From Yoonia sp. (GTDB taxonomy: Bacteria > Pseudomonadota > Alphaproteobacteria > Rhodobacterales > Rhodobacteraceae): 64,000 nucleotides of DNA. The position numbers and the translations under genes are program-made. The notes under the pieces are model-generated. The model saw nothing but the letters and a program-made list of their open reading frames with translations, was not told the origin of the DNA and did no database searches. Of this stretch, positions 1-64,000 are shown piece by piece. Positions within the stretch are counted from its first letter, which is position 1. The number at the start of each line of letters is the position of its first letter. The stretch spans positions 1-64,000 of the forward strand of contig NZ_JAGYJK010000002.1 in the NCBI RefSeq assembly GCF_018402175.1, given 5' to 3'.

Positions 1-19
1 GCCCGCATCGCTCACCGAT
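1..19 (+). repeat. candidate left terminal inverted repeat of the IS1380-like element
   Basis: GCCCG followed five bases later by CTCACCGAT. Fifteen of 19 positions match the complement of 1749-1767. The spacing in both arms is the same, which supports a true pair, but the match is short and the outside flank is missing. Confidence 0.35.
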
Positions 20-246
20 TTTTTGATGGACCCATTTTTGCCTTTTTCACGGCAATCAGGATGATCGATTGGGTGATCGCAGCGTGCGGGGCTAACGGAA
101 GCGCCATTTTGTCTGTCTGCAGCACTCTGCAGCCGGCGATTTCGGCGTCGCCGCACCTTCAGATCAGGTCAAGTCCGACAGCCAGACAAACGCAATCCCC
201 AGCAGGTGTTGCCGGTGACGAGTGAGACCCGTTTGGTGGTGGGCGT

Positions 247-1671
247 TTATCCTGGTGGCGGCCACGCCGGATACCGGCGCAGGTTGGCGAGGATCTCGGC
301 AATGTCGCTGGCGTAGGGATACGCCTCGGAGAACGAGAGCCAGACCTTGCGTACCGTGATCTGGATCCGGGCACCGATCTTTAGCCACTTCAACCGGATG
401 GTCGTGCACTGGGCCTTCGCATGCCGGGTACCCTGCAGGCCGAGACGCCGAAGGCCATGCATCAGGACATAGGCGAAGGAGGAGAAGTACAGACGCAGTT
501 GATTGGCACGCATTGTTGCCGTGCTCGTGCGGTCGGCAAACAATCCCAGTTGCTGCTCCTTGATGCGATTCTCCATTTCGCCACGCACGCAGTACAGCTT
601 CTCATACAGGTGCTTGGCACCGCCTCGGCTGACCGGCAGGTTGGTGACCACGAAGCGCGGATTCTCTTTGTAGGGCAGGTACTCGGCCTTGCCCACCACC
701 CGGCGCTCACAGGACCAGGACTTGCGGGTCCGGTAGCGGAAGTCGCGGAACCGCCTAGCCGACTTGCCGGTGATCTCGTGCTCGGCGCGCGCCTCGGCCA
801 GTTCCCGGCCCAAGGCTTTGTAAAGCCGTTTGTTGCGGGCCAGTCCCAGCACATAGCCAACCCGGTTCTCCTCGCACCAGCTCATGATGGCATCTCTGCA
901 GAAACCGGAGTCACCGCGGATCACGATCCGCGTCTTCGGCCAGCGGGCCCGGATCTGGCCCACGATCCGCTCCAGTTCCTCAACGCTACCCGCGGCACCA
1001 TCGGCATTCGACGGACGCAGCCGTGCGCACAGCAAGTGTTCGCCACAGAAGATATACAGTGGCAAATAGCAGTAACACCCATAGTATCCGTGGAAGAAGC
1101 GCCCCTCCTGGTTGCCATGCAGGGGATCATCGGTCGCATCCAGATCGAGCCAGATCTCCCGTGGCGGCCGCTCATGGGACTCCAGGAACAGATCCACCAG
1201 CAACCGGTCCAGGGCCTCGGGGTCAGCCGCGATCTTCTTGTAACGATCCCCGGCCGCTGAACCGGGCGTGCCCAGCTCAAGGCGGTTGAGGGTGCTCGAA
1301 CCAGCCAGGGGATAGCCCTGGTCTCGAGCCCGCTCCCGGCGCGCCCCCGTCAGATCCCGCTTGCCGACCAGTGCCGCCAGCAAGCTGTCCGCGCGTAGCG
1401 TGTCGTGATCGTTAAGATCCTCGTAACCGAGCGCCAGGCCATACACCCGCTGCGCGACCAGCGCCTGAACGCTGTGCTCGACACTGTTGGGGTTGCGGTA
1501 ATCGGTGAAGCAGGCGGCCAGTCGGGGCAGCATGCCCAGGCGAACATCCACCTCCCGGAGCAACAGGCCGCCACCGTCCGAAGTGATGCGACCGCCGTCA
1601 AAACGGCCCACCACTTCCCGACGACCTAATGCGTGAAATTCCAGCTGTGGGGAGTTACACTCTGTAACCAT
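247..1671 (-). CDS. IS1380-family DDE transposase
   Basis: This 474-residue protein catalyses cut-and-paste movement of its own element. The DDE triad can be placed: Asp178 in IWLDLDATDDP, Asp254 in IRGDSGF, and Glu367 in the Y-(2)-R-(3)-E block YCVRGEMENRIKE at 360-372. The length fits the IS1380 family. The frame is uninterrupted, in sharp contrast to the indel-ridden genes just to its right. That could mean a recent insertion, or that a multicopy element was better corrected during assembly. The start at 1671 (MVTECNSPQ) begins the conserved N-terminus. Confidence 0.93.
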   Translation of the reverse strand: MVTECNSPQLEFHALGRREVVGRFDGGRITSDGGGLLLREVDVRLGMLPRLAACFTDYRNPNSVEHSVQALVAQRVYGLALGYEDLNDHDTLRADSLLAALVGKRDLTGARRERARDQGYPLAGSSTLNRLELGTPGSAAGDRYKKIAADPEALDRLLVDLFLESHERPPREIWLDLDATDDPLHGNQEGRFFHGYYGCYCYLPLYIFCGEHLLCARLRPSNADGAAGSVEELERIVGQIRARWPKTRIVIRGDSGFCRDAIMSWCEENRVGYVLGLARNKRLYKALGRELAEARAEHEITGKSARRFRDFRYRTRKSWSCERRVVGKAEYLPYKENPRFVVTNLPVSRGGAKHLYEKLYCVRGEMENRIKEQQLGLFADRTSTATMRANQLRLYFSSFAYVLMHGLRRLGLQGTRHAKAQCTTIRLKWLKIGARIQITVRKVWLSFSEAYPYASDIAEILANLRRYPAWPPPG

Positions 1672-1748
1672 AGGCCTCTTCCTCTTGTGCTGGGTAAGTG
1701 CTTGGCGGCTCTTACTTTATGCACCAGATAGAGGCCTATTTCAATTCT

Positions 1749-1767
1749 ATCGGTGAGATTTCCGGGC
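1749..1767 (-). repeat. candidate right terminal inverted repeat of the IS1380-like element
   Basis: ATCGGTGAG at 1749-1757 is the exact complement of CTCACCGAT at 11-19, and CGGGC at 1763-1767 mirrors GCCCG at 1-5. It lies about 80 bases upstream of the transposase start, a usual distance for this family. Confidence 0.35.
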
Positions 1768-1922
1768 GGCTAGCCCTGTGCCAGCCAACGACGCAATCTG
1801 TGCCGGGAGAAAGCCTGCGGAAATTGACATGGCGAAGAATCTCAAGCATTGCCTTCACTTCGGTCGTCCACGCCAAACCACAGGGTGCCGCACCTCATCC
1901 GGCGCGGCGGCTCTGGCTCTCC

Positions 1923-2191
1923 TCAGTTACCCTTTTTCGAGGACAGGGGTTCGGTCGTTTCTCCCGCTTCGGACTGGTCCTTTTGCTCGACATCGCAGCG
2001 CTCCTGTAAAGCTTTAATTTCCGGATACGAAACGTCGTCTGTGTAGCGTTCCTTGTCGTTGAGTTGGGCACTGGGTGGCGGGCATTAGTTTCTCATCGTC
2101 GTCGTGACCACCCAACGTGGGCGAACGCCCCAATGGAAGCCGTGGACGCAAATGCAGCAACAGTAAACACCAAAGTATGAATAATCGTCAT
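1923..2191 (-). pseudogene. small secreted Asp/Glu-rich protein of a metal-efflux cluster, frameshifted
   Basis: Reading leftward from the ATG at 2191 gives a signal peptide (MTIIHTLVFTVAAFASTASI, then GAFAHVG). After one extra base the frame resumes as GGHDDDEKLMPAT. After a second extra base it resumes as AQLNDKERYTDDVSYPEIK, then ALQERCDVEQKDQSEAGE, and ends at 1923. The restored product is about 88 residues, exported, acidic, with a HDDDE patch near the mature N-terminus that could bind metal. I do not recognise a named family. It is the last gene of the minus-strand RND cluster and probably periplasmic. The smooth continuation across two single-base shifts makes a real ancestral gene very likely; function is inferred only from context. 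Confidence 0.6.
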
Positions 2192-2286
2192 TTTCTAAAT
2201 CTCCATTCAAGTGTGACCCGTATTTCCACGGGAGGTTGGGGCAGGGATAGACGACGCCAAAATTTCTGCGTTGCCTGGGTACGGGG

Positions 2287-2932
2287 TTAAATCACGCGCT
2301 TCATTTCCGCGTACTGGCCGCGGGTGCGAACGATGACGGTCACGTCGGCGCTCCCCCAGTTTCGCCAGAACCAGCCATGATTGCCATCAAAGGCTGCTTC
2401 AAGGGTACCTTCGTTGGAAGGCACACTACGGCCCTTCTCATAGCTGATGGATTGGCCCCGCCATCGCCATGCGTGTCAAAGTTGACGACACCGCCCTGCG
2501 CCACCCAGCTGAATTCCGCGCGCTCTCCAGCCTGCATGACGAGTTTGATCTCGGTGCCTTGTCCGGGAGTGAGCACTACCTGCATCTCGTCCCGCCAGCT
2601 ATCCGCTGCTGGCGAAGGAGTTAGGGTCGGACTGGGCCGTGGCAAGACTTGCGCTGGCGACCTGTGGAGCGACCAGCTGTATGGCATCACGCACAGCGGC
2701 CGCTTCCCATCTCTGCGTCGAGGGCTGCTTCTTCTGCCAATTGAGTCTTGATCTCACCCATTTCCGTCAGTCCCAGGACCCGACCGACACCGGTCGGATC
2801 GATGGCGTATTCAGAGGGAAGTACGATCGTGACCAGTATCACAATAGCGGCAATCAGGGCGATGAGCGTTGAACGCAGCAACTGCTGAGAGCTTGGCGGT
2901 TCGTCAGGGGTTGGTTTGACGACATTGTGCAT
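2287..2932 (-). pseudogene. membrane-anchor protein associated with RND metal efflux, frameshifted
   Basis: The N-terminus (start 2932) has a cytoplasmic segment, one transmembrane helix (STLIALIAAIVILVTIVLP at about residues 22-40), and the block EYAIDPTGVGRVLGLTEMG. It continues in shifted frames through RDEMQVVLTPGQGTEIKLVM and GGVVNFDTHGD, then a segment with EAAFDGNHGWFWRNWGSADV, ending at KRVI* (2287). At least three single-base shifts are needed. About 214 residues are restored, matching the 'transmembrane anchor protein' that accompanies HupE and CusA/CzcA genes in Gammaproteobacteria. The role is unknown; a C-terminal beta-sandwich outside the membrane is likely. It lies 22 bases after the HupE-like gene. 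Confidence 0.7.
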
Positions 2933-2954
2933 AAAGAGTACTCCGTAAGCAGGG

Positions 2955-6841
<3,887 letters not shown>

Positions 6842-6849
<8 letters not shown>

Positions 6850-8093
6850 GACGTCGTCCTCGGTGGTCGTGGCTGGCGCCGGACTTCTCAATGTCCTGGC
6901 GGATCAGGAAGCTCTGCTCGGTGACATAGCGTGTGCCTGGCTTGAGCCCGCCGAGTACTTCAACATGCTCACCGTCCCGATCGCCGAGTTCGAGCATGCG
7001 TACCTCATAGGTCTCTCCGACCTGGGCGAATACCACGGTGAAGTCGCGGAAGCGCCTGCAGCCCCATCTCTTTCACTGCCAGTGGTACCTCGCGGGCGTC
7101 CAGCGTCACTGAGGCGGCTACGGTCAACCCCGGTCGCCAAACGCCCTGGGGGTTGGGCACTGTGACGCGGGCGACAACGCTTTGGCCGATACCCGCTACC
7201 GGCAGCAATCTCTCAATCGTCGCCTCCGCTTCCGCAGTGCCCGTTGCCGAACGAATGCGCACGGCCTGTCAGGCGCCGGTTTCTCGCCGTCGTTGCCGAT
7301 GCTTGCGCAGGTCAACCAGACTTGGGACATGTCGGCCACCTCGGAACAGCACGCCCGCCTCTGCCACATCGCCAACGTTGGTATTGCGCACAGCGACCAT
7401 GCCGTCGATGGGCGCGGTGACCGCATATAGGTACGCATGCTGTCGTTAGCCTCGACGACCGCCGGTGTCTGGCCGCGCTGCACAGACTCGCCCTGCTGTA
7501 CACTCACCGAACGCACAATGCCCGGAAAGCGTGCCCTGACCATCGCATGAGCGATTACCATCAAAGGCGATGCTGCCCGTCAGCCGCACGATGTCTGAGA
7601 TGCTGCGAACCGGCCTCTTCTACCCGGATGCCAGCCCTCCTCCGCGATGGCCGCCGGGATGGTGACACGTCCCTCAAAGAGTCGTAGGCCCACGTAGACG
7701 TTTTGCCGCTGTAGGCGGCAGTCACGTCCACACTAAAGAGTGAGGTTCGGTGACTTCACCACTGCCCGCCAGATAGTCGTTCTTCGGCGTGAACGTGAAT
7801 CGGTTGACTTCGCCGTCAGGCGCGAGCTGGACGGTCGCTTCGACATCAGCGGGCGCAATGAGGCTGTCGCCCTTATGGGTATAGAGCCGATAGTGCGGGG
7901 GCGCATTGGTCTCGTAGATGGTGACTTCTAGCGCGAAATCGCCATCGCGGAGAAGCCTGCCGTTGTTCGGACCACGCTCGTAGTCCTCGGTAGCCTGTGT
8001 CACGATGCCGGCGTCAGACTATCACCCCCAGGGTTACAGGCGGTCAACGACAGGCACAGAGAGCACGAAAAGCGGGCGGTTCAGACGAATCAT
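6842..8093 (-). pseudogene. CusB/CzcB-type periplasmic adaptor lipoprotein, frameshifted
   Basis: The start at 8093 (MIRLNRPLFVL) followed, after a one-base shift, by CLSLTACNPGG gives a lipoprotein signal with lipobox LTAC. Then come DYERGPNNGRLLRDGDFALE, FTPKNDYLAGSGEVTEPHSL and, in shifted frames, the barrel-sandwich and beta-barrel region, ending with VFAQVGETYEVRMLELGDRD and KPGTRYVTEQSFLIRQDIEK at 6842. This is the membrane-fusion subunit that links the RND pump to the outer-membrane channel. Its end overlaps the pump start by 8 bases and its start overlaps the czcC stop (ATGA), so the three formed one operon. Several indels are present. Confidence 0.82.
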
Positions 8094-9245
8094 GGGCTCA
8101 TGTCCTCAACGGTGACGGTAAGACGCTCCACCTCGACCAGTAACGGGTGGTAGCGGGCGGCAGCTTCAACAGAGCGCTCGTTCAGGTCAAACAACGTCTT
8201 CTGTGCCTGTGCCAGCGAAAATACGAGAAGCGTCCGGCCTCGAATCCGCGGCGAGTGTTCGCCAGTGCATCCTCGGCCATGGGTAGCATACGTGTCCTCA
8301 GCGTCTCTGCTTCATGGTGTGCATGCATAAGTTCCTGAGTAGGTGTCGAACAAAATCTGATGCTGCTCGAAGCGTTCTGAGTCGCGGCGGGCTTCAAGGC
8401 TGCAAGTTCAGCGTCGGCGGGCAATCAGTGGCCCGAGCGCTTGCGGCTACCAAAGGCATCGACATCGACATTACCAAGGCTTGGTCATTGAAGGCCTCAG
8501 GCGGCGTACGCCCAGACTAAGGTCGATATCCGGCTTGATACTGGCTTCGGCCACCCCGACGCCGGGCGGCGATGGTGTCGGCCTGGAGCCGTGAGGCCCC
8601 GAAGCTCGGGCGTCAGCGCCAGACGAGCGGCCAGGGTCTCAAAGGACTCGACAGGCGGCAGGGTTTGGAGGTCGCCGACAACCGGGCCGAAGTCGGGCGT
8701 CATGGCGCCCCAGCTCGCGGCCGGGGTAATGCGGGCACTGGCCAACTCGTGCTGCGCTGTCTCCTGAGCGAGTTCCACCTCGGCAAGCATTATCTCGGCG
8801 GCCAGAAGATCCGATTCAGGGTTACGGCCCCGCGACACCGAGGTGGCGACCTCGCCGCGAGTGCGTTCGGCCTGCTGCACGCGCTCCTGGGCATAATCCA
8901 CGCGCTGTTGTCTGGCAAGCACCTCGATGAAACGGGCTGTGGTTCGACTGGCCAGATCGATCCGCGCGGTATCGGCTTGATGCTGTTGCAGGCTCACTTC
9001 GGTCTTGCCAAGGGTCTCTCGGGCCGTGCGCTTGCCGCCGAGCTCGATCACCCGGCTGACGCGCAAGGTGGTTTCGGCTGAATCAATGCCACGCAAACTT
9101 CCGGTACCGGCCGCATTTTCCACCTCACCGCCAAGCACATAGGGCTGTGGCGTGGCATCGCGCTCCGCGCGCGCTTGCACGGCCCGCAGCTGCGCGCTGG
9201 CGGCGATGATGGATGGATGTGAGGTCAATGCGCGGGTGGCCCAAG
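8090..9245 (-). pseudogene. CzcC-type outer-membrane efflux protein, 5'-truncated and frameshifted
   Basis: The reading frame carries HPSIIAASAQLRAVQARAER, SLRGIDSAETTLRVSRVIEL, GGKRTARE and the long helical hairpin LASRTTARFIEVLARQQRVD through ELASARI, typical of TolC/CzcC proteins. After breaks near 8,500 and 8,430 it ends as ERSVEAAARYHPLLVEVERL and TVTVEDMSP* (stop 8090-8092, overlapping the next ATG). The signal peptide and first strand are missing: at about 9,245 the frame continues upstream into an unrelated response-regulator receiver domain. It would form the trimeric channel of the CzcCBA pump. Truncation is certain; whether it is biological is not. Confidence 0.8.
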
Positions 9246-9254
9246 GCTGGCGGA
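9236..9254. other. junction between metal-efflux segment and Rhodobacteraceae chromosome
   Basis: On the minus strand one uninterrupted frame reads as a receiver domain up to ADMAQFRQP and then, from about WATRALTSHPS, as a CzcC protein. Neither family contains the other part. To the left all metal genes carry dense indels; to the right genes are nearly clean. The change point is placed by motif recognition to within about 10 bases. Confidence 0.7.
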
Positions 9255-9456
9255 ACTGCGCCATGTCGGCAACGGCAAGCGCGCTGCAACCGTCCAGCAT
9301 GACGTCAAGCACGATCACGTCAAATATGACCGTCTCCAGCGCCGCAAGCGCCGCCACGCTGGTGCGCGCCTGCGTGACCTGCGCATCAAGCATTTCCAGA
9401 TGCCGCTGCCAGGTTGCAGCAAGCCCACCATTGCCATGAATGATCAGAACATGCAT
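9243..9456 (-). pseudogene. response regulator receiver domain, truncated after about 71 residues
   Basis: The start at 9456 gives MHVLIIHGNGGLAATWQRHL, then a segment ending in IFDVIVLDVMLDGCSALAVA. VIVLD contains the phospho-acceptor Asp, and the DVMLDG loop that follows is typical of receiver domains. A full receiver domain needs about 120 residues, so its second half (Thr/Lys switch region) is missing, replaced by CzcC sequence. In Roseobacters such single-domain regulators are common; the partner kinase is not visible. It is transcribed away from the DUF1636-cobC-cobD genes across a 181-base gap (9457-9637) in which I see no riboswitch. Confidence 0.6.
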
Positions 9457-9637
9457 GTTATTGGGCCGATCCTTGCTGGCTCACCGGCGGGTCCAGATGA
9501 CGGGGAGCCAGCCACCCCGAGCGCGGACCCATCATCCACGAACACACAATCATGGCAAAAGATTGTATCTTTCGTCTGATCTTGCGGATCATGCGATTAT
9601 CCGCTTGAAAGGCGTTGATCATGACGGGCGGCAAAAA

Positions 9638-10012
9638 ATGACAACTTGGATAACGATTTGCGACACCTGCAAGCGCGAAGGCTGGGACTCGGGCACGATG
9701 GCCCAGACCGACGGCGAAGCGCTGGCAGGACTGATCGAGGCAGCGGCCTCGGGGCTGGCCGGGGTGAAAACGCGCCGGGTGTCGTGCCTGATGGGCTGCA
9801 AATCCGGCTGCAACATCGCCATTCAGGCCCCTGACAAGCTGAATTATACGCTCGGTGACTTTACCCCAGACGCGGATGCGGCGGCTGGCATCGTGGCCTA
9901 TGCGCAGGCCCATGCCCAAAGTGCGACAGGTCAGGTCCCGTTCCGCGACTGGCCACAAAGCATCAAAGGGCATTTCGTCACCCGCCATCCGCCCTTGCCC
10001 GCCAGCGAATGA
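9638..10012 (+). CDS. DUF1636 thioredoxin-like [2Fe-2S] ferredoxin-type protein
   Basis: This 124-residue protein has five cysteines in a ferredoxin-like pattern: C8 and C11 (ICDTCKREGW), then C50, C54 and C58 (SCLMGCKSGC). This is the DUF1636 family, which resembles thioredoxin-fold 2Fe-2S proteins and is repeatedly found beside cobalamin genes in Alphaproteobacteria. Its stop overlaps the cobC start as ATGA, so translation is coupled. A role as a small electron donor or metal carrier in corrinoid synthesis is inference. The start was placed at MTTWITICDTCK rather than the longer open frame because conservation begins there. Confidence 0.8.
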   Translation: MTTWITICDTCKREGWDSGTMAQTDGEALAGLIEAAASGLAGVKTRRVSCLMGCKSGCNIAIQAPDKLNYTLGDFTPDADAAAGIVAYAQAHAQSATGQVPFRDWPQSIKGHFVTRHPPLPASE

Positions 10013-10944
10013 CAGCTGCGCGCGATCATGGCGGCGGGCTTGATGCCGCCATCGCGCGCTATGGTGGCAGCCGTGCGACCTGGCTTGACCTGTCCACGGG
10101 GATCAATCCCGTCCCTTACCCGCTGCCGCAATTCCCCGCCGATGCCTGGACCGCCCTGCCGGACAAGGCCGCCTTTGCGCGCCTGCATGATGTTGCGCGC
10201 GGGTTCTGGGGGGTGCCTGCGGGGGCGGGTGTCATTGCGGCAACAGGGGCCTCTGCCATCATCGCCGCCTTGCCACATGTCTTTCCGGCAGGCGAGGTCT
10301 GCATCCCCGGCCCCACCTATAACGAACACGAAGCCGCATTTCGCGCCGCAGGCTGGACCATCGGCACAGTGCCGCGTCAGGCATTGGTCGCCGTGCATCC
10401 CAACAACCCTGACGGCGCTGTCTGGTCAGCGGCGGATTTCACGACACAGGTTACAATCATCGACGAAAGCTTTTGCGACGTGATGCCTGAAAGGTCGCTG
10501 GTCCATCTTGCCAGCCGCCCGAACACGGTGGTGCTGAAAAGCTTTGGCAAATTCTGGGGGCTCGCGGGCCTGCGGCTGGGCTTTGCCATCGGTGACCCTG
10601 CGGTGATCGCGCGGCTGGCGGACCTGCTCGGCCCTTGGCAAGTCTCTGGCCCCGCGCTACGCATCGGGGCAGCGGCGCTGGCCGATCCGCAATGGGCCGA
10701 CATGACACGCGCGCGGCTGGTGCAGGATGCGGGCAGGCTCGACCAGCTTGTGACCGCCAAAGGCGCCGACCTGCTGGGCGGCACATCCCTGTTCCGGCTG
10801 TACCGCGTCGATGACGCCGCAGCTTGGCAAGACCGGCTGGCACAAGGCCATGTCTGGTCACGCATCTTTCCCTATGCGGGCGACTGGCTGCGCCTTGGCC
10901 TGCCCGCCCCCGACCGCTGGGCACAGGTGGAGGCCGCCTTATGA
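10009..10944 (+). CDS. cobC: threonine-phosphate decarboxylase-like PLP enzyme of cobalamin synthesis (CobC)
   Basis: This 311-residue fold-type I aminotransferase-like enzyme (CobD in Salmonella naming) makes or supplies the (R)-1-aminopropan-2-ol phosphate arm joined to cobyric acid. Lys181 in [15 protein letters not shown] is the PLP Schiff-base lysine. VHPNNPDG (129-136) is the cofactor-binding Asn loop, IIDESFCD holds the pyridine-contacting Asp, and LDLSTGINP is the usual N-terminal substrate motif. It overlaps the upstream DUF1636 gene and the downstream cobD by ATGA junctions, giving a tight three-gene unit. Cytoplasmic. Length is slightly short for the family (about 330), within its range. 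Confidence 0.92.
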
Positions 10945-11831
10945 CATTGTTTTTCGGCATGATCCTTGACGCGATCTTTGGAGAGCCGAAATGGCTCTGG
11001 TCGCGCTACCCGCATCCGGCTGTCCTGATGGGGCGGCTGATCGGCTGGTGTGACCTGCGTTTCAACGCAGGCCCCGCGCGGCGGGACAAAGGCATCGCCG
11101 TGCTGGCAGGGCTGGTCATCGGCGCAGGGCTTCTGGGCCTGATCCTTGACGCGCTGCCGGGCAAGATCGTCGATATTCTGGTCATCGCCGTACTGCTGGC
11201 GCAAAAATCGCTCGCCGATCACGTCCGCGCGGTGGCTGATGCGCTGCGGCTGTCGCTCGGCGATGCCAAGCGCGCCGTGGCGATGATCGTGGGGCGCGAT
11301 ACGCGCGACATGGACCGGCCCGCTGTCGCACGGTCCGCCATCGAAAGTGCTGCCGAAAACCTGTCCGACGGGGTGATCGCACCCGCCTTGTGGTTCCTGA
11401 TCGCGGGGCTGCCGGGGCTGTTGATCTACAAGATTGTCAATACCGCCGACAGCATGATCGGCTACCGGACGCCACGCCACGCCGATTTCGGCTGGGCCGC
11501 CGCGCGGTTTGACGATCTGCTCAACCTGATCCCCGCGCGCCTGACAGCCGCGATGATCTGGGCCGTGACCCGCCGCCCCGATCCGCGCGGCATTCTGACT
11601 GACGCGCCCTTGCACCGATCGCCAAATGCCGGCTGGCCAGAGGCGGCGATGGCCCATGGCCTGGATATCGCGCTCAGCGGGCCGCGCAGTTATGACGGGC
11701 AATTGCGCGATTATCCTTTCGTGAACGCCGGCGGCGAACATGATCTGACACCGGACGACATCGACCGCGCGGTGGGTGTCTTGTGGAAAACATGGGCGGT
11801 GATGCTGGTTCTGGCCCTGATCGCCGCCTGA
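10941..11831 (+). CDS. cobD: adenosylcobinamide-phosphate synthase CobD (CbiB)
   Basis: This 296-residue integral membrane protein amidates adenosylcobyric acid with aminopropanol (phosphate) to give adenosylcobinamide (phosphate). Visible family motifs: [20 protein letters not shown] near the start, [11 protein letters not shown], the central [20 protein letters not shown] then [15 protein letters not shown], and [11 protein letters not shown]. Several hydrophobic helices (around residues 55-85, 140-160 and at the C-terminus [10 protein letters not shown]) place it in the inner membrane. The start ATG at 10941 overlaps the cobC stop, so the longer upstream open frame was rejected. Confidence 0.93.
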
Positions 11832-11918
11832 CCTGTTTCCGCCGATCCGGCAACCGGCATCTTGCACGCCTTGCCCGCCCTGCTAGGCTCGCGGCGAACC
11901 AGAACCGGAGCCAACCCG

Positions 11919-13088
11919 ATGCGCCTTGCCCTTGCCGCCGCCCTGACTTTGCTGACGGGTGCCGCGACAGCCCAGACCTGCGGCGGCGATGTCGGCAGCT
12001 TCATCGCAGGCGTCAAGGCAGAGGCTGTGGCCACCGGCATCCCCGCCGCCACCGCGGATGCGTTTTTCGCAGGGGCGCAGATCGACCAATCCGTGCTGAA
12101 CGCTGACCGGTCCCAAGGCGTCTTCCAGCAGGATTTCATCCAGTTTTCACGCAACCTGATCAGCCAGAACCGGGTCGATAACGGCGCGCGCAACAGCCAA
12201 AGATTTGACAGCACGTTCCGCGCAATCGAAACCCGCTTTGGTATCCCGCGCGGTGTGCTGCTGGCCTTCTGGGCGTTTGAGACCGATTACGGCGCGGTGC
12301 AGGGCAATTTCAACACCCGTAACGCCCTGCTGACGCTGGCGCATGATTGCCGCAGGCCCGATCTCTTTCGTCCCCAATTGATCGCCGCGATCGAGCTTTA
12401 CCGGCGCGGCGGCATGGACCCTGCAACAACTTTGGGCGCTTGGGCCGGTGAAATCGGGCAGTTGCAAAAGCTCCCGCGCGAGATCGTCGAAAAAGGCATG
12501 GATGGCGACGGGGACGGCGTTGTCGACCTGAAAAACTCTACCCCAGACGCGCTGATGACGGGCGCAAACGTGCTGTCCTCGCTCGGCTGGCGGCCGGATG
12601 AACCGTGGATGCATGAAATCACCGTGCCCGCCAACCTCGACTGGGCGCAGACCGGCCTGACCCAAAAACGGCCCGTCAGCGACTGGGCCGCCATGGGCGT
12701 GACCGCACGCGAGGGCAGCCTTGGCCCGTCCAACCTGCCCGCAGCAATCCTGCTGCCGATGGGGCGCAACGGGCCAGCCTTTATGACCTACCCCAATTTC
12801 GACGTCTATTTCGAATGGAATCGCAGCTTTGTCTATGTGACGACCGCCGCCTATTTCGCAACCCGCCTCAGCGGCGCGCCGGTCTATAACGCGGGCAATC
12901 CGTCCCCTGCACTGACAGGCGACCAGATGCGCCTGTTGCAGGAACGACTGACCGCGCAGGGCCATGACGTGGGCGGCATCGACGGGATCCTCGGTGCAAT
13001 GACCCGCAACGCTGTGCAGGCCGAACAGGCCCGCCGTGGCCTTCCGGCCGATGCCTGGCCGACGCTCGACTTGCTCAATCAACTCTAA
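11919..13088 (+). CDS. lytic murein transglycosylase (MltB-like) with peptidoglycan-binding domain
   Basis: The 389-residue precursor begins with a Sec signal (MRLALAAALTLLTGAATAQT). The SLT/MltB catalytic domain includes RFGIPRGVLLAFWAFETDYG, where the Glu in FWAFE is the expected catalytic acid, then NTRNALLTLAHDCRRPDLF and WAGEIGQLQKLP. The C-terminal ~60 residues (LTGDQMRLLQERLTAQGHDV then GGIDGILGAMTRNAV) form a PG_binding_1 domain. It cleaves glycan strands in the periplasm with anhydro-muropeptide formation. It converges on smc, with a palindromic repeat filling the 44-base gap. The start was set at the signal peptide, not the longer frame from 11862. Confidence 0.9.
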   Translation: MRLALAAALTLLTGAATAQTCGGDVGSFIAGVKAEAVATGIPAATADAFFAGAQIDQSVLNADRSQGVFQQDFIQFSRNLISQNRVDNGARNSQRFDSTFRAIETRFGIPRGVLLAFWAFETDYGAVQGNFNTRNALLTLAHDCRRPDLFRPQLIAAIELYRRGGMDPATTLGAWAGEIGQLQKLPREIVEKGMDGDGDGVVDLKNSTPDALMTGANVLSSLGWRPDEPWMHEITVPANLDWAQTGLTQKRPVSDWAAMGVTAREGSLGPSNLPAAILLPMGRNGPAFMTYPNFDVYFEWNRSFVYVTTAAYFATRLSGAPVYNAGNPSPALTGDQMRLLQERLTAQGHDVGGIDGILGAMTRNAVQAEQARRGLPADAWPTLDLLNQL

Positions 13089-13090
13089 TC

Positions 13091-13122
13091 ATCTTCCGAG
13101 CCTAAATATCCCCGCCGGAGGC
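13091..13122 (+). repeat. dispersed repeat family A, copy 1 (between transglycosylase and smc)
   Basis: The copy reads ATCTTCCGAGCC, then TAAATATCCCC, then GCCGGAGGC. It occupies nearly all of the 44-base gap between two convergent genes, where a bidirectional terminator would be expected. Related copies lie at 16713, 21044 (inside cobN), 42650, 43206 and 56973. Confidence 0.85.
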
Positions 13123-13132
13123 CCAAAAGTTC

Positions 13133-16100
13133 TTAAGCCACCATCGCCGCCGCCCGCTTGAGATCGACCGACACCAGCTGCGACACGCCCTGTTCGCCCA
13201 TCGTCACACCGAACAGCCGGTCCATCCGGCTCATCGTGACCGCATGGTGAGTGATAATCAGGAACCGCGTGTCGGTGCGGCGGCACATCTCGTCCAGCAG
13301 GTCGCAAAACCGCGTGACGTTGGCATCGTCCAGCGGCGCATCCACCTCGTCGAGCACACAGATCGGCGCGGGGTTGGCAAGGAACACCGCAAAGATCAGC
13401 GCCAGCGCCGTCAGCGTCTGTTCGCCCCCGACAGCAGCGATAGCGTGCTCAGCTTCTTGCCGGGCGGCTGGCACATAATCTCCAGCCCCGCCTCCAGCGG
13501 GTCATCGGATTCGACCAAGACCAGCTTGGCCTCGCCGCCGCCGAACAGATGCGTGAACAGCAGCCCGAAACTGTCGTTGACCTGCTCGAAGGCGGTCAAC
13601 AGGCGTTCGCGGCCTTCCTTGTTCAGGCTGGCGATACCCGTACGCAGCGCGGCGATAGCGGCAAGCAAATCGGCCTTTTCGCTCACCAGCGCATCATGTT
13701 CGACCTGCACCCCCTTGGCGTCTTCTTCCGCGCGCAGGTTAACCGCCCCCAGCGCGTCGCGCTGCCGCTTGAGCGCATTGACCTCGGCCTCGACGGTGGC
13801 AACCGGCGGCATGTCGGCAACCGGCACGCCCAAGGCATCCAGCAGCTGCGCGGGTGTGACCTCTTGCGCTTCCATGATCCGCTCTGCGGCATAGGCGATG
13901 GTTTCGCGCGCGGCATCAGCGCGGGCCTCGGCGCGCGCCCGCGCCTCGCGCGCCTCTGACGCCAGCCGTTCGGCTTCACGCTCGGCATGGCCTGCGTCGC
14001 GCAACACGGTCTCGGCCCCGGCCAGCCTGTCGGCTGCGGCACGGCGGCGGGTTTCCGCGGTGGCAATCGCATCGGCCAGTTCCGCGCGCTTGGCTGCAAT
14101 CTCCTCTGGCGCGGCAGAGGCTTCGGCCAGTTCTGCCTCGGACGCGGCCTTGCGGTCTGCCAGTTCCGCGCTGCGCTTGGTCGCGGTTTCCAGCCGGTGT
14201 TTCCAGCCACTGATTTCCTTGGTGATCTCTTGCGCGCGGCGCAGGCGGGCGTCGCCTTCGCGGCGCAATTCCTCGGACTGCGGACCGGCGCGACATCATC
14301 GTGATGCGCGCGGCCTCGACCGTCATCTTGACATCCTCGACCGACGCCCGCGCCGCAGCCAGATCGCCCAGCGTCAGTGCGGCCTGTTCCGCCTCGGCCA
14401 GCGCCTTGCGCGCGCCCATCGCTTCTTCCTCGATACGGCGCAGGGCAAGGCCAAGGCTTTCCAGCCGCCCCTGCGACAGGTTCCGGTCCGCCTCGGCACG
14501 GCTGGCGGCGCGGTTGGCATCGGCCACGGCGCGGTCGGCATCACGGCGGGCGGCGCGGGCCGCCTGATCGACGGCGGTGCAATCTTGCAAGGCGCGGGTC
14601 AGCGCGTCATGTGCCGCCGCCGCCTGCTGTGCCTTGGCCGCAGCCGCATCCAGATCGCGCTGCAATTCCACCAGCCGGTTGAGCTGCTGCAACCGCAGCG
14701 CCGCCGCCGATGGGGCATCCTCGGCCCCTGACCGGAACCCGTCCCAGCGCCACAGATCACCGGCCAACGACACAAGCCGCTGCCCCGGCTGCAACGCGGC
14801 CTGCAAACGCGCACCATCAGCGGCACCGACCAGACCGATCTGCGCGATCCGGCGGGCCAGCACCGCAGGCACAGTCACAACATCCGCCAAAGGCGCCACA
14901 CCGGCAGGCAAGGCCTGCGCCTGCAAATAATCGGGCAGGCTGGCCCAGCCTGTCGGCGCATCCGCCCCCACCGCAGGCGCGCGCAGATCATCGGCAAGCG
15001 CCGCGCCCAGCGCCTTTTCATAGCCTTTTTGCACAGACAACAGGTCCAAAACCTGCCCGCCTTCGGCACGGTCGCGGTCCACCAGACGCGACAACGCCGT
15101 CACCTCGGCACGCAGCGCATTGGCACCGCCTTCAGCCTCGGAGCGCAGCGCGCGTGCCTCGCTTTCCTGCGTCTGGGTTGCGGCACGGGCGGCTTCGGCG
15201 GCGGCCAGCGCCTGTTCGGCGGCATCAGCGGATGCAAGCGCCGCAGACTCTGCCAGACCGGCGGCAGTGAAATCGGCCTCGGCCTTGGCCAAGGCGGTCG
15301 CCGCTTCCTGCGAGGCCGCCTTGGATTTGACAGCCTCGGCCTCGTTCTTGGCCAGGGTCGCGCGGTGATCGTCGATCAGGCGCTGCGCCGACTGGTGGCG
15401 CGCGGCCAAACGGGCCACATCCTCGGTCAGCTGCGCCGATGCGGCCTCGGCCTCTTGCAAGACGCCTGCCGCCTCGCGCGCGGCCCCTTGTGCGGCCTCC
15501 AGCCGCGCCTCGTGGCCTTCGCCGGCCTTGGCAATCTCGCGCGCTTCCCATTCCAGCCGGGCGATGGTTTCGCCGGCATCCTTGTTCAGCCCCGCCTCGC
15601 GGTCGATGTCGCGGGTCAGCTGGTCGATGCGGGCACGCAGCGTCGCGATCATGTCGCGCGCGCGGGCTTCCTGATCCTGCAAAGCGTCACGCTGGACCTG
15701 CAGGCGTTGCAGGACGGCGGCGGCAATCGCCTCTTCCTCGCGCAAGGTGGGCAAGGCATCCTCGGCCCCCTGCCGCGCCTTGGTGGCATCGCGCGCGGCA
15801 CGTTCGGCTTGCGCCGCAGCGGTGGTGCGATCACGCAGCAGGTTGGTGGCCTCCAGCAAGGCCTCATCTGCCTCTTGCCAGCGGCGGAACAGCAACATGC
15901 CCTCGGCGCGGCGCAAACTCTCGCCGATCTCGCGATACCGCGCCGCCTGCCGTGCCTGCCGCGCCAATTGCGCCAGTTGCGCGGCCAGCTGGTCGATGAC
16001 GTCATCAACACGGGTCAGGTTGGTTTCCGCACCTTTCAGCTTCAACTCGGCCTCGTGCCGGCGCTGGTACAGCCCGGAAATGCCTGCCGCTTCCTCCAGA

Positions 16101-16588
16101 ATACGGCGGCGCGACTTGGGCTTGGCATTGATCAGTTCCGCGATCATCCCCTGCCGCACAAGGGCGGGCGAATGCGCGCCTGTGGACGCATCCGCAAACA
16201 GCATCTGCACGTCGCGCGCGCGCACGTCCTTGGTGCCGACCTTATAGGCAGACCCTGCATCACGGGTGATCCGGCGCACGATCTCCAACTGGTCGGCATC
16301 GTTGAATGCGGCAGGCGCCAACCGTTCCGCATTGTCGATGATCAGCGACACTTCGGCAAAATTGCGCGCGGGCCGCGTGGCGGCACCGGCAAAGATCACA
16401 TCCTCCATCCCGCCGCCGCGCATCGCCGAAGCGCGATGTTCCCCCATCACCCAGCGCAGGGCTTCCAGCAGATTGGACTTGCCACAGCCATTCGGCCCGA
16501 CCACGCCGGTCAGACCATCCGCGATGATCAGATCGGTCGGATCGACGAAGCTTTTAAAGCCATTCAATCGCAGTTTGCTGAAACGCAC
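13133..16588 (-). CDS. smc: chromosome segregation protein SMC (two frameshifts in this sequence)
   Basis: The restored protein is about 1,151 residues, the usual SMC length. The N-terminal ATPase head carries Walker [13 protein letters not shown] (start codon GTG at 16588). Long Ala/Glu/Arg-rich coiled coils flank a hinge around 14,700-15,100. The C-terminal head has [20 protein letters not shown] and Walker [15 protein letters not shown]. The frame breaks near 14,280 (after ARITMMSR) and again at 13,425-13,429, where CLSG signature coding shows five G where six restore SGGEQT. The two shifts cancel overall. SMC condenses and segregates the chromosome with ScpA/B and is normally essential or nearly so, so sequencing error is the likelier cause. 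Confidence 0.9.
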
Positions 16589-16712
16589 CGGTTCGCTGCC
16601 CTTGATTCTTTGCCTGACAGCAAGCCTGACGCCTGTGGCGGGTCCGAGTCAACGAAACCGGACTAGATGGGGCGATTTTCTGCCGCTTATCCACAAGATA
16701 TTGCGAAACCCC

Positions 16713-16760
16713 CATCTTCCGAGCCCAAATATCCCCGCCGGAGGCAGCGCCGAAGGCGCT
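16713..16760 (-). repeat. dispersed repeat family A, copy 2, with hairpin
   Basis: The core (CATCTTCCGAGCC, CAAATATCCCC, GCCGGAGGC) at 16713-16745 is followed by the perfect hairpin AGCGCC-GAA-GGCGCT at 16746-16760. Read on the minus strand this is hairpin first, then GGGGATATTT, a terminator-like layout. It stands between smc and the cobalamin riboswitch. Confidence 0.85.
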
Positions 16761-16824
16761 TCTGACACGGCCAAGGTCGGTTACGGGCTTGACCGCCTGC
16801 TACCAATGTAGGCACAAAGGTATG

Positions 16825-17017
16825 GCATGGTTCCCCGTACGGCGCGCAGCGTCAGGGGATCAAATGGGAATGTGGACGCACCGATCCTGTCAGGGAGGCG
16901 CCAAGCCACAGCCGCCCCCGCGACTGTATGCGGAGAGTGCCTTGTTAATACGCCACTGGGGTTCGCCCGGGAAGGCAACAAGGTGCATCGACCCGCAAGC
17001 CAGGAGACCAGCCATGC
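16825..17017 (+). promoter_or_regulatory. cobalamin (adenosylcobalamin-type) riboswitch upstream of hupE
   Basis: The conserved blocks of the Cobalamin riboswitch occur in order. The P1 arm GGCATGG is at 16824-16830, pairing with CCATGC at 17012-17017. A GGTTCCCC / GGGGATCAAATGGGAAT segment follows it. The CCCCCGCGACTGTATGCGG core lies around 16915-16932, GCCACTG at 16952-16958, GGAAGGC at 16970-16976, and the B12 box AGCCAGGAGACCAGCC at 16998-17013. Binding of coenzyme B12 should shut off the genes that follow (hupE, probably cobW onward). Rhodobacteraceae often carry such switches before hupE-type cobalt transporters. Confidence 0.96.
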
Positions 17018-17104
17018 ACCGGGGATCAACCCCGGCCAACAACAACGGACGGGGTGTTCCGTGGGGGTTCTGCATTGGTCGTATGGCCCGTGCTTCCCAT
17101 GAAA

Positions 17105-17130
17105 TCCCCCTTTAGTCGATCCAAAGGGGA
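17105..17130 (+). promoter_or_regulatory. ribosome-binding-site hairpin, likely riboswitch expression platform
   Basis: TCCCCCTTT (17105-17113) can pair with AAAGGGGA (17123-17130) around the loop AGTCGATCC. The 3' arm contains the Shine-Dalgarno AGGGG six bases before the hupE ATG at 17136. Folding would hide the start site, so control by translation is suggested. The preceding stretch 17018-17100 also has hairpin potential (CCGGGGATCAACCCCGG at 17019-17036). Confidence 0.6.
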
Positions 17131-17135
17131 CGAAA

Positions 17136-17777
17136 ATGAAAAGACTTCTGACCATCGCGGGGCTGAGCCTTGCCGCATCGCCTGCCCTTGCGCATCACCC
17201 GCTGGGCGGGTTGCCGATGGAAACCTTCACCCATGGCCTGTTATCGGGTGTCGGCCATCCGGTGCTGGGTTTTGACCATCTGTTCTTTGTCGCGGCCATG
17301 GGCATCGCCGCAACCTTCACCGCCAACCGTCTGGCCACACCCGCTGCCTATATCGGTGCGATGCTGGCCGGCTGCGCGCTGATGTATGCGGGCATCGCGA
17401 TGCCACTTGCTGAAACCGCAATCGTGCTGTCGCTGCTGGTCATCGGCGGAATCGTTCTGTCGGGCAAGGCGCTGTCGACCACCACTGCGCTACTGGTCTT
17501 TGCGACATTCGGCCTGTTCCACGGATCAGCCTTTGGCGGGTCAATCGCAGGCCAAGAAGGTGGTATCGGCGGCGGCGTGCTGGTTGGCTACCTGATCGGT
17601 CTGGGCGCGATCCAGTACCTGATCGCCATCGCTGCAGGCTGGGCCACACGCAAGCTGGGTGCCACAGACGCCAGCGCCATCACCGCCCGTCTGGGTGGCG
17701 CGATGGTCGCCGGTGTGGGCGTGTTCCTTGCGCTGGAAATCATCGAAGGCCCGATTGTCGCCGCCCTCGTCGGCTAA
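17136..17777 (+). CDS. hupE: HupE/UreJ-family cobalt (nickel) permease
   Basis: This 213-residue inner-membrane protein starts with a signal-like segment ending in PALAHHPLGG, leaving an N-terminal HH that could bind metal. Further metal-site motifs are GVGHPVLGFDHLFFVAAMGI and FGLFHGSAFGG. About six transmembrane helices can be drawn. HupE/UreJ proteins carry Ni or Co; placement directly behind a B12 riboswitch and before cobW and cobN points to cobalt uptake for cobalamin synthesis. The SD is AGGGG, inside a possible hairpin. A second, broken HupE relative sits at 2955-3649 in the left segment and belongs to a different subgroup. Confidence 0.92.
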   Translation: MKRLLTIAGLSLAASPALAHHPLGGLPMETFTHGLLSGVGHPVLGFDHLFFVAAMGIAATFTANRLATPAAYIGAMLAGCALMYAGIAMPLAETAIVLSLLVIGGIVLSGKALSTTTALLVFATFGLFHGSAFGGSIAGQEGGIGGGVLVGYLIGLGAIQYLIAIAAGWATRKLGATDASAITARLGGAMVAGVGVFLALEIIEGPIVAALVG

Positions 17778-17798
17778 ACCCGCAGCCTGCATCCCTGA

Positions 17799-17825
17799 GG
17801 GCGGCCCACCGCGGCCGCCCCTTTT
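17799..17825 (+). terminator. intrinsic terminator or attenuator between hupE and cobW
   Basis: Perfect stem GGGCGGCC (17799-17806) / GGCCGCCC (17813-17820) with loop CACCGC, followed by CTTTTC. The short T run makes partial termination likely, so cobW may be expressed at a lower level from the same transcript. Confidence 0.6.
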
Positions 17826-17852
17826 CACGTTTTCCGCCATCAAGGACATCCC

Positions 17853-18929
17853 ATGCCCGCCAAAATCCCCGCCACCATCGTCACAGGTTTCCTTGGCTCT
17901 GGCAAAACCACGCTGATCCGGCACATGCTGCAAAACGCGAACGGCAAACGGATCGCGCTGATCATCAACGAATTCGGTGATCTGGGCGTGGATGGCGACA
18001 TCCTCAAAGGCTGCGGCGAAGAGGTCTGTTCCAAGGACGATATCGTCGAATTGTCGAATGGCTGCATCTGCTGCACCGTGGCCGATGATTTCATCCCCAC
18101 GATGGAGGCGCTTTTGGCGCGCACTCCCGCCCCCGACCATATCGTGATCGAAACATCCGGCCTTGCGCTGCCGCAACCCTTGGTGCGCGCGTTCAACTGG
18201 CCGGGCATTTCGACCCGCGTGACTGTGGACAGCGTCGTCACGGTCGTCGATGGCCGTGCCGTGCAGGACGGCCAGTTCGCCCATAACATCGCCGCCGTCG
18301 ATGCCCAGCGCGCCGCCGACGATAACCTTGACCACGAAACTCCGCTGTCGGAATTGTTCGAAGACCAGATCGCCTGCGCCGATATGATCGTGGTGAACAA
18401 AACCGACCTGCTGACGGCAGAGGAGGCTGAAAACCTTGCAACCCGTCTGCGTGCTGACAGCCGCGACGGCGTGCAAGTCGTCAAAACCAGCATGGGCGCA
18501 TTGCCCGTGGACGTGCTGCTGGGTCAGGGGATCGGGGCCGAGGGTGATCTGGAATCGCGCCACGAAATCCATCACCATCATCACCATGATGATGACGAGG
18601 ATGATCACGATGACGACGACGATCATCATCATCACGACCACGGCCATGACGAGTTTGAGTCATTCATCGTCACCCGTGACGAGGTGAGCGATGCCGGAGC
18701 CTTCGCCGCCCAAGTCAGTGCTGTGATCAAGTCCAACAACATCCTGCGCCTGAAAGGCTTTGTCGCGGTCGCTGGCAAACCGATGCGGATGACCTTGCAG
18801 GCGGTCGGCCCGCGCGTTGACACCTATTTCGACCAGCCCTTTGGCGATACCCCCCGCCAGACTCGGCTTGTTGTGATCGGCGAGGCTGGTTTGAACCAAT
18901 CAGCAATCACCGCCGCCCTGCAAGCATGA
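17853..18929 (+). CDS. cobW: CobW metal-binding GTPase of cobalamin synthesis
   Basis: This 358-residue G3E GTPase has Walker A TGFLGSGKTTLI (11-22), the metal-binding CxCC motif GCICC at 70-74, the NKTD base motif (VVNKTDLL), and a striking His/Asp tract around residues 241-268 (runs of six and four histidines among aspartates). The C-terminal CobW_C domain follows. CobW is thought to deliver Co(II) to the CobNST chelatase. It stands 75 bases after hupE and overlaps the next gene by ATGA. Cytoplasmic. The His tract would give unusually high metal capacity. Confidence 0.95.
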   Translation: MPAKIPATIVTGFLGSGKTTLIRHMLQNANGKRIALIINEFGDLGVDGDILKGCGEEVCSKDDIVELSNGCICCTVADDFIPTMEALLARTPAPDHIVIETSGLALPQPLVRAFNWPGISTRVTVDSVVTVVDGRAVQDGQFAHNIAAVDAQRAADDNLDHETPLSELFEDQIACADMIVVNKTDLLTAEEAENLATRLRADSRDGVQVVKTSMGALPVDVLLGQGIGAEGDLESRHEIHHHHHHDDDEDDHDDDDDHHHHDHGHDEFESFIVTRDEVSDAGAFAAQVSAVIKSNNILRLKGFVAVAGKPMRMTLQAVGPRVDTYFDQPFGDTPRQTRLVVIGEAGLNQSAITAALQA

Positions 18930-19375
18930 TCATCGTCAGCATCACAGATCCGCATGATGCGCAGGCCACAGCCCTGCTACAGCAAAGCCATGCGCTGATG
19001 CAGGCGCTGTTCCCGCCAGAGGATAATTTCTACCTGTCCATCGACGATCTGGTGGCCAGCGACATCCATTTCTACACCGGCCGTATTGGTGACACGATTC
19101 TGGGCACCGGCGCGCTGCGGGTCTGCGACGGCTATGGCGAGATCAAGTCGATGTTCGTGGATGAGACTGCGCGCGGCAAAGGTATCGCTGATGCAATCCT
19201 GCGCCAGATCGAGGATCAGGCGCGCAGCCTATCATTGCCGCTACTGAAACTGGAAACCGGCAACATCCTGCATGCAGCACACAGGCTTTACGCAAGGCAT
19301 GGGTTCACGCCTTGCGGACCGTTCGGCGACTATCCAGAGATCGCCAGTTCGGTTTTCATGGAAAAGCGGCTGTGA
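18926..19375 (+). CDS. GNAT-family N-acetyltransferase
   Basis: This 149-residue protein is a single GNAT domain. GALRVCDGYGEIKSMFVDET and the acetyl-CoA loop ARGKGIADAILRQIEDQARS, then LPLLKLETG and AAHRLYARHGFTPCGPFGDY, match motifs of the PaiA/ElaA-like group. Its start codon overlaps the cobW stop (ATGA), so it is translated with the cobalt genes. The substrate is unknown. Its place in the operon suggests a link to cobalamin or its precursors, but GNAT genes often sit in unrelated operons. Confidence 0.85.
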   Translation: MIIVSITDPHDAQATALLQQSHALMQALFPPEDNFYLSIDDLVASDIHFYTGRIGDTILGTGALRVCDGYGEIKSMFVDETARGKGIADAILRQIEDQARSLSLPLLKLETGNILHAAHRLYARHGFTPCGPFGDYPEIASSVFMEKRL

Positions 19376-19377
19376 TC

Positions 19378-19539
19378 TCAGCCCTTCTTTTCCTCGGCGG
19401 CCTTTTTCATCCGCGCCAGCAATTCGGCCTTGTCGGGACGCGCGCCAAAGGGCTTTTTCTTCGATCCCGGCGCATTGTGTTCTTCGTGCTTGGGGCCTTT
19501 TTTAGCCATTTTCGGTGCTCCTGCAGCGTTGTAATCCAT
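19378..19539 (-). CDS. small basic conserved-looking protein of unknown function
   Basis: This 53-residue frame lies opposite to the cob genes: MDYNAAGAPKMAKKGPKHEE, then HNAPGSKKKPFGARPDKAEL, ending LLARMKKAAEEKKG. It is Lys-rich, cytoplasmic and without transmembrane or Cys residues. A GAGGA ribosome-binding site lies eight bases before the ATG at 19539, which favours this start over the internal ATG at 19509. It fills the GNAT-cobN gap completely, ending three bases past the GNAT stop, and its start lies 47 bases from cobN. I recall similar short proteins in Roseobacter genomes but no function. Confidence 0.6.
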   Translation of the reverse strand: MDYNAAGAPKMAKKGPKHEEHNAPGSKKKPFGARPDKAELLARMKKAAEEKKG

Positions 19540-19586
19540 GGGTCTATCCTCGTGTTTGGTCGCCTCTTAGCACAAGGCAAAAGCTG

Positions 19587-22500
19587 ATGCACCTGCTCGC
19601 CGCCACCCCCGGTGCGATTTCGGACGGGACCGAACCGGTCGATCTGGGCCAGACGCCTGCCGATGTAGTCATCATCTCTGCCGCCGATACCGAACTGGCC
19701 GCCCTGGCCGAAGCACGGGCCGAAATGACCAACCCGCCTACCTTGCGGCTGGCCAATATGCTGCATCTGGCACATCCGATGTCGGTCGATCTGCATCTGG
19801 ACGATTGCGCCACCAAATCGCGTCTGGTGATCGCCCGCGTGCTGGGTGGTGCAGCCTACTGGAAATACGGCCTGACCCAATATGCCGCGCGACTGCATGA
19901 TGCGGGCGTGCCGGTGGCGTTCCTGCCTGGCGACGATAAACCCGACCCCGAATTGCGCGGGTTGTCCACCGTCAGCGGCACGGATTACGACGCGCTCTGG
20001 TCCTATCTAGTCGAAGGCGGGCCGCAGAACAGTATCAATGCGCTGGCTTATGCAAAGGCGATGCTGGACAGCACCGAAAAACCCAGCGCCGCCGCCCCCT
20101 TGCTGCGCGCCGGCGTCTACTGGCCGGGGGCGGGCATCGCCGATCTGACGATTGCACAGGCGGCATGGACCCCTGACGCGCCCGTCGTGCCGATCATCTT
20201 CTACCGCGCCTTGGTGCAGGGCGGTGGGCTGAACCCGATCAACCGCCTGACGCGCAGCCTGTCGCGCGCCGGTCTGAACCCTTTGCCGATCTTCGTGGCC
20301 AGCCTGAAAGACCCTGTCAGCACTGCCACGCTCGACCATCTGTTCACCATTGCCCCGCCCGCTGTGATCCTGAATTGCACCGCCTTCGCCGTGGGCTCGC
20401 CGCATGACGGCGACGACAGCCCGCAAAACCCGCTGTTGGCCAACAATGCGCCGATCTTTCAGGTGATCCTGTCGGGTGCCTCAGAAGCATCCTGGGCCGA
20501 TGGCCTGCACGGCCTGACAGCCCGCGACATCGCCATGAACGTGGCCCTGCCCGAAGTTGACGGGCGCATCCTGTCGCGCGCGATCAGCTTCAAGGGCGAG
20601 GCGTTCTTTGACGACGCCACCGAATGCCCGATCGCCACCTATCAGGCGCGCGGCGACCGCGTCGATTTCGTCACGCAGCTAACCGGCAACTGGGCACGCC
20701 TGCGGCAAACCCCCACCAAGGATAAAAAAGTCGCCCTGATCCTCGCCAATTACCCCAACAAGGACGGACGCCTCGCCAATGGTGTCGGCCTCGACACGCC
20801 CGCCGCCACGATCCACACGCTGCAACTATTGAGAGAAGCTGGCTACCAGACCACCCCACCCGCCGACAGCGCCGCGCTGATGGCGCAGATCATGGCAGGC
20901 CCAACCAACTGGCTGACCGACCGCGCCGACAAAGCGGGCGGCGAATTGCTCCCCCTCGACACATACCGCCAGTATTTCGATGCCCTGCCGTGGGATATCA
21001 AAGAACAGATCACCACCCGCTGGGGCCAACCCGAAGACGACCCATTCTTCCGAGCCGAAATATCCCCGCCGGAGGCCCCAAGCCGCGCCAGCGGCGCAGG
21101 ATTCGCGCTCTCCATCCATCGTTTCGGCAACGTGGTCGTGGGCCTGCAACCCGCACGCGGCTATAACATCGACCCGACAGAGACCTACCATTCCCCCGAT
21201 CTGGTCCCGCCGCATAATTACCTCGCCTTCTATTTCTGGCTGCGCCACCACTGGATGGCCGATGCGATCGTCCACATGGGCAAACACGGCAACCTCGAAT
21301 GGCTGCCCGGAAAATCCGTCGCCCTGTCGGAAACCTGCTGGCCAGAGACGGTTTTTGGCCCGACCCCGCATATCTATCCGTTCATCGTCAATGATCCGGG
21401 CGAAGGCACGCAGGCCAAACGGCGCGCCTCGGCGGTCATCATCGACCACCTGACGCCGCCGCTGACCCGCGCCGAAAGCTATGGGCCGATGCGCGATCTG
21501 GAAGCCTTGGTTGACGAATGTTACGAGGCCGCCGGCGTTGATCCGCGCCGCGTCACCCATCTGCGGCGCGAAATCCTGTCGCTGTCCGACGCAACGGGCC
21601 TGTCACGCGACGTGGGCTTCACCGGCGAGAGCTGACACCGACCTTGGCAAGCTCGACGCTTACCTGTGCGAGTTGAAAGAGGCGCAGATCAGGGACGGTC
21701 TGCATATCTTCGGCCAATCCCCCACAGGCCAACAGGAACTGGACCTTGCCATCGCCCTCGCCCGCGTGCCGCGTGGAAATGGTAAGGGGCACAATGCCTC
21801 GCTGTTGCGGGCCTTGGCCACAGACCTCGATATCAGCATCGACCCGCTGGATTGCGATATGGCTGCACCAGCGCCCGAAAAACCGGACGCACTGGCCGAT
21901 GGCACCATATGGCGGACCAATGGCGACACCGTGGAACGCCTCGAAAACATGTCGCAACGCCTTGTGCGGGACGGCGGGCGGGGCGTCGTGGGGTTTACCC
22001 CACGCGCGTCGCAGGCCGTTGTGCAAACCATCCGCGACGATATCCTGCCTACCATTCGTGCATGCGGTCCCGCCGAAGGATCGGCCCTGCTCACCGCCCT
22101 TGCTGGGCATTTCGTCCCCCCCGGCCCCTCGGGTGCGCCAACACGCGGGCGGCTTGATGTGTTGCCCACGGGGCGCAACTTCTACAGCGTCGACAGCCGG
22201 GCTGTGCCCACACCGACCGCTTGGGCGCTTGGCTGGAAATCCGCCAATCTGCTGATCGAAAAACACCTGCAAGACCACGGCGACTGGCCGCGCGCCATGC
22301 TGGTCACAGCTTGGGGCACCGCCAATATGCGCACCGGCGGCGATGATATCGCGCAAGCCCTCGCACTCATGGGCGTCAAGCCAACATGGGACAGCGCCAA
22401 CCGCCGCGTCACGGGATTCGACGTGCTGCCGCAAACCGTGCTGGGCCGTCCGCGTGTTGATGTGACCCTGCGCATCTCGGGGTTCTTCCGCGACGCCTTT

Positions 22501-23298
22501 CCGCAACTGATCGCACTGGTGGATAGCGCCGCGCGCGCGGTGCAGGACCTCGATGAGCCCGCCGACCTGAACCCTGCCGCTGCGCGGGCCAAAGCAGGCG
22601 AGGATGCTACCCGCGTTTTCGGCTCCAAACCCGGCGCTTATGGCGCGGGGCTGCAGGCCCTGATCGACGAGCGCATCTGGTCCGACAAATCCGATTTCGC
22701 CGCCGCCTATATCGCTTGGGGCAGCTATGCTTACGGCGCCAAGGCCAGCGGCGAGCGTGCGGAAGCGGCCTTCAAGGAACGCCTGTCCCAAGTCGAAGCC
22801 ATCGTGCAGAATCAGGACAACCGCGAACACGACATCCTCGACAGCGACGATTACTACCAGTTCGAAGGCGGGGCCGCCGCCGCCGTCAGCACCTTGCAAG
22901 GGCGCGACCGCCCGATCTATCACAACGACCATTCCCGCCCCGAACGGCCCGTGATCCGCACGCTGGACGATGAAATCGGGCGTGTCGTGCGGTCGCGCGT
23001 GGTCAATCCCAAATGGATCGACGGGGTGAAACGGCACGGCTACAAAGGTGCTTTCGAGATCGCGGCAACGGTCGATTACCTTTTCGCCTTTGCCGCCACG
23101 ACAGGGGCCGTGCGCAACCATCATTTCGATCTGGTGGAAGAGGCGTTCCTGAAAGACGACGACACTCGCAATTTTATCGCCGACACCAATGCCCCCGCGC
23201 TGCGCGAAATCGCCCAGCGCCTGCAAGAGGCGATCGACCGCAACCTGTGGCAGCCCGCCTCGAATTCCGCGCGCGCGCGCATCGCGGGCCTGTTATGA
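19587..23298 (+). CDS. cobN: cobaltochelatase subunit CobN (one frameshift, one repeat-derived insertion)
   Basis: CobN is the large ATP-dependent chelatase subunit that inserts Co(II) into hydrogenobyrinate a,c-diamide with CobS and CobT, which are absent here. The restored length is about 1,236 residues. Family blocks include MHLLAATPGAISDGTE at the start, FGNVVVGLQPARGYN, VHMGKHGNLEWLPGKSVALS, LKEAQIRDGLHIFGQSPTG and HDILDSDDYYQFEGGAAAAV. The frame breaks at about 21,632-21,636: the first part ends FTGES* and the second resumes DTDLGKLDAYLCEL if one base is dropped. Residues encoded at 21,047-21,095 come from a dispersed repeat. The start ATG at 19587 begins the conserved N-terminus. Confidence 0.92.
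21044..21095 (+). repeat. dispersed repeat family A, copy 3, inside the cobN coding region
   Basis: CTTCCGAGCC, GAAATATCCCC and GCCGGAGGC at 21047-21076 match the intergenic copies at all but one base of a 30-base core. A hairpin GCCGC-GCCA-GCGGC at 21082-21095 follows, as in other copies. It is read in frame as FFRAEISPPEAPSRASGAG, between DDP and FALSIHRFG, where CobN proteins as I recall them have only a few residues. Confidence 0.85.
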
Positions 23299-23319
23299 TC
23301 TGCGCAAAGGAGACTGCCA

Positions 23320-23928
23320 ATGACCGATGACCCCGACCGCCATGCGATGAAAATGGCCAAGAAAAAGGCCGCCCGTGACAAGATCATGGCGACCAAGACC
23401 GACCAGAAAGGCCTGATCATCGTCCATACCGGCAAGGGCAAGGGCAAGTCATCCGCCGCCTTTGGCATGATTTTCCGCTGCATCGCGCATGATATGAAAT
23501 GCGCGGTGGTGCAGTTCATCAAGGGGGGCATGTCGACCGGTGAACGCGATCTGATCCTTGCCAAATTCAGTGACACCTGCGCGTTTCACACCATGGGCGA
23601 AGGTTTCACCTGGGAAACGCAGGACAAATCCCGCGATACCGAAATGGCGCAGGCCGCTTGGGCCAAGGCCAAGGAATTGATCCTCGACGCAACCAACACC
23701 ATGGTCCTGCTCGATGAAATCAACATCGCGATCCGCTATGATTATGTCGCCATCGGCGATGTCGTGGCCTTTCTGCGCGATCACAAACCGCCCATGACCC
23801 ATGTCGTGCTGACCGGACGCAATGCGCATGAGGACCTAATCGATCTGGCCGATCTGGTGACCGAAATGGAGCTGGTCAAGCATCCGTTCCGGTCAGGGAT
23901 CAAAGCGCAGATCGGGGTGGAGTTCTGA
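23320..23928 (+). CDS. cobO: corrinoid adenosyltransferase CobO (BtuR/CobA family)
   Basis: This 202-residue cytoplasmic enzyme transfers adenosyl from ATP to Co(I) corrinoids. The variant P-loop HTGKGKGKSSAAFGM at about residues 36-50 is diagnostic, with VVQFIKGG, GEGFTWETQD (corrin-site Phe/Trp) and VLLDEINIAIRYDY also typical. The Lys-rich N-terminal helix (KMAKKKAARDK) is the usual lid. It lies 21 bases after cobN with ribosome site AAGGAG and is surely co-transcribed. It acts after CobNST in the aerobic pathway. Confidence 0.95.
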   Translation: MTDDPDRHAMKMAKKKAARDKIMATKTDQKGLIIVHTGKGKGKSSAAFGMIFRCIAHDMKCAVVQFIKGGMSTGERDLILAKFSDTCAFHTMGEGFTWETQDKSRDTEMAQAAWAKAKELILDATNTMVLLDEINIAIRYDYVAIGDVVAFLRDHKPPMTHVVLTGRNAHEDLIDLADLVTEMELVKHPFRSGIKAQIGVEF

Positions 23929-23998
23929 TCATTATCCAGTTTTCATATTTTCGTTACATTGGTTGCGCCGAGCCCATAGGTTGACCTAATTTCACCCT

Positions 23999-24670
23999 AT
24001 GGGTGCAAGCGTTCTGCAATTATCGGAAATGGTGGCAACGGGCGTCCAGCGCGCGGTCTATCTGCATCCGCTTGACCCGACCAAGCTGATCAAAGTGCTG
24101 CGGCCTGCAGGCTCGATGTCGCATCGGACCAATTTCAACGGAATCATGGACCGGCTGCTACCCGGCACAAGACTGCGCCAGATTCACAAAGAATATACCG
24201 AATACCTGCGCGTCATGCTGAAGCATCCAGAGCCGGACTTTCACACGCCCATCGCGCATATGTTCGGCTTTACCCAAACAAGCGAAGGGCTGGGCTGCAT
24301 CACCGAACGGGTGATGGAGCCGGGCCGCCAAGTCGGCGAGACGCTGGGCGCCAAAGCGGCTGCTGGCACATTGACGCCAGCCCATATTGCGATGCTGAAC
24401 GACACAGTCCACCGCATCTATGCCAATGATATCCGCGCCAGCGACATGAACCCCAACAACTTCGTCTTTGGCCAGCGCGACAATGGCACCGGGCCCGGAC
24501 CAGAGGAATGTGTTCTTGTGGACGGTTTCGGTGATATCCACGCGATCCCCGTGCGGTCCATGGCGCGCTGGTCCAACCGGATGGGGCTGGACGACAGCTG
24601 CAAGCGGCTGGCCCGCAATACCGGGCTGCGCTGGGACCCAAAGGCGCGGCAATTCGCGCTGCCCAGCTAG
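23999..24670 (+). CDS. YrbL-family kinase-fold protein
   Basis: This 223-residue protein resembles YrbL of enteric bacteria (PhoP-network protein). The start region SEMVATGVQRAVYLHPLDPT, then KLIKVL, carries an ATP-site-like lysine. IRASDMNPNNFVFG and CVLVDGFGD look like the catalytic loop and DFG-type metal-binding loop of protein kinase folds. The family is linked to lipopolysaccharide modification signalling in enterics; a role here is unknown. It follows cobO after 70 bases with no clear terminator between. Confidence 0.75.
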   Translation: MGASVLQLSEMVATGVQRAVYLHPLDPTKLIKVLRPAGSMSHRTNFNGIMDRLLPGTRLRQIHKEYTEYLRVMLKHPEPDFHTPIAHMFGFTQTSEGLGCITERVMEPGRQVGETLGAKAAAGTLTPAHIAMLNDTVHRIYANDIRASDMNPNNFVFGQRDNGTGPGPEECVLVDGFGDIHAIPVRSMARWSNRMGLDDSCKRLARNTGLRWDPKARQFALPS

Positions 24671-24735
24671 GTGGCTTGGCTGTTCAGGCGTTACAGCGTA
24701 GAACAGACCATCGCGACAGCCCCGAAAGACATGCC

Positions 24736-25164
24736 ATGACCGATGATACCGAAGACCTGCAAGACATCTATCCCGGCGCAGGCACGTTCCGTTTCGGCGA
24801 TACGCCCGAATTATGCCAATATCTCATCGGCCTTGTCCGGCAACGCAAGAAAACCGCGACCTGCGGGGCGGCGTCGGACTTTGCGGATGACCCAGACTCC
24901 ATGCCCGTCGTCGGCCGCTGCGACATCGCCGCCAATTGGGACGGCACACCCGCACTAGTGATCCGCACGACCAAGGTGCAACATATCCGTTTCTGCGACG
25001 TGACCGAGGAAATGGCGCTGGCCGAGGGTGAAAACGACAGCCTGTTGGGCTGGCGCAAGGATCACAAAGCCTATTTCAAACGCAACGGCGGGTTCGACCC
25101 CGAAATGATGCTGGTTTTCGAGCATTTCGCACTGGTCGAGGATCTGGCCGGGCGCGAGTTGTGA
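24736..25164 (+). CDS. ASCH-domain protein
   Basis: This 142-residue protein carries an ASCH fold (RNA-binding-like beta barrel related to PUA): FRFGDTPELCQYLIGLVRQR, KKTATCGAAS, VGRCDIAANWDGTPALVIRT and FCDVTEEMALAEGENDSLLG, then WRKDHKAYF. Members hydrolyse N4-acetylcytidine or bind RNA; the K-T-ATCG segment and the Glu after EMALAEGE match the proposed active-site region. The start at 24736 (MTDDTEDLQD) follows the ribosome site region better than the upstream open frame. It is one base away from the next gene. Confidence 0.8.
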   Translation: MTDDTEDLQDIYPGAGTFRFGDTPELCQYLIGLVRQRKKTATCGAASDFADDPDSMPVVGRCDIAANWDGTPALVIRTTKVQHIRFCDVTEEMALAEGENDSLLGWRKDHKAYFKRNGGFDPEMMLVFEHFALVEDLAGREL

Positions 25165-25165
25165 C

Positions 25166-25348
25166 ATGCGCCTCTGGATCGCCTGCCTGCTGGTCCTGAT
25201 CACCTTTGCGCATATCGCGATGTGGACATCGGACATGCCGCGCGATCTGGCCTTGCGCCTGACACTGATCAATGCGGCAGGTTGGGCGGTGATCCTGCTG
25301 CCCGCCTGGGCGATCAGCAAATGGGCGGCGGCGCACAAGCACCGGTAA
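25166..25348 (+). CDS. small two-helix membrane protein
   Basis: This 60-residue frame has two transmembrane segments (LWIACLLVLITFAHIAMW at 3-20 and LINAAGWAVILLPAWAIS at 34-51) and a basic C-terminus KWAAAHKHR. It starts one base after the ASCH stop and ends inside a palindromic repeat that supplies its TAA. I recognise no family. The tight spacing supports a real co-translated gene just upstream of pheT. Confidence 0.6.
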   Translation: MRLWIACLLVLITFAHIAMWTSDMPRDLALRLTLINAAGWAVILLPAWAISKWAAAHKHR

Positions 25349-25370
25349 GGTGGGTCATGACCCACCCTAC
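25345..25370. repeat. palindromic repeat family B, copy 1, overlapping a stop codon
   Basis: GTAA, then the perfect 18-base palindrome GGTGGGTCATGACCCACC at 25349-25366, then CTAC. The TAA of the 60-residue membrane protein is the TAA of the repeat. A relative lies at 54637-54662. Confidence 0.8.
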
Positions 25371-25434
25371 GGGCCTTTCGCATTGCGGCGAGATCGGCTA
25401 GATCGCTTGCAAATAGCTTTTCTTGGATGAACAG

Positions 25435-27831
25435 ATGAAATTCACGCTTTCCTGGCTGAAACACCACCTTGAAACCGATGCTTCGGTGGATCTGATCGCC
25501 GAAACCCTGACCGATCTCGGGCTAGAGGTCGAAGGCGTGGAAAACCCCGCCGAACGTCTGGCCGATTTCACCATCGGCTATGTCGAAAGCGCGGAAAAAC
25601 ACCCCGACGCCGACAAGCTGCGCGTCTGTCAGGTCCAGACCAAGGACGGGCTGACCCAGATCATCTGCGGCGCACCCAATGCGCGCGCGGGCATCACCGT
25701 CGTGATTGCCAGCCCCGGCACCTATGTGCCCGGCATCGACACGACCATCGGCGTGGGCAAGATCAGGGGCATCGAAAGCCATGGCATGATGTGTTCCGAA
25801 CGCGAGATGGAACTGTCCGAAGAACATGACGGCATTATCGAACTGCCATCAGGCACGGTCGGTCAGACCTTTACCGACTGGCTGGCGCAAAATCAGCCTG
25901 AGCGCGTCGATCCCGTGATCGAAATCGCGATCACCCCGAACCGCCCCGATGCGCTGGGTGTATACGGCATCGCACGCGATCTGGCCGCGCGCGGGCTTGG
26001 CACGCTGAAACCCCTCACGGTCGATCCGGTGCCTGCCTCTTTCACCGCTGATCTGAGCGTGTCGATTGATGATGATACCCGCGACGGATGCCCCGTGTTC
26101 TGTGGTCGCTTGATCCGTGGCGTCAAGAACGGCCCCAGCCCTGCGTGGCTGCAAACGCAGCTGCGTGCCATAGGCCTGCGTCCGATCAGCTTTCTTGTCG
26201 ATGTGACCAACTGGTTCACCTATGATCTGAACCGGCCTTTGCATGTGTTCGATGCGGACAAGGTGCAGGGCAACCTGCGCGTCCACCGCGCCAAGGGTGG
26301 CGAGACGATTCTGGCGCTCGACGACAAGACCTATACTTTGCAGGCTGGTCAGATCGCCATTTCCGACGATCACGGCGTGGAAAGCATTGCAGGGATCATG
26401 GGCGGCGACGTAACCGGCTGCACCGACGAGACGGTCAATGTCTTTGTCGAAAGCGCCTATTGGGACCCGATCCAGATCGCCTATACCGGCCGTGCGTTGA
26501 AAATCAATTCCGACGCACGTTACCGGTTCGAACGCGGGATTGACCCTGCTTTCACGCCCGAAGGGCTGGAACATGCTGTGCGGATGATCGTCGATCACGC
26601 CGGTGGCGAAACGTCCGAACTGATCATCGCAGGCGCCGTGCCGGACACATCGCGCGCTTACCGTCTGGATGCGCAGCGCCTGATCAGCCTTGTCGGCATG
26701 GATATCCCCGAAAGCACCCAGCGCCAGACGCTGACTGCCCTCGGCTTCCGGCTCGAAGGCGATATGGCGCATGTGCCGTCGTGGCGCCCCGATGTGCAGG
26801 GCGATGCCGATCTGGTCGAAGAGGTCGCGCGCATCGCATCCCTGACCAAATTGCAAGGCAAGCCGATGCCGCGCATGGATGCCGGCGTGCCCAAACCGAT
26901 CCTGACCGCAGGCCAGCAGCGCCAGCAATCTGCGCGCCGGACCATGGCGGCCTTGGGGTACAATGAATGCGTCACCTACAGCTTTGTCGATGCACAGGCA
27001 GCATTGCTGTTTGGCGGCGGCGATGACGCGACCATGCTGGAGAACCCTATTTCCAGCGAATTGTCGCATATGCGCCCCAACCTGTTGCCAGGCCTGCTGC
27101 GGGCCGCGGCCCGCAATCAGGCGCGCGGTTTCATGGATATGGCCCTGTTCGAGGTCGGTGCCGGTTTTCATGGTGGCGAGCCGGGCGAGCAGCACAACCT
27201 GATCACCGGTGTGCTGATCGGCAAGACAGCCAGCAAGGACGTGCATGGCACATCCCGCGCGGTGGATCTGTACGACGCCAAGGCCGATGCGGAATCCGTG
27301 CTGGCCGCCATTGGTGCCCCCGCCAAGGTGCAAATCCTGCGCGGTGCGGCTGATTGGTGGCACCCCGGGCGGCACGGCATGATCTGCCTCGGCCCTAAAA
27401 AGGTGCTGGCCGTCTTTGGCGAATTGCACCCCAAGGTGCTGCGCGAGATGGATATCAAAGGCCCCGCCGTCGGCTTTACGATCTGGCCCGACGAAGTGCC
27501 GGTGCCCAAGTCCAAGACCAACACACGGCCCGCGTTGGTGGCGACCGACCTGCAAGCGGTCGAGCGCGATTTTGCCTTTGTCGTGGGTGCAGATGTCGAG
27601 GCGCTGACGCTGGTCAATGCCGCGTTGGGTGCCGACAAGGCGCTGATCACCGATGTGCGGGTCTTTGACCAGTTCATCGGCGGTAATCTGGGCGAGGGTC
27701 AGAAATCCCTTGCCGTCACCGTGCGCCTGCAACCCACGACCGCAACGCTGAAGGATGCCGATATCGAAGCGGTCAGCGCAAAAATCGTCGATAAGGTGAC
27801 AAAGGCGACGGGCGGCATTCTGCGCGGTTAA
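25435..27831 (+). CDS. pheT: phenylalanyl-tRNA synthetase beta subunit
   Basis: This 798-residue subunit has the usual order: N-terminal domain MKFTLSWLKHHLETDASVDL, the tRNA-binding OB domain (TIGYVESAEKHPDADKLRVC, QIICGAPNARAG), the B3/B4 editing domain (VDVTNWFTYDLNRPLHVFDA), B5, a catalytic-like domain, and FDX-ACB at the end (TRPALVATDLQAVERDFAFV, DQFIGGNLGEGQKSLAVTVR). It pairs with PheS as a2b2 and charges tRNA-Phe. Here pheS lies 21 kb away on the other strand, so the two are not an operon. The start was taken at MKFTLSW, not four codons earlier. Confidence 0.97.
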   Translation: MKFTLSWLKHHLETDASVDLIAETLTDLGLEVEGVENPAERLADFTIGYVESAEKHPDADKLRVCQVQTKDGLTQIICGAPNARAGITVVIASPGTYVPGIDTTIGVGKIRGIESHGMMCSEREMELSEEHDGIIELPSGTVGQTFTDWLAQNQPERVDPVIEIAITPNRPDALGVYGIARDLAARGLGTLKPLTVDPVPASFTADLSVSIDDDTRDGCPVFCGRLIRGVKNGPSPAWLQTQLRAIGLRPISFLVDVTNWFTYDLNRPLHVFDADKVQGNLRVHRAKGGETILALDDKTYTLQAGQIAISDDHGVESIAGIMGGDVTGCTDETVNVFVESAYWDPIQIAYTGRALKINSDARYRFERGIDPAFTPEGLEHAVRMIVDHAGGETSELIIAGAVPDTSRAYRLDAQRLISLVGMDIPESTQRQTLTALGFRLEGDMAHVPSWRPDVQGDADLVEEVARIASLTKLQGKPMPRMDAGVPKPILTAGQQRQQSARRTMAALGYNECVTYSFVDAQAALLFGGGDDATMLENPISSELSHMRPNLLPGLLRAAARNQARGFMDMALFEVGAGFHGGEPGEQHNLITGVLIGKTASKDVHGTSRAVDLYDAKADAESVLAAIGAPAKVQILRGAADWWHPGRHGMICLGPKKVLAVFGELHPKVLREMDIKGPAVGFTIWPDEVPVPKSKTNTRPALVATDLQAVERDFAFVVGADVEALTLVNAALGADKALITDVRVFDQFIGGNLGEGQKSLAVTVRLQPTTATLKDADIEAVSAKIVDKVTKATGGILRG

Positions 27832-27887
27832 ACTTGTCATCTGTCTGACAGGCAATCGGCGTAAAATGCCAATTGAGGGAGAATACG

Positions 27888-28520
27888 ATGATAGACTCAG
27901 CCATTTTCTGGGACCGCGAGGCAGAAAAATACGCCGCTTCCGCCATCGGCAACCCTGCCGCATACCAGTACACACTGGGCCGGACCCGCAGTTATCTGCG
28001 CCCGACCGATCATGTGCTGGAAATCGCCTGTGGGACAGGGTCGACGGCCGTGCTGTTAGCCCCGGATGTCACAAGCTATCTGGCCACGGATGTATCGCCC
28101 GAAATGATCCGCATTGCGCGGGGCAAGTTGCCGGTCAAGGCGGCTGATCTGCGGTTTGATGTGGCGGGGGAATTGCCGGAAACTGGGTCGTTTGACGTGG
28201 TGCTTGCACATTCTTTCTTTCACCTTGTGCCTGATATGGAACGACGTATGGCGCAGGTCTTTGATCTGCTCACGCCGGGCGGATATTTCATATCCAAGAC
28301 CGCAGCGCTGAAAGGCCGTGGCCTGAAATGGAGCCTGATAGGCGCGGTGATCCCGCTTGTGCAGATGCTGGGCAAAGCGCCATTCCTGCGCAAGTTCAGT
28401 GTGCAAGAATTGGAAGATGCAATATGTGCCGCCGGGTTCGAGATTATCGAAAGCGGCGATTTCGCGACCCCTGCACGCTATATCGTGGCGCGCAAACCGG
28501 GGGTGTCCAGCGGGGGTTAA
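27888..28520 (+). CDS. class I SAM-dependent methyltransferase
   Basis: This 210-residue Rossmann methyltransferase has motif I VLEIACGTGSTAVLL, acidic motif II ATDVSPEMIRIARGK, motif IV FDVVLAHSFFHLVPDM and LLTPGGYFISKT. The ATG at 27888 is preceded by GAGGGAG. It resembles small ubiquinone/menaquinone- or phospholipid-type methyltransferases of Rhodobacteraceae, but the substrate cannot be read from sequence. It follows pheT by 56 bases. Confidence 0.85.
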   Translation: MIDSAIFWDREAEKYAASAIGNPAAYQYTLGRTRSYLRPTDHVLEIACGTGSTAVLLAPDVTSYLATDVSPEMIRIARGKLPVKAADLRFDVAGELPETGSFDVVLAHSFFHLVPDMERRMAQVFDLLTPGGYFISKTAALKGRGLKWSLIGAVIPLVQMLGKAPFLRKFSVQELEDAICAAGFEIIESGDFATPARYIVARKPGVSSGG

Positions 28521-28557
28521 GACGTTAGAGTGTCGCCAAACACAGGAGACGCTGCCC

Positions 28558-29016
28558 ATGACCTTGCATATTTACCTTTCCGGCGAAATCCACACCGACT
28601 GGCGTGACCAGATCACCATGGGGGCCGCCGATCTGGATGTCGTGTTTTCCGGGCCGGTCACGGATCATGCGGCATCAGATGATTGCGGCGTGGCGATCAT
28701 GGGCGCAGAGACGCATAAGTTCTGGCACGACCATAAAGGTGCGAAGCTTAACGCGATCCGCACAAGGCACGGGATCGAGACCGCCGATATCGTCGTGGTC
28801 CGCTTTGGTGATCAATACAAACAATGGAACGCCGCCTTTGACGCGGGCTATGCGGCGGCGATGGGCAAATCGCTGATCGTGATGCATGGGCCGGATCATC
28901 AACATGCGCTCAAAGAGGTGGATGCCGCGGCACTGGCCGTGGTGGAAACCCCGCAGCAGGTGGTGGATGTGCTGACCTATGTGCTGCACGGCAGCTTGCC
29001 TGATCGGCGCGGGTAA
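28558..29016 (+). CDS. YtoQ-family protein
   Basis: The 152-residue protein begins MTLHIYLSGEIHTDWRDQI and contains FSGPVTDHAASDDCG, KLNAIRTRHGIETADIVVVR, FGDQYKQWNAAFDAGYAAAM and LIVMHGPDHQHALKEVDAAA. This is the YtoQ family, whose nucleoside-deoxyribosyltransferase-like flavodoxin fold suggests a nucleotide or nucleoside substrate; no activity is established to my knowledge. Ribosome site AGGAG precedes the ATG. Cytoplasmic. Confidence 0.88.
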   Translation: MTLHIYLSGEIHTDWRDQITMGAADLDVVFSGPVTDHAASDDCGVAIMGAETHKFWHDHKGAKLNAIRTRHGIETADIVVVRFGDQYKQWNAAFDAGYAAAMGKSLIVMHGPDHQHALKEVDAAALAVVETPQQVVDVLTYVLHGSLPDRRG

Positions 29017-29020
29017 ATTG

Positions 29021-29093
29021 GGCGCGTGTCGGGGTGAACCCCGACCTACAGTTTCCCACCCCTCGTAGGCCGGGGTTCACCCCGGCTTGCGCC
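29021..29093. repeat. palindromic repeat family C, inverted pair (BIME-like)
   Basis: Two units face each other: TCGGGGTGAACCCCGA plus CCTAC (29029-29049) and GTAGG plus CCGGGGTTCACCCCGG (29065-29085). The complement of the first matches the second at 19 of 21 bases. Outer arms GGCGC and GCGCC close the structure. It fills much of the 162-base gap between ytoQ and mscL. Confidence 0.85.
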
Positions 29094-29178
29094 ACAAGAA
29101 AACCGATGGCTTTATCATGCCGGGTTGCTAAAATCTGACACAGTTATGTGCAGAACGAGTCAACCAAAGGAACACCGC

Positions 29179-29565
29179 ATGTTAAACGAATTCAAGGACT
29201 TCATCGCCAAGGGCAGCGTGATGGATCTGGCCGTCGGTATCATCATCGGCGCAGCGTTTACCGCCATCGTCAGCAGTCTTGTCAATGATCTGATCCAACC
29301 ACTGATCGGGCTGATCATCGGCGGGATCGACTTTAGCGGGCTCAGCTTTGGTCTGGGTGACGCGCAATTCATGTATGGCAATTTCATCACCGCGACGATC
29401 AATTTTCTGATCATCGCATTCGTGGTGTTCATGCTGGTTAAGGCGGTCAACCGCGTCAAATCCATCGCGGACAAACCCGATGACATCGCGCCAGAGGTCA
29501 AGACCGGCCCGTCCGAACTGGATATCCTGATCGAAATCCGTGACGCGCTGGCCAAACGGCCCTAA
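29179..29565 (+). CDS. mscL: large-conductance mechanosensitive channel MscL
   Basis: This 128-residue channel begins with the amphipathic helix [20 protein letters not shown], the pore helix TM1 ([20 protein letters not shown]), a periplasmic loop, TM2 ([20 protein letters not shown]) and the C-terminal helix [16 protein letters not shown]. As a homopentamer in the inner membrane it opens under tension during osmotic down-shock. The ATG at 29179 is preceded by AAAGGA. A terminator follows at once. Confidence 0.96.
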
Positions 29566-29574
29566 GCCACGACA

Positions 29575-29598
29575 GGCCCGCCTCGCAGCGGGCCTTTT
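29575..29598 (+). terminator. intrinsic terminator after mscL
   Basis: GGCCCGC (29575-29581) pairs with GCGGGCC (29588-29594), loop CTCGCA, followed by TTTT. It separates mscL from the convergent ald gene. Confidence 0.85.
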
Positions 29599-29601
29599 CG
29601 G

Positions 29602-30720
29602 CTACGCCTTCAGCGCCAAGGCAGGCGACAGCACGTCGATGCCCAGTGCCTTGCCGACAGCGTAATAGGTCAGCCGCCCGGCATGCACGTTCAGCCCGGC
29701 CAGCAGATGCGGATCATCCTCGCAGGCCTGCCGCCAGCCTTTATCAGCCAGCGCCAGCATGAACGGCATTGTCGCATTGCCCAGCGCGATGGTCGATGTG
29801 CGCGCCACCGCGCCGGGCATGTTCGCCACGCAATAGTGCATGATACCGTCCACGTCATAGATCGGGTCCTGATGCGTCGTGGCGCGGGATGTCTCGAAAC
29901 AGCCGCCCTGATCAATCGCCACATCGACCAGCACGGCGCCCTGTTTCAGCTCGGACAGTTGCGCGCGTGAAATCAGCTTGGGTGCCGCCGCACCGGGGAT
30001 CAGCACTGCGCCGATGATCATATCCGCCTCGCGGGCCAGCGCGATCGTATTGGCCTTGCTGGCATAGCTGGTCTTGAACTGACCGCCAAAAGTATCATCC
30101 AGATAGCGCAAGCGCGGCAGCGACCGGTCCAGCACGGTCACATCTGCCCCCATCCCTGCGGCGATCCGCGCGGCATGGGTGCCAACGACACCGCCGCCGA
30201 TCACAACGACCCGCGCGGGGCCAACACCGGGCACACCGCCCATCAGAACACCGCGCCCGCCATTGGCCTTTTGCAGCGTCCATGCGCCCACCTGCGGCGC
30301 AAGCCTGCCCGCGACCTCGGACATCGGGGCGAGCAAGGGCAGACCGCCGCGATCATCGGTAACGGTTTCATAGGCGATGCAGGTCGCACCGGACGCCATC
30401 AGGTCGCGCGTCTGGTCGGGGTCGGGCGCCAGATGCAGATAGGTGAACAGGATCTGACCTTCGCGCAGCATCTTGCGTTCCACAGGCTGCGGTTCCTTGA
30501 CCTTCACAATCATGTCAGCGATGGCGAATATCTCTGCAGCCGTCCCCGCGATCTGCGCACCGGCGGCGATATAATCATCATCGCTGAACCCCGCACCGAT
30601 GCCTGCGCCGGTTTCGATGATGACCTTGTGGCCGTGTGCGACAGCCTCTTGCGCGGCATCGGGGGTGACCCCGACCCGAAATTCCTGTGGTTTGATTTCT
30701 TTTGGACAGCCAATCAGCAT
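29602..30720 (-). CDS. ald: alanine dehydrogenase
   Basis: This 372-residue NAD-dependent enzyme interconverts L-alanine with pyruvate and ammonia. Signature parts: MLIGCPKEIKPQEFRVGVTP, MIVKVKEPQPVERKML, the catalytic His in LFTYLHLAPDPDQ, the NAD fold VVVIGGGVVGTHAARIAAGM, and MIIGAVLIPGAAAPKLISRA. Length matches the family exactly. It is divergent from an Lrp/AsnC regulator 136 bases away, a standard pairing in which the regulator (AldR/BkdR type) controls ald in response to alanine. Confidence 0.97.
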   Translation of the reverse strand: MLIGCPKEIKPQEFRVGVTPDAAQEAVAHGHKVIIETGAGIGAGFSDDDYIAAGAQIAGTAAEIFAIADMIVKVKEPQPVERKMLREGQILFTYLHLAPDPDQTRDLMASGATCIAYETVTDDRGGLPLLAPMSEVAGRLAPQVGAWTLQKANGGRGVLMGGVPGVGPARVVVIGGGVVGTHAARIAAGMGADVTVLDRSLPRLRYLDDTFGGQFKTSYASKANTIALAREADMIIGAVLIPGAAAPKLISRAQLSELKQGAVLVDVAIDQGGCFETSRATTHQDPIYDVDGIMHYCVANMPGAVARTSTIALGNATMPFMLALADKGWRQACEDDPHLLAGLNVHAGRLTYYAVGKALGIDVLSPALALKA

Positions 30721-30856
30721 TGCGAACCTCCCGCGTTATGGGTTCATCTGTGCATGCGTGCCGTTGCAACTTCTTGGGATTATGTGTTGGTTGATGGTAT
30801 GAGTCGCGCTAGGATCGCGCGTATTATAGACAATTCATGAAAGGATCTTGCACGCA

Positions 30857-31315
30857 ATGGATCTCGATAGCATCGACCGCCGAATCCTCGCTGTTTTGCA
30901 GAAATCGGGGCGCATTTCCAACGCGGACCTGTCAGAGGTCGCGAACCTGTCGCCGTCCGCCTGTCACCGGCGGGTGCAGCGGCTGGAAAAGGACGGATAT
31001 ATCCGCGAATATGTCGCCCTGCTGGACCCACGCAAAATGGGGCGACCCACGACCGTTTTCGTTGAAATTACGCTCAGCGGTCAGGCAGACGAAGTGTTGG
31101 ACGCGTTCGAAAAAGCCGTGGCCAAGGTGCCGGACGTGCTGGAATGTCATCTGATGGCGGGCACGGCGGATTACCTGCTCAAGGTCGTGGCCGGCGATAC
31201 CGAGGATTTCGCCCGCATCCATCGCAAACATCTGGCGACATTGCCGGGCGTGGCGCAGATGCAATCGTCATTCGCGCTGCGCAATGTGCGCCAGACGACG
31301 GCCTTGCCAGTCTAG
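30857..31315 (+). CDS. Lrp/AsnC-family regulator, probable controller of ald
   Basis: This 152-residue regulator has an N-terminal winged helix (MDLDSIDRRILAVLQKSGRI, NLSPSACHRRVQRLEKDGYI) and a C-terminal RAM/ASNC ligand-binding domain (VFVEITLSGQADEVLDAFEK, MAGTADYLLKVVAGDTEDFA). The GTADY-type loop is the usual amino-acid site. It diverges from ald across 136 bases, which must hold both promoters and the operator. The start was set at MDLDSID, three codons inside the open frame. Confidence 0.93.
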   Translation: MDLDSIDRRILAVLQKSGRISNADLSEVANLSPSACHRRVQRLEKDGYIREYVALLDPRKMGRPTTVFVEITLSGQADEVLDAFEKAVAKVPDVLECHLMAGTADYLLKVVAGDTEDFARIHRKHLATLPGVAQMQSSFALRNVRQTTALPV

Positions 31316-31417
31316 ACAATTTTGATGCAGCGGCATTTCGCCCTAGCATTGCGAAAGCCAAACCACCTAACGCGCGACACTTGGCCCGACCTGACCGGTG
31401 GTGGTATCGCGCTGTAT

Positions 31418-32650
31418 TCACTGATGATGGCCATCGTCATTGGACTGCGCTGATATCTCGCCTGCCTTGGGCGTCAACCCGTAAGCTGCGGCAAGGTTCC
31501 AGACATGGGCGGGAACCATATTCTTGATCTTGGCCGGTTCTTCGCGGCGCAGATGCAGGATGGTTTCCGCCGCTTTCATCTCGACCCGCGCGCGGGCGAA
31601 TTCCAGCCCACGCGGCCCGATCTTGGGCATCAGCCAGCCCATGATCCCGCGCATGAAATCGGGCATGCGGCGCAGGGGAAGGCCCCCCGCCGCCAGCCGC
31701 GTATTTTCGACAAAGCCTCTGACCGCCCCCGCCCGCTTGCCGCGTGATCCGGGTGCGGCCAGCGTGACCTCTGCACCCAAGCCGTCCAGCATTTCCTGCC
31801 CGCGCGCGTTGCGTACGATCAGCCATTGCTCGCCCTCGCCCGCCATATAGCCCACGGTGATATCGGCCAGCCGGTTGGTGTAATCCACGCAGGTCCGGCA
31901 GGTCGTAGGAAAGAAATCGCGCGGCAGGTCCGAGATCGGCAGCTTCAGGAACGGGATCAGGCGGCGACTGCCATCGGCAAAGCGCAATTCAACATGATAG
32001 TCAGCGCGGAATTCCAGATAGGTCACGGTATCGGGCGCGTCCGTCAGGCGGGCCAGAAAACCGTGGAAATTCTCGGTCGTGGTATTGTCCGAACAGGGCG
32101 TGCCGATGACATAGATCCGATCAAACCCCAACTGCGCCTCGAGCGCGCGCAAGGCGTAGATCTGGCACGGAATCCCGATCACGGCGATCCGCCTGTGCCC
32201 CGCCGCGCGCGCCGGTTCCAACAGGGCCAGCAGGGGCGCATAGCCCATGCGCATCCCCCGCGCCTCGGCCATATCGGCGGCATCGGTGATGATCGCAGGG
32301 CGCGGGCGCCAGCGGTCGGCGGGGTCCGGCACCATCGTCAGCACTGCATCGACAGCGCCAGTTTCCAACAGCCGTTCGGCCAGCCGCGTCGTCAGGCCGG
32401 TCCATTGCGCGCCTTGGCGAGCAGGCTGCAAGGCCGCACGATACATCGCGCCCGTAACGCCGAAGAACGGCTCGTCCCCCTGCGCGCCAGCGGCGCGGCC
32501 ATGCACGCGGGCCTCCATCGCGGGGTAATCGGGTTTGATGAACTGGCAGGCCTTGCCACAGGCGCTGGCATCCGCCATCCGCGACACGCCGCAATCGGTG
32601 CAAAGCCCGCGCGGGGCCGGTTGGGCGAAATCGGGCGTGTTGATCGTCAT
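31418..32650 (-). CDS. FrhB-type F420 hydrogenase/dehydrogenase beta-subunit protein, BciB-like
   Basis: This 410-residue Fe-S flavoprotein-like enzyme carries N-terminal cysteines C17, C20, C31 and C35 (GLCTDCGVSRMADASACGKA, then CQF), the central GIPCQIYALRALEAQLGFDR, GTPCSDNTTTENF and TTCRTCVDYTNRLADITVGY. These mark the FrhB N and C domains. In phototrophs the nearest described relative is BciB, the 3,8-divinyl (proto)chlorophyllide 8-vinyl reductase. If this is BciB the organism may be an aerobic anoxygenic phototroph, but FrhB-like reductases also occur without photosynthesis. No other pigment gene is in the window. Confidence 0.75.
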   Translation of the reverse strand: MTINTPDFAQPAPRGLCTDCGVSRMADASACGKACQFIKPDYPAMEARVHGRAAGAQGDEPFFGVTGAMYRAALQPARQGAQWTGLTTRLAERLLETGAVDAVLTMVPDPADRWRPRPAIITDAADMAEARGMRMGYAPLLALLEPARAAGHRRIAVIGIPCQIYALRALEAQLGFDRIYVIGTPCSDNTTTENFHGFLARLTDAPDTVTYLEFRADYHVELRFADGSRRLIPFLKLPISDLPRDFFPTTCRTCVDYTNRLADITVGYMAGEGEQWLIVRNARGQEMLDGLGAEVTLAAPGSRGKRAGAVRGFVENTRLAAGGLPLRRMPDFMRGIMGWLMPKIGPRGLEFARARVEMKAAETILHLRREEPAKIKNMVPAHVWNLAAAYGLTPKAGEISAQSNDDGHHQ

Positions 32651-32768
32651 GCCGCGACCTTACCCTGCCATGCCCCCCTGTCCAGTTTGATTTACACTTT
32701 GCGACGGCCCTTTTCCTTAGGGAACTGACGCGGTAAGAGGCAGCACTTGCAAACAAGGAGCCAGCCAA

Positions 32769-33791
32769 ATGGGCTATCGAATCGCTATTGTCGGCGCCAC
32801 GGGCAACGTGGGCCGCGAAATGCTGAACATCCTCCATGAACGGACCTTTCCGGTGGATGAAATCGTCGCACTTGCCAGCCGCCGGTCGCTGGGTAGCGAA
32901 GTCAGCTTTGGCGATACCACCCTTAAGACCAAGGATCTGGACACCTTCGATTTCACCGGCTGGGACATCGCGTTGTTCGCCGTCGGGTCCGAGGCGACCA
33001 AGACCTATGCGCCCAAGGCTGCTAAGGCCGGTTGCGTCGTGATCGATAATTCCTCGCTATATCGCTATGATCCTGATGTGCCGCTGATCGTGCCCGAAGT
33101 GAACGCGCAGGCGATCCACGGCTATTCCAAGAAAAATATCATTGCGAACCCCAATTGTTCGACTGCCCAGATGGTTGTGGCACTCAAACCGCTGCATGAC
33201 CGTGCGCGGATCAAGCGGGTTGTCGTCAGCACCTATCAATCGGTGTCCGGGGCCGGCAAGGAAGGCATCGACGAGCTTTGGGACCAGACCAAAAGCATCT
33301 ACAACCCCACCGACAGCAAGCCACCCAAGAAATTCACCAAGCAGATCGCGTTCAACGTGATCCCGCATATCGACGTGTTCCTTGACGATGGTTCGACCAA
33401 GGAAGAATGGAAAATGGTCGCCGAGACCAAGAAGATCCTTGATGCCAAGATCAAAGTTACCGCGACCTGCGTGCGCGTGCCGGTCTTTGTCGGCCATTCG
33501 GAATCGATCAACATCGAATTCGAGGATTTTCTGGACGAACACGAAGCCCGCGACATCCTGCGCGAAAGCCCCGGCATCATGGTGATCGACAAACGCGAGG
33601 ACGGCGGCTACGTCACCCCGATCGAATGTGTGGGCGATTACGCGACGTTCATCAGCCGCATCCGGCAGGACAGCACGATCGACAACGGTCTGAACCTATG
33701 GTGCGTGTCCGACAACCTGCGCAAGGGGGCCGCGCTGAACGCCGTGCAGATCGCCGAAGTTCTGGGGCGCGAGTGTCTGAAAAAAGGCTGA
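32769..33791 (+). CDS. asd: aspartate-semialdehyde dehydrogenase
   Basis: This 340-residue enzyme reduces aspartyl phosphate to the semialdehyde for lysine, threonine, methionine and diaminopimelate synthesis. Motifs: NADP fold MGYRIAIVGATGNVGREMLN, active-site Cys in IIANPNCSTAQMVVALKPLH, VVSTYQSVSGAGKEGIDELW, IPHIDVFLDDGSTKEEWKMV and RVPVFVGHSESINIEFEDFL with the catalytic His. Ribosome site AAGGAG precedes the ATG and a strong terminator follows. dapE, which draws on the same branch, is at 53501. Confidence 0.97.
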   Translation: MGYRIAIVGATGNVGREMLNILHERTFPVDEIVALASRRSLGSEVSFGDTTLKTKDLDTFDFTGWDIALFAVGSEATKTYAPKAAKAGCVVIDNSSLYRYDPDVPLIVPEVNAQAIHGYSKKNIIANPNCSTAQMVVALKPLHDRARIKRVVVSTYQSVSGAGKEGIDELWDQTKSIYNPTDSKPPKKFTKQIAFNVIPHIDVFLDDGSTKEEWKMVAETKKILDAKIKVTATCVRVPVFVGHSESINIEFEDFLDEHEARDILRESPGIMVIDKREDGGYVTPIECVGDYATFISRIRQDSTIDNGLNLWCVSDNLRKGAALNAVQIAEVLGRECLKKG

Positions 33792-33813
33792 TCGCCTGAC
33801 AGGTCTGATTGAA

Positions 33814-33842
33814 AGAGGCGCTGATCCAGCGCCTCTTTTTTT
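33814..33842 (+). terminator. intrinsic terminator after asd
   Basis: A ten-base perfect stem AGAGGCGCTG / CAGCGCCTCT with loop ATC, followed by a run of seven T. A textbook Rho-independent terminator. Confidence 0.95.
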
Positions 33843-33932
33843 ATGCGGCGAATTCTGCCGATGGTTGATTTCAGGGCATGCGACATAGCGTCTTTCAGGA
33901 TATTTCTGGTGCAGACACCTTGGAGTTTTGTA

Positions 33933-35579
33933 ATGATTCGTCTTTTTGTGACCACCAGCTTGCTTGCCCTCGCCGCCCCTGCCTTTGCCGACACCATCAC
34001 CGGACAGGCGCGTGTCGATACCGTCACGATCTATCCCGGTCTTGCGACCGTAACGCGGCTGGTGACGCTGGATTTGCCCGCAGGCCAGCATGACATCATC
34101 ATCCCTGATCTGCCGCAGGGCCTGTCTGCTGACGGGCTGCGCATTGCTGCACCGGCGCAGGTCCGGCTGGGCGCGGTCAATCTTGCCTTTGACCGTTTGC
34201 CGGTGACGCCCGACCAGTCCAGCCCTGCCATTCTGGCCGCCCGCGCAGAGGTTGACCGTCTGGAAGAAGTGCTGCGCGAAAGCGATACCGCCATCGCCGC
34301 GATCCGCTTGCGCGCGCAGGCCGCCGAGGACCAGATCGCCTTTCTGCAAAGCCTTGGGCAGGCCAGCGCGGGCGAAAGCCTGACCACCATCGCCGACATT
34401 CAGGCCCTGGCACAGATGGTCGGGTCGGAAACGCTGGCGCTGCGCATCGCCGCCTTTGCCGCCGAACAAGAGGCGCAGGCCGCCACCCGCGCGCGCAAAG
34501 ATGATGTTGACGCGCTGGACGATGCCCGCCGCGCCTTGGCCGCCCTGCTGGCCCCCACGGATCAAGGATCGGTGCTGCGTTTCAAACTGGATGCCGCCGA
34601 GGCGGGCGAGGTCACGCTGGAAATCGACACGACCGAAAGTTTTGCCAACTGGTCGCCGGTCTATGACCTGCGCCTGACCACGGGCGACGATCCGCAGTTG
34701 GACATCGACCGCGCGGTCGTCATCAGTCAGGCCACCGGTCAGGATTGGCTAGACGTGCAGCTGGTCCTGTCCACCGCGCGCCCCGGCGACCAGATCGCGC
34801 CCGGCGGGGCTTGGGCAGAGCTGCGCCACATCATCTCCGAAGACGCGCTGGCGGGCGAAACGACAGGCATGGCCGATGCGCCGATGCCCTTGCAGCGCAA
34901 CAGCGCCGTCATGGCCGCCCCGATGATGGACACGGCCCCGATCACCGCACAGGCCGATTTCAGCGGTGTGGCTGTGAGTTATGTCTATCCAAACCGCGTC
35001 GATATCCGCAACGGGGTCGAGGATTTGCGCCTGCCGCTGGACCAGTTGTCCTTTGATACGGATGTCTGGGCCGAGGCGACACCGATGACAGATACCAATG
35101 CCTATCGCATGGCTGAATTTACCAACACCACCGACGAAATCCTGCTGCCCGGTCGCGCGATGCTGCATGCGGACGGCACGATGATCGGGTTCAGCCACCT
35201 GCCTCTGCTGGCGGCGGGGGCCGATCTGGACATAGGATTCGGTCCGCTGGACGGGCTACGCCTCACGCGGATCACGCCGGACAGGTCGACAGGCGACAGG
35301 GGCGTGTTTTCGGCGTCCAATCAACTGGTCGAACGCACCGTCCTGACGGTAGAAAACCTGACAGGTCAGGATTGGGATGTGCTGCTGCGCGATGCTGTCC
35401 CCTATTCCGAACAGGACGATCTGCAGGTCAGCTTGACCGCCGTGCCAGAACCCACGCGCCGCGACCCCGACGGCGCACGCGGGATCGTGGAATGGGACCT
35501 GAGCGTGCCAGCGGGTGCCGAACAAGAGGTGGTTATGGAAACAACCCTGCGCTGGCCCAGCGGTTACGTGCTGCGCTAG
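33933..35579 (+). CDS. exported DUF4140/DUF4139 protein, MuiA (mucoidy inhibitor) family
   Basis: The 548-residue precursor has a signal peptide (MIRLFVTTSLLALAAPAFAD). The N-terminal DUF4140 part (VTIYPGLATVTRLVTLDLPA, GQHDIIIPDLP) is followed by a helical coiled region (RAEVDRLEEVLRESDTAIAA through EEQEAQAATRARKDD) and the C-terminal DUF4139 beta domain (YDLRLTTGDDPQLDID, GQDWDVLLRDAVPYSEQDDL, VEWDLSVPAGAEQEV). The family is named from mucoidy inhibition in Aeromonas; its biochemical role is unknown. Periplasmic. Its stop overlaps the stop of the convergent next gene by four bases. Confidence 0.85.
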   Translation: MIRLFVTTSLLALAAPAFADTITGQARVDTVTIYPGLATVTRLVTLDLPAGQHDIIIPDLPQGLSADGLRIAAPAQVRLGAVNLAFDRLPVTPDQSSPAILAARAEVDRLEEVLRESDTAIAAIRLRAQAAEDQIAFLQSLGQASAGESLTTIADIQALAQMVGSETLALRIAAFAAEQEAQAATRARKDDVDALDDARRALAALLAPTDQGSVLRFKLDAAEAGEVTLEIDTTESFANWSPVYDLRLTTGDDPQLDIDRAVVISQATGQDWLDVQLVLSTARPGDQIAPGGAWAELRHIISEDALAGETTGMADAPMPLQRNSAVMAAPMMDTAPITAQADFSGVAVSYVYPNRVDIRNGVEDLRLPLDQLSFDTDVWAEATPMTDTNAYRMAEFTNTTDEILLPGRAMLHADGTMIGFSHLPLLAAGADLDIGFGPLDGLRLTRITPDRSTGDRGVFSASNQLVERTVLTVENLTGQDWDVLLRDAVPYSEQDDLQVSLTAVPEPTRRDPDGARGIVEWDLSVPAGAEQEVVMETTLRWPSGYVLR

Positions 35580-36124
35580 CGGTCGGGCAGGTCAAGGATG
35601 CCTTGCACATAGTCGATCTTGGGCGTGCGGAACCTCATCGCTGCCCAAGCACCGATCAGGCGCAGAAAGAACCTTGGCGAATGCGTTTTGAGATTGGGAA
35701 CGTCGCGTGGCAAGATGGACGGATCATCAAGATCACCGGTCATGGTCCGCATTTGTAGCGGTGGCAGCGTGCCGATAGGCCATAAATGCCCATAAAGGTC
35801 GATCCAATGCCCTTGGGTAAAGTCGAGAAACATCGGAGTGTTGCAGCAGGCCGCAACGACGCGACGGGTCTTGGTGGTATCTGTCAGCCTAAACTCTCGT
35901 AAGTGGGCAGCACCTTTGCTGCACCGCACGCGATCTTTGCGATACATGACCATCCGTATTCCACCAGAAGATTCCCGCAAAGGCGGCGCACCGTGCAGCG
36001 CCCGCATCATGTCAGCCGCTGTGCGACAGGACGTGCAATGGCATTCCGTGCTCAAGATCGGGCTTTTCTGGGCCTCCATCTCGACGGCACCACAAGCGCA
36101 ATTGAGGTAGGTTGTCCCTTGCAT
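35576..36124 (-). CDS. GFA-like / DUF6151 zinc-binding protein
   Basis: This 182-residue protein has clustered cysteines: C9 and C11 (LNCACGAVEM), C28, C30 and C33 (ECHCTSCRTAADMM), and later AACCNTPMFLDFTQGHW. This is the Mss4/GFA zinc fold seen in glutathione-dependent formaldehyde-activating enzymes, here in the form annotated DUF6151. Formaldehyde chemistry would fit the adjacent demethylation operon at 36211-42582, which would release C1 units, but that link is inference. It ends tail-to-tail with the MuiA-like gene. Confidence 0.7.
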   Translation of the reverse strand: MQGTTYLNCACGAVEMEAQKSPILSTECHCTSCRTAADMMRALHGAPPLRESSGGIRMVMYRKDRVRCSKGAAHLREFRLTDTTKTRRVVAACCNTPMFLDFTQGHWIDLYGHLWPIGTLPPLQMRTMTGDLDDPSILPRDVPNLKTHSPRFFLRLIGAWAAMRFRTPKIDYVQGILDLPDR

Positions 36125-36210
36125 TGTGCACCTATTGCGTCAGAGCCTTGATAACACACTCGCACGTCTGCCCCTTGTCGCGTAGCGCGCGCCGCGCTGG
36201 TTCCGGTTGG

Positions 36211-38652
36211 TCAGGCTTTCATCCGCGCACCCGATGGATCGTAGAAGGGTTTCAACTGCGCCTCTGCTGCGACCTTGACCCCCATCACGTCAATCTCGTA
36301 GCGGCTGGCAAGCAGGTCATCCACGCTTTCGCCCGCGCAAGGCACATAGCCCATACCCAAGGCTGCGCCGACATGATGGCCATAGCCGCCAGAGCATAGG
36401 TACCCCACAACGCGCCCGTCACGCAGCACAGGTTCGTTGTGATACAGCAGCGGCGCGGGATCGGTCAGTTTGAACTGCAACAACCGCCGTGCCAGCCCCG
36501 CATCACGCTTGCGCAGCACTGCGTCGCGCCCGATGAAGGCAGGCTTGTCAGTCTTGACAGCAAAGCCAAGGCCCGCTTCCAGCACATGATCCTCGCAGGT
36601 GATGTCATGGCCGAAATGGCGAAAGCCTTTTTCCATCCGTGCGGCATCCATCATATGCATTCCACACAGCTTTAGCCGCATGTCCTGCCCTGCGGCGTGC
36701 AGCACTTCAAACACATGACCGGCCATGTCGGCGCTGACGTAAACCTCCCAGCCCAGCTCGCCGACATACGACACGCGATGCACGCGGGCCAGCGCCATGC
36801 CGATCTCGATCTCTTGCGCAGTGCCGAACGGGTTGTGATCGTTGGAAAAGTCGTTCGGCGACACTTTTTGCAGCAACGCACGGCTGTTCGGCCCCATCAC
36901 GGCCAGCACGCCTTCGCCTGCGGTCACATCGGTGATGACCGCATTAAAATCGCCCAGGTTGCGCTGCATCCACGTCTGGTCTGCCAGCCGCGTCGCGGCA
37001 GGGGTCACGACCAGATAGGCGGTTTCCGACAGGCGGGTCACGGTGACATCCGCCTCGATCCCCGCCTTGGCGTTCAGAAACTGGGCATAGACGATCCGGC
37101 CCACAGCCACATCCATCTGCGCGCCGCAGATGTGGTTGAGGAAAGCGCAAGCATCGCGCCCTTCGACCCTGATCTTGCCAAAGGACGACATGTCATACAT
37201 GCCAACATTGCCGCGCACGGCGGCCAGTTCTGCCCCGACATTGCCAAAGAAATTCTGCCGCTGCCAAGAATAGGCGTAGGCCGGGGCTTGCCCCGGCGTG
37301 GCATACCAATTCGCCCTTTCCCAGCCCGCCAGTTCGCCCATGACAGCGCCCTGATCCAGCAAATGCCGGTGGAACGGCGTGCGCCTGATCCCGCGCGCGG
37401 TGGCTTTTTGACGGTAAGGGAAATGGTCCGCATAAAGCAGGCCCAGCGTTTCCTTGGAACGTTCGAACAGATAGGTCTTGTTGCCCTGAAACGGCTGCAT
37501 CCGCGATATATCGACATCGCCCAGATCGAATGGTTTTTCGCCCCCGTCCATCCATTGCGACAAAGCCATGCCAGCACCACCCGCAGACTGGATACCGATG
37601 GAATTGAAACCGGCGGCGACCCAGACATTGTCCATCTCTGGTGCAAGGCCCAGATGATAGGCGTCGTCGGGCGTGAAGCTTTCCGGTCCGTTGAAAAAGG
37701 TATGAATCCCCGCGCTGGCCAGCATCGGCATCCGGTTCACCGCCTGTTCAAGAATCGGCTCAAAATGGTCGAAATCCTCGGGCAGCTGGTCGAATTCGAA
37801 ATCTTCGGAAATGCCCGCCATGCCCCAGGGTTTGGCATTGGGTTCGAACGCGCCCAGCATGATCTTGCCTGCGTCTTCCTTGTAATAGGCGCATTCATCC
37901 GGCACGCGCAGCACGGGCATCTGGGTCAGGCCGGGGATCGGCTCGGACACGATATAGAAATGTTCGCACGCATGCAGCGGGACGTTGACGCCCGCCATGC
38001 GGCCCACCTGATGGCCCCACATACCCGCGCAATTGACGACCATATCGCAGGTGATCTGGCCGACATCATCGCCGCTGGCCCAATCCACCGATGTGACCCG
38101 CCGCCCCACGCGGTTGATCGCCGTAACCTTGGTCTGTTCGGCCACAATTGCTCCACGCATCCGCGCGCCTTTGGCCAGCGCCAGCGCGATATTGGCCGGA
38201 TCGCCCTGCCCGTCCTTGGGCAGAAAGACGCCGGCGGTGACGCCGTCGATGTTCAGGTGGTGATAGCGGTTCTTGACCTCGGATGGTGAAATCTCCTCGA
38301 TCTCTACCCCAAAGGCACGGGCCATTCCGGCAGAGCGGAAAAGCTCCTCGCGCCTTTCGTCCGTCAGCGCCACGGTGATCGAGCCGACACGACGGAATCC
38401 CGTTGCAATGCCGGTTTCCGCCTCGAGCCCGCCGTAAAGCTGCTGGCTGTAATTGGCGAGCCGCGTCATGTTGGCGGTCGCGCGCAATTGCCCGATCAGG
38501 CCAGCGGCGTGCCACGTCGTGCCAGATGTCAGCTGCTTGCGTTCCAGCAGGACGACATCCTGCCAGCCCAGTTTGGTCAGGTGATAGGCGACCGAACAGC
38601 CGATCACCCCACCGCCGATAATCACCACGCGCGCATGTTTGGGCAGCATCAA
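36211..38652 (-). CDS. FAD-dependent dehydrogenase fused to GcvT domain (dimethylglycine/sarcosine dehydrogenase type)
   Basis: The 813-residue fusion has an N-terminal DAO fold (VVIIGGGVIGCSVAYHLTKL) with the covalent-flavin motif SGTTWHAAGLIGQLR, and YYKEDAGKIMLGAFEPNAKP. The central part is YDMSSFGKIRVEGRDACAFL and the C-terminal GcvT tetrahydrofolate part is GELGWEVYVSADMAGHVFEV, GMHMMDAARMEKGFRHFGHD. Such enzymes demethylate dimethylglycine or sarcosine and pass the methyl to THF. It overlaps the homocysteine methyltransferase start by four bases and is last in the operon. A family C repeat lies at 37276-37297 inside it. Confidence 0.9.
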   Translation of the reverse strand: MMLPKHARVVIIGGGVIGCSVAYHLTKLGWQDVVLLERKQLTSGTTWHAAGLIGQLRATANMTRLANYSQQLYGGLEAETGIATGFRRVGSITVALTDERREELFRSAGMARAFGVEIEEISPSEVKNRYHHLNIDGVTAGVFLPKDGQGDPANIALALAKGARMRGAIVAEQTKVTAINRVGRRVTSVDWASGDDVGQITCDMVVNCAGMWGHQVGRMAGVNVPLHACEHFYIVSEPIPGLTQMPVLRVPDECAYYKEDAGKIMLGAFEPNAKPWGMAGISEDFEFDQLPEDFDHFEPILEQAVNRMPMLASAGIHTFFNGPESFTPDDAYHLGLAPEMDNVWVAAGFNSIGIQSAGGAGMALSQWMDGGEKPFDLGDVDISRMQPFQGNKTYLFERSKETLGLLYADHFPYRQKATARGIRRTPFHRHLLDQGAVMGELAGWERANWYATPGQAPAYAYSWQRQNFFGNVGAELAAVRGNVGMYDMSSFGKIRVEGRDACAFLNHICGAQMDVAVGRIVYAQFLNAKAGIEADVTVTRLSETAYLVVTPAATRLADQTWMQRNLGDFNAVITDVTAGEGVLAVMGPNSRALLQKVSPNDFSNDHNPFGTAQEIEIGMALARVHRVSYVGELGWEVYVSADMAGHVFEVLHAAGQDMRLKLCGMHMMDAARMEKGFRHFGHDITCEDHVLEAGLGFAVKTDKPAFIGRDAVLRKRDAGLARRLLQFKLTDPAPLLYHNEPVLRDGRVVGYLCSGGYGHHVGAALGMGYVPCAGESVDDLLASRYEIDVMGVKVAAEAQLKPFYDPSGARMKA
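37276..37297 (-). repeat. palindromic repeat family C, copy inside a dehydrogenase gene
   Basis: GTAGGCCGGGG and CTTGCCCCGGC together match the intergenic copy at 29065-29086 at 19 of 22 bases. In the gene it encodes part of TPGQAPAYAY. Unlike the cobN case the protein length here looks normal for the family, so replacement or chance cannot be excluded. Confidence 0.55.
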
Positions 38653-39521
38653 ATCACCTCATGTCCAGCATCAACAATCGCCTGCGCCAGTCGCGCGATA
38701 TGGGCGGGGCCGACCTCGCAACAGCCGCCGACGATGGTGGCACCCTGTTCAATCCAGCCCAGCGCGAAATGGGCATAGGCATCGGGCCCCAGATCACGGC
38801 GCGCGGACAGCGCATCGACCGTGGGCTTGCTTTTTAGGAAATCCTTGGTGATCTGGGTGAACCCGTTGGCATAGGCCCCGAACGGCAGATCACCCTTGGC
38901 AAATGCCGCCATGGCGGCGGCCATCGCCTCTGGCGCGGAACAGTTCGCCAGCAGCGCGCTTGCGCCCTGCGCGGCCTCAAGCACATCGGCCACAGGCTCG
39001 CCTGACCGCAGGCGGCTGCCGTCCTCGTCATCCAAGGTCACCGACAACCAGACCGGTTTACCCAAAGGCAGGGTCGCCGCCAGCACCGCACGGGCATGGG
39101 CGACAGATGCGACGGTTTCGCACAGAAACAGATCAACGCGCGGCGCGATCAGCGCTGCCACCTCGGCATAGGCCGGCACGGCGATATCATGGGCGGGGTG
39201 GATATCGGGGCGGTAGCTGGCGATCAGCGGCCCAATGGACCCCGCGATGCGTCCACTGCCCAGCGCCTCGGTCAAAGCGGCGGCGATCAGATCGGCAAAG
39301 CGATCCTCGAGCCCCGTGCCTTCCAGCCTGTCGCGGTGGATGGCATAGGTATTGGTGGTCTGCACCGTAGCCCCCGCAGCGCGGTAATCGGCATGGACCG
39401 CCGCCACCATGCCAGGATGGTCGATCATGACCTGTGTGGACCAAAGCGGGGTTGGCGTTTCGCCCGACCGGCGGATCAGTTCCTGGCCCATACCGCCATC
39501 AAGAAGGGTGATTTTCGTCAT
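38649..39521 (-). CDS. homocysteine S-methyltransferase family protein
   Basis: This 290-residue TIM-barrel enzyme begins MTKITLLDGGMGQELIRRSG and has TTNTYAIHRDRLEGTGLEDR, SIGPLIASYRPD, LFLCETVASVAHARAV, a zinc-site Cys in LLANCSAPEAM, and the paired zinc cysteines of ATIVGGCCEVGPAHIARL. This is the BHMT/MmuM family. Between two dimethylglycine-type dehydrogenases, the likely reaction is glycine betaine plus homocysteine to dimethylglycine plus methionine. S-methylmethionine is an alternative donor. It starts 28 bases after the upstream FAD-GcvT gene. Confidence 0.88.
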   Translation of the reverse strand: MTKITLLDGGMGQELIRRSGETPTPLWSTQVMIDHPGMVAAVHADYRAAGATVQTTNTYAIHRDRLEGTGLEDRFADLIAAALTEALGSGRIAGSIGPLIASYRPDIHPAHDIAVPAYAEVAALIAPRVDLFLCETVASVAHARAVLAATLPLGKPVWLSVTLDDEDGSRLRSGEPVADVLEAAQGASALLANCSAPEAMAAAMAAFAKGDLPFGAYANGFTQITKDFLKSKPTVDALSARRDLGPDAYAHFALGWIEQGATIVGGCCEVGPAHIARLAQAIVDAGHEVI

Positions 39522-39549
39522 TTTTTCTACCTGTTCCAAACTTTCAATA

Positions 39550-41993
39550 TCACGCCCTGATCCTTGCATTGGCAGGGTCCCACAACGGCGCATCTGGTTG
39601 CACCGTGGCGCTGACCTGCGTGCCGTAGATATCAATCGCAACCTTGGTGCCTGCCACCGCCAGATCGGCGCGCAGCATCCCGAGCGCGATAGATTTGCCC
39701 ATTCGGTAGCCAAAGGCGCCTGACGTGGTTTCGCCCACGACGGCACCCTCATGCGAAATCGTCGCCATATATGGCGCATCATATGCGCCCGCATCATCCA
39801 GCACCAGCGTGGCAAAGCGTTTCGTCACGCCGCGCTGTTTTTCCGCCAGCAAGGCGGGTTTGCCGACAAAATCAGGTTTGTCAAAATTGATGAAACGGTC
39901 CAGCCCGCCTTCGAGCAAGGAGTAATCGGTGCTCAGGTCGCCTTTCCACGCGCGATAGCCTTTCTCGACCCGCAAGGCGTTCAACGCGAACATGCCAAAG
40001 GGGACAACCCCGCCTGCAAGGATCGCGTCATAGATCGCGGGCGCATCGGCATTGGCGCAATGCACCTCCCAACCCAGCTCGCCGGCGAAGGACACGCGCA
40101 GCAGGTGGCACGGCTTGCCGCAAACCTGCGCGTTCTGGAACGACAGCCAGGGCAGGGTCAGGTCGGCATCGGTCAGCGGTGCCAGAAGATCGCGCGCCTT
40201 GGGCCCGGTGACCAGCAGGCATTCGTATTGGTCGCTGCGATCCTGCACATGGACGCCATCGGGCAAGTCGCGCAACAGGACGTCGCGGTCATGCCACTGG
40301 GCCACCGATGCGGTGATCAGCCAGATGTCATCATCGCTTTGCGGGATCACCGACATTTCCGTCAGGATACGGCCCCGATCATCGGGGAAATACGCAAGCC
40401 CCACCCGCCCCGGTTTGGGCAGGTTGGATGCGCTCAGCCGGTCCACATGCGCCCGCGCGCCTGGACCTGTCACCGCCAGACGGGTGAAACCGGAAATCGC
40501 AATGACACCCGCATGGTCGCGCACAGCGGCACATTCGGCGGCGATACGCGGCTGCCACGGACCAGCGCGGCCCCATGTCTGGGTGGCGTCCTCGGACAGG
40601 TCATCACCGGATTTTGCAAACCAATTGGCGCGTTCCCACCCGTTATACGCACCCATCACCCCGCCCAACGCCTTGATCCGTTCATGTAACGGCGACAGCC
40701 GCTGATCGCGGCCCGCAGGCCAGGCGTGATAGGGAAAATGCATCGCATATTCATGGCCATAGGTCTCGACCGCCTTGGCGTGGCAATACTCCTGACCTGT
40801 ATAATCGGTATAGCGGCGCGGATCGCAGGACCACATGTCCCATTCAGGCTGGCCATCCACGATCCATTCCGCCGCCACCTTGCCCGCGCCACCGCCCTGG
40901 GTGATGCCAAAGGTAAAGACGCAAGCCTCATAGGCATTCTTGACCCCCGGCATCGGACCCAGCAAGGGCAGACCGTCCGGCGCATAGGGGATCGGGCCGT
41001 TGATGACGCGGCCCACCCCTGCGGTGCCAAGAATCGGCACGCGAGCCATCGCATCTTCGATATACCATTCCAGCCGGTCCAGATCGTCGGGGTAAAGCTG
41101 GAAGCTGAAATCGTCGGGCTGCGGGTCGTCAGGCGTGACCCAATGCGCGCGGCAATTGCGCTCGTACGGGCCAAGGTTCAGCCCGTTCTTGTCCTGCCGC
41201 AGGTAATAGCTGCTGTCCACATCGCGCAGCAAAGGCACTTTGCGGCCATTAGCAGCGGTCCATTCCGCGAGCGCGGGGATTTCATCGGTCAGGAAATACT
41301 GGTGCGACATGGTCACCATCGGCACGGTGCGCCCGCCATAGGGCTTGAACCATTCGCCGACGCGCTGCGCGTAGTAGCCCGCGGCGTTCACCACCTTTTC
41401 GCAAGCGATATCGCCCTTGTCGGTATGTACGATCCAGCCATCGAGTGTCTGCGTCACACCTGTCGCCGGGCAAAACCGTTCGATCCGCGCACCCATCTGC
41501 CGCGCGCCTTTGGCCAGCGCCTGCGTCAGCTGCGCGGGATCAATATCGCCGTCGTCAGGATCATAAAGCGCCCCTGCCAGATCATGGGTTTCAAGGAAGG
41601 GATAGGCGGCCTGTGCCTGATCCGGCGTCATCAGCGCAAGGTTCAAGCCCTGATAATTGCCCATCGCGCGCGCGCGCATAATTCCTGCATGCGTTCCTTT
41701 GAATGGGCCAGCCGAATCGATCCGGTGACATGGTAGTTCATCGGATAATCGACCTCGGCGGCCAGCCTTTTATACAGAGACAGCGAATACCGCTGCATGT
41801 TCATCACCGCCCATGACGTGCTGAAGGACGGACAATTGCCTGCCGCATGCCAGGTGGAGCCTGCGGTCAATTCGTTCTTTTCCAGCAGGACACAATCGGT
41901 CCAGCCCTTCTTGGCCAGATGATAGAGTGTCGATACGCCAACGACACCACCGCCGATAATGACCACGCGGGCCGAAGTGGGAAAATCGGACAT
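39550..41993 (-). CDS. second FAD-dependent dehydrogenase-GcvT fusion (one frameshift)
   Basis: The restored protein is about 814 residues. Its N-terminus has MSDFPTSARVVIIGGGVVGV and the covalent-flavin motif TAGSTWHAAGNCPSFSTSW; the middle has NYQGLNLALMTPDQAQAAYP, NAAGYYAQRVGEWFKPYGG; the end has ISGFTRLAVTGPGARAHVDR, AGELGWEVHCANADAPAIYD and NALRVEKGYRAWKGDL. The frame breaks near 41,668-41,682 in an alternating GC tract (the coding reads QELC-ARARW in one frame, ARAMGNYQG in the other), typical of a slip. It is the first enzyme gene of the operon, 13 bases after the XRE-cupin regulator. Confidence 0.88.
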
Positions 41994-42006
41994 GGGCGGC
42001 GCCTTT

Positions 42007-42582
42007 CTAATAAACGGGTGGAGAGATCACCCAGATGATCTCGCAGGTTTCGGGATAGGGGTTCGACCAGCGGAACAGATCGCCGCGCAGCCGGAAACTG
42101 TCGCCGGGGTTCAGCCGGAACAACGTGTCATCGATCCACAGATGAAAACGACCGGTGACGACATAGCCGATTTCCTGCGTCGGGCGACTGATTGGCCCGT
42201 CAAGACTGGACCCGGGCGCAAAGCGGCTATGGATCACCTCGAAATCATCGGTAAGATCAGGCGAGAGCAGCGCCTCGCTCAGACCCGGATTGCGGTTGCC
42301 AATAGGACGGCGGGCATCGGCGCGCACGATCATGCCCGCCTCGCGTATATTCCCGCCAACCGCCAGCAGGCTTGAGGCAGACACATCCAGCACCTGCGCC
42401 AGCGCAGAGAGATCATCAAGGGTTGCACTGGACAGGTCTCGTTCGACCTGACTCAGCCAGCCGACCGACCTGCCGACACGGTCCGCCAAGCCGGTCAGCG
42501 TCAGCCCGCGCGCCTTGCGCAGGGCGCGCAGATCGGCCCCTTGCAGGTCAAACGAAGCAGAGGCGTGAAAATCTTCCATCAA
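42007..42582 (-). CDS. XRE-family regulator with cupin domain
   Basis: This 191-residue regulator has an N-terminal helix-turn-helix (DLRALRKARGLTLTGLADRV, GRSVGWLSQVERDLSSATLD) and a C-terminal cupin (SRPTQEIGYVVTGRFHLWID, LNPGDSFRLRGDLFRWSNPY). The layout is that of PuuR-like small-molecule-sensing repressors. It leads the minus-strand operon with the FAD-GcvT and methyltransferase genes and is thus likely to control it in response to betaine or a product; the ligand is inferred from context only. Confidence 0.9.
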   Translation of the reverse strand: MMEDFHASASFDLQGADLRALRKARGLTLTGLADRVGRSVGWLSQVERDLSSATLDDLSALAQVLDVSASSLLAVGGNIREAGMIVRADARRPIGNRNPGLSEALLSPDLTDDFEVIHSRFAPGSSLDGPISRPTQEIGYVVTGRFHLWIDDTLFRLNPGDSFRLRGDLFRWSNPYPETCEIIWVISPPVY

Positions 42583-42649
42583 TTTTCACGCTAGGGGGTT
42601 CGCGCCGTTCTGCAAACGCCTTTTGCGCCAGAAAAGCGCCAATCCCCGA

Positions 42650-42701
42650 CATCTTCGGAGCCAAAATATCCCCGCCGGAGGCTTGGCGCGGCCTTGGCCG
42701 C
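42650..42701 (-). repeat. dispersed repeat family A, copy 4, with hairpin
   Basis: CATCTTCGGAGCC, AAAATATCCCC, GCCGGAGGC at 42650-42682, followed by the palindrome GCGGCC-TT-GGCCGC at 42688-42701. It lies in the 129-base gap between the XRE-cupin gene start and the fRMsr gene end, i.e. at the 3' side of the fRMsr gene. Confidence 0.85.
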
Positions 42702-42711
42702 GGCAAATGCC

Positions 42712-43164
42712 TCAGCGCGCAAAAACGCTGTGCAGGATGACCATCAGGGCATCGGCATCCGTTTGGGTAAAGGCATCGGGCTGGTCGCTGTCGATATCGA
42801 ACACCCCGATCAGCGCGCCACTGGCATCAAAGACAGGCAGCACGATTTCCGACCTTGTGCTGCTGGCACAGGCGATATGGCCGGGAAAAGCATCGACATC
42901 GGGCACCAGCTGAACCTCGCCCGTGCGCGCCGCCGCACCGCAGACGCCCCGCGCGAAGGGGATCACAAGGCAGCCATGCCCGCCCTGATAAGGGCCGATC
43001 TTGAGCAGGTCGGTCGCGACAACACGGTAAAACCCTGTCCAGTTGAACCGGTCGTCGCTGTGGTGGACCTCGCAAGCGACGGTGGCCATCAGGGCCACCT
43101 GATCAGTCTCGCCTTCGGTCAGGGATGCAATGGTTTGGTGCAGGGTCGGGTAATCAACGCGCAT
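42712..43164 (-). CDS. GAF-domain free methionine-(R)-sulfoxide reductase
   Basis: This 150-residue single GAF domain has the fRMsr cysteines in GGHGCLVIPFARGVCGAAAR and HIACASSTRSEIVLPVFD, plus FNWTGFYRV and LIGVFDIDSDQPDAFTQTDA. fRMsr repairs free methionine sulfoxide using thioredoxin. Length and motifs match the YebR/fRMsr group well. Cytoplasmic. It lies between two family A repeats. Confidence 0.9.
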   Translation of the reverse strand: MRVDYPTLHQTIASLTEGETDQVALMATVACEVHHSDDRFNWTGFYRVVATDLLKIGPYQGGHGCLVIPFARGVCGAAARTGEVQLVPDVDAFPGHIACASSTRSEIVLPVFDASGALIGVFDIDSDQPDAFTQTDADALMVILHSVFAR

Positions 43165-43205
43165 GTTCTGTCCTGAATTGATGTTGCAGGGGGTTTTCCA
43201 CCCCC

Positions 43206-43250
43206 CATGCCTGCGGCATGTCCCCCGGAGGATATTTATACTCGGATGAT
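43206..43250 (+). repeat. dispersed repeat family A, divergent copy 5, with hairpin
   Basis: Hairpin CATGCC-TGC-GGCATG at 43206-43220, then CCCCCGGAGGATATTTATA and CTCGGATGAT. This is the complement orientation of copies 1-4 and shows the same order (hairpin, GGATATTT, CTCGGA) with several changes. It sits in the gap between the fRMsr and thiolase genes. Confidence 0.7.
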
Positions 43251-43251
43251 G

Positions 43252-44412
43252 TTACGGGCGTTCGATGGCAATCGCCGTACCTTCGCCGCCGCCGATACAG
43301 ATCGCGGCGATCCCGCGCCGCAATCCGCGGGTTTCCAGCGCGTTGAGCAAGGTCACGATGATCCGTGCGCCAGATGCGCCGATCGGGTGGCCCAGCGCGC
43401 AGGCGCCGCCGTTCACGTTGATGCGGTCGCGGAGGATATTCATCTCGCGCATGAAGGCCATGGGCACGACGGCAAAGGCTTCGTTCACTTCCCACAGGTC
43501 GACGTCACCGGTGGACCAGCCAAGACGGGCGAGCAGTTTTTGCGCGGCTGGCACTGGGGCCGTGGTGAACAGGCCGGGCGCCTGCGCGTGGCTGGCATGG
43601 CCCCTGATCCGCGCGCGGATGTTGGTGGCCCTGTCGCCGCGTACCAGCACGAGTGCGGCTGCGCCGTCGGAAATGCTGGATGCATTGGCCGCTGTCACTG
43701 TCCCGCCATCGCGGAAGGCGGGTTTGAGGGTGGGGATCTTTTCGGGCCGCGCCTTGGCGGGTTGTTCGTCAGCGGTGATCCTGACCTCGCCCGTGCGGGT
43801 TTTCAGCGTGACGGGGGTGATTTCACGGTCAAACGCACCGCTGTCCTGAGCCGCCAAGGCATTTGAGAGCGATTGCAGCGCATAATCGTCCTGTGCGGCC
43901 CGGGTGAATTGGTAGGTCGTCGCGCAATCCTCGGCAAAGGTACCCATCAGGCGGCCCTTGTCATAGGCGTCTTCCAGTCCGTCGAGAAACATGCTGTCGA
44001 TCACCTGGGCATGCCCGATCCGCGCGCCGCTGCGCATTTTTGGCATCAAATACGGCGCGTTGGTCATGCTTTCCATGCCGCCTGCGATCATCACATCGGC
44101 ACCACCTGCGGCGATCTGGTCAAAGGCAATCATCGCAGCTTTCATGCCCGATCCGCACATCTTGTTCAGCGTCGTGGCTGGCACCTCCTCGCCCAAGCCG
44201 CCCAGGAAGGCCGCTTGCCGTGCCGGCGCCTGCCCTTGACCGGCGGGCAAAACGCAGCCCATCAGAACCTCGTCCACCGTCGCCACACCAGCGTTTTCGA
44301 GCGCCGCCCGAATCGCTGCTCCGCCCAAGGTCGGCGCGTCCACATCGGCGAAAACGCCTTGAAAGCCGCCCATCGCTGTTCGCGCAGCCCCGCTGATCAC
44401 AACATCCTGCAT
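43252..44412 (-). CDS. acetyl-CoA C-acyltransferase (thiolase)
   Basis: This 386-residue thiolase has the nucleophilic Cys in TTLNKMCGSGMKAAMIAFDQ, the substrate motif GGMESMTNAPYLM, the N-E-A-F motif LWEVNEAFAVVPMAFMRE, the catalytic His in NVNGGACALGHPIGASGARI and the second Cys in AAICIGGGEGTA. It condenses two acetyl-CoA or cleaves beta-ketoacyl-CoA. It is not beside phaB or beta-oxidation genes, so the direction is open. The start was taken at MQDVVISGAARTAMG. Confidence 0.93.
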   Translation of the reverse strand: MQDVVISGAARTAMGGFQGVFADVDAPTLGGAAIRAALENAGVATVDEVLMGCVLPAGQGQAPARQAAFLGGLGEEVPATTLNKMCGSGMKAAMIAFDQIAAGGADVMIAGGMESMTNAPYLMPKMRSGARIGHAQVIDSMFLDGLEDAYDKGRLMGTFAEDCATTYQFTRAAQDDYALQSLSNALAAQDSGAFDREITPVTLKTRTGEVRITADEQPAKARPEKIPTLKPAFRDGGTVTAANASSISDGAAALVLVRGDRATNIRARIRGHASHAQAPGLFTTAPVPAAQKLLARLGWSTGDVDLWEVNEAFAVVPMAFMREMNILRDRINVNGGACALGHPIGASGARIIVTLLNALETRGLRRGIAAICIGGGEGTAIAIERP

Positions 44413-44539
44413 TGGTGAACCTTTCACTGAGTGCGCCGAAACTATGCCCGCCGCGGCCAAAGGAAAACCCCCCAGTTTGCCGTTGCAGCCGCCCCCGATT
44501 GTCGTAGGGTCACGGCAGTATAGGCGGGGGAGACAGCAG

Positions 44540-46114
44540 ATGCGCGATTTTCACAAACCGGGCCGGTCGGCCGTTTACGCCACCAGTGGCATGTGTGCCA
44601 CGTCGCATCCGCTGGCGGCCAAGGTCGCGGTGCAGATGCTGGAAGCAGGCGGCAATGCCGTAGATGCCGCCATCGCGGGGGCGGTGCTACTGGGGGTTTG
44701 CGAACCACAGATGACCGGCATCGGCGGCGATTGTTTCGTGCTGTTTACCCCCCCCGGCGAAGACCGCGTTCTGGCACTGAACGGATCGGGCCGCGCGCCT
44801 GCGGGGATCAATGCGGATGCCTTGCGCGCCAAGGGGCAGGTGATCGCGCCTTACAGCGCCGATGCCGTCAGCCTGCCGGGCGCGGTCGATGCCTTTTGCC
44901 GTCTGTCCAAGGATTGGGGCAAGCTGGGGCTGAAGGCCGTGCTGGCCCCCGCGATTCATTATGCGCAAACCGGTGTGCCGGTAGCTGAGCGTGTCGCCTC
45001 TGACTGGGCCAAGGGCGATAGCAACCTGTCAGGCACAGCGCGCGATCTGTTCCTGCTGGGCGGCAAACCGCCCCGCCCCGGTCAGGTCTTTGCCGCACCG
45101 CGCCAGGCCGAAGCCTTGCGCCGCATCGCTCTGCACGGCCGCGCCGGTTTCTACGAGGGCGAGGTGGCCGAGGATATGGTCGCCGCACTGCGCGCGCAGG
45201 GTGGCACCCATACGCTGGAGGATTTTGCCACCACCGCTTGCGATTACACCGATCCGATTACGGGCGGCTATGGCGGGCTGGAATTGTGCGAGCATCCGCC
45301 GAACGGCCAAGGGGCGACCGCGATCCTGCTTTTGAACATCCTCAAGCATTTCGACATCGCCGCGATGGACCCTTGGGGGGCTGCGCGTGCGCATATCGAG
45401 GCCGAGGCGACCAAGCTTGCTTATGACACGCGCAACCGCTTTCTGGCTGATCCGGGCTATATGACGCGGCTGGATCACATGACCGCGCCAGAAACAGCGG
45501 CCAAGCTGGCGGCGCTGATCGACCCCAAACGCGCCATGACTGCCGGATTGCCGGGGGCAGAGGCGGTGCATAAAGACACGATCTATATAACCGTTGTAGA
45601 TAAGAACCGGATGGCCGTGTCGCTGATCTATTCGGTGTTCCATTCATTCGGGTCGGGTATCGCATCGGACAAGTACGGCATCCTGTTCCATAACCGTGGC
45701 GCGGGCTTTACCCTTGAACAGGGCCACCCGAACGAGGTGGCCGGCGGCAAGCGCCCGATGCACACCATCATTCCGGCGATGCTGAAAAAGGATGGCAAGG
45801 TCATGATGCCGTTCGGCGTCATGGGCGGGCAGTATCAGGCCACCGGCCATGCGCGGTTTGTGTCCAATGTCACCGATTTCGGCCTGTCGCCGCAGGCCGC
45901 GATCGACGCGCCACGCAGCTTTGCCGAAGGCAATGTGTTGAATGTCGAAAACGGCTATGACGATGCGGTGAAGGCAGAACTGGGCGCGATGGGCCATATT
46001 GTCCAGACCCCCGACACCGCAATCGGCGGGTCACAGGCGATCCTGATCCATGCGGGTGGCCTGCTGGAAGGTGGCAGCGACCCGCGCAAGGATGGCTGCG
46101 CGCTGGGGTATTGA
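44540..46114 (+). CDS. gamma-glutamyltransferase-family Ntn hydrolase without signal peptide
   Basis: This 524-residue protein has the family features ATSHPLAAKVAVQMLEAGGN, GIGGDCFVLFTPPGEDRV, YSADAVSLPGAVDAFCRLSK and the autocleavage site KDTIYITVVDKNRM, whose Thr becomes the N-terminal nucleophile of the small subunit. It also has GGKRPMHTIIPAMLKKDG and VMGGQYQATGHARF. No Sec signal is seen (start MRDFHKPGRSAVYATS), so it should act in the cytoplasm, as in the YwrD-like branch. Substrate is not certain; gamma-glutamyl compounds are likely. Confidence 0.88.
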   Translation: MRDFHKPGRSAVYATSGMCATSHPLAAKVAVQMLEAGGNAVDAAIAGAVLLGVCEPQMTGIGGDCFVLFTPPGEDRVLALNGSGRAPAGINADALRAKGQVIAPYSADAVSLPGAVDAFCRLSKDWGKLGLKAVLAPAIHYAQTGVPVAERVASDWAKGDSNLSGTARDLFLLGGKPPRPGQVFAAPRQAEALRRIALHGRAGFYEGEVAEDMVAALRAQGGTHTLEDFATTACDYTDPITGGYGGLELCEHPPNGQGATAILLLNILKHFDIAAMDPWGAARAHIEAEATKLAYDTRNRFLADPGYMTRLDHMTAPETAAKLAALIDPKRAMTAGLPGAEAVHKDTIYITVVDKNRMAVSLIYSVFHSFGSGIASDKYGILFHNRGAGFTLEQGHPNEVAGGKRPMHTIIPAMLKKDGKVMMPFGVMGGQYQATGHARFVSNVTDFGLSPQAAIDAPRSFAEGNVLNVENGYDDAVKAELGAMGHIVQTPDTAIGGSQAILIHAGGLLEGGSDPRKDGCALGY

Positions 46115-46126
46115 ATGGCGGGGCGG

Positions 46127-46510
46127 TCAGCCTGACTTGCGCAAGCTGCGCAGGAACAGGCCCAGACCGCCCACCAGCAACACGAAAATAACCAACAGGT
46201 CAAAGATGCTGAGCCGCGCGAATTGCACGGTGGTATTGGCGATCACGCCAAACACCAGCGCGATCAGCGATGCCCCCGCAATGATCCAGCCGATCCGGTT
46301 TTTGGCATTATAAAAGATCAGCCCGATCCCGAACATCAGCGGGATCAGGATCATACCCGATGTCACCGGCATCCCGCCCACACCGAAGATACGGCCACCC
46401 AGACTGGGGCGCACGACGATGCCGTTCAACAGCAGATAGCAGCCCCCAATCATCATGATCAGCCCGATCAGGAACTGCCGCGTTCCGCCGTCACTGCCAC
46501 CAGCACCCAT
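46127..46510 (-). CDS. four-helix membrane protein of unknown function
   Basis: This 127-residue protein begins MGAGGSDGGTRQ and carries hydrophobic segments FLIGLIMMIGGCYLLLNGIV, GMILIPLMFGIGLIFYNAK, IGWIIAGASLIALVFGVIA and LLVIFVLLVGGLGLFLRSL, ending in basic residues. I recognise no family beyond small conserved membrane proteins of Rhodobacteraceae. It converges on the ggt-like gene with 12 bases between stops. Confidence 0.75.
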   Translation of the reverse strand: MGAGGSDGGTRQFLIGLIMMIGGCYLLLNGIVVRPSLGGRIFGVGGMPVTSGMILIPLMFGIGLIFYNAKNRIGWIIAGASLIALVFGVIANTTVQFARLSIFDLLVIFVLLVGGLGLFLRSLRKSG

Positions 46511-46585
46511 TACCAACTTACCCGTTACTACAGTCTCGGCAAAGATAGGGAGCGCGGCATGAAATTGCCAGTGCCGTCGCGTTGA

Positions 46586-47116
46586 TCAGGTCAACGCGCG
46601 CAGATCGCCCATCAATTCGGTCAACAGATTGATGTACATCTCGCCGGTCAGCTTGCCATTTTCGTCGAATTCCTTGGCGGAATTGGCGACCAGCACCTCT
46701 GGCCCTTGCAGGATATGCGGCCGGAATGGCATCATGGCCAGCCGCAGGGAAAACTGCGCCCTCTCGCCCCCCGCACGCCCGCCGGCGGCCGACATGATCG
46801 CCAGAGGCTTGTTTCTCCACACGCCACCCTTGGTCCGGCTGACCCAGTCGAGCGCGTTTTTCAGCGCGCCTGATATGGCCTTGTTGTATTCCGGTGTTGC
46901 AATGATCACTGCATCAGCGGCGGCAATCTGGTCGGCCAGCATCTGGACGGCGGCGGGGATACCCTCGGCCTCTTCCAGATCACCGTCATACAGCGGAAAG
47001 CGGATATCGCCTTCGACAAAGGTGTCGGGGCCGAAAATCTCAGCCGCGTTGCGCATCAGCATGGTGTTGGTCGAGGCCTTGCGCAGCGACCCCGATAGTC
47101 CCAGAAGTGTCGTCAT
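46586..47116 (-). CDS. NADPH-dependent FMN reductase
   Basis: This 176-residue flavodoxin-like protein has LGLSGSLRKASTNTMLMRNA (FMN phosphate loop), IPAAVQMLADQIAAADAVII and ATPEYNKAISGALKNALDWV, with IMSAAGGRAGGERAQFSLRL after it. It belongs to the ChrR/YieF/azoreductase group that reduces quinones, chromate or azo dyes. Cytoplasmic. It diverges from the acetolactate-synthase-like gene across about 100 bases. Confidence 0.92.
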   Translation of the reverse strand: MTTLLGLSGSLRKASTNTMLMRNAAEIFGPDTFVEGDIRFPLYDGDLEEAEGIPAAVQMLADQIAAADAVIIATPEYNKAISGALKNALDWVSRTKGGVWRNKPLAIMSAAGGRAGGERAQFSLRLAMMPFRPHILQGPEVLVANSAKEFDENGKLTGEMYINLLTELMGDLRALT

Positions 47117-47219
47117 TTGTCCGTCTTTCCTTGTTCGCGACTGAACCTAACCCGATTGTGTGATTGAACAACCCGCGGCTTTCGCACATGATCTGCGCGA
47201 AATGGCAAGGACGACACTC

Positions 47220-48871
47220 ATGCAACGGCACGGCGGAAAAATACTCAGCGATCAACTGAAAAAGCTGGGTGTGCGGCGCGTGTTTTCCGTGCCGGGCGAA
47301 AGCTTTCTGGCCGCGCTCGACGGGCTTTATGACAGCGGCATCGCCAATGTCGTCTGCCGTCAGGAAGGTGGCGCCGCGATGATGGCCGAAGTCTATGGCA
47401 AGATGACAGGCCAGCCCGGCGTGTGTTTCGTCACCCGCGGACCGGGGGCGACGAATGCCAGCGCGGGCATCCATATCGCGATGCAGGACAGCACGCCGAT
47501 GGTGCTGTTCGTGGGCCAGATCGACAATCGGCACACTGACCGCGAGACATTCCAAGAGGTCGATTACAAGGCGATGTTCGGCCCCATCGCCAAATGGGTC
47601 GCGCAGGTCAACCACACCGACCGGCTGCCCGAATATATCGGGCGCGCGTTCCGTGTGGCGATGTCGGGCCGTCCCGGTCCTGTCGTGCTGGCCCTGCCCG
47701 AAAACATGCTGAGCGATGTAGCCGATGTGCCAGATATCCGGCTGGGCGAGCTGCATGAGGCGCAGATGCCCAGCGCGGCGACCCAGGCCATTCTGCACGC
47801 GCTGGGACAGGCCGAACGCCCGCTGGTCGTGGTGGGTGGCCCGCATTGGGACGCACAGGCGCAGGCCAATCTGCAAGCCTTTGCCGAACAGCATCACCTG
47901 CCCGTCGCGGTCGGTTTCCGCCGGCAGGATTATATCGACAACCACCACGGCTGTTATGCCGGTGATCTGAACGTCGGGATCAACCCGCGCCTTGCCGCGC
48001 GGGTGCGCGCGGCCGACCTGCTGCTGCTGATCGGCACGCGCTTTGGCGATATCGAGACGCAGGGCTACACGCTCGTCGACCCCGCCGCCCCGCAGAAAAC
48101 CATCATCCACATCCATGCCGACGCGGACGAGATCGGGCGCGTCTATGCCCCCGACATCGGCGTGGTGGCGACCGCCCCCGCCGCCCTGCGCGCGCTGGTC
48201 GCGGCAAGCCCCGTGGGTGACTGGTCCAACTGGACCGCCGCCGCGCGCGCCGATTACGACGCATGGATCAGCCCGCAGGAAAGCCCCGGCGCGCTGAAAC
48301 AGGAACAGGTCATCAAATGGTTGTCCGATCAGTTGCCCGATGATGCGATCCTGACCAACGGCGCGGGAATTACGCGGCATGGCTGCACCGCTATTTCGTC
48401 TACAAGAAACACGGCACGCAACTGGCCCCCACATCGGGGTCAATGGGTTACGGCTTTCCGGCGGCGATTTCGGCGTCACTCGAATATCCCGACCGGACGG
48501 TGGTCTGTTTGGCAGGGGATGGCTGTTTCCAGATGACCTGCAACGAACTCTCGACCGCAGCCCAGCACGGGGCAACACCGATCGTCGTGGTCATGGACAA
48601 CGGCCGCTACGGCACGATCCGCATGCATCAGGAAAAGCATTATCCGGGGCGGGTGTCGGGCACGATGCTGGCCAACCCCGATTTCGCCGCCCTCGCCCGC
48701 GCCTATGGCGGCTATGGCGAGACGGTCACGACCTCCGCCGATTTCGTTGCGGCCTTCGGCCGCGCGCAGGCCGCAGGCACCTTTGCGATCATCGCCTGCA
48801 AGGTGGATGAAGAGGCGTTGAGCACAGGCGCCACGCTGAGCGCGGTCAGGGCGGCGGCATTGTCGCGGTAA
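47220..48871 (+). CDS. acetolactate-synthase-like thiamine-pyrophosphate enzyme (one frameshift)
   Basis: The restored protein is about 550 residues. N domain: GKILSDQLKKLGVRRVFSVP, GESFLAALDG, catalytic Glu in CRQEGGAAMMAEVYGK; middle domain with PLVVVGGPHW; C domain with GSMGYGFPAAISASLEYPDR and TPP-Mg motif GDGCFQMTCNELSTAAQHGA, then VVVMDNGRYGTIRMHQEKHY. The frame is lost at 48365-48368, where one more G in a G run restores GAGNYAAWLHRYFVYK. The lack of an adjacent small subunit suggests a catabolic relative of IlvB. The start was chosen at MQRHGGKIL; ATGs at 47160 and 47202 are alternatives. Confidence 0.87.
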
Positions 48872-48887
48872 GGACCATCACAACAGA

Positions 48888-48952
48888 GGGCAGCCCCCGA
48901 GCCTGGGGTGGGGGTGAAGCCCCCTCCCCGGGGGGAGGGTCGGGGGCTGCCC
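48888..48952. terminator. large hairpin, bidirectional terminator or REP-like element
   Basis: GGGCAGCCCCCGA (48888-48900) is perfectly complementary to TCGGGGGCTGCCC (48940-48952), with a second inner hairpin CCCTCCCC / GGGGAGGG. It lies between the convergent acetolactate-synthase-like gene and pheS. No T run follows, so it may block transcription by structure or be a mobile palindrome. Confidence 0.65.
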
Positions 48953-48978
48953 GGCGCTGCCGGGCGGGACCACCAAAC

Positions 48979-50052
48979 CTAGCGCGACAACCCGCCATGC
49001 AGCGTTGGCACATCCAGCGCGGCAAAGCCGTAATGCCGCAGCCAGCGCAGGTCGCTATCAAAGAACGCCCGCAGATCGGGGATGCCGTATTTCAGCATCG
49101 CAATGCGGTCGATGCCCATCCCGAAGGCAAAGCCCTGCCACTGGGTCGGGTCCACGCCCGCCGCTTGCAGCACCTTGGGATGCACCATGCCGGAGCCAAG
49201 GATTTCGAGCCAGTCGTCGCCTTCGCCCACTTTCAGCGTGCCGCCTTCCCATGAACAGCGGATATCCACCTCGGCGGAGGGTTCGGTGAAGGGGAAATGC
49301 GACGCGCGGAAGCGGATGTCGACGTGGTCCACCTCGAAATAGGATTTCACGAATTCCTCCAGCACCCATTTCAGGTTCGCCATGCTGATATCTTTGTCAA
49401 TGGCCAGCCCTTCGACCTGATGGAACATCGGGGTATGGGTCTGGTCGTAATCGGCACGATAGACACGGCCGGGGCAGATGATGCGGGTGGGGGCGCCTGT
49501 CGCCTCCATGCTGCGGATCTGCACGGGGCTGGTATGGGTGCGCAACACATGCGGCGGGCGGTTATCGCCCGCGGCGCGGTGGGTGTAGAACGTGTCCATT
49601 TCCGCCCGCGCAGGGTGGTGGCCCGGAATGTTCAGCGCGTCGAAATTGTACCAATCCGATTCGATCTGGGGCCCTTCAGCGACAGCGAAGCCCATGTCGG
49701 CGAAGATGGCGGTGACTTCTTCGGTGACTTGGGAAATCGGGTGAATCGTCCCCTGACGGCGGGGGCGCGATGGCAGGGTCACGTCGAGCCATTCGCCGCG
49801 CAGCCGCGCATCAAGGGCGGCATCGCCAAGGGCTGCCTTTTTCGCGGCCAAGGCGCTATTGATCTCGTCCTTCAGCGCGTTCAGCGCGGGGCCGGCGGTC
49901 TGGCGTTCCTCGGGCGACATCTTGCCCAGCTCGCGCATTTGCAGACTGATTTCGCCTTTCTTGCCCAAGGCGGTGATGCGCAGGTCTTCGATCGCGGCCT
50001 CGTCACCGGCTGCGGCAATCAGGGAAAGGTATTTGGCTTTCAGGTCGTCCAT
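48979..50052 (-). CDS. pheS: phenylalanyl-tRNA synthetase alpha subunit
   Basis: This 357-residue class II synthetase subunit has an N-terminal coiled coil ([20 protein letters not shown]), then motif 1-3 parts: [60 protein letters not shown] with FHQVEGL, and [20 protein letters not shown]. It binds ATP and phenylalanine and works with PheT. It follows the rpmI-rplT genes on the same strand behind a terminator-like hairpin; pheT is 21 kb away. Confidence 0.97.
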
Positions 50053-50127
50053 GGCGCGCCTCTTGATCTGGTTGTGCAGGGGTTAGCGAAAGGGCGGGGT
50101 TCGCGCAAGGTGCTGGGGGGCAAACGC

Positions 50128-50157
50128 AAAAGGCCGCCCCATCACAGGGCGGCCTTT
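50128..50157 (-). terminator. intrinsic terminator after rplT
   Basis: Stem AAAGGCCGCCC / GGGCGGCCTTT (11 base pairs) with a seven-base loop, between rplT and pheS. On the minus strand the stem ends in TTTGCG, so readthrough into pheS is plausible. Confidence 0.75.
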
Positions 50158-50179
50158 CGTATAACTCAGCAGCCTTGGC

Positions 50180-50539
50180 TTATGCCATCGCCGCTTTCGC
50201 CTGACCAACGATTGTCGCGAACGCTTCTGGTTCGTTCACGGCCAGATCGGCCAGAACCTTGCGGTCGACTTCGATGCCGGCCAGGGCCAGACCGTTGATG
50301 AACTTGGAGTAGTTCAGTGTCTCGTCTACCGAACGCACACCTGCGTTGATCCGCTGGATCCACAAAGCGCGGAAATTGCGCTTGCGGTTGTGCCGGTCAC
50401 GGGTGGCATATTGGTTGGCTTTGTCGACGGCCTGCTTGGCGACCTTGAAGGTCTTGGACCGGCGATCATAATAGCCTTTTGCCGCATCAAGAACTTTCTT
50501 GTGACGACGATGTGTAACTGTTCCGCCTTTAACGCGCAT
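50180..50539 (-). CDS. rplT: 50S ribosomal protein L20
   Basis: This 119-residue protein shows the highly conserved L20 sequence: [60 protein letters not shown] and [19 protein letters not shown]. It binds 23S rRNA early in assembly and can repress its own operon by binding the mRNA. It lies 17 bases after rpmI. infC, often first in this operon, is not upstream here. Confidence 0.98.
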
Positions 50540-50556
50540 ATCTCAAATCCCTCTAA

Positions 50557-50757
50557 TCAACGTGCGTAAGGCATCATCGGCTTGATGATACCTTCGTCTT
50601 GTTTGCTCAACGTCGTGGTGCCACGCGCGTTGCGGAGGAATTTGTTGCTGCGCTTGATCATGCCGTGGCGCTTTCCGGCCTGACCGGCCAGAATGCGGCC
50701 CGTGGCCGTCACCTTGAACCGCTTTTTGCAGCTCGATTTCGTTTTCATCTTAGGCAT
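50557..50757 (-). CDS. rpmI: 50S ribosomal protein L35
   Basis: This 66-residue basic protein reads [40 protein letters not shown], the standard L35. A ribosome site GAGGAG lies before the ATG. The 158-base leader up to pyk contains a 10-base direct repeat, CGGACGCGCG, at 50781-50790 and 50811-50820, spaced 30 bases, and could hold promoter or autoregulatory elements. Confidence 0.97.
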
Positions 50758-50915
50758 TTCCGTCTCCTCTTAAGGTCGGTCGGACGCGCGACTCGGCATG
50801 CCACATAGGCCGGACGCGCGGGTGAAGGCTGCCGTATAGGACGCAAAAGCCCTGTGTGCAAGCCTGTTCAGTTCAGATAACGGCCGATGATCGCACCCGC
50901 CGTCGTTGCCAGACA

Positions 50916-52361
50916 TCATTCCGTTTCAGAGGCGTAGATCAAACGCTCCTCGCAGGGGGCGACGCGCAGGATGTTGGTCGACCCCGGCGTGTTGAACGGC
51001 ACGCCTGCGGTGACGACGACCATGTCGTCCTTGGTCGCCATGCCCTGCGCCAGCGTGGCGCGCACAGCCGCGATCACGGCATCTTTGAAACGGTTCACCT
51101 CGCCCGTGATGACGCAATTGGTGCCCCATGACAGGCACAGCCGCCGCGCGGTGCGGATATGGCTGGTCAGCGCGATGATCGGCACACGCGGGCGTTCACG
51201 CGCCACCAACAGCGCGGTGGTGCCGGATTGTGAAAAACAGCAGATCGCCTTGATATCGGTGGTTTCCGCGATTTCGCGCGCGGCTGACACGATCCCGTCA
51301 GCGACGCTGGTACGCACGGCGCGGCGCGACGCTTCGATGATCTCGGTATAGGTGGGGTCGGCTTCGACCTCTCTGGCGACATTGTCCATCGTCTGGACCG
51401 CCTCGATCGGATAGGACCCGGCGGCGGATTCCGCGGACAGCATGATCGCATCGGCCCCTTCATAGATCGCGGTGGCCACGTCGGAGACTTCGGCGCGGGT
51501 CGGCATCGGGCTTTCGATCATGGATTCGAGCATCTGCGTCGCCACGATCACCGGCTTGGCCGCAGCACGGCATTTGCGCACCAGCTGTTTCTGGATCGGC
51601 GGCACGTTTTGCACGGGCAGCTCCACGCCCAGATCACCACGCGCGACCATGATCCCGTCGCTGACGGCAAGAATCTCGTCGAAGTTCTTGACCGCTGCGG
51701 GCTTTTCGATCTTGGACAGGATCGCGGCACGGCCTTTGGCCAGCACGCGGGCTTCGTCCACGTCGGCGGGGCGCTGCACAAAAGACAGCGCGAGCCAGTC
51801 AACACCCAGTTCGCAGACGAATTCCAGATCCTTGCGGTCCTTGTCCGACAAAGCGGCCAGCGGCAGCACCACGTCCGGCACGTTCACGCCCTTGCGGTTC
51901 GAAATGGTGCCGCCCACGATGACCTCGCAATCGGCAAAGGTCGCGCCGCAATCCTTGACCCGCAGCTTGATCTTGCCGTCATTGACCAGCAGATGCGCGC
52001 CCGGTTCCAGTGCGTCGAAAATCTCGGTATGGGGCAGGCAGACGCGGCTGGCATCGCCATCGGTCTTGTCCAGATCAAGCCGGAAGGACGCACCCGGCAC
52101 CAGTTCTTCTTCGCCATTGGCAAAGACGCCGACGCGCAGTTTCGGCCCCTGCAAATCCGCCAGAATGGCAATCGGGCTGTCGAGGTCTTTTTCCACCTGC
52201 CGGATGATGGCGTGCCGCTTGCGGATTTCCTCGTGGTCGCCATGCGACATGTTCAGGCGGAACACATCGGCCCCCGCCTCGTGCAAGGCGCGGATCATCG
52301 CGTAATCGTTGGAAGCGGGGCCAAGCGTGGCGACGATCTTGACGTTGCGGTGGCGTTTCAT
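50916..52361 (-). CDS. pyk: pyruvate kinase
   Basis: This 481-residue glycolytic enzyme has MKRHRNVKIVATLGPASNDY, FRLNMSHGDHEEIRKRHAII, ILADLQGPKLRVGVFANGE, the active-site signature ILSKIEKPAAVKNFDEILAV with DGIMVARGDLGVELP, and the C-terminal allosteric domain (ICCFSQSGTTALLVARERPR). It makes ATP and pyruvate from PEP. The ATG at 52361 begins MKRHRN; the two codons before it come from a TTG and were not used. It is divergent from hutG. Confidence 0.97.
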   Translation of the reverse strand: MKRHRNVKIVATLGPASNDYAMIRALHEAGADVFRLNMSHGDHEEIRKRHAIIRQVEKDLDSPIAILADLQGPKLRVGVFANGEEELVPGASFRLDLDKTDGDASRVCLPHTEIFDALEPGAHLLVNDGKIKLRVKDCGATFADCEVIVGGTISNRKGVNVPDVVLPLAALSDKDRKDLEFVCELGVDWLALSFVQRPADVDEARVLAKGRAAILSKIEKPAAVKNFDEILAVSDGIMVARGDLGVELPVQNVPPIQKQLVRKCRAAAKPVIVATQMLESMIESPMPTRAEVSDVATAIYEGADAIMLSAESAAGSYPIEAVQTMDNVAREVEADPTYTEIIEASRRAVRTSVADGIVSAAREIAETTDIKAICCFSQSGTTALLVARERPRVPIIALTSHIRTARRLCLSWGTNCVITGEVNRFKDAVIAAVRATLAQGMATKDDMVVVTAGVPFNTPGSTNILRVAPCEERLIYASETE

Positions 52362-52459
52362 GGTCAATCCCTTTGGTAATGCCCGTTAGCGGTAACAGCA
52401 GGCTTTGCGCCCTTATTGCGCAATTCCCTTCCGGCGACAACTAGCCTAAATGCAGTGAC

Positions 52460-53203
52460 ATGAGAATGACACACCCAGCCTATGAGATCGAGGGCGCGGA
52501 CAGGCCCGGCCGCTGGCTTGTGACCTGCGACCATGCGACCAACCATGTGCCCGATTGGGTTGCAGGCGGCGATCTGGGCCTGCCTGCAGCCGACATGGGC
52601 CGCCACATCGCCTATGATATCGGGGCGGCAGGGGTGACGCGGCATCTGGCGGCGCTGCTGGACAGCCCCGCGATCCTGTCGCGCTTTTCACGGCTGGTGA
52701 TCGACCCCAACCGGGGCGAGGATGACCCGACCCTGCTGATGCGCCTTTACGACGGCACGATCATTCCGGCCAACCGCCATGCGGGACCGCAGGATTTGGC
52801 CGAACGGCTGGACCGGCTCTACCGGCCCTATCACGATGCCTACGCCGATCTGGCGGCAAAGATGCAGCGCCCAGCGATCTGCGCGATCCATAGCTTCACC
52901 CCCCGCCTGCGGTCGCGCGCGCCCCGCCCTTGGGAGGTTGGCGTGCTGTTCGCCCATGATGACCGGCTGGCAAAGCCCTTGATCGCCGCCTGCCGCGCGC
53001 AGGGCTGGTGCACGGGCGAAAACGAACCCTATGCAGGCCATTTGCCCGGCGATGCGATTGACCGGCATGCCTTGCAACATGGCCGCCCCAATGTACTGAT
53101 CGAATTGCGTCAAGACCTGATCGCGGATCAGGCGGGGCAGATGGCCTGGGCCGACAGGCTTGCGCCGATTCTGCAAAGCGTCCTGAAAGACAGCCAGTTA
53201 TGA
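52460..53203 (+). CDS. hutG: N-formylglutamate amidohydrolase
   Basis: This 247-residue zinc-dependent amidohydrolase (FGase family) has WLVTCDHATNHVPDWVAGGD, HIAYDIGAAGVTRHLAALLD, SRLVIDPNRGEDDPTLLMRL, ICAIHSFTPRLRSRAPRPWE and GRPNVLIELRQDLIADQAGQ. It releases formate from N-formylglutamate in histidine use, though no other hut gene is nearby, so another formyl substrate is possible. It begins a run with DUF1244 and dapE (11-base and overlapping junctions). Confidence 0.9.
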   Translation: MRMTHPAYEIEGADRPGRWLVTCDHATNHVPDWVAGGDLGLPAADMGRHIAYDIGAAGVTRHLAALLDSPAILSRFSRLVIDPNRGEDDPTLLMRLYDGTIIPANRHAGPQDLAERLDRLYRPYHDAYADLAAKMQRPAICAIHSFTPRLRSRAPRPWEVGVLFAHDDRLAKPLIAACRAQGWCTGENEPYAGHLPGDAIDRHALQHGRPNVLIELRQDLIADQAGQMAWADRLAPILQSVLKDSQL

Positions 53204-53214
53204 AGGAGACAGAC

Positions 53215-53508
53215 ATGGACGACCAGACACGCATTGAACTGGAGGCCGCCGCCTTTCGCCGCCTGCGCCAGCATCTGCAAACCGACCGCCCCGACGTGCA
53301 GAATATCGACATGATGAATTTGACGGGCTTTTGCCGGAACTGCCTGTCACGCTGGTATCAGGAAGCCGCGAACGAACGCGGTATTCCCATGACTAAGGAC
53401 GAAGGCCGCGAAGCGTTCTATGGCATGCCCTATGACGACTGGCGCGCGCAGCACCAGACCGAGGCAAGCCCCGCCGCGCAAGAGGCGTTCAAGTCATCCC
53501 ATGATTGA
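53215..53508 (+). CDS. DUF1244 family protein
   Basis: This 97-residue protein has [40 protein letters not shown] and [20 protein letters not shown], the complete DUF1244 signature with the FCRNCLS cysteine pair. Structures of the family show a small helical fold; function is unknown. It overlaps dapE by eight bases. The start was set at [10 protein letters not shown], preceded by AAGGAG. Confidence 0.92.
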
Positions 53509-54640
53509 TCCCGTCGCCCTGACCGCCGATTTGGTCCGCTGCCCGTCCGTCACACCTGATGAGGGCGGCGCGCTGGTCTTGCTGGAGGACTTGCTGACCA
53601 AAGGCGGGTTCACCTGCACCCGCGTGGATCGTGGCGGCGTGTCCAACCTGTTCGCTCGCTGGGGGCGGCAGGGGGCGAACCGGACCTTCGGGTTCAACGG
53701 GCATACCGATGTCGTGCCTTTGGGGGACGAGGCGGCATGGACGATGCCGCCCTTCGGCGCGGTCATCAAGGACGGCTACCTTTACGGGCGCGGGTCCACG
53801 GACATGAAATCCGGCGTCGCGGCCTTTGCCGCAGCAGCAGTTGATTTCGTGACCGACACGCCCCCCGATGGCGCGATCATTCTGGCGATCACGGGGGACG
53901 AGGAAGGTGACGCGCTAGACGGCACGACCGCATTGCTCGACTGGATGGCCGCCAATAACGAGTCCATGTCTGTCTGTCTGGTGGGCGAACCCACCTGCCC
54001 TGATGTGATGGGCGAAGCGATGAAGATCGGGCGGCGCGGATCACTGAACGCGACCTTTACCGTGACCGGCGTACAGGGCCATTCCGCCTATCCGCATCGC
54101 GCCAAAAACCCGCTGCCTGCGGTGGCGCGGCTGGTGGATATTCTGGCCAGTCACGAGCTTGACCAAGGCACCGCGCATTTCGACCCCTCGACCCTTGCGG
54201 TGGTCACGATTGATACCGGCAATCCGGCAACCAATGTGATCCCTGCGCAGACCCGCGCAGGCGTGAATATCCGCTTCAACGACTTGCATTCTGGCGCAAG
54301 CCTGACCGCGTGGATGCAGGGCGTCGCCGATCAGGTCGCAACCGATTTCGGTCTGCGGATCGCGATGCAGGTCAAGGTATCAGGTGAAAGTTTCATCACC
54401 CCGCCCGGTCCCTTGTCCGATCTGGTGGGCAAGGCGGTCAAGGCCGAGACAGGGCGCGATCCGGTGCTGTCCACATCCGGCGGCACGTCGGATGCGCGCT
54501 TTGTGCAGCATCATTGCCCCGTGGTGGAATTCGGGCTGGTGGGCAAGACCATGCATCAGGTCGATGAACGGGTGGCGGTCGATCAGATTGTCCAGCTCAA
54601 GGCGATTTACGGGCGGATCTTGGCGGATTATTTCGCGTAA
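53501..54640 (+). CDS. dapE: succinyl-diaminopimelate desuccinylase
   Basis: This 379-residue M20 metallopeptidase-like enzyme hydrolyses N-succinyl-LL-diaminopimelate in lysine and peptidoglycan synthesis. Zinc ligands and catalytic groups are in [53 protein letters not shown] and the dimerisation domain [20 protein letters not shown]. The C-terminal [20 protein letters not shown] holds the last His. Its TAA lies inside a palindromic repeat (family B). The start overlaps DUF1244, so they are co-translated. Confidence 0.96.
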
Positions 54641-54662
54641 GGTGGATTTGAATCCACCTTAC
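54637..54662. repeat. palindromic repeat family B, copy 2, overlapping the dapE stop
   Basis: GTAAGGTGGATT and AATCCACCTTAC, separated by TG, form a perfect 12-base-pair inverted repeat. The TAA in GTAAGG is the dapE stop codon. It shares GTAAGGTGG and the layout with the copy at 25345-25370. Confidence 0.85.
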
Positions 54663-54708
54663 AGGTAAATGTGATGACGCCCTGCCTGCACCATGCTAGG
54701 GCAGCGGG

Positions 54709-56964
54709 ATGACACAGATCCCTTCGAAATCCGAAATCCTCGCCTTCATCGCCGACAACCCGACCCAGACCGCCAAGCGCGACATCGCGCGCGCGTTCGG
54801 GATCAAGGGGGCGGCGCGGATTGACCTCAAGCGCATCCTCAAGGAACTGGAAGAGGCGGGCAAGCTGACCAAGCGCCGGTCCTCCTATCGCGATGCCGAG
54901 GATCTGCCGCCGGTCGCCGTGCTGGAGATTTTGGCCCCCGATGCGGATGGTGACCTGTTCGCGCGCCCGCTGGAATGGACAGGCCAGGGGGCGGAACCCC
55001 GCGTGCTGATGCTCCTGCGCTCCAGCGATCCGGCGCTGGGTGCGGGCGACCGGATTCTGGGGCGTCTGACCTTGGACAAGACCGAGGATCACAGCCATAC
55101 CGCCCGCATGATCCGCAGGATCGGCACCAATCCGATGCGGATTCTGGGCGTGTTCCGTGCCGGGTCCGAAGGCGGCAGCGTGCTGCCCATCGACAAGGGC
55201 GCGGACAAGCAATGGGTCGTCCCCGCCGGTGCCACGGGTGGCGCCAAGGACGGCGAACTGGTCGAGGCCGAACAGGCAGGCCCCAAAGGCCGGCTTGGCC
55301 TGCCCAAAGCCCGCATTGTCGCGCGTCTGGGTGACCCCACCGCGCCGCGTGCCGTATCACTGATCGCGATCCACCAGCACGGCATCCCCGACCATTTCCC
55401 CGATGATGCCGTGGCCGAGGCCGATGCCGCCAAACCCGTGGGCGTCAAAGGCCGCAAGGACCTGCGCGATCTGCCCTTGATCACCATCGACCCGTGGGAT
55501 GCGCGCGACCATGACGATGCCTGCTTTGTCGAAGCGGATGAAGACCCTGAAAACGCGGGCGGTTTCATCATCTGGGTCGCCATCGCCGATGTCGCGGCCT
55601 ATGTCAAACCCAACACTGCGCTGGACAACGAGGCGCGCAAGCGCGGCAATTCCACCTATTTCCCCGACCGCGTGGTGCCGATGCTGCCGGACCGGTTGTC
55701 GGGCGATCTGTGTTCCCTGCACGAAGGCGTGGACCGCGCCTGTATCGCTGTGGCGATGCGGATCGACGCGCAGGGGCAGAAGATCGGGCATGAATTCCAT
55801 CGTGGGCTGATGAAATCCGTGGCCTCGCTGAATTATGAAGAGGTGCAGGACGCGATCGACGGGCAGCCGAACGACAAGACAGCGCCCTTGATGCAGGAGA
55901 TCATCCGCCCGATCTATGCTGCCTATGCCGCTTTGGTCAAAGCCCGCGCGCTGCGCCAGCCGCTGGAGCTGGACCTACCGGAACGCCAGATCATCCTGAA
56001 TGATGATGGCAAGGTCACATCGGTCCAGTTCAAAGACCGGCTGGATGCACATCGTCTGATCGAGGAATTCATGGTGCTGGCCAATGTCGCCGCCGCCGAA
56101 ACGCTAATCGCCAAAAAATCACCCCTGCTGTTCCGCGTGCATGAGGAACCCAACCCCGACAAGCTGGACGCCCTACGTGACGTCGCGCAGGCATCGGGGC
56201 TGGTGCTGGCCAAAGGGCAGGTGTTGAAAACCGCGCATCTGAACCGGCTGCTGGTTGCCGCGCGCGAGACTGAACAATCGGAACTGATCAATATGGCGAC
56301 CCTGCGGTCGATGACACAGGCCTATTACAGTCCTGAAAATTTAGGCCATTTCGGGCTGGCCCTGCGGTCTTATGCGCATTTCACCTCGCCCATTCGCCGC
56401 TATTCCGACCTGATCGTGCATCGCGCGTTGATTGCCGCCCATGGCTGGGGCAAGGACGGGCTGTCACCGTGGGATATCGAGAACCTGAGCGATACCGCGC
56501 AAAAGATTTCCGACACCGAACGCCGGTCGATGGCCGCCGAACGTGACACCACCGACCGTTATCTGGCGGCGTTCCTGTCGGACCGGATCGGGGTGGAAAT
56601 GGGCGGCCGGATCAGCGGGATCGCCAAGTTTGGCGTCTTTGTGAAACTGGATGAAACCGGTGCCGATGGCATGATCCCGATCCGCACGCTGGGGCGCGAA
56701 TATTTCCATTATGACGCCGACAGCCAGACGCTGATGGGGTCGGACAGCGGCACGCTGATCCGCCTTGGCCAGCGCGTCACCGTGAAATTGATCGAGGCGG
56801 CCCCCGTGACCGGCGGGCTGATTGTCGAACTGCTGACGCTGGATGAACGTACCATGCCGCGCGGCCCAAGCGTGACCCGCGGCAAGCCTGTGCGCCGCAA
56901 ACAGGCCGGTGCCAAGGCAAAGGCCGCCAAGATTGCCCGCAAGGTCAAGCGTAGCCGCATGTGA
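54709..56964 (+). CDS. rnr: ribonuclease R
   Basis: This 751-residue 3'-5' exoribonuclease has an N-terminal winged-helix region (FIADNPTQTAKRDIARAFGI), cold-shock-type OB domains, the RNB catalytic domain with the metal-binding aspartates of LITIDPWDARDHDDACFVEA and YFPDRVVPMLPDRLSGDLCS, and FTSPIRRYSDLIVHR. The C-terminal S1 domain (GGRISGIAKFGVFVKLDETG) is followed by a Lys/Arg-rich tail KAKAAKIARKVKRSRM. It degrades structured RNA and damaged rRNA. A repeat with a hairpin follows as probable terminator. Confidence 0.96.
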   Translation: MTQIPSKSEILAFIADNPTQTAKRDIARAFGIKGAARIDLKRILKELEEAGKLTKRRSSYRDAEDLPPVAVLEILAPDADGDLFARPLEWTGQGAEPRVLMLLRSSDPALGAGDRILGRLTLDKTEDHSHTARMIRRIGTNPMRILGVFRAGSEGGSVLPIDKGADKQWVVPAGATGGAKDGELVEAEQAGPKGRLGLPKARIVARLGDPTAPRAVSLIAIHQHGIPDHFPDDAVAEADAAKPVGVKGRKDLRDLPLITIDPWDARDHDDACFVEADEDPENAGGFIIWVAIADVAAYVKPNTALDNEARKRGNSTYFPDRVVPMLPDRLSGDLCSLHEGVDRACIAVAMRIDAQGQKIGHEFHRGLMKSVASLNYEEVQDAIDGQPNDKTAPLMQEIIRPIYAAYAALVKARALRQPLELDLPERQIILNDDGKVTSVQFKDRLDAHRLIEEFMVLANVAAAETLIAKKSPLLFRVHEEPNPDKLDALRDVAQASGLVLAKGQVLKTAHLNRLLVAARETEQSELINMATLRSMTQAYYSPENLGHFGLALRSYAHFTSPIRRYSDLIVHRALIAAHGWGKDGLSPWDIENLSDTAQKISDTERRSMAAERDTTDRYLAAFLSDRIGVEMGGRISGIAKFGVFVKLDETGADGMIPIRTLGREYFHYDADSQTLMGSDSGTLIRLGQRVTVKLIEAAPVTGGLIVELLTLDERTMPRGPSVTRGKPVRRKQAGAKAKAAKIARKVKRSRM

Positions 56965-56972
56965 AGTGTCGC

Positions 56973-57021
56973 GCCGAAGGACTTTTGTGCCTTCGGCGAG
57001 GATATTTAAGCTCGGAAGATG
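56973..57021 (+). repeat. dispersed repeat family A, copy 6, acting as terminator after rnr
   Basis: The hairpin GCCGAAGG (56973-56980) / CCTTCGGC (56990-56997) is followed by GAGGATATTTAAG and CTCGGAAGATG. Same order as the other copies in complement orientation. It stands between the convergent rnr and rppH genes, nine bases after the rnr stop. Confidence 0.85.
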
Positions 57022-57045
57022 GGAAAAGCGCCGTGCGTTGCGCGG

Positions 57046-57549
57046 TTAAATCTTGGCGGCGAATTCAGCCAGCACCTGTTCATAGACGGCGCGTTTGAAC
57101 GGCACGATCCCTGCGACCAGATCGGCTGGTGGTACCCATTTCCATGCGGAAAATTCAGGGTGCGCGGTTTGCAGATTGATCTGGCTGTCCTGCCCGTGAA
57201 ACCGCATCAGGAACCATTTCTGTTCCTGCCCGCGATAGCGCCCTTTCCAGATATGCGGCACCAATGCGACAGGCAGGTCATAGGGGATCAGCCCTGCTGT
57301 TTCCGCCTCGATGCTGACAAGGTTCGGGGTGATGCCGGTTTCTTCTTCCAGTTCACGCAGGGCGGCGGTGCGGGTATTTTCGCCCGGATCAACGCCGCCT
57401 TGGGGCATTTGCCAGGCGTCAGTGTCACGGTCGAGCCGCTGGCCGACAAAGACATGGCCGCGCGGATTGATCAGCATGACGCCGACGCAGGGCCGATAGG
57501 GAAGATTGGCGATTTCGTCGATGGTCATGAAAGGGCCTTGGTGTTTCAT
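57046..57549 (-). CDS. rppH: RNA pyrophosphohydrolase (Nudix, RppH)
   Basis: This 167-residue Nudix enzyme has [35 protein letters not shown] and the Nudix box [20 protein letters not shown] with GI after it, then [20 protein letters not shown] and [14 protein letters not shown], all typical of RppH/IalA. It removes pyrophosphate from 5' ends of mRNA (or from dinucleoside polyphosphates). The start was placed at MKHQGPFMT with ribosome site [15 protein letters not shown] seven codons later is possible. Confidence 0.93.
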
Positions 57550-57596
57550 GGGCTGCTCCTGTTTCTTTGACCACAGATAGCCACAAGGTCCAGCGG

Positions 57597-58091
57597 TTAT
57601 GCGATAACAAGCCGTGTTTCGTGCCGGATACGGGCCGCGATCCACCGCAGATGGGCGCGGTCGAGCCCGATGCAGCCCGCCGTGGGCCGCCCTGGCCCCC
57701 GCCATTGGTGAATGAAAATAGCAGACCCCCGCCCCTTGACCGCATAGGGCCAGTTCCAGTCGGTCAGGATAATAAGGTCATATATCGGATCGGCGCGGCG
57801 CAACCGTTCATGGCGATAGGGATGTGGCGCGCGCACCATCATGTTGTAATCGGGGTCGCGGATATCGTCAGACCACAGATCAAAGGGCTTAATCGGCAGC
57901 GCCCAATCCGCAGGCCGCGCCATCCGGTCGGACCGGTAGAGCATGCCGACAAGGCGGTGCGTGCCGATGGGGGTCGCGCCATCGCCTTCTTTCTTGCGCT
58001 TCACGACGCCCCCGCGCCCAATCGTGCAGGGAAAGCGACGGTTCAGGAACCGCAGGTGGGTGGGGGTCAGGACAAGGTCGGTGGGTTTCAT
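57597..58091 (-). CDS. L,D-transpeptidase (YkuD) family protein
   Basis: This 164-residue protein is a compact YkuD domain: [48 protein letters not shown]-like [16 protein letters not shown] and the catalytic block [20 protein letters not shown] followed by L. The Cys of GCIGL is the nucleophile and the HQ histidine its partner. It lacks a visible signal peptide, which is odd for a peptidoglycan enzyme but common in this short subgroup. Substrate remains open. Confidence 0.88.
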
Positions 58092-58164
58092 GGGGTGAGG
58101 GATAGCGGGCGGCGGCGAGGGTGTCAGTAGAAATGTGCTGTTGACGTGAGGCTGCTTTGAACCC

Positions 58165-58500
58165 TTAGCCGTCGGTTGAGTTCACAGAAATTTCTCGCCC
58201 CAGCCAATCCAGATACCCGCTGATCGCAGCCTCGTCCCTTTTGCAATAGGACCATTTCAAATGCTTTTGCACCGTGATGAAACCTGCCTGCCTGAGAATG
58301 TCCAGATGCCTGCTGGCGGTGGGTTGAGCGATGGCAAGCGCTTCGGCAATCAGCGTCATGCACACGCCGAACTTCACCGGGTCAGCAGACCACTGCTGGG
58401 CGAAATGCTTTTGGGGGTCCGCCAACAGCTGAAGGACTCTCAGTCGCTGCTCACTGGCTATCGCTTTGATTTGTGTTGATCTGTCCATGCCTGTCATCAT
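58165..58500 (-). CDS. ArsR-family winged-helix repressor
   Basis: This 111-residue regulator has IKAIASEQRLRVLQLLADPQ at the dimer helix, the recognition region LAIAQPTASRHLDILRQAGF and the wing ITVQKHLKWSYCKRDEAAIS. Single cysteines occur (Cys45 and Cys84 approximately) but no clear CVC metal motif, so it may sense something other than arsenic. It faces a hydrolase gene across 37 bases that contain an 18-base perfect palindrome, the likely shared operator. Confidence 0.88.
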   Translation of the reverse strand: MMTGMDRSTQIKAIASEQRLRVLQLLADPQKHFAQQWSADPVKFGVCMTLIAEALAIAQPTASRHLDILRQAGFITVQKHLKWSYCKRDEAAISGYLDWLGREISVNSTDG

Positions 58501-58503
58501 ATC

Positions 58504-58521
58504 GTCATTTAGCTAAATGAC
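58504..58521. promoter_or_regulatory. probable ArsR-type operator (18-base perfect palindrome)
   Basis: GTCATTTAGCTAAATGAC is perfectly self-complementary and lies in the 37-base gap between the divergent arsR-like gene and the alpha/beta hydrolase gene, covering where both promoters must overlap. ArsR proteins bind such A/T-rich inverted repeats. Confidence 0.75.
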
Positions 58522-58537
58522 AATGTGATTCGCTGCA

Positions 58538-59356
58538 ATGCTGGACCTTCCGAATACCGCGATCATCGAAGGCAATGCCGTCCGTTGGGGCCGGATCGGG
58601 AAAGGGCCGCCGCTCGTCGCCATCCATGGCACCCCGTTTTCTTCCCAGGTCTGGCGCCGGATTGTGCCGCATTTTGCCGACCGCAGAACGGTCTACTACT
58701 TTGATTTGGTTGGCTATGGCCTGTCCGAGATGCGCGAGGGGCAGGATGTCTCTCTCGCCGCGCAGAACAAAGTTCTTGCTGCCCTGTTCGCGGAATGGGG
58801 GCTCGAACGCCCGGATGTTCTGGCGCATGACTTCGGCGGGGCGACTGCATTGCGCGCCTATTATCTGAATGGCCTGCGCTACCGCACTCTGACGATCTTC
58901 GATGCGGTTGCCTTTGCGCCTTGGGGTTCGCAGTTCGTCCAGCATGTGCGCAGGCATGAAGCGGCGTTCCGCGGGATGCCGGACTATATGCACAAAGCGC
59001 TGTTGCGCGCCTATTTGCAGACGGCAGCACATAATCCGTTGTCGGAAGAGGCCCTGACCATCTACAGCGCGCCGTGGCTTGGGTCGGTAGGTCAGCCAGC
59101 GTTTTACAGGCAGATTGCCCAGATGGACCAACGTTATACGGATGAAGTCGAAGCGCGGTATAGTCGTATGGAATGTCCCGTCACCGTTCTTTGGGGGCAG
59201 AAGGACGATTGGATTCCCTATGTAAAAGGCGAGGCTCTTGCCGGGTTGATCTCGGATCAATCGCTGATCCCGATCCCTAACGCCGGGCATCTGGTGCAGG
59301 AGGATTGCCCGGAAGTCCTCGTCGCGGCGGTGCTTAAAAGCTTCGGCGGCACCTGA
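58538..59356 (+). CDS. alpha/beta hydrolase with Asp nucleophile (haloalkane dehalogenase / epoxide hydrolase type)
   Basis: In this 272-residue cytoplasmic hydrolase the oxyanion motif HGTP is at 30-33. The nucleophile elbow AHDFGG at 96-101 carries Asp98 rather than Ser, which marks haloalkane or haloacetate dehalogenases and epoxide hydrolases. The acid is probably in VLWGQKDDWIP and the base is His251 in NAGHLVQED. A cap domain spans about 120-200. It is divergent from an ArsR-type repressor with a palindromic operator between them, which suggests an inducible response to a chemical. The substrate is not known. Confidence 0.85.
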   Translation: MLDLPNTAIIEGNAVRWGRIGKGPPLVAIHGTPFSSQVWRRIVPHFADRRTVYYFDLVGYGLSEMREGQDVSLAAQNKVLAALFAEWGLERPDVLAHDFGGATALRAYYLNGLRYRTLTIFDAVAFAPWGSQFVQHVRRHEAAFRGMPDYMHKALLRAYLQTAAHNPLSEEALTIYSAPWLGSVGQPAFYRQIAQMDQRYTDEVEARYSRMECPVTVLWGQKDDWIPYVKGEALAGLISDQSLIPIPNAGHLVQEDCPEVLVAAVLKSFGGT

Positions 59357-59392
59357 TCGTCGGCTTCGTCCCGCAAAGCGGACACACCACCC

Positions 59393-60472
59393 TTACAACA
59401 AATGCCCCGACTTCGCGGCCTTCGTTGCAAGGTATCCGTGGTTATGACGGTTCTCGCCCACTTTCAGCGGAACACGTTCGACGACTGCGATCCCGCAGCT
59501 TTCCATCCGCGCAACCTTGGCGGGGTTGTTCGTCAGCAGGCGCACTGACGCAAAGCCCATCATTTTCAAAATCTCCGCGCCGATGCGGAAATCGCGTTCA
59601 TCGTCCTCGAATCCCAGACGGTGATTCGCCTCGACCGTGTCGAACCCCTGATCCTGCAAGGAATAGGCGCGCATCTTGTTGGCCAGCCCGATCCCGCGCC
59701 CTTCCTGATTAAGATAAAGCAGCACGCCTGCCCGTTCGGCCCCCATCTGCGCCAGCGCACCGCGCAATTGCGGGCCGCAGTCGCATTTCAGCGACCCCAG
59801 CAGATCGCCGGTGAAACAGGCCGAATGCAGCCGCGACAGCACGGGCTGCGACCGGTCGGGCTGGCCAATTTCGACGGCGTAATGTTCCTCGGCCCCGTCG
59901 TCGGGACGGAAGATATGCAACCGGCCCGCCTCTGACACCTCCAGCGGCAGGCGGGCGCTGATGACGGGGCGCAGCGGGCTGAGCGTCAGGTCAAGGGCAG
60001 CAGCACCCGGGATCAGGGTCAGGTCATGCGCTTTGGCGAAACCTTGGGCATCATCAATCGCCAGCACCAAAGCGGCCGGCAACAACCGTGCAGCCTTGGT
60101 CAGCGCAATTGCCGCGCGGTGCAAGTCAGCATTGCCATCGCGGATGCTGCGCAGCGGCCCTTTCATCGGGGCGCGCAGGTCATCGGCGGGGTCGGCGACG
60201 GACCGGACCCACGACAGGCCCACATCCAGCGGCAGTTCAATCCGCGCCAGATCACCGTCATAGGCGCGGGCTTTGAGCGTTTGCGCCCGCCAGCTTGTGA
60301 TTGCCAGCACAGGCGCACCGCCCAAGGTGCGCAGATGCGCCAGCCGGTCGGCATCCAGCGTTTCCGCCGCCAGCATGACAGCCCCGCCATCCAGCACCAC
60401 AGGCACACCCATGCGCAGATCGGCCCGCGCGCGCGCCAGCCGTTCGGTGATATCGGGGGAAAATCCTGTCAT
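59393..60472 (-). CDS. ribA: GTP cyclohydrolase II
   Basis: This 359-residue enzyme starts riboflavin synthesis from GTP. The C-terminal ~200 residues are a full RibA: SRLHSACFTGDLLGSLKCDC with three zinc cysteines (CFTGDLLGSLKCDC), GVLLYLNQEGRGIGLANKMR, FDTVEANHRLGFEDDERDFR and LLTNNPAKVARMESCGIAVV. The N-terminal ~150 residues resemble a degenerate DHBP-synthase domain without its usual acidic motif, as in other alphaproteobacterial RibA. The start MTGFSPDITER (60472) was chosen; an upstream open frame is unlikely. It diverges from the response regulator. Confidence 0.92.
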   Translation of the reverse strand: MTGFSPDITERLARARADLRMGVPVVLDGGAVMLAAETLDADRLAHLRTLGGAPVLAITSWRAQTLKARAYDGDLARIELPLDVGLSWVRSVADPADDLRAPMKGPLRSIRDGNADLHRAAIALTKAARLLPAALVLAIDDAQGFAKAHDLTLIPGAAALDLTLSPLRPVISARLPLEVSEAGRLHIFRPDDGAEEHYAVEIGQPDRSQPVLSRLHSACFTGDLLGSLKCDCGPQLRGALAQMGAERAGVLLYLNQEGRGIGLANKMRAYSLQDQGFDTVEANHRLGFEDDERDFRIGAEILKMMGFASVRLLTNNPAKVARMESCGIAVVERVPLKVGENRHNHGYLATKAAKSGHLL

Positions 60473-60624
60473 CGGGCACCTGTCAATTGTTTCACCTGAT
60501 AGCCCGTTTTCGCGCAAAGTGAAACAAAACCCCGCCTGATGACACGTCCGTGTGAACCATCGGCGGGAAATCTTGTTTGATCCGTATCTGTTCACAAATC
60601 GATGATGTAATGATGGAGACTGTC

Positions 60625-61311
60625 ATGGCCCAACTCAAAAAGATTCTGCTGGTGGACGACGATGACGACCTGCGCGAGGCGCTGGGCGAACAATTGTTGA
60701 TGACCGAAGATTTCGACGTGTTCGAAGCGGATGACGGGGCCAGCGCCATCGTCAAGACCAAGGAAGGTCTGTACGACCTGATGATCCTTGATGTCGGCCT
60801 GCCCGACACCGATGGCCGCGAATTGTGCCGCCGTCTGCGCAAGCAGGGCGTCAAATGCCCGATCATCATGTTGACTGCACAGGACAGCGATGCCGATACG
60901 ATCCTTGGGCTTGATGCAGGTGCCAATGATTACGTCAGCAAACCGTTCAAGTTCCCCGTGCTTCTGGCGCGGATCCGCAGCCAGCTGCGCACGCATGAAC
61001 AATCCGAGGATGCGATTTTCCAGCTTGGGCCCTATACGTTCAAGCCCGCGCAAAAGATGCTGATCACCGAGGATGACAAAAAGGTCCGCCTGACCGAGAA
61101 AGAGACAAATATCCTCAAATATCTCTACCGCGCGACCGACGGCGTGGTTGCCCGCGACGTGCTGCTGCACGAGGTTTGGGGGTATAACGCGGGTGTCACA
61201 ACACATACACTCGAGACGCATATCTACCGCTTGCGCCAAAAGATCGAACCCGATCCGTCCAATGCGCGTTTGCTGGTGACGGAACAAGGTGGCTACAGGC
61301 TCGTTTCATAA
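60625..61311 (+). CDS. OmpR/PhoB-family response regulator
   Basis: This 228-residue regulator has an N-terminal receiver domain with acidic cluster ILLVDDDDDLREALG, phospho-Asp in LMILDVGLPDTDG and Lys in VSKPFKFPVLLARI, and a C-terminal winged helix (KVRLTEKETNILKYLYRATD, THTLETHIYRLRQKIEPDPS). No histidine kinase is adjacent, so it is an orphan in this window. GGAG six bases before the ATG at 60625 decides that start over two ATGs at 60610 and 60613. A strong terminator follows. Confidence 0.93.
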   Translation: MAQLKKILLVDDDDDLREALGEQLLMTEDFDVFEADDGASAIVKTKEGLYDLMILDVGLPDTDGRELCRRLRKQGVKCPIIMLTAQDSDADTILGLDAGANDYVSKPFKFPVLLARIRSQLRTHEQSEDAIFQLGPYTFKPAQKMLITEDDKKVRLTEKETNILKYLYRATDGVVARDVLLHEVWGYNAGVTTHTLETHIYRLRQKIEPDPSNARLLVTEQGGYRLVS

Positions 61312-61359
61312 GGACCCCGCCGGTGATCGGGTTATATCACCAACCTCCCTGTTGGACTT

Positions 61360-61388
61360 GCCCGGGCCTTGTGCCCGGGCGTTTTTTT
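61360..61388 (+). terminator. intrinsic terminator after the response regulator
   Basis: GCCCGGGC (61360-61367) and GCCCGGGC (61373-61380) pair around CTTGT, followed by GTTTTTTT. It isolates the regulator from the rhodanese gene. Confidence 0.93.
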
Positions 61389-61413
61389 CAACGTCACAAA
61401 CAGACAGGATCAT

Positions 61414-61791
61414 ATGATGAAAACCGCACAAGACTATCTTGACGAAGCCAATGCCGTCGTCACCCGCATCGACAGCAAGGATGCCATCGCGAAACATGCC
61501 GAAGGCGCTGGCGTCTTTATCGACGTGCGTGACAGCAGCGACATCGCCAATTCGGGCACGATCAAAGGCGCAGAACGCGTGGCGCGCGGCTTTATCGAAT
61601 TTGCCGCCGATCCGACGTCAAAGTTTCACAAGCCGTTCTTTGACAAGGACAAGACTTATTACCTTGTCTGCGGTCTGGGCGGACAGGCGGCCCTTGCTGG
61701 CAAGACCCTGAAAGACATGGGTTATCCCAATGTCATCAACGTTGGCGGCATCGGCGACTGGAAACAGGCAGGTGGCCCCGTCGAGGATTAA
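61414..61791 (+). CDS. rhodanese-domain protein
   Basis: This 125-residue single rhodanese domain has GVFIDVRDSSDIANSGTIKG, ARGFIEFAADPTSKFHKPFF and the active loop YYLVCGLGGQAALAGKTLKD, where the Cys is the persulfide carrier. It ends GYPNVINVGGIGDWKQAGGP. Single-domain rhodaneses move sulfane sulfur. The stop overlaps the stop of the convergent MetC-like gene by four bases; that neighbour also handles sulfur, though they are not co-transcribed. The start MMKTAQDYLDEA follows AGGAT. Confidence 0.9.
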   Translation: MMKTAQDYLDEANAVVTRIDSKDAIAKHAEGAGVFIDVRDSSDIANSGTIKGAERVARGFIEFAADPTSKFHKPFFDKDKTYYLVCGLGGQAALAGKTLKDMGYPNVINVGGIGDWKQAGGPVED

Positions 61792-62909
61792 GCCAGCGCC
61801 TGATCCCAGTCAGCAATCAGGTCATCGATATGTTCGATGCCCACGCTGACGCGGATCAGATTTTCCGGAATACCGGTATGCGGTTCGATCGTGTGCCGGT
61901 GTTCCACCAGACTTTCGACGCCGCCCAGTGACGTGGCCCGCAGGAACAATTCCAGCTTGCCCGTCACCCGCAGCGCATCCGCGCGCCCGCCTTTGACCAG
62001 CACCGACAAGAGGCTGCCGAACCCGCCCTGCATCTGGCGCAAGGCAATGTCATGGCCTTGGTGGTGCGGCAGACCCGGATAAAACACATCCGCGACCGCA
62101 TCATGCGCCATCAGGTGCTGTGCCAGCGCCAGCGCGTTCTGCGACATCCGTTCCACCCGCAAAGGCAGCGTGCGCATGGCGCGGGTCAGTAGCCACGCCT
62201 CGAACGGGCCAAGGATCGCGCCGGCCATCTTGCGGTCGGCCTTGATCGCCTGCCAGACCGCCGTTTCGGGCGCGGCGGTGGATAGAACCCCTGCCAGTAC
62301 ATCGGAATGGCCGTTGATCGCCTTGGTCGCGGAATGCATCACGATATCGGCCCCATGATCCAGCGCACGGGTCAGGACCGGCGTGGCGGCGGTGCCATCG
62401 ACCAGTAGTACACCTTTGGTCGCGGCCTTGACGGCGGCGATATCGACGGTCAGCAGCCACGGGTTCGACGGCGTTTCGATCAGCACCAGATCGGCGGGTT
62501 GCGTCTGGCAGGTCGGGATCAGATCGGCGGCGTGAGCTTCGATCAGCGTAATCTCGCGCCGCGCGCAGAAGTCGCGCACCCAGGCGGTCGTGCCCCAATA
62601 GATGCCCGACTGGACAATCGCTGTCGCGCGGTTCGGCAGCGCGCGAAACACGGCGGCAATCGCGGCCATGCCAGATGGAAACAACAGCGTATCTTGTGCA
62701 TTTTCCAGCGCGCGGATCACCGCCTCGGCCTGGCGCATATTGTCGGAATTGTCGCGCGAATAGATATTGTCAGGGCGGATCAGCACATAATTCTCATCAC
62801 GCAGAAAGGTGGTGGACGGCTGTAAGGCAGGGACGACGCCGCCTGATTGCGGGTCAAGCGCGCCTGCGGCATGGGCGGCGATGGTGGCGGGGTGCAATGG
62901 CTTTTTCAT
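61788..62909 (-). CDS. metC: cystathionine beta-lyase / trans-sulfuration PLP enzyme
   Basis: This 373-residue Cys/Met-metabolism PLP enzyme has GGVVPALQPSTTFLRDENYV, YSRDNSDNMRQAEAVIRALE, LFPSGMAAIAAVFRAL, DLVLIETPSNPWLLTVDIAA and the PLP lysine in DIVMHSATKAINGHSDVLAG. The GTTAWVRDF and SLGGVESLVEHRHTIEPHTG segments fit cystathionine beta-lyase more than gamma-synthase, but the family is hard to split by eye. It probably gives homocysteine for methionine synthesis. The start was set at MKKPLHPATIAAHA; an upstream ATG adds 11 residues. Confidence 0.85.
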   Translation of the reverse strand: MKKPLHPATIAAHAAGALDPQSGGVVPALQPSTTFLRDENYVLIRPDNIYSRDNSDNMRQAEAVIRALENAQDTLLFPSGMAAIAAVFRALPNRATAIVQSGIYWGTTAWVRDFCARREITLIEAHAADLIPTCQTQPADLVLIETPSNPWLLTVDIAAVKAATKGVLLVDGTAATPVLTRALDHGADIVMHSATKAINGHSDVLAGVLSTAAPETAVWQAIKADRKMAGAILGPFEAWLLTRAMRTLPLRVERMSQNALALAQHLMAHDAVADVFYPGLPHHQGHDIALRQMQGGFGSLLSVLVKGGRADALRVTGKLELFLRATSLGGVESLVEHRHTIEPHTGIPENLIRVSVGIEHIDDLIADWDQALA

Positions 62910-62950
62910 GCCGCTATCTGGCGGAAAGACATGGCCCAGCACAAGGGGCG

Positions 62951-63826
62951 TCAGCCGACAAAATCATCCCGACCATAGCCCTGCAGATACAGCAGCGCCG
63001 TCAGATCACCATGGTTGATACGGATATCGCATTGCGCCTGCACGGCGGGTTTCGCATGCAGTGCCACGCCTGTCCCGGCACGCCCCAGCATGCCCAGATC
63101 ATTGGCCCCGTCGCCCACCGCCAGCACGTCAGCCGCGGTGATGCCCAGCCGGGCGGTGATGTCCTCCAGCGCCGCGACCTTGGCCGCCTTGCCCAGTATA
63201 GGGCGCGCCACGTCACCCGTCAGCCTGCCATCCGCCACCAACAGCGTATTGGCGCGGTTTTCGTCGAAACCCAAGGCAGCCGCAACCTGCGCGGTAAAGG
63301 CCGTGAACCCGCCCGACACCAGCGCGGCATAGGCACCCTGCGCCTTCATCGTGGCGACCAGCACAGCCCCGCCCGGCATATAGGTGATCCGGCTGGCCAG
63401 CACCTGCGCGATCACCCCCTCTGGCAGATCGCGCAGCAGGCCGACGCGTTCCAGCAAAGCAGCCTCGAAATCCAGCTCGCCGTTCATGGCGCGCGCGGTG
63501 ATGCCTGCGACATGCGCGCCGACACCTGCCTCATCGGCCAGCTCGTCGATACATTCCTGCTGGATCATCGTGCTGTCCATATCGGCCAGCAGCATCTTTT
63601 TGCAGCGATTGGCGGCAGGCTGGATCACCAGATCGACACCGTGACCTTGCAGGTCTGCCCAGATATCCCAGCGGTTGGAGGGTATGACAGGAATGGCGAA
63701 TTCGGCAGCCTCGTCAGGGGCCAGCCAGAGCGCGTCACCACCGCCCCATGCATTGCGCAGCGTCTCGACCAGCGCCGGGTCAAGACCACGGCTTACGGGA
63801 TTGGTCAGCAAGGTTGCGGTGAACAT
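62951..63826 (-). CDS. serB: phosphoserine phosphatase
   Basis: This 291-residue HAD phosphatase completes serine synthesis. The DxDxT nucleophile motif is KKMLLADMDSTMIQQECIDE. Further motifs are ARAMNGELDFEAALLERVGL, GAYAALVSGGFTAFTAQVAA, and the metal-binding VGDGANDLGMLGRAGTGVAL with HAKPAVQAQ. An N-terminal ACT-like region of about 80 residues precedes. The start MFTATLLTNPVSRG at 63826 was chosen over a long upstream open frame. In relatives it is divergent from serC-serA, which probably lie just past the window edge. Confidence 0.95.
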   Translation of the reverse strand: MFTATLLTNPVSRGLDPALVETLRNAWGGGDALWLAPDEAAEFAIPVIPSNRWDIWADLQGHGVDLVIQPAANRCKKMLLADMDSTMIQQECIDELADEAGVGAHVAGITARAMNGELDFEAALLERVGLLRDLPEGVIAQVLASRITYMPGGAVLVATMKAQGAYAALVSGGFTAFTAQVAAALGFDENRANTLLVADGRLTGDVARPILGKAAKVAALEDITARLGITAADVLAVGDGANDLGMLGRAGTGVALHAKPAVQAQCDIRINHGDLTALLYLQGYGRDDFVG

Positions 63827-63923
63827 GATCTTGTCCTTTGTGGCGTCGTTTCCGATCGGCGGCAGCAATGTCGCAAAAAGCGGGTCAAGCGGCGGTCTAG
63901 CTGCATTTTCCGGATTGTGAAAG

Positions 63924-64000
63924 TCCGCGGCGCACTCTATCTGCGGCGGTGGGACACCCTTCCCCAACGAAGGGCGATTATCTGAGAGGATACCAGAAAT
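63924..64000 (+). promoter_or_regulatory. candidate serC leader motif and start of the next gene
   Basis: The segment upstream of the right edge contains CCGCGGCGCA / CTGCGG pairing and the perfect hairpin CCCTTC-CCCAAC-GAAGGG (63957-63974), then AGAGGATACCAGAAAT. A conserved serC RNA motif is known before serC in Alphaproteobacteria. The window stops at AAAT; a following G would make ATG seven bases after GAGGA. Both the RNA call and the gene identity rest on position opposite serB. Confidence 0.35.

Follow-up and report, generated by a model that had tools for sequence, protein, structure and literature searches.

A dispersed repeat read in frame within cobN of Yoonia and its relation to the intergenic copies of the same genome

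Bacterial proteins are already known to contain repeats, and the systems closest to the one described here are the palindromic elements of Rickettsia (RPE), the REP sequences and the DNA uptake sequences of Neisseria. RPEs are 105-146 bp long, have terminal inverted repeats and are found in 19 reading frames (PMC2229807). GTAG and CGTC REPs contain 20-40 bases and are located mainly behind coding regions, while some are intragenic and are argued to lie in linkers or loops (PMC3733652). The CGTC families, which have no dedicated transposase, predominate in alphaproteobacteria, and this CGTC kind also includes two short repeats of R. conorii, RPE-4 and RPE-6 (PMC3733652). The main text of that survey names no Rhodobacter, Roseobacter or Paracoccus, and two surveys of stem-loop repeats likewise leave Rhodobacter and Roseobacter unnamed in their main texts. 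The uptake sequences of Neisseria have 10-12 bases, and three named genomes contain 1,543 to 3,770 of them (PMC3630211), and one Neisseriaceae genome carries two versions of them (PMC3630211, PMC2397512).

The window analysed here is the whole stretch of 64,000 nucleotides at the start of contig NZ_JAGYJK010000002.1 of Yoonia sp. (GCF_018402175.1), and its features are collected in Table 1. The original prediction was that a palindromic repeat is inserted in frame within cobN. This was confirmed, as the site matches a dispersed repeat letter for letter. The core CTTCCGAGCCNAAATATCCCC stands at 21047-21067 on the + strand and is read in the cobN frame as DPFFRAEISPPEAPSRASGAGFALS without any stop. 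The copy is made up of the tail CTTCCGAGCC, AAATAT and the hairpin CCGCCGGAGGC, reading (F)-R-A-E-I-S-P-P-E-A, and the usual “sense” strand of the element is the - strand here. Compared with the 33-nt block conserved over the genomic copies (CATCTTCCGAGCCNAAATATCCCCGCCGGAGGC, with a sharp left edge), the leading CA is missing, which puts the boundary at about 21046/47 rather than at the predicted 21044. The flanking hairpin resembles the flank of an intergenic copy (L090; score 17 versus a mean shuffled best of 10.5, with 0 of 200 as high) and is common to L012 and L013, whose tail differs. Judged from these letters, it probably belongs to the element, and the total insert would be about 50 bases. 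The whole inserted segment reads FFRAEISPPEAPSRASGAG, again stop-free. The distance from DPF to GF is 17 residues in this CobN versus 4 in the shortest loops, that is, about 13 more, where about 15 added residues had been predicted.

Table 1. Coordinates of the cobN parts and of the repeat copies in the window.
Feature	Position	Strand	Basis
cobN, first part, Pfam CobN-Mg_chel 1-543	19515..21635	+	ORF and profile match
Core of the repeat in cobN	21047..21076	+	exact pattern match and sequence
Flanking hairpin CCGCGCCAGCGG in cobN, probable second part of the inserted element, read P-S-R-A-S-G-A	21077..21098	+	
cobN, second part, other frame, Pfam CobN-Mg_chel 551-1088	21481..23298	+	ORF and profile match
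Intergenic copy between convergent genes	13090..13122	+	pattern match 13093; element at the corresponding site of Y. vestfoldensis G054
Intergenic copy about 65 bases before cobalamin riboswitch	16713..16745	+	pattern match 16716; element at same place in G054
Intergenic copy, 1 mismatch	42650..42682	+	pattern match 42653
Intergenic variant copy, other hairpin, GGAGGATATTTATACTCGGATGATG	43207..43251	-	by eye; outside the reach of the pattern
Intergenic copy, 2 mismatches, downstream of a + strand gene	56989..57021	-	pattern match 56998

Allowing at most two mismatches, the repeat pattern was found in 87 places of the 3.01-Mb genome, and the reversed-pattern control gave 0. The intergenic copies predicted at 13091, 16713, 42650, 43206 and 56973 are all present, that at 43206 being a variant. 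A structured RNA was rejected, as the mean folding z of the 87 copies against simple letter shuffles is just -0.8 (40 of 87 below -1). No Rfam family was matched by the window copies at gathering scores. The Rfam matches in the window are a cobalamin riboswitch (16811-17030), SorX sRNA (61314-61386) and a serC leader (63947-63998). According to home-made gene calls, 74 of the 87 copies touch no called gene, and 13 overlap one, 11 of them near one end of the gene and two deep inside (cobN and L122). Generally, the orientation follows the neighbouring gene: 32 copies sit between two converging genes and are uninformative, five have no gene ending at the site, and for the 37 with one gene ending there the hairpin lies towards the gene in 30 and away from it in 7 (p=2e-4). 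These counts point to a usual order of stop codon, hairpin, AUAUUU and tail, which is terminator-like, although the copies fold just slightly better than shuffled letters. Besides, copy pairs about 130-175 bases apart occur with their tails facing (e.g. G013:C5:230592 and 230724), and their spacing is alike in several Yoonia genomes, as if each converging gene had its own copy.

A frameshift breaks the cobN gene itself, in which one base near 21632 is additional to the sequence of five close relatives, and the change within 21600-21640 is either a real pseudogene mutation or a sequencing error. Its translation may start near 19587, judging from relatives. A second, distant CobN/chelatase-like gene (30% identity) is found in the same genome (G000:C16:704013-705428), which could make a loss of cobN tolerable. 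The structure model of this CobN matches CobN 7c6o and puts the insert (488-504) between strands 488-492 and 503-508. Model confidence is below 50 at 496-501, and the model as a whole is weak (mean pLDDT 65.8). In the model, the insert appears as a low-confidence turn between two strands of CobN. The solved CobN 9uk9 has no insert here, and the HMMER alignment leaves a gap of 11 columns.

We searched 56 genomes of the same genus and obtained 54 cobN segments; one genome gave no match and one only a paralogue of 33% identity. A recognisable repeat (up to 4 mismatches against a version pattern) is contained in 46 of the 54, at the same codon and in the same orientation and phase, L043 is one more likely carrier, and the other seven have a short or unrelated loop. 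For the wider Rhodobacteraceae we took the best 80 of 562 relatives, with the segment extracted in 72 and the other 8 as protein only. Among these 80, short CobN loops are found in Octadecabacter (DPFLRDDGFALS), Paradonghicola, Cognatishimia, some Litoreibacter and Roseovarius albus, and filled ones in Loktanella, Cognatiyoonia, Pseudooctadecabacter, other Litoreibacter, Limimaricola, Marimonas arenosa and Pseudoruegeria. The site has Phe codons on both sides in short loops too, so that they are uninformative on a target-site duplication, the mark of a MITE. L167 and L215 carry yet another variant of the element here, with inserts whose hairpin is G-rich (CCCAGGGGGAGGCGCAGCCGGGGGACAGCG). A nearly direct passage of CobN from DDPFFR to FALS, as had been suggested, holds for some other genera and fails for most Yoonia. 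The repeat is dispersed, in frame, tolerated and placed in a loop that is short in several other genera, as had been proposed, but a recent insertion peculiar to this genome was rejected, because the same codon is filled in 46 of 54 Yoonia and several other genera.

It is mainly the tail half of the cobN insert that varies. The 46 typed copies show at least five tail versions plus a form F: version A is CTTCCGAG, version B TCGCTTTG, version C TTCTYWTGTTC (including CTTCTGTTC), version D TTTCYNYGTCC, and version E ATCATCTTGCC or ATCATTTTGCC. Versions A-E were counted genome-wide in the 56 genomes with zero control matches, while form F (4 of 46) was outside this count and, among the matches listed for G039, was seen solely in cobN. 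The versions are clade-specific, several coexist within one genome, and any counted version has at most 99 copies per genome.

All 46 copies entered the version statistics, of which 35 and 21 were used with at most one and with zero mismatches. It turned out that most of the close cobN matches (27 of 35) have a further copy of the same version in their own genome, compared with a shuffled mean of 8.1 (0 of 20000 as high), under a permutation that ignores the relatedness of genomes. The same holds for 20 of 21 exact matches (shuffled mean 5.4; 0 of 20000 as high) and for 32 of 46 under the looser typing with at most 4 mismatches (shuffled mean 10.6). No such further copy was found for 8 of the 35 (e.g. 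G001, G051 and G014) and 14 of the 46. For example, CTTCTGTTC is found in only 3 of 56 genomes, which are the three that have it in cobN, and in one of them, G022 (72% complete), cobN is the sole copy. The cobN of G033 has TTTTGTTC and ATATC, the same as the six other copies found in G033, and that of G031 has ATACC, the same as the four other G031 copies. Sister genomes, on branches of moderate support, also contrast: G044 (cobN D; 20 D and 3 C in the genome) versus G011 (cobN C; 9 C and 0 D), and G003 (cobN D; 20 D and 2 C) versus G032 (cobN C; 4 C and 0 D). Versions A and B are both present in the genome of the window, in G054 and in G019, and the version match is non-exclusive there.

These results bear on the objection that the PPEA residues are an ancestral part of the CobN loop and that the likeness of the DNA comes from coincidence or codon bias. 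The presence of the segment in most Yoonia CobN would agree with it, but the 21-base core is exact with zero control matches, the protein letters shift with the DNA version, the loop is short in Octadecabacter, Cognatishimia, Paradonghicola and others, and the version matches the pool of the genome. A native loop is hardly credible on these four points and was rejected. CobN carrying the same residues in genomes free of the repeat had been named as the finding that would speak for a native segment. The data mostly point the other way, as 27 of 35 have their version elsewhere and short-loop CobN has other residues, with the 8 of 35 as exceptions.

To follow the versions through descent, we placed A-F on a cobN tree that excludes the segment and has 17 of 56 forks weak, and this requires 11 changes (minimum possible 5); the well-supported branches alone force at least three changes each for B, C and E, two for D and one for A. 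An exchange of whole cobN alleles, tails included, between species would yield patchy versions on a species tree; the changes here are counted on the cobN tree itself, the tail and the far half disagree, and the tail mostly suits the recipient genome, which leaves this reading very improbable.

The two halves of the insert behave differently. We compared pairs of segments whose flanks are at least 80% alike (35 of 54 segments used; the pairs are not independent). In same-version pairs (n=29) the tail is 0.92 and the far half 0.70 alike, while in different-version pairs (n=23) the tail is 0.57 and the far half 0.69 alike, the latter mean being raised by the clade of the window, which supplies 8 of the 23 pairs. 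Outside this clade, the values are 0.91 and 0.63 for the same version (n=22) and 0.57 and 0.57 for different versions (n=15). As background, tails of different versions are 0.58 alike, and far halves of distant pairs 0.21. For instance, the cobN of the window and L012 have far halves that are equal nearly letter for letter and different tails, and the species L009 and L012 have different tails and identical far halves. The Phe codon at the edge tracks the version (TTT in 6 of 6 D, TTC in 9 of 9 C; p=2e-4). Different tails beside similar far halves point to the tail being copied from the pool, with the hairpin as one boundary, rather than to a new insertion.

A new insertion is nevertheless what a hot spot would provide, at which the element is lost and reinserted at the same codon from the current pool by an unknown transposition machinery. 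The short loop of L046 (DPFIHADGFAL) is nested among filled ones, with the insert present in its sister L017 (support 98), different versions are found here in several genera, and the far halves diverge between clades down to the background of 0.21, all of which suits reinsertion. However, phase and orientation are constant in the typed copies, the far half stays alike where the tail differs, and no Y1/RAYT transposase match was found in the window's genome, G053, G054 or G019, so we regard a hot spot as rather unlikely. An old insertion with overwriting of its tail fits the data better than repeated insertion.

Similar tail changes are seen between genes. Of 38 orthologous intergenic sites of the window's genome and G054 (87 copies of the former, chosen for one tail, against 56 stretches of G054, all element-bearing), 18 retain CTTCCGAG, 10 show a difference in the same two or three tail bases, giving CGTTCGAG (6) or CGTTGGAG (4), and 10 differ otherwise. 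Such changes could also come from selection on the sequence, if the tails were binding or uptake signals of a changing trans factor that all copies follow, like the dialects of Neisseria. The like differences at 10 of 38 sites, the clade-specific versions and the position of copies behind genes agree with this. However, versions coexist in one genome, a regulatory need for a reverse copy within cobN is hard to see, and there are at most 99 copies per counted version versus the 1,543 to 3,770 given for three Neisseria genomes (PMC3630211). Selection of this kind seems improbable to us, and the uptake-sequence reading in particular was rejected for its low copy number.

Taken together, the explanation we favour, and think probably right though far from certain, is one old insertion whose tail was repeatedly overwritten from the pool of the genome, a concerted evolution of coding sequence with intergenic repeats. 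A gene-end repeat of about 50 bases would have been inserted once, long ago, in frame and in reverse of its usual orientation, in the turn of a CobN beta-hairpin, and then inherited as a tolerated loop. The outer half, comprising the tail, AAATAT, the sequence up to the CCGCCGGAGGC hairpin and the Phe codon at the edge, would have been repeatedly overwritten from intergenic copies of the same genome by short-tract gene conversion or a similar process, with the hairpin as the crossover zone, while the other half would follow vertical descent. The position and phase of the insert, its changes of version along the cobN tree, the agreement with the own genome and the differing behaviour of the halves are observed, whereas we infer the templated copying, its direction and the single origin. 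Gene conversion of REPs was reportedly proposed by Higgins in 1988. Two points count against the copying view: a tract of about 30 bases would be short by the standards of known homologous recombination, and no event was seen between strains of one species. A broader version, in which Rhodobacterales possess a dedicated short-tract copying process that acts across the genome on one half of the dispersed 30-base repeats and extends into cobN, is possible but still doubtful.

If the overwriting is real, part of the CobN loop owes its sequence to the intergenic repeat pool rather than to descent. The cobN site would then be a natural recorder, in which the coding flanks report descent and the tail reports copying events, and the upkeep of uniformity in dispersed bacterial repeats could be tested there directly. 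We know of no description of a coding copy rewritten half-element-wise to match intergenic copies over tens of species, and no report of a coding repeat rewritten in this way appeared among the open-licence titles listed.

Coding copies are few in the two genomes scanned, with one coding-spanned copy among 83 in the window's genome and one among 58 in G054, in a scan that misses the cobN copy of G054 and the joint copy of L122. In Y. vestfoldensis G054 (L246, at about 1.73 Mb), an in-frame copy, LLISENTPAGGDPEGSHGTT, lies in a linker of a B12-dependent ribonucleotide reductase-like protein (NrdJ), with a tail version and a phase that both differ from cobN. In L122 (708-2933, - strand), a MoxR-like AAA ATPase and a VWA part share a single open frame with a copy at the joint (TSHLPSRNIPQG). 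Each part resembles an NCBIfam model of its own at a score under the cut-off, and a gene fusion by the repeat is possible. In cobN, L246 and L122 the copy is read tail first on the coding strand, the reverse of what is usual behind genes, and this antisense orientation may reflect selection against a terminator-like element in sense. Besides, 20 plasmid records contain likely relatives of the element at E values of 1 or less (best 6e-3), 10 of them with at least 80% of the query covered. Most are from Paracoccus, Tritonibacter and Ruegeria, and a match in a Cytobacillus plasmid is probably chance. A gene lies under the match in 0 of 18 annotated records, for which the gene table is incomplete. 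The two plasmid relatives examined lie between genes in opposite orientation, which argues against a universal terminator role. Spread by phage was rejected, as the version-A pattern, the one searched, is absent from viral contigs.

As to transposition, the Y1 (RAYT) transposase profile PF01797 gave no match at E <= 0.001 in the window's genome, G053, G054 and G019, and RAYT mobilisation is unsupported in the absence of a match in the window's own genome; the profile is over cut-off in 8 of the 56 genomes and weak in 3 more, including G055.

In comparison with known systems, the likeness to the Rickettsia elements that had been suggested holds in behaviour, and fails in length, long palindrome and wide spread among proteins. 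Like RPEs and their Wolbachia counterparts, the Yoonia repeat is dispersed between genes and has tolerated in-frame insertions in proteins (cobN, and NrdJ in G054). Unlike them, it has a 33-base core, a weak hairpin, mainly one protein and version-dependent tails, and in the window's genome and G054 it is not spread through many protein genes. It is like REPs in size class, high copy number (87) and position mainly behind coding regions, and differs from them in its versioned tail. By eye, neither a GTAG tag with a 5-13 bp stem nor a CGTC tag with an 8-9 bp stem is present in the version-A consensus of the 87 copies; this consensus has CCTC beside a stem of 3-5 pairs, and CCTC is a variant form named in PMC3733652. 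With the DNA uptake sequences of Neisseria it shares clade-specific versions, a link to terminators and copies inside genes, whereas it is about 30 bases long, with at most 99 copies per version and several versions per genome. It resembles intrinsic terminators in that stop codons are followed by a hairpin and AUAUUU, mostly in the direction of the gene. A plain intrinsic terminator needs no conserved tail beyond the U tract, and the repeat is unlike one in having such a tail and in its weak folding (mean z -0.8). In conclusion, by its length, palindrome, tag and transposase, the Yoonia repeat would stand outside the definitions of RPE and REP, while on our analysis it works like RPEs and intragenic REPs.
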